Positions 1-12,888 of a stretch of 12,888 nucleotides of DNA are shown piece after piece. The DNA lies in the NCBI GenBank assembly GCA_030671465.1, contig DAOVIP010000010.1, positions 1 to 12,888 of the forward strand, in the 5' to 3' direction. A program made the translations under genes and the position numbers. The notes beneath the pieces are model-generated. The model ran no database searches. It worked only from the letters and a program-made list of their open reading frames with translations, and was not told the DNA's origin. The stretch comes from Candidatus Aminicenantota bacterium. GTDB lineage: Bacteria > Acidobacteriota > Aminicenantia > UBA2199. Position 1 is the stretch's first letter. Each line of letters starts with the position of its first letter.

Positions 1-308
1 ATCACATTCAATTCCGGCATCAGGTAATGAAACTGGTAAACAAAACCGAGTTTCTGATTTCGATACAGCGCCTTGGTTTGGTCATCATCATCCAGAATAC
101 TCCGTCCCTTAAACAGGATATCGCCCCGGTCAGGGCTATCCAGACCGCCAATGAGATGAAGCAGGGTACTCTTGCCTGAACCGGAAACACCGGTAATGGC
201 CAGGACAATTCCCTTTTCAACCTTCAGCGAAAGATCCTTAAGCACGGTCAGTCTTGATTTATCCGGTAAGATGAAGCTCTTGGTAATCTGTTTGACCTCG
301 ACAACCAT
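1..308 (-). CDS. lolD: LolD-type lipoprotein-releasing ABC transporter ATPase, N-terminal part (runs off left edge)
   Basis: Only the first ~102 residues are in the window. The Walker A motif GVSGSGKST is at residues 40-48, followed by LLHLIGGLDSPDRG. Near the edge is the Q-loop segment GFVYQFHYLMPELNV, very close to the GF(I/V)YQFHHLLP signature of LolD, the ATPase of the LolCDE complex that extracts outer-membrane lipoproteins from the inner membrane. This resemblance is recognition from memory; related MacB/FtsE-like ATPases remain possible because the signature motif, Walker B and H-loop are outside the window. I chose the ATG at 308-306 because AGGA lies 4 bases upstream (313-316) and the first beta strand follows directly. 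An in-frame ATG at 323-321 abuts the upstream stop codon (TAAATG) and would add five residues by translational coupling. It is the third gene of a probable operon behind the EF-G-like and hydrolase genes. Confidence 0.85.
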   Translation of the reverse strand, partial: MVVEVKQITKSFILPDKSRLTVLKDLSLKVEKGIVLAITGVSGSGKSTLLHLIGGLDSPDRGDILFKGRSILDDDDQTKALYRNQKLGFVYQFHYLMPELNV

Positions 309-312
309 GGTT

Positions 313-316
313 TCCT
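313..316 (-). promoter_or_regulatory. Shine-Dalgarno candidate deciding the lolD start
   Basis: On the minus strand AGGA precedes the ATG at 308-306 by 4 bases. The alternative ATG at 323-321 has no purine-rich stretch upstream. The spacing is slightly short, so the start choice is moderate only. Confidence 0.4.
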
Positions 317-323
317 GATCCAT

Positions 324-1298
324 TTAGTGATTAAGGTTCTGAATATAATGTGCCACGCCCTGGGCATTCAAATCAATATCGAGCTTCAGGAATTCCCTGT
401 CTTTCTCGCTCAAACCATGTCCACGAGCCTGTTTCAGATTGGAATCAGTATGAGACCAGAAATCATCAGCCAGCTGGGCAGCCAGGATATCAATATCCTG
501 ATCCGGTTTGAATCTCAACCGGGCCCTTTCGACCATATAATCGATCCAGTCATTCAATTGATGATGGGCAGATCCCACATCTTCCAGGCTCCCGTAATGG
601 GTCAGCAGGATTCGCTCCGGTTTTAAATCCATAATTGTCTTGAACGACTTTTTTGCCCTTTCGGGATCGAATTGAACCGGAGCAGTGGAAGGGAAAATCC
701 ACCGATACCCATTGTACTGGAAACAGGGGTAACCGATTCCAAAGGCATCGCCTGAAAACAGTGATTTCGAGTCCGGATCAAAAACAACAAGGTGGTGCTT
801 GGCATGACCCGGTGTTTCCAGTATCTGTAATTGTCCCTGCCCCAGTTCCAGGGTGTCCTGATCAGTAGCCTCCCAAAGCCGCTCCTCCGGAACCGCTAAA
901 ATATCTCCGTACAATTCCCGGTATTTTATTTCACCATAGACCTGTTTGACGCTGGAAATCAATCGCCCCGGAGCAGCCATATGCCTGGCCCCTCTGGGGT
1001 GAACCACCAACCGGGCCCGGGGCAACAGGCTGATCAACTTGCCGGCCCCTCCGGCATGATCCAGATGCACATGGGTAACGATAACATACCTGACCTGTTC
1101 TTCATCAAAACCCAGGTATTTCAATGATTTTAACAACAGGGGGACAGCATGATTGGTATTGGTTTCAATAATGGCGATCTCGCCATTCTTCTCCAGGATA
1201 TAACAGGCAGCAAATGCCTGCCAGCCCAGATATAGGGAATCCATCTCATAGAGCCCGCTCACCACCAGTCTGAGGGTGGGTTCTTTTTCCCGGATCAT
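324..1298 (-). CDS. Metallo-beta-lactamase-fold hydrolase (glyoxalase II-like)
   Basis: A 324-residue protein with a complete metal-binding set for a two-metal MBL fold: H76-x-H78-x-D80-H81 (THVHLDHAGGAG), H165 in TPGHAKHH, D184 in FSGDAFG and H234 in LTHYG. The first ~240 residues are the MBL domain; the last ~80 form a probably helical tail (DIDILAAQLADDFW and onward). Such tailed MBL proteins are widespread, and their substrates (thioesters, phosphoesters, lactones) are usually unknown, so I assign no substrate. The start is the ATG at 1298-1296, 11 bases after the stop of the EF-G-like gene, without a clear ribosome-binding site; the next in-frame Met is residue 19. Its stop abuts the possible upstream lolD ATG, so the three genes are probably co-transcribed. 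Nothing suggests truncation or loss of activity. Confidence 0.9.
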   Translation of the reverse strand: MIREKEPTLRLVVSGLYEMDSLYLGWQAFAACYILEKNGEIAIIETNTNHAVPLLLKSLKYLGFDEEQVRYVIVTHVHLDHAGGAGKLISLLPRARLVVHPRGARHMAAPGRLISSVKQVYGEIKYRELYGDILAVPEERLWEATDQDTLELGQGQLQILETPGHAKHHLVVFDPDSKSLFSGDAFGIGYPCFQYNGYRWIFPSTAPVQFDPERAKKSFKTIMDLKPERILLTHYGSLEDVGSAHHQLNDWIDYMVERARLRFKPDQDIDILAAQLADDFWSHTDSNLKQARGHGLSEKDREFLKLDIDLNAQGVAHYIQNLNH

Positions 1299-1309
1299 TT
1301 AAAAACCAG

Positions 1310-3391
1310 TTACTCTTCCTCTTCCTTTACCCGGCCTTCCTGAACCGCATCGGCAATGATTTTTTTCTGCAGGTGAGCCGGTACTTCTTCATAGTGATCA
1401 AACTCCATGTAATAGCTACCCCGTCCATCGGTTATAGAGGTCAGAGTCGGCTCAAAATCCAGCATTTCAGACATGGGTACCAGGGCCTTGATCACATGGT
1501 TTTTCCCTTTTGATTCCATGCCCTGGATTTTTCCCCGTCTGCCGCTCAGATTTCCATTGATATCACCCATGTATTCCTGGGGAATAATCACTTCCACTTT
1601 CATAATGGGTTCCAGTATGGTGGGCTTGGCCGCTTTCATACCTTTTTTGAAGGCCTTGGAAGCCGCGATTTTAAAGGCCATATCCGATGAGTCCACGTCA
1701 TGAAAACTGCCGTCATAGAGATTGGCTTTGAAGTCTACCACTTGATATCCGGCCAGTATTCCGCTCTGTCTGGCTTCCTGAATCCCCTTTTCCACGGCCG
1801 GGATATAATTTTTGGGAATGGAACCACCAAAAATAGTATCCTCAAACTGAAAATCTTCCCCGCGGGGAAGGTGTTCCATTTTAATCAACACATGGCCGTA
1901 TTGACCCCGGCCCCCGCTCTGTTTCTTGTATTTGATTTCCACATCTGATTTGCCGGTAATGGTTTCCAGGTAGGGAATTTTCGGGGGTTTCATGATCACT
2001 TCAACCCCGTACTTTTTTTTCAATTTGTTGACCACCAGTTCAACATGCAGCTGCCCGTTACCCGAAATGATCAATTCCTTGGTCTGGATCTCTCTCCGTG
2101 TTTTCACCGTCGGATCTTCCTCAATGATGCGGTGAAGGGCATTTGAAATCTTGTTTTCATCCGCCCTGGATTTGGGTTCTATGGCAAATGAAATGGAGGG
2201 TATTGGAAATACGATTTCCGGAAATTGGATCTTTTTCCCTTTCACGGTCAGGGTATCACCGGTCTGGGTTTCCTTCAATTTGGCAACGGCAACGATCTCT
2301 CCAGGGTTTACCTCGCCCGCTGATTCCTGATTTTTACCCTGAAGGAAAAACAATCCGCCCACCCGTTCTTCAACGGACTTATTGGTATTATGATAATTGG
2401 AATCGGGTTTGAACACGCCGGCAAACACTCTAATGATTGAAATTTTTCCGGTAAAGGGATCTGAAATGGTTTTAAATACCAGCCCGGCAAAGTCTTCGGA
2501 TTTATCAGGCTTAACATGGCCCTCCAGGCATTCTATCTCTCCGGTATCCAGGGGTGAAGGGGTATATTTGATTATAAAATCGATCAGGTGATTGACTCCG
2601 ATATTGGCCAGGGCATCGGTCAATAGGACCGGAAAAATATCCCGGTTCAGGATTCCAGCCCTCAGCCCAGAGGCAATTTCATCCGTGCTCAAATCGCCTT
2701 TATCAAAATATTTTTCCATCAGTTTCTCATCATTTTCGGCAATTTTTTCAATCAACTCTTCTCTTGCCTTTTGAATTTCATCGCTCAATTCCGCCGGGAT
2801 TTCAATGGCCTCAACACTCCCTTTTTCATCTCCACTGTATTGATAGGCCTTCATCTCAATCAAATCCACGATCCCGGAAAAATCGCTCCCACTTCCAATC
2901 GGAAGCTGGACAGCAATGGCATTTTTTCCAAAGGAATCCTTGATGGAAGTATAGACGGTTTTGAAATCGGCCAGCTCTTTTTTCATCTTATTGATCACCA
3001 GAACCAGGGAACGGTTCAATTCCTGAGTGTACTCAAAAACTTTTTCGGACTGTACCTTAACCCCCTCGATAGCATTGACCAGCAAAACCGCGGTTTCGAC
3101 CGCTCTTAAACTGACCCTGGCTTCCCAGATAAAATTGGCATAGCCGGGGGTATCGATCATATTGATCTTGTGATTATCCTTCACACCATAGGCCAGGGCA
3201 GCTTGGATTGAAATTTTCTTCTCAATTTCATCTTCATCGTAATCGGTAACCGTGTTTCCCTGATCAACCTTACCCAAACGGTTCACCATTCCGGTGTTAT
3301 ATAGAATAGCGGAAACCAGGCTGGTTTTTCCGGTCTGGCCATGCCCCACAAAAGCCACATTTTTTAAACTTTCACTTGATACATCTTTCAT
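1310..3391 (-). CDS. Elongation factor G-like translational GTPase with atypical G3 and G4 motifs
   Basis: A 693-residue protein with the full five-domain EF-G layout. The GTPase domain is at about residues 9-270, followed by a domain II beta barrel (from DPFTGKISIIRVFAG), domain III, domain IV (GGRGQYGHV, then PKNYIPAVEKGIQEA) and domain V (EPIMKVEVIIPQEYMGDINGNL). It belongs to the EF-G-like/EF-G2 subfamily rather than canonical FusA. G1 is GHGQTGKTS (residues 16-24); switch I has DYDEDEIEKKISI in place of the EQERGITI type; G3 is DTPGY (80-84), with Tyr where canonical EF-G has the catalytic His. G4 reads NKMK (134-137): Lys137 replaces the Asp of NKxD that specifies guanine. The start is secure: AGGAGG at 3400-3405 sits 8 bases upstream of the ATG. 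It is the first gene of the left minus-strand operon, behind the promoter at 3472-3500. The role is unknown; many paralogues in this subfamily have no demonstrated translocase function. Confidence 0.93.
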   Translation of the reverse strand: MKDVSSESLKNVAFVGHGQTGKTSLVSAILYNTGMVNRLGKVDQGNTVTDYDEDEIEKKISIQAALAYGVKDNHKINMIDTPGYANFIWEARVSLRAVETAVLLVNAIEGVKVQSEKVFEYTQELNRSLVLVINKMKKELADFKTVYTSIKDSFGKNAIAVQLPIGSGSDFSGIVDLIEMKAYQYSGDEKGSVEAIEIPAELSDEIQKAREELIEKIAENDEKLMEKYFDKGDLSTDEIASGLRAGILNRDIFPVLLTDALANIGVNHLIDFIIKYTPSPLDTGEIECLEGHVKPDKSEDFAGLVFKTISDPFTGKISIIRVFAGVFKPDSNYHNTNKSVEERVGGLFFLQGKNQESAGEVNPGEIVAVAKLKETQTGDTLTVKGKKIQFPEIVFPIPSISFAIEPKSRADENKISNALHRIIEEDPTVKTRREIQTKELIISGNGQLHVELVVNKLKKKYGVEVIMKPPKIPYLETITGKSDVEIKYKKQSGGRGQYGHVLIKMEHLPRGEDFQFEDTIFGGSIPKNYIPAVEKGIQEARQSGILAGYQVVDFKANLYDGSFHDVDSSDMAFKIAASKAFKKGMKAAKPTILEPIMKVEVIIPQEYMGDINGNLSGRRGKIQGMESKGKNHVIKALVPMSEMLDFEPTLTSITDGRGSYYMEFDHYEEVPAHLQKKIIADAVQEGRVKEEEE

Positions 3392-3471
3392 GTTCTTTTC
3401 CTCCTGACCTCATCTTCTAAGTTCTGTGAATAGCTGCCACCGCAACATCTTGTGTGAATAAATAATGCTAC

Positions 3472-3500
3472 ATGATAAGTGATAATGCTCACTTTGTCAA
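3472..3500 (-). promoter_or_regulatory. Sigma70-type promoter for the EF-G-like operon
   Basis: On the minus strand a perfect -35 box TTGACA (3495-3500) is followed by a 17-base spacer and a -10 box TATCAT (3472-3477, one mismatch to TATAAT). Transcription would start near 3465, giving a leader of roughly 75 bases ending in a strong AGGAGG ribosome-binding site. This is the best promoter match in the window. Confidence 0.75.
3477..3494. promoter_or_regulatory. Inverted repeat (candidate operator) inside the -35/-10 spacer
   Basis: The plus strand reads AAGTGA, TAATGC, TCACTT: a perfect 6-bp inverted repeat with a 6-base centre. It exactly fills the spacer between the -35 and -10 boxes of the minus-strand promoter and overlaps the last base of the -10 box. 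A dimeric repressor bound here would block RNA polymerase, and MerR-type regulators also bind such spacers. The regulator is not encoded in the window. The repeat is seen directly; operator function is inferred. Confidence 0.55.
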
Positions 3501-3532
3501 GGTTATTTTCAGGATACGAGCTGCTGAATTAT

Positions 3533-3561
3533 TTGATTTTTATCCGGAAAAATTATAAAAT
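3533..3561 (+). promoter_or_regulatory. Candidate promoter for the carboxylase cassette
   Basis: TTGATT (3533-3538), a 17-base spacer and TAAAAT (3556-3561) form a reasonable sigma70 match just upstream of the carboxyltransferase gene. The implied start, near 3568, would leave only about 12 bases of leader before the ATG at 3580, with a weak GAGAG ribosome-binding site inside it. The true promoter may therefore be elsewhere in this spacer. Confidence 0.35.
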
Positions 3562-3579
3562 ACCACCCGAGAGAACAAA

Positions 3580-5124
3580 ATGAAAAACAAGATCAAAGGT
3601 TTGATCAAACTCAGAGAGCAAAAAAATCAAGCCGGAGGGCCGGACAGAATCAAAAAAAGACACCAGCAGGGCAAGATGACTGCCCGGGAGAGAATCGAAT
3701 ACTTTTTTGAACCCGGAACATTTGTCGAACTTCAGGGATACATCAAGCACCATTCCAGTAATTTCGGACTGGACAAAAAAAAATTCTACGGAGACGGGGT
3801 GATAACCGGCTTTGGCAAAGTACATGACCGGACCGTATATGTTTTTTCCCAGGATTTTACCATTCTGGGAGGTTCTCTGGGAGAGATGCATGCCAAGAAA
3901 ATTGTCAATGTCATGGACCTGGCGCTCAAAGCAGGGGCCCCGGTTGTGGGGATCAATGATTCCGGGGGGGCCAGAATTCAGGAGGGGATCAGCAGTTTGG
4001 CCGGATACGGTGACATTTTTTACCGCAATACCATTGCCTCGGGTGTGATCCCCCAGATATCGGTCATCATGGGGCCCTGTGCAGGCGGTGCGGTTTATTC
4101 ACCCGGCCTGACCGATTTTATATTCATGGTGAATCAGGGTACCTTCATGTTTGTCACCGGACCCGAAGTGATCAAAGCCGTAAACAAGGAAGAAGTCAGC
4201 TTCGATGAACTGGGCGGGGCCGAAACCCATTCCAGTCTTTCCGGGGTCTGCCATTTTGTGGGCCTTGATGAAAAAAACACCCTGGACATGGTTAAGGAAC
4301 TGCTCAGTTACCTGCCTCAATCCAATATTGAAGAGCCCCAGCCCGTGGAAACCGATGATCCCTATGACAGAATGGAAGACAAATTGAATGAAATCGTACC
4401 CTCCAATCCCAACAAACCCTACAATATCAAGGAACTCATTACCCTGGTGGTTGATGATTATCGCTTTTTTGAGGTCCATCAAAATTTTTCTCAAAACCTG
4501 ACCGTTGGATTTGCCCGGCTGGGTGGTAAAACAGTGGGCATTATTGCCAACAACCCGGATGTCTATGCCGGCACCCTGGATGTAAATGCCTCTTTGAAAG
4601 GAGCCCGGTTTATCCGTTTTTGCGACGCCTTCAATATTCCACTGGTCAGTTTCGTTGATGTGCCCGGATTCCTGCCCGGCCAGGACCAGGAGAAGATGGG
4701 AATCATCAAGCACGGAGCTAAATTATTATATGCCTATTCGGAAGCCACCGTACCCAAACTAACGGTCATCACCCGTAAAGCCTACGGAGGTGCCTATATT
4801 GTCATGAGTTCAAAGCATCTTGGCGCCGATATCGTTTATGCCTGGCCTACCGCAGAAATTGCTGTGATGGGTCCCCAGGGCGCAATCAATATCATATTCA
4901 AAAAAGACATATCCACCGCTGAACAACCGGAAACATTGAAGGAAAGGCTGATTACCGAATATCGGGAAAAATTTGCCAATCCGGAATTGCCCGCTACCTT
5001 TGGCTACATTGATGACATCATAATGCCCACAGAGACCCGGCCCCTACTGATCAAGGCCCTGGAATCCCTGGAAAACAAGGCCCTGACCAATCCACCCAAA
5101 AAGCATGGCAATATTCCTTTATAG
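3580..5124 (+). CDS. Acyl-CoA carboxylase carboxyltransferase (beta) subunit, PccB/MmdA family
   Basis: At 514 residues it has the usual family length and transfers carboxyl between biotin and an acyl-CoA. It opens with the standard N-terminus (REQKNQAGGPDRIKKRHQQ, then KMTARERIEYFFEPGTF), which supports the ATG at 3580. The N-terminal crotonase-like half has INDSGGARIQEG (around residue 129) and GPCAGGAVYSPG (about 165-176), the CoA-binding oxyanion region. The C-terminal half has VDVPGFLPG, TRKAYGGAY, SSKHLGAD, YAWPTAEIAVMGPQGA and INIIF. Ile407 occupies the position after GGAY that is Asp in propionyl-CoA carboxylases and a nonpolar residue in other family members, so the substrate may not be propionyl-CoA. 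It is the first gene of a cassette with a biotin-carboxylase-like gene 9 bases downstream and a biotin carrier gene after that. It could serve a carboxylase, a decarboxylase or a transcarboxylase; the sequence shows no defect. Confidence 0.95.
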   Translation: MKNKIKGLIKLREQKNQAGGPDRIKKRHQQGKMTARERIEYFFEPGTFVELQGYIKHHSSNFGLDKKKFYGDGVITGFGKVHDRTVYVFSQDFTILGGSLGEMHAKKIVNVMDLALKAGAPVVGINDSGGARIQEGISSLAGYGDIFYRNTIASGVIPQISVIMGPCAGGAVYSPGLTDFIFMVNQGTFMFVTGPEVIKAVNKEEVSFDELGGAETHSSLSGVCHFVGLDEKNTLDMVKELLSYLPQSNIEEPQPVETDDPYDRMEDKLNEIVPSNPNKPYNIKELITLVVDDYRFFEVHQNFSQNLTVGFARLGGKTVGIIANNPDVYAGTLDVNASLKGARFIRFCDAFNIPLVSFVDVPGFLPGQDQEKMGIIKHGAKLLYAYSEATVPKLTVITRKAYGGAYIVMSSKHLGADIVYAWPTAEIAVMGPQGAINIIFKKDISTAEQPETLKERLITEYREKFANPELPATFGYIDDIIMPTETRPLLIKALESLENKALTNPPKKHGNIPL

Positions 5125-5133
5125 GGAACTCAA

Positions 5134-6621
5134 ATGAAAGAAAAGGTGATCATTCCAAACCGGGGGGTTGTGGCCCTGGATATCATTGACTCCCTGAAAA
5201 GTATCGGACTGGAAACCATTCTGTTACATTCCCCCGATGATTCCATGTCCCTGCCGGTAAAACTGGCTGACAAAAGTTTCAAGTTTTTTTCATCCCGGCT
5301 GGAAGACAGCTATATGGACAGGACTGCCATCATTGAAAAAGCCCTGGAATTGAAAGTTCAATACATCCATCCCGGGTATGGTTTCCTGGCCGAAGACCCG
5401 AAATTCGCCAGGATGTGTTCTGACAATAATATAAAATTCATCGGACCAGATGCCCAAGTACTGGAGCGCGTACACAACAAAATCCAGTTGAGAGAAATCG
5501 CCGGTCAGCTCGGGATTAAATATGTAGAACATTCAAAATTAATCAAAAGTCCGCTGGATTTTGAATCCGCTTCGGCCGGATTGAAATTTCCCCTAATTGT
5601 CAAGCCCTTGAAAGGTCTGGGCGGTCACGGGATAAAGATGATCAAAGACAGGTACCGGGACCAGAATCAGATCAAGGAAATGCTCAAACGGGAAACCAAT
5701 CAGCAAAACGGTCTATTCCTGGAAACCTTTCATCCCCATTTCCATCACATTGAAATACCCTTTTTCAGGGATAGTCGGGGAAACATTTTATTTTTGCCCG
5801 AAATCGAATCATCCATCCAGAGAAGGTTTCAGAAAATTCTTGAAGAATCCCCCTCGGTTAATATTTCTGATTTGACCCGTGAGGCTTTGTTCCATGATAC
5901 CCAAAAATTAATCGAAGAAATTGACTACCAGGGCCTGGGTTATGTTGAGTTCCTGGTATCTGAAAACACCCATTATTTTTTCGAAATAAACCCCACTTTT
6001 CAAATCAATACCCTGATCCCGGAGATTCACCTGATTTCCAATTTTATCAAAAAACAATTCGCCATATCCAACAACGAACCATTGCATCAGGTCCGGGGTA
6101 CTGAAATCATCAAGCCCAAATATCATATACTGCTGGTAGCCCTGATGGCAGAAAATCCCTTTGATCAATTTCAGCCCTCTTCCGGTACCGTAACCGAGTT
6201 CTACAATTATTCAACCATCCGCAATATCTTTAAGTCCAGTCTCTTTACCGGAGCCAGAATCTCACACCTCTACGACCCCTACATCGGAAAAATCGTCACT
6301 TTTTCATCCAACCGATCCCGGGCCATCAATGACATGAAAAATTTCCTGAACCACATTTGTATCCGGGGAATCCATACAAATCTGCATTTTCTGAAGAGCC
6401 TGCTGGATAGCGAACCCCTTAGAGAAGCAGAGACCAATATTGATTTTATCTACCGGAAATGGGATTATTCCAGGCGAAAAAAATCAGAAGAGGATATCCT
6501 CAGAGCGGCAGCTTTGCTGGCCTCTGCCTTTCATGTCGAAAACAGAAAGAGAAACTACAAGGCAGAATTGCAGAAAATGAAGCAGCCGGGTTTTTTCAGG
6601 AGACTTTTCCGGAGATTCTGA
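5134..6621 (+). CDS. Biotin carboxylase-like ATP-grasp protein with degenerate active site
   Basis: A 495-residue protein that aligns along its length with AccC: PNRGVVA at the N-terminus, HPGYGFLAEDPKFA, an ATP-grasp core, and a C-terminal cap. Equivalents of AccC K116, K159 (K157 here), E201, H209 (H205), K238 (K234), E276 (E272), E288 (E284) and N290 (N286) are kept. The glycine loop is altered (KPLKGLGGHGI, where AccC has KASGGGGGRGM). Residues for bicarbonate and biotin chemistry are gone: R292 is T288 (EINPTFQIN), E296 is N292, R338 is A336 (HILLVALMAENP, where AccC has HAVECRINAEDP) and H236 is F232 (QRRFQK). The frame is intact, and a basic tail (FFRRLFRRF) extends past the normal AccC end. 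AGGGA precedes the ATG at 5134. ATP binding looks plausible; carboxylation by the standard mechanism does not. It may be a pseudoenzyme, regulatory subunit or enzyme of altered chemistry. Confidence 0.88.
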   Translation: MKEKVIIPNRGVVALDIIDSLKSIGLETILLHSPDDSMSLPVKLADKSFKFFSSRLEDSYMDRTAIIEKALELKVQYIHPGYGFLAEDPKFARMCSDNNIKFIGPDAQVLERVHNKIQLREIAGQLGIKYVEHSKLIKSPLDFESASAGLKFPLIVKPLKGLGGHGIKMIKDRYRDQNQIKEMLKRETNQQNGLFLETFHPHFHHIEIPFFRDSRGNILFLPEIESSIQRRFQKILEESPSVNISDLTREALFHDTQKLIEEIDYQGLGYVEFLVSENTHYFFEINPTFQINTLIPEIHLISNFIKKQFAISNNEPLHQVRGTEIIKPKYHILLVALMAENPFDQFQPSSGTVTEFYNYSTIRNIFKSSLFTGARISHLYDPYIGKIVTFSSNRSRAINDMKNFLNHICIRGIHTNLHFLKSLLDSEPLREAETNIDFIYRKWDYSRRKKSEEDILRAAALLASAFHVENRKRNYKAELQKMKQPGFFRRLFRRF

Positions 6622-6630
6622 GGTGGTAAA

Positions 6631-7146
6631 ATGAAATATAAATTTCAACTGGACAAGAAACTGTTTGAAATCGAAATTGCCTCCAGTTCAACCTTCCATT
6701 CCGAAACCGACCTGAAAATAAACCGGAACAACCATTCGATCATGATCGCTGATCAGGATGATAACGAGATCAAATCATTTTTCCTGGATAATCAACCCTA
6801 TCAGATTGAAATCATAAAGGGTATAGACGGTTATCCCACCGGCATATTTGTTGAAGGTGAGTATTATGCCGCCAAGTTATTGAAAATCGATAAATATTTT
6901 TATTACAATAAAAAATCGCCTGAATCAAAAAAATCAGGCGTTGTGAAAAGCTTCCTTCCGGGTAACATCAAAAAGACATTTTTTAATCTGCATGACCGGG
7001 TGCGGGAGGGCGAGGTGGTGCTCATTCATGCGGCCATGAAAATGGAAAATGAGATTCACAGCCCCAAGACCGGGATCATCAAAATCCTGGGAGTTCAGGA
7101 AGGGGATAACATCCTGGCCAACCATCTTTTATTTGAAGTTGAGTAA
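6631..7146 (+). CDS. Biotin carboxyl carrier protein with N-terminal extension
   Basis: A 171-residue protein. The C-terminal ~70 residues are a biotinyl domain: GVVKSFLPGNIKKTF, then AAMKMENEIHSPKTGIIKI with Lys137 in the AMKMENE biotinylation motif, then VQEGDNILANHLLFEVE. The usual PMPG turn reads FLPG. The first ~90 residues (YKFQLDKKLFEIEI, later YQIEIIKGIDGYPTGIFVEG) look like a beta-rich domain of the kind that precedes the biotinyl domain in propionyl-CoA carboxylase alpha chains, where it contacts the carboxyltransferase. A short Lys/Ser-rich linker (KKSPESKKS) joins the two parts. AGGTGG lies 4 bases upstream of the ATG, and the gene starts 9 bases after the biotin-carboxylase-like gene, so the three are certainly an operon. 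The intact AMKM motif implies that this complex is biotinylated even though the adjacent carboxylase looks inactive. Confidence 0.92.
   Translation: MKYKFQLDKKLFEIEIASSSTFHSETDLKINRNNHSIMIADQDDNEIKSFFLDNQPYQIEIIKGIDGYPTGIFVEGEYYAAKLLKIDKYFYYNKKSPESKKSGVVKSFLPGNIKKTFFNLHDRVREGEVVLIHAAMKMENEIHSPKTGIIKILGVQEGDNILANHLLFEVE
6917..6940. repeat. Short inverted repeat within the biotin carrier gene
   Basis: CGCCTGA (6917-6923) and TCAGGCG (6934-6940) form a perfect 7-bp stem around a 10-base A-rich loop. It lies in the codons for the linker between the two protein domains. It could fold in mRNA, but it has no downstream T-run and is inside a complete reading frame. Confidence 0.4.
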
Positions 7147-7181
7147 ACGGATATTTTTCAATCATCGGGGATTAAACAATC

Positions 7182-9608
7182 GTGAAGACGGCTTTAAAAA
7201 TGAAAATGAGTGACCCGGAGCAAGAGCTCAAGTATCTGTCCCGCCTCCCGCTTTTAATCACCTTCTTTTTTATCGGGTTCTATGCCATCATTATCCAAAC
7301 CGTGGTTTTCAGAGAACTTTTGGTGGTAGCACTGGGAAACGAAATCGTTTTCGGCATTTCTCTCTTCAACTGGTTGATCGGGGTCTTTTTCGGGGCCCGG
7401 CTGGGAAGTTTTCGCGTGAAACGGACCACCCGCATGCTAAGGACATTCACATTATCTCTTCTGTTCATGTTGATTTTTTCTCCTCTGGCCACCAGCGGTA
7501 TCCGGCTGCTCTATCATTTGAGCCGGACCCCGGTCGGAAGCCACCTTCACTTCCTCCAGGTATTTTACCTGTCAGCAGCCTGCATCATTCCCCTGAGCTT
7601 TGCCATCGGTTTCACCTTTCCCATCGCCTCTAAATTATACACTTACCGACATAACCGGACCGGGGATAAAGTGACCTTCATTTCAAAAATTTACATCGTT
7701 GAATCCCTGGGTTCCCTGCTTGGAGGCATCGTGGTCAGCTTTATTCTGGTGGAACATTTCAATTCATATACCATTCTGTCAATGGTCTCGTTGCCCCTGA
7801 TGTTCATGCTAGCCTTCCTGACCTTTCGGACCCGGCATATCATTTTGTTTTTGATCATCACAGCCATCGGCCTGGTCGATCTGGTCACCCTGATGCCTGT
7901 AATCAATCGGCAGATTAACCGGATCACCATTCAAAAACGGTGGCAGGGATTTTCTTCCAGTGAGCTGGTCTGGATCCGGGATTCACGTTATCAAAACCTC
8001 ATGCTGGGAAAAATCCATGAACAGTACAACCTGTATTTCAACGGGCAGTTTTCAACCAGCTTCCCGGAACCCACGGACAACCGGATCTTCTCGGCTCATC
8101 TCATTTGCCAGCACCCCGGCCCGAAAAAAATCCTGATCATCGGTGAAGCCATCAGCGGGCTGGCCAGACACCTGCTGGAATACAATATCAATAAACTGAA
8201 ATCCATTGAACTGGATAAGGCTTCCATTGAGGGAATCAAACCATTCCTTCCCCGACCGGATCAATCCATATTTTCTGATCCCCGGTTTTCCATCCAAATC
8301 GGGGATGGCCGGAAGGCCATCAGAGAAAAGAACCCCGAAAATTCAAGCTGGGATATTATTTTCATCAATATAGCCGAGCCCTCAACCCTTTTGTTAAATC
8401 GCTACTACACCCAGGAATTTTTCAGGGATGCCGCAGCCGTCCTGGCCAGAGACGGAATCCTCTGCTTGCGAATCACTTCCTCTGAAAATTACAGTGCCGG
8501 CTTTGTCAGCCAATATACCGCTTCTATTTATCACACCCTGAAGACAGTATTTCCCCGTATTGTCATTGCCCCGGGAGACAAAAATGTTTTTTTTGCCAGC
8601 CAATCCCCGGGCGTAATCACCGGGTCTGCCCGTATTCTGGGGCAACGGTACCGGGAAACCGGTATGCAGCCTGCCCGGTTGGGATTGATTTTTAAATCAT
8701 TGTACCCCCGGGAAAAAACCGATTTCATTTCCCGCTCTCTCGAGATGCAAACCAATCCGGTCATTAACACCGATCAAAAACCCGTCTCTCTCCTGTATTT
8801 CAACAAAATACTGGGCTGGACCAGCAGTGGCCAATCCGGGGTCATCCTCTCCTTTTTTGAGCGGACAAATTTGTTCCGGATCTCGATCATATTATTTGCC
8901 CTTCTCCTGGTCCGCTGGATATTCCTGCTGTTCAGGGCCGTTTATCATTACCTGGCCTCCAAAAAACAGGATTCAACTCCGGGCCTGACCACCCTTTTGA
9001 AAAAATCTTTGCTTGCCCGCTTCAATATCATTTTTGCAGTGGTTGCTACCGGATTCTCCGGCCTATCACTTGAAATCCTGATCATTTACTCATTTCAAAA
9101 CATCTATGGTTATGTCTATCAATTCATTGGATTTATCATTGCTCTTTTCATGACCGGACTGCCGCTGGGAGCCCAGATATCGACAAAATGGATGAATCAA
9201 AAAAAGCGTGACCGTTTTCAGCAATTTGGATGGCTGCTGCTCATTCAAATCTGCTTCATGGCCCTGGCACTGGTTTTCCCGCTTTTATTGAAGATGGTCA
9301 CGGTATTGGGTCTGACCGGGAAAATCTTAATCTGCTGCCTGATCGCCCTGGATGGAGTTCTGGTGGGAGCCCTTTTCCCGGTGGCCCTCCAGGTCTATAT
9401 TCAAAAGAAAGATCAGGCAGCTGTGGCTGCAGGGATCATTGATGCCTCGGATCATCTGGGAGCCGCTATCGGGGCACTTTTTACCGGTGCACTGCTGCTG
9501 CCCATTCTGGGCATTTCCGGAATCAGTAATCTGATTGCCATCATATCGGCTATTTCGGTGACACTCCTGATTCCACATATTGTAATGCCCCGCAGAACGA
9601 TCAATTGA
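7182..9608 (+). CDS. Polytopic membrane protein with embedded spermidine-synthase-like domain
   Basis: 808 residues in three parts. Residues ~22-240 hold about seven hydrophobic segments (LLITFFFIGFYAIIIQTVVF, later FGISLFNWLIGVFFGARLG). Residues ~255-500 are a Rossmann-type aminopropyltransferase-like domain. Residues ~563-800 hold six or seven further segments. In the soluble part the nucleotide loop reads GEAISG (321-326) where spermidine synthases have GGGDGG; ELD (343-345) and GDG (374-376) are kept; but WDIIFINIAEP (390-400) has Asn396 where the catalytic Asp sits. Spermidine synthesis is therefore unlikely. This matches the broad 'fused membrane/spermidine synthase-like' family of unknown function. 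The two membrane halves resemble one another (internal duplication). The start at 7182 is a GTG with GGGG about 11 bases upstream; ATGs at 7200 and 7206 are alternatives. It lies 35 bases after the biotin carrier gene and is probably co-transcribed. Confidence 0.85.
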   Translation: MKTALKMKMSDPEQELKYLSRLPLLITFFFIGFYAIIIQTVVFRELLVVALGNEIVFGISLFNWLIGVFFGARLGSFRVKRTTRMLRTFTLSLLFMLIFSPLATSGIRLLYHLSRTPVGSHLHFLQVFYLSAACIIPLSFAIGFTFPIASKLYTYRHNRTGDKVTFISKIYIVESLGSLLGGIVVSFILVEHFNSYTILSMVSLPLMFMLAFLTFRTRHIILFLIITAIGLVDLVTLMPVINRQINRITIQKRWQGFSSSELVWIRDSRYQNLMLGKIHEQYNLYFNGQFSTSFPEPTDNRIFSAHLICQHPGPKKILIIGEAISGLARHLLEYNINKLKSIELDKASIEGIKPFLPRPDQSIFSDPRFSIQIGDGRKAIREKNPENSSWDIIFINIAEPSTLLLNRYYTQEFFRDAAAVLARDGILCLRITSSENYSAGFVSQYTASIYHTLKTVFPRIVIAPGDKNVFFASQSPGVITGSARILGQRYRETGMQPARLGLIFKSLYPREKTDFISRSLEMQTNPVINTDQKPVSLLYFNKILGWTSSGQSGVILSFFERTNLFRISIILFALLLVRWIFLLFRAVYHYLASKKQDSTPGLTTLLKKSLLARFNIIFAVVATGFSGLSLEILIIYSFQNIYGYVYQFIGFIIALFMTGLPLGAQISTKWMNQKKRDRFQQFGWLLLIQICFMALALVFPLLLKMVTVLGLTGKILICCLIALDGVLVGALFPVALQVYIQKKDQAAVAAGIIDASDHLGAAIGALFTGALLLPILGISGISNLIAIISAISVTLLIPHIVMPRRTIN

Positions 9609-9644
9609 AGAATATCCTGACTGGCACAGAGGAGATAATTCTGA

Positions 9645-10334
9645 TTACTTCTCTTTTCTCTCCATAATATCCAGGCCGGAACCATTCTCGATCATTCCAG
9701 CTGAAAGCCGTGATTTCGGCGATTTGGAGAGGGAAAAATTTCGAAACTGGGTCTCTACCTTATTGACATAAGAGTAGTTTTTATATTTATAACCGTTGTT
9801 GTACAGATGAAGCGCCCGTTTCAGATTCCCTTTGGATTCCAGGTAATACCGCTTGAGGATCTGCAATCCCAGATCAATATTATAATCAATATCGAAAATT
9901 CGTTTTTTATCAATTCCCAGTTCATCCTTCCATATTGAAAAATTCACCTGCATCAAACCATAGGCACCTCTCCGGGATACGGCCCTTGGATTATACCCGC
10001 TCTCAACCTTCATCATGCTCAGAATCAGCTCAGGCTGAAACCCGTAATGGGAACTTTTTTTATACACCGATTTGGTAATCCTGGACAAATGGGGGTCTCG
10101 TTTTTCAAATACATTGGCCTTGAAGGCCAGAAAATCATAGTTGCCCAATTTGGTCCTGGCCAGGTTCATCTGGCTTTCCAGCTGCTCCAGCTCAGCAGAG
10201 AGGCTACTGATCTTCAAATGCTTTTCCCGGTAACTGGTATTGAATTCGACCAGGGCCAGAAAAATGCCCACCAATCCCACGCCAAAGAGACCTATCAATA
10301 AGTAAAATGATTTTTTCAGATTCCGCCTAAACAT
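9645..10334 (-). CDS. Membrane-anchored lytic transglycosylase (SLT domain)
   Basis: A 229-residue protein with basic residues and one hydrophobic helix at the N-terminus (about residues 10-29), acting as an uncleaved anchor or signal. A short coiled-coil-like stretch follows (about 37-63), then a soluble lytic transglycosylase-type domain from about residue 85. The catalytic Glu is E111 in SMMKVESGYNPRAVS, followed by GAYGLMQVN and ALHLYNNGYKY, the usual motif series for family-1 enzymes. It should cleave peptidoglycan glycan strands in the periplasm. The last ~30 residues are polar and probably disordered. The start is the ATG at 10334-10332 with AAAGG 8 bases upstream. It is separated from the upstream nuclease gene by 65 AT-rich bases that contain a candidate promoter, so it may be transcribed alone or with that operon. 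It converges on the membrane protein gene at 9608. Confidence 0.92.
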   Translation of the reverse strand: MFRRNLKKSFYLLIGLFGVGLVGIFLALVEFNTSYREKHLKISSLSAELEQLESQMNLARTKLGNYDFLAFKANVFEKRDPHLSRITKSVYKKSSHYGFQPELILSMMKVESGYNPRAVSRRGAYGLMQVNFSIWKDELGIDKKRIFDIDYNIDLGLQILKRYYLESKGNLKRALHLYNNGYKYKNYSYVNKVETQFRNFSLSKSPKSRLSAGMIENGSGLDIMERKEK

Positions 10335-10350
10335 GCTTCATGCCTTTCAA

Positions 10351-10379
10351 ATTATAATTGTATAATATAAAAGAAACAA
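10351..10379 (-). promoter_or_regulatory. Candidate promoter for the lytic transglycosylase gene
   Basis: On the minus strand TTGTTT (10374-10379), a 17-base spacer and a perfect TATAAT (10351-10356) are present. The transcript would start near 10344, only about 10 bases before the ATG, which is short. An overlapping alternative, TTGATT with a 16-base spacer and TATACA, would give a leader of about 19 bases. The region is very AT-rich, so chance matches are likely. The TATAAT box is also half of a perfect ATTATA/TATAAT inverted repeat (10351-10366). Confidence 0.4.
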
Positions 10380-10399
10380 AAATCAATGGTTTAGTCCAT

Positions 10400-11449
10400 T
10401 TAAATATTTCGGATTTTCCGGGTAAAGCGGCATTCCGGATAATTGCTGCAACCCAGAAAGGAACCGAATTTTCCCTTTCTTTCCCGGAGTACGCTCCCGC
10501 ATTCCGGGCAAATCTCCCGGGCATCCGGATTCCCATCCGGGGATCGCTCAGAATCTCTGAAATCCAGGGTATAGCGGCATTCCGGATAATTGCTGCAACC
10601 CAGAAAGGAACCGAATTTTCCCTTTCTTTTCCTCAACACGCTTCCACACTCCGGACAGAATTGCTCTGGTTCCTGTTGCTCAGGCGTGTCCTGAAAGCCC
10701 AGCTCCTTGATCGACTCATGGGCGAATTCGCAGATTCCATGATACCCGCACCACTGGCACAATCGGGACGGGTTGGCCGGAAAATGCTCGGTTTGCCGGA
10801 TCGATTCAATCTCGCTTTCCAGCTGTCCGGAAACCTCTGCCATCAGGTTTCGGTTATACGGGGTCACAATGGTTTTCCGGGATTGCAGGTCTTCATAACA
10901 CAACTCAATGTTTTCATCCGGATGCTGGCCGAAAATATACAGGGCATAGGATGGAAGCTGCAGATCATCCAAGGGATTCGAGACCTTGCCGGTCTTAAAA
11001 TCGGTTATCCGGATACCACCATCCGGCTGGCGGGCCACCCGGTCAATGATTCCCCGGTAGGCGATATCTGCCTTCAGGGGAATCTCAAACCGGTGTTCCA
11101 GCATCAGGGTAGTACTGCTGTCAGTCGGGAACACTCTCTGAAAAAAGGAATTCAAGAAGTCCAGCCCTTTCAGGAAATAATCTTCAAGACTTTTCTCCAC
11201 CCGGATAATTTTCACCTGGTGAAGTTCCGGGATATTCCAGCTCTTTTCATAAACTGCTCTCATTCCGGTCAGATCCGGTTCACCCTGCTTCAATCGTTCG
11301 GCATAGGCCCAATTCAGAATTTCATGAACACAGGTCCCCATATGCCGTTCAATGGATACAAAAGCCTCCTTTACCCGTTTGAGATATTTGAATTCAAAGG
11401 ATTTGGGACAGGATTTAAAGGAAGATATCGCCGAATAACTGAAATTCAT
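10400..11449 (-). CDS. RecB/Cas4-like PD-(D/E)XK nuclease with Fe-S cluster cysteines and two tandem topoisomerase-type zinc ribbons
   Basis: 349 residues in two parts. Residues ~1-245 form a RecB-family exonuclease domain: H42 in [11 protein letters not shown]136 in YRGIIDRV, D150 and K152 in ITDFKTGK, and the QLPSYALY motif (Q164, Y168). C14 ([13 protein letters not shown]) together with C231, C234 and C240 ([10 protein letters not shown]) matches the four-cysteine 4Fe-4S arrangement of Cas4 and AddB. Residues ~265-345 are two C4 zinc ribbons of the topoisomerase I C-terminal type: C265/C268/C285/C291 and C314/C317/C334/C340, each CxxC-x16-C-x5-C. The fusion predicts a DNA-processing enzyme with extra single-stranded DNA-binding modules. 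It starts 6 bases after the OmpA-like gene and lacks a clear ribosome-binding site, suggesting translational coupling. No cas1, cas2 or repeat array is nearby, so a CRISPR role is unsupported. Confidence 0.9.
10426..10482 (-). repeat. Perfect 57-bp direct repeat, copy in second zinc ribbon
   Basis: This stretch is identical base for base to 10573-10629, offset by exactly 147 bases (49 codons), so the frame is kept. It encodes [16 protein letters not shown] plus flanking bases of the second zinc ribbon. Confidence 0.9.
10573..10629 (-). repeat. Perfect 57-bp direct repeat, copy in first zinc ribbon
   Basis: Partner of 10426-10482. Synonymous positions are also identical, while the flanking parts of the 49-codon unit have diverged. 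This points to recent duplication or ongoing gene conversion of the core. Confidence 0.9.
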
Positions 11450-11455
11450 TTGGTT

Positions 11456-12490
11456 TCAGGGTTGTCGCTGAATAATTCTGGGAATTACAAACAACTCAAC
11501 CCTTCGGTTTTTGGCCCTGCCCCTCTGGGAGTCGTTGTCGGCAATCGGTTTGTATTCCCCGTATCCAGCCGCTGTTAAATTTTCAGGTTTCAGGCCCTTG
11601 GTCGTCAGGTATTTGACCACCTCAATGGCCCGGTAAGTTGACAAATCCCAGTTGGAATTGTACTGGTGCCTGAATTCCTTTTTGATGGGAACATTATCGG
11701 TATGTCCGGCAATAAACAGGTCATTCTTCTCGGTGCTCTTCAGAAAGACCGGCAATACCGATTCCAGCAGATCAATACCCGAGGCTTTCAGTTGATGACT
11801 TCCCGAATCAAACAGGATGTCTCCCTTAAAACTGACTTTCAACCGCCCATCCTCGATTTTGGTCTCCAGATCGATTACGATATTTTTTAAATCCGTTCGG
11901 ATATCTTTCAGTTCCTGGATGTAATTTTTCTGCCGGTCAACTTCCCGCTTGTAAGCCTCAACTTCTTCCAGATTCTTATTGAGCTCCAGGTTTTTTTCCC
12001 TCAGTTTGGCATTCATATTCACCAGTTCCAGGTTCAAACCGGCCAATTTTTCCCTCAGTATTCCCCTGGACACATCCAGGATGGTTTTAATCTTTTCATT
12101 GATACCCTCTTTGACCTCACGAACCGAACCATCATCGGAGGCAATCGGCTTGAATAGCATTTCGTTGGAGGGGGGACGCAGTATTATTTTACCCATGGTG
12201 CCATCAGCATCCGAGGTTCCGGCCAGCAAAGACTCTTTGGTCAGGTTGAAATAATCTTTGGTCTGTATTTCCTTCAGGAAATGTCCCAGGCCGGCCTGCT
12301 TCTTTTTCAGCTCGGCCTCAATCTCATGATAGCGCTGCCGGCATTTGGCCAGCTGGTTTTCCAGACTTTTCCTGGTCAGGAAAACCTCTTTATCAAAAAG
12401 TTGATTGACCGCATTCAGGATGGATTCGGATACGATCAGGCCCAGAATAAAAATCCCTACCAATAAAATCACCAAAATCGCTTTTTTCAT
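11456..12490 (-). CDS. OmpA/MotB-like envelope protein with N-terminal membrane anchor and coiled coil
   Basis: 344 residues. A hydrophobic helix at 4-20 (AILVILLVGIFILGLIV) is a membrane anchor; no lipobox Cys follows it. Charged, heptad-like segments at ~37-66 and ~145-215 suggest coiled coils, with a less regular stretch between. The OmpA C-terminal peptidoglycan-binding domain spans ~217-337: ILFDSGSHQL, IAGHTDNVPI (260-269), NWDLSTYRA (280-288), LTAAGYGEYKPIA and the closing KNRRVEL. It is probably inner-membrane-anchored and bound to peptidoglycan, as in MotB/TolR-like or 'OmpA/MotB' proteins. I use the ATG at 12490-12488 because AAGGAG ends 7 bases upstream; a longer frame would need a TTG at 12508 that overlaps this ribosome-binding site. 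It lies 44 bases after the S46 peptidase gene and 6 bases before the nuclease gene. No MotA-like partner is visible. Confidence 0.9.
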   Translation of the reverse strand: MKKAILVILLVGIFILGLIVSESILNAVNQLFDKEVFLTRKSLENQLAKCRQRYHEIEAELKKKQAGLGHFLKEIQTKDYFNLTKESLLAGTSDADGTMGKIILRPPSNEMLFKPIASDDGSVREVKEGINEKIKTILDVSRGILREKLAGLNLELVNMNAKLREKNLELNKNLEEVEAYKREVDRQKNYIQELKDIRTDLKNIVIDLETKIEDGRLKVSFKGDILFDSGSHQLKASGIDLLESVLPVFLKSTEKNDLFIAGHTDNVPIKKEFRHQYNSNWDLSTYRAIEVVKYLTTKGLKPENLTAAGYGEYKPIADNDSQRGRAKNRRVELFVIPRIIQRQP

Positions 12491-12497
12491 CCCAGTT

Positions 12498-12502
12498 CTC
12501 CT
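12498..12502 (-). promoter_or_regulatory. Ribosome-binding site fixing the OmpA-like start
   Basis: AGGAG (AAGGAG when extended by one base) on the minus strand sits 7 bases upstream of ATG 12490. This near-ideal spacing argues against the upstream TTG start at 12508. Confidence 0.8.
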
Positions 12503-12518
12503 TATCAATATATTGATA
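12503..12518. repeat. 16-bp perfect palindrome upstream of the OmpA-like gene
   Basis: TATCAATATATTGATA is a perfect palindrome directly adjacent to the AGGAG ribosome-binding site, in the 44-base spacer behind the S46 peptidase gene. It could be a protein-binding operator or an AT-rich mRNA hairpin affecting ribosome access. The sequence symmetry is certain; the function is not. Confidence 0.5.
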
Positions 12519-12534
12519 TTAAAAATGAATTATT

Positions 12535-12888
12535 TCAAATTCCGGTTTCCATCTCTTTCAGCAGATAGGATGCGTTACCGAATTTTTCGATGAACCAGAG
12601 AATGTAACGAATATCAACCCCGATGGAACGGCTGTATTTTTCATTCCAGGCGTAATCATTGATGGTGGCTTCAAAAGTGCGATCAAAGTTCAGGCCGACG
12701 AGTTCCCCTCTGGCATTTAAAACCGGGCTGCCCGAATTCCCCCCGGTGGTATCGGCATTGTACAGCATGGCAACCGGGACATCATTCAAGCCTGGATGCT
12801 TGAACGGCCCGAAATCCCGCTGGCGGAGCAGTTCCAGAAGCTCAACAACGACACGACGCGGATGCTGATCGCCTTGGCGCCCTGCTCC
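12535..12888 (-). CDS. S46-family serine peptidase (dipeptidyl-peptidase 7/11-like), C-terminal part
   Basis: The frame is open from the right edge to the stop at 12535, giving ~117 residues of C-terminus; the N-terminus is outside the window. The nucleophile segment DTTGGNSGSPVLNARGELVG is typical of S46 peptidases, with Ser in the GNSGSP motif. It is followed by LNFDRTFEATINDYAW, YSRSIGVDIRYILWFIEKFG and LLKEM, all matching the conserved end of that family. S46 enzymes are periplasmic or surface aminopeptidases that release dipeptides from oligopeptides; the substrate-specificity residue lies elsewhere and cannot be judged here. The His and Asp of the triad are not in the window. It is the upstream neighbour of the OmpA-like gene, and the 44-base gap suggests possible co-transcription. 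Confidence 0.88.
   Translation of the reverse strand, partial: GAGRQGDQHPRRVVVELLELLRQRDFGPFKHPGLNDVPVAMLYNADTTGGNSGSPVLNARGELVGLNFDRTFEATINDYAWNEKYSRSIGVDIRYILWFIEKFGNASYLLKEMETGI

Follow-up and report, generated by a model that had tools for sequence, protein, structure and literature searches.

The window, meaning the whole 12,888-nucleotide stretch of DNA that was analyzed, is contig C447 of a 2.41 Mb genome in 521 contigs, with a stated completeness of 87.97% and contamination of 3.58%. Its close relatives, where named, were mostly labelled Candidatus Aminicenantes or Acidobacteriota, and one was labelled Candidatus Kapabacteria. Three co-directional genes on the plus strand, with a 9-base gap at each junction, encode a carboxyltransferase (CT) subunit, a biotin carboxylase (BC) homologue termed here the pseudo-biotin-carboxylase (pBC), and a biotin carrier protein (BCCP). 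Residues of pBC were referred to E. coli AccC from NC_000913, and its conservation was counted in the best 120 of 5662 relatives (58-96% identity). The features are as follows.

3580..5124, plus strand: CT subunit of PccB/MmdA type, 514 aa (PF01039, 619.3 bits)
5134..6621, plus strand: pBC, 495 aa, open frame, starting 9 bases past the CT stop
5179..5181, plus strand: D16, equivalent to E. coli R16; D in 120/120 (best 120 of 5662)
5833..5835, plus strand: K234, equivalent to E. coli K238; kept in 120/120 (best 120 of 5662)
5947..5991, plus strand: stretch with E272, E284 and N286, equivalent to the Mg/ATP ligands E276, E288 and N290; each in 120/120 (best 120 of 5662)
5995..5997, plus strand: T288, at the position of E. 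coli R292, which is lost (alignment to AccC)
6007..6009, plus strand: N292, at the position of E. coli E296, which is lost; N in 120/120 (best 120 of 5662)
6139..6141, plus strand: A336, at the position of E. coli R338 (biotin site), which is lost; S in 117 and A in 3 (best 120 of 5662)
6232..6234, plus strand: K367, equivalent to E. coli E368; K in 120/120 (best 120 of 5662)
6631..7146, plus strand: BCCP, 171 aa (PF00364, 43.7 bits), starting 9 bases past the pBC stop
7039..7041, plus strand: K137 of the carrier, the expected biotinylated lysine in AMKMEN (from the sequence)

Pfam and NCBIfam concurred on the identities of the three genes as CT, BC homologue and carrier. The CT has a Carboxyl_trans domain with the conserved glycine stretches of both halves (GPCAGGAVYSP and RKAYGGAYIVM), which differ from the canonical CTs compared at single positions only (C/S; A/S; I/C). 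Its best solved relative was 1vrg_A, a propionyl-CoA carboxylase beta subunit, and its match to TIGR01117 mmdA (805 bits) lay below the cut-off of 998.8. Alignment to 1xnw, which we take to be the D422I mutant of PccB, placed an isoleucine at the PccB D422 position. The carrier motif AMKMEN was found in 22/22 aligned family members including the window, in which HAAMKMEN takes the place of the HEAMKMEN found in the other 21. The CT and carrier motifs of the operon are intact, in agreement with the description of an otherwise intact carboxylase operon in the first-pass annotation of this DNA. The operon is followed in the window (7182-9608) by a gene for a protein of 808 aa that combines a spermidine-synthase-like domain with an MFS/SpdSyn-type match, and a relative of this protein occupies the same place in genomes G007, G009, G015 and G128.

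The pBC matched Biotin_carb_N, CPSase_L_D2 and Biotin_carb_C above the Pfam cut-offs and has the BC fold, which places it in the biotin carboxylase superfamily. It shares about 29-34% identity with canonical BCs and scored 290.5 bits against TIGR00514 accC and 309.5 against PRK08591, below the respective cut-offs of 626.5 and 597. Alignment to AccC confirmed the residue correspondences that the first-pass annotation had drawn. H236, R292, E296 and R338 are replaced by F232, T288, N292 and A336, and the AccC identity is retained at K116, K159 (K157 in the window), E201 (E197), H209 (H205), K238 (K234), E276 (E272), E288 (E284) and N290 (N286). Only part of the glycine loop is eroded as had been stated: G162, G164 and R167 are changed to K, L and H, and G163, G165, G166 and G168 are retained. 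Among the best 120 of 5662 relatives, G164 was the most altered loop position (S in 74, L in 19, others), and G163, G165, G166 and G168 were kept in 103, 120, 118 and 112 of the 120.

These residues were compared with those of 222 BCs (P0136-P0240 and P0244-P0360, ranks 16-120 and 4-120 of two match lists), a non-random sample termed canonical by residues and tree position. The quartet at positions 238, 292, 296 and 338 read KRER in 222/222 comparison BCs. Among the best 120 of 5662 pBC relatives it read KTNS in 71, KSNS in 44, KTNA in three, and KCNS and KGNS in one each, so that position 292 held T in 74, S in 44, C and G in one each, and R in none. The absence of R292, E296 and R338 from all of these 120 sequences shows that the residues were not miscalled in the window. 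In the same best 120, K116, K159, E276, E288, N290 and K238 were each kept in 120/120 and E201 in 118/120. The walls of the biotin pocket were also retained (G83 and F84 in 120/120, Y82 in 119/120), as was D382.

R292 and K238 are taken here to be the bicarbonate-binding (clamp) residues of AccC. According to the available part of PMC11077971, the equivalent of E. coli E296 is strictly conserved and likely the general base, and Arg337 and D382 lie at the biotin; Arg337 there probably corresponds to E. coli R338, and the D382 numbering appears equivalent. Compared with a functional BC, pBC lacks R292 and E296 (clamp and general base) and R338 (biotin site), and it has the ATP/Mg residues and K238. 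The bicarbonate/biotin end of the site is eroded and the ATP/Mg end resists.

The divergence extends beyond these positions. Among the comparison BCs, 81 columns are near-invariant, with at least 98% of one residue. In pBC, 50 of them are conserved at 90% or more and 21 are lost, the usual residue surviving in fewer than 10% of sequences. R16, E12, R228, E241, H297 and E336, present in canonical BCs (AccC, PccA, PycA) along with R292, E296 and R338, are also lost from pBC, the window itself having E at 241. Conversely, in 31 columns at least 93% of pBC sequences share one residue that accounts for less than 10% of the comparison BCs, and the G156 or G024 types described below have some of these residues as well. 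Positions 16 and 368, which are R and D/E in 222 and 221 of 222 comparison BCs, are D and K in pBC (120/120 each, best 120 of 5662). This looks like an exchanged charge pair, and D16 and K367 may touch each other. The positions of R19 and E23 are mostly D/N and S in pBC. Both are dimer-interface residues of BC in the available part of PMC5059739, with its numbering taken as equivalent, so the pBC dimer interface has probably been rebuilt. In the structure model of pBC, residues 37-60 fell under pLDDT 50, and the fold comparison barely covers residues after 454.

A class-wide search of 142 genomes (E<=1e-75) found pBC in 25 genomes, all within the 34-genome family of the window (25/34), and in 0/108 others. 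No internal stop interrupted the pBC match in these 25 genomes. In a 26th member of the family, G132, a contig edge leaves only residues 1-163 of pBC, and G016, G131 and G137 carry a CT with 77-83% identity that runs to the contig end. The CT adjoins pBC in 25/25 pBC genomes, window included; in G005, G007 and G139 the contig stops within the CT. On the other side of pBC, a carrier is encoded in 23/25, and in the remaining two, G133 and G141, the contig stops within pBC itself. One of the 108 non-family genomes, G024, has a remote relative (E 1.9e-52, 31% identity). In a 396-genome sample of the phylum (E<=1e-72), no pBC beyond the family was added; the matches were 10 members of family f1 and three at 32-34% identity, of which the one with tabulated residues, G156, keeps R292, E296 and R338. 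Both thresholds miss the remote G024 type, which makes this a weak test of wide spread in the phylum.

Two further types of BC homologue were informative about the origin of pBC. The G156 type comprises 15 proteins (P0121-P0135), and its one observed operon, in L175 (BC at L175:8353-9867), has the same CT-BC-carrier order as the window. Its BC resembles pBC in T291P, in an altered H297 and glycine loop and, by eye, in the C-terminal tail. Unlike pBC, it keeps R292 and E296 in 15/15 and R338 in 14/15, with KRER in 13/15. It has F at position 236 in 11/15, and H at this position is variable in the comparison BCs (84/105 and 91/117, thus 175/222), so that H236F can no longer be counted as part of the loss, as the first-pass annotation had done. 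The G156 type keeps 53 of the 81 near-invariant columns and has lost 15. Since it has lost G164, G168, E241 and H297, the demand for BC activity may have been weak in the entire operon lineage, and these proteins look like a second odd BC subfamily.

The G024 type (three proteins) is more diverged, keeping 34 of the 81 columns and having lost 39. R292, E296 and R338 are absent in 3/3, with N twice and S once at 296, and its ATP site is not untouched, with E at H209 in 3/3 and R at K116 in 1/3. R16, G114, A160, G164, Q213, E241, T274, H297 and D307 are lost in pBC and in both other types, and E12, E188, R228, C230, R292, V295, E296, T300, E336 and R338 are lost in pBC and the G024 type but not in the G156 type. 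K159, E201, E211, Q233, K238, E276, E288 and N290 are kept in all three. As read from its ORFs, the G024 locus (G024:C8, L176:7957-11526) consists of a CT, a very diverged pseudo-BC and a carrier, near genes resembling 2-oxoacid:ferredoxin oxidoreductase.

In a 65-row BC tree, 23 family pBCs formed a group (SH-aLRT 98), and adding the G024 protein gave 24 rows on one side of a branch (99). An 86-row tree placed pBC (99), the G156 type (99) and the G024 type (100) each on one side of a branch, with 47 canonical rows opposite all three (98). The pBC and G024 types again shared one side, with a long-branch warning for the G024 type. A 29-row CT tree joined the CTs of pBC and G024 (99/95) and then that of G156 (100/98), against the other sampled CTs, which adjoin canonical BCs, OAD_beta or a 5S gene; this tree flags G024 (0.54) and G156 (0.53) as long branches, and all trees are unrooted. 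The simplest history would be a single loss of R292, E296 and R338 before the split of G024 and pBC, from a G156-like operon. Canonical operon pairs with 67-73% CT identity showed 60-64% BC identity, and pBC has 28-34% identity to canonical BCs at a CT identity of 56-61%, the BC having diverged much faster than the CT. This speeding-up began before the residue loss, because BC identity to canonical BCs has already fallen to 37-39% in the G156 type, with a CT identity of 58-61%.

In six family pairs (G012 used twice), dN/dS was 0.025-0.234 for pBC and 0.035-0.088 for CT, a range that points to purifying selection on pBC within the family. The 31 pBC-specific columns, the well-supported tree group, these dN/dS values and the conserved operon all agree with the earlier suggestion of selected repurposing in place of decay. 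The clade beside a CT and a carrier that had been proposed as a check was recovered with good support. The T/N/A substitutions it was expected to share are not uniform, with mostly T or S at 292, N at 296 and S or A at 338.

The other carboxylation genes of these genomes bear on the function of pBC. In the source genome, a candidate for the second accC that was to be looked for lies on contig C131, which carries a second CT with a BC that is canonical-like over the 284 residues present, the contig ending before R292. Searches with PF02785 and E. coli AccC found no BC besides pBC in G004, G012, G017, G130, G133, G136, G138 and G141, eight genomes that are 76-93% complete and of which seven belong to one genus. 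PF02785 finds nothing in G133 and G141, whose truncated pBC stops short of that domain. Three partial matches to AccC in G133 and G136 (22-26% identity, E 1e-6 to 1e-8) are probably other ATP-grasp proteins. The same searches gave 50-55% matches to AccC in the controls G006, G015, G129 and G140, only pBC and one weak AccC match in G001 (70% complete), and no BC whatever in G013. The eight genomes had no full-strength accA match, their PF03255 matches sitting on CT genes, and they carry fabD above the cut-off as well as OAD_beta. With fabD present and no other BC found, there are three possibilities: pBC is active, malonyl-CoA is produced by a BC-independent route, or all eight assemblies have missed the gene.

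Possible alternative carboxyl donors are present in the family, with OAD_beta in 27/34 and PYC_OADA in 14/34 genomes. OAD_beta was considered as a predictor of the pBC partner and set aside as showing no clear link, given that 27/34 genomes have OAD_beta but G000, G001 and G005 have pBC without it. No OAD_beta or 5S subunit was found among the six window proteins scanned, and the source genome gave no OAD_beta match and one PYC_OADA match, on another contig. In the control panel, Thermotoga maritima (T. maritima) gave CT, ACCA, OAD_beta, PYC_OADA and fabD matches and none to PF02785. According to the available part of PMC3199775, Actinobacteria, Spirochaetes and Thermotogales are groups in which no BC of the ACC type was found.

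We tentatively favor the reading that pBC is a BC homologue that binds ATP but does not carboxylate, and that it serves as a dock or gate for the biotin carrier in a complex of the transcarboxylase type. The protein would no longer form carboxyphosphate from bicarbonate and would persist as an ATP-binding subunit beside an intact CT and carrier. The CT could load the biotin from one acyl-CoA (e.g., methylmalonyl-CoA), or another carboxyltransferase of the cell could load the carrier, after which the CT would use the carboxyl group to carboxylate acetyl-CoA or propionyl-CoA. Meanwhile, pBC would hold the carrier, and its ATP-driven opening and closing would decide when the carrier swings to the CT. 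From comparisons of this kind we infer the absence of BC activity, the docking or gating role, and the direction and substrates of the complex. In human pyruvate carboxylase, ATP hydrolysis is reported, in the available part of PMC11077971, to help the carrier move from CT to BC, which makes it plausible that ATP could drive docking with no carboxylation taking place.

Several observations favor the transcarboxylase reading. R292, E296 and R338 are lost across the clade. The ATP/Mg residues are retained, in the G024 type too for the most part, and the biotin-pocket walls, CT, carrier motif and operon are conserved. In the eight genomes neither another BC nor accA was found, although fabD and OAD_beta are present. 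Other possible carboxyl donors occur in the family (OAD_beta and PYC_OADA, at the frequencies above), and T. maritima also has fabD and OAD_beta matches with none to PF02785. Against this reading, we know of no transcarboxylase that has a BC-like subunit. The invariant Mg/ATP residues and K238 also exceed what a plain scaffold needs, and the strictly kept ATP site makes real ATP turnover by pBC likely. In addition, the operon encodes no 5S or OAD_beta, the G024 type has lost H209 (3/3) and K116 (1/3), the eight BC-less genomes are incomplete with seven of one genus, and malonyl-CoA could have another source. A wider conception, which we regard as possible though doubtful, is an operon-locked ATP-grasp lineage that has moved past biotin carboxylation, either to a new acyl or phosphoryl transfer or to an ATP-gated carrier in a BC-free acetyl-CoA-to-malonyl-CoA transcarboxylase feeding fatty acid synthesis.

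The strict conservation of K116, K159, E276, E288, N290 and K238 (120/120, best 120 of 5662) would also be expected of an active BC with a remodelled site, in which the invariant R212, K50 and K367 are candidates for binding bicarbonate or the biotin oxyanion and the operon would be an acetyl/propionyl-CoA carboxylase. These new invariant basic residues are present, pBC is the sole BC homologue found in eight genomes with fabD, and the isoleucine of the CT at the PccB D422 position is compatible with acetyl-CoA, on the role we presume for that position. Nevertheless, R292, E296 and R338 occur together in 222/222 comparison BCs, and E296 is the strictly conserved, likely general base (PMC11077971, available part), which leaves an active BC unlikely.

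The survival of most phosphoryl-transfer residues, even in the strongly diverged G024 type, and the 31 pBC-fixed columns that are rare in comparison BCs, as a new substrate pocket would give, are consistent with a different ATP-grasp chemistry. Such an enzyme would phosphorylate another acid or hydroxyl and transfer the group to the biotin carrier or a small molecule. Here it counts against the proposal that no extra operon enzyme hints at a substrate, that CT and carrier are ordinary, and that some of the 31 changes also occur in the G156 type, where the catalytic residues are retained. Loss of the arginine of the E-x-N-x-R motif, as seen in pBC, is unusual for acyl-phosphate chemistry. We judge this explanation to be improbable, to the same degree as an active BC.

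If pBC were purely structural or regulatory, the carrier could be carboxylated in trans by the canonical BC of the cell. A canonical BC is indeed also present in many family genomes, such as G006, G015, G129 and G140, and the source genome has the second CT with its contig-cut BC on C131. The operon is nevertheless found in eight genomes where no canonical BC was found, and the chance that all eight assemblies are missing a BC would be about 1e-7 (the product of 1 minus the stated completeness, which assumes an independence not fully met by related MAGs). Carboxylation in trans is quite unlikely. That the gene is decaying, or that its residues are sequencing errors, is hardly credible and was ruled out by losses shared in 120/120 database clusters (best 120 of 5662), by the low dN/dS and by the absence of stops inside the match in 25 genomes, even though the dN/dS of pBC exceeds that of the CT in 5/6 pairs.

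Comparison with known systems helps to place the transcarboxylase reading. Methylmalonyl-CoA decarboxylase and transcarboxylase work without a BC. MmdA and the 12S-1.3S-5S transcarboxylase share the CT family with the window (the sub-cut-off TIGR01117 match) and a biotin carrier. Unlike the window, they are not known to have a BC-like subunit, and the window operon is without a 5S or Na+ pump subunit. A canonical operon of the same family (L082, L083) has the same CT-BC-carrier order and a CT 59% identical to that of the window, but its BC is 32% identical to pBC and has R292, E296 and R338. The available part of PMC3199775 describes the BC domain as limited to carboxylases, very well conserved, and the main feature separating biotin carboxylases from decarboxylases and transcarboxylases. 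No description of a BC homologue without R292, E296 and R338 was apparent among the open-access titles and abstract openings listed. The pseudo-BC clade is a new combination of a known fold and a known operon type.

By dropping the bicarbonate chemistry and keeping the ATP site, the pBC group pulls apart two functions of BC, ATP binding and carboxylation, and with the G156 type intact at R292, E296 and R338 and the G024 type and pBC not, an evolutionary series is available. The probable activity of the complex is to transfer carboxyl groups from one molecule to another and not to fix new ones. This raises the question of the source of malonyl-CoA in bacteria that have fabD but no recognizable active BC.

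Other carboxyltransferase clusters were observed in the family. L080:217-4484 (G000:C499) and L171:573-4846 (G001:C156) contain accD, a ParB_N-like small ORF, accA and a gene for a protein of 661/662 aa that has HMGL-like and PYC_OADA domains and ends in a biotinyl domain, and PF02785 had no match on these two contigs. The cluster has the look of a route to malonyl-CoA by way of an oxaloacetate:acetyl-CoA transcarboxylase. G018:C179 (L166:4203-9221) and G012:C16 (L164:3830-8070) carry a PYC_OADA and CT pair next to a Na:alanine symporter gene, and a cluster of CT, biotinyl and OAD_beta genes. Finally, the large genomes G004, G008, G018 and G127 (5.7-10.4 Mb) each gave 31-43 fabD-type acyltransferase matches, many in very long frames, which suggests a rich polyketide synthase content.
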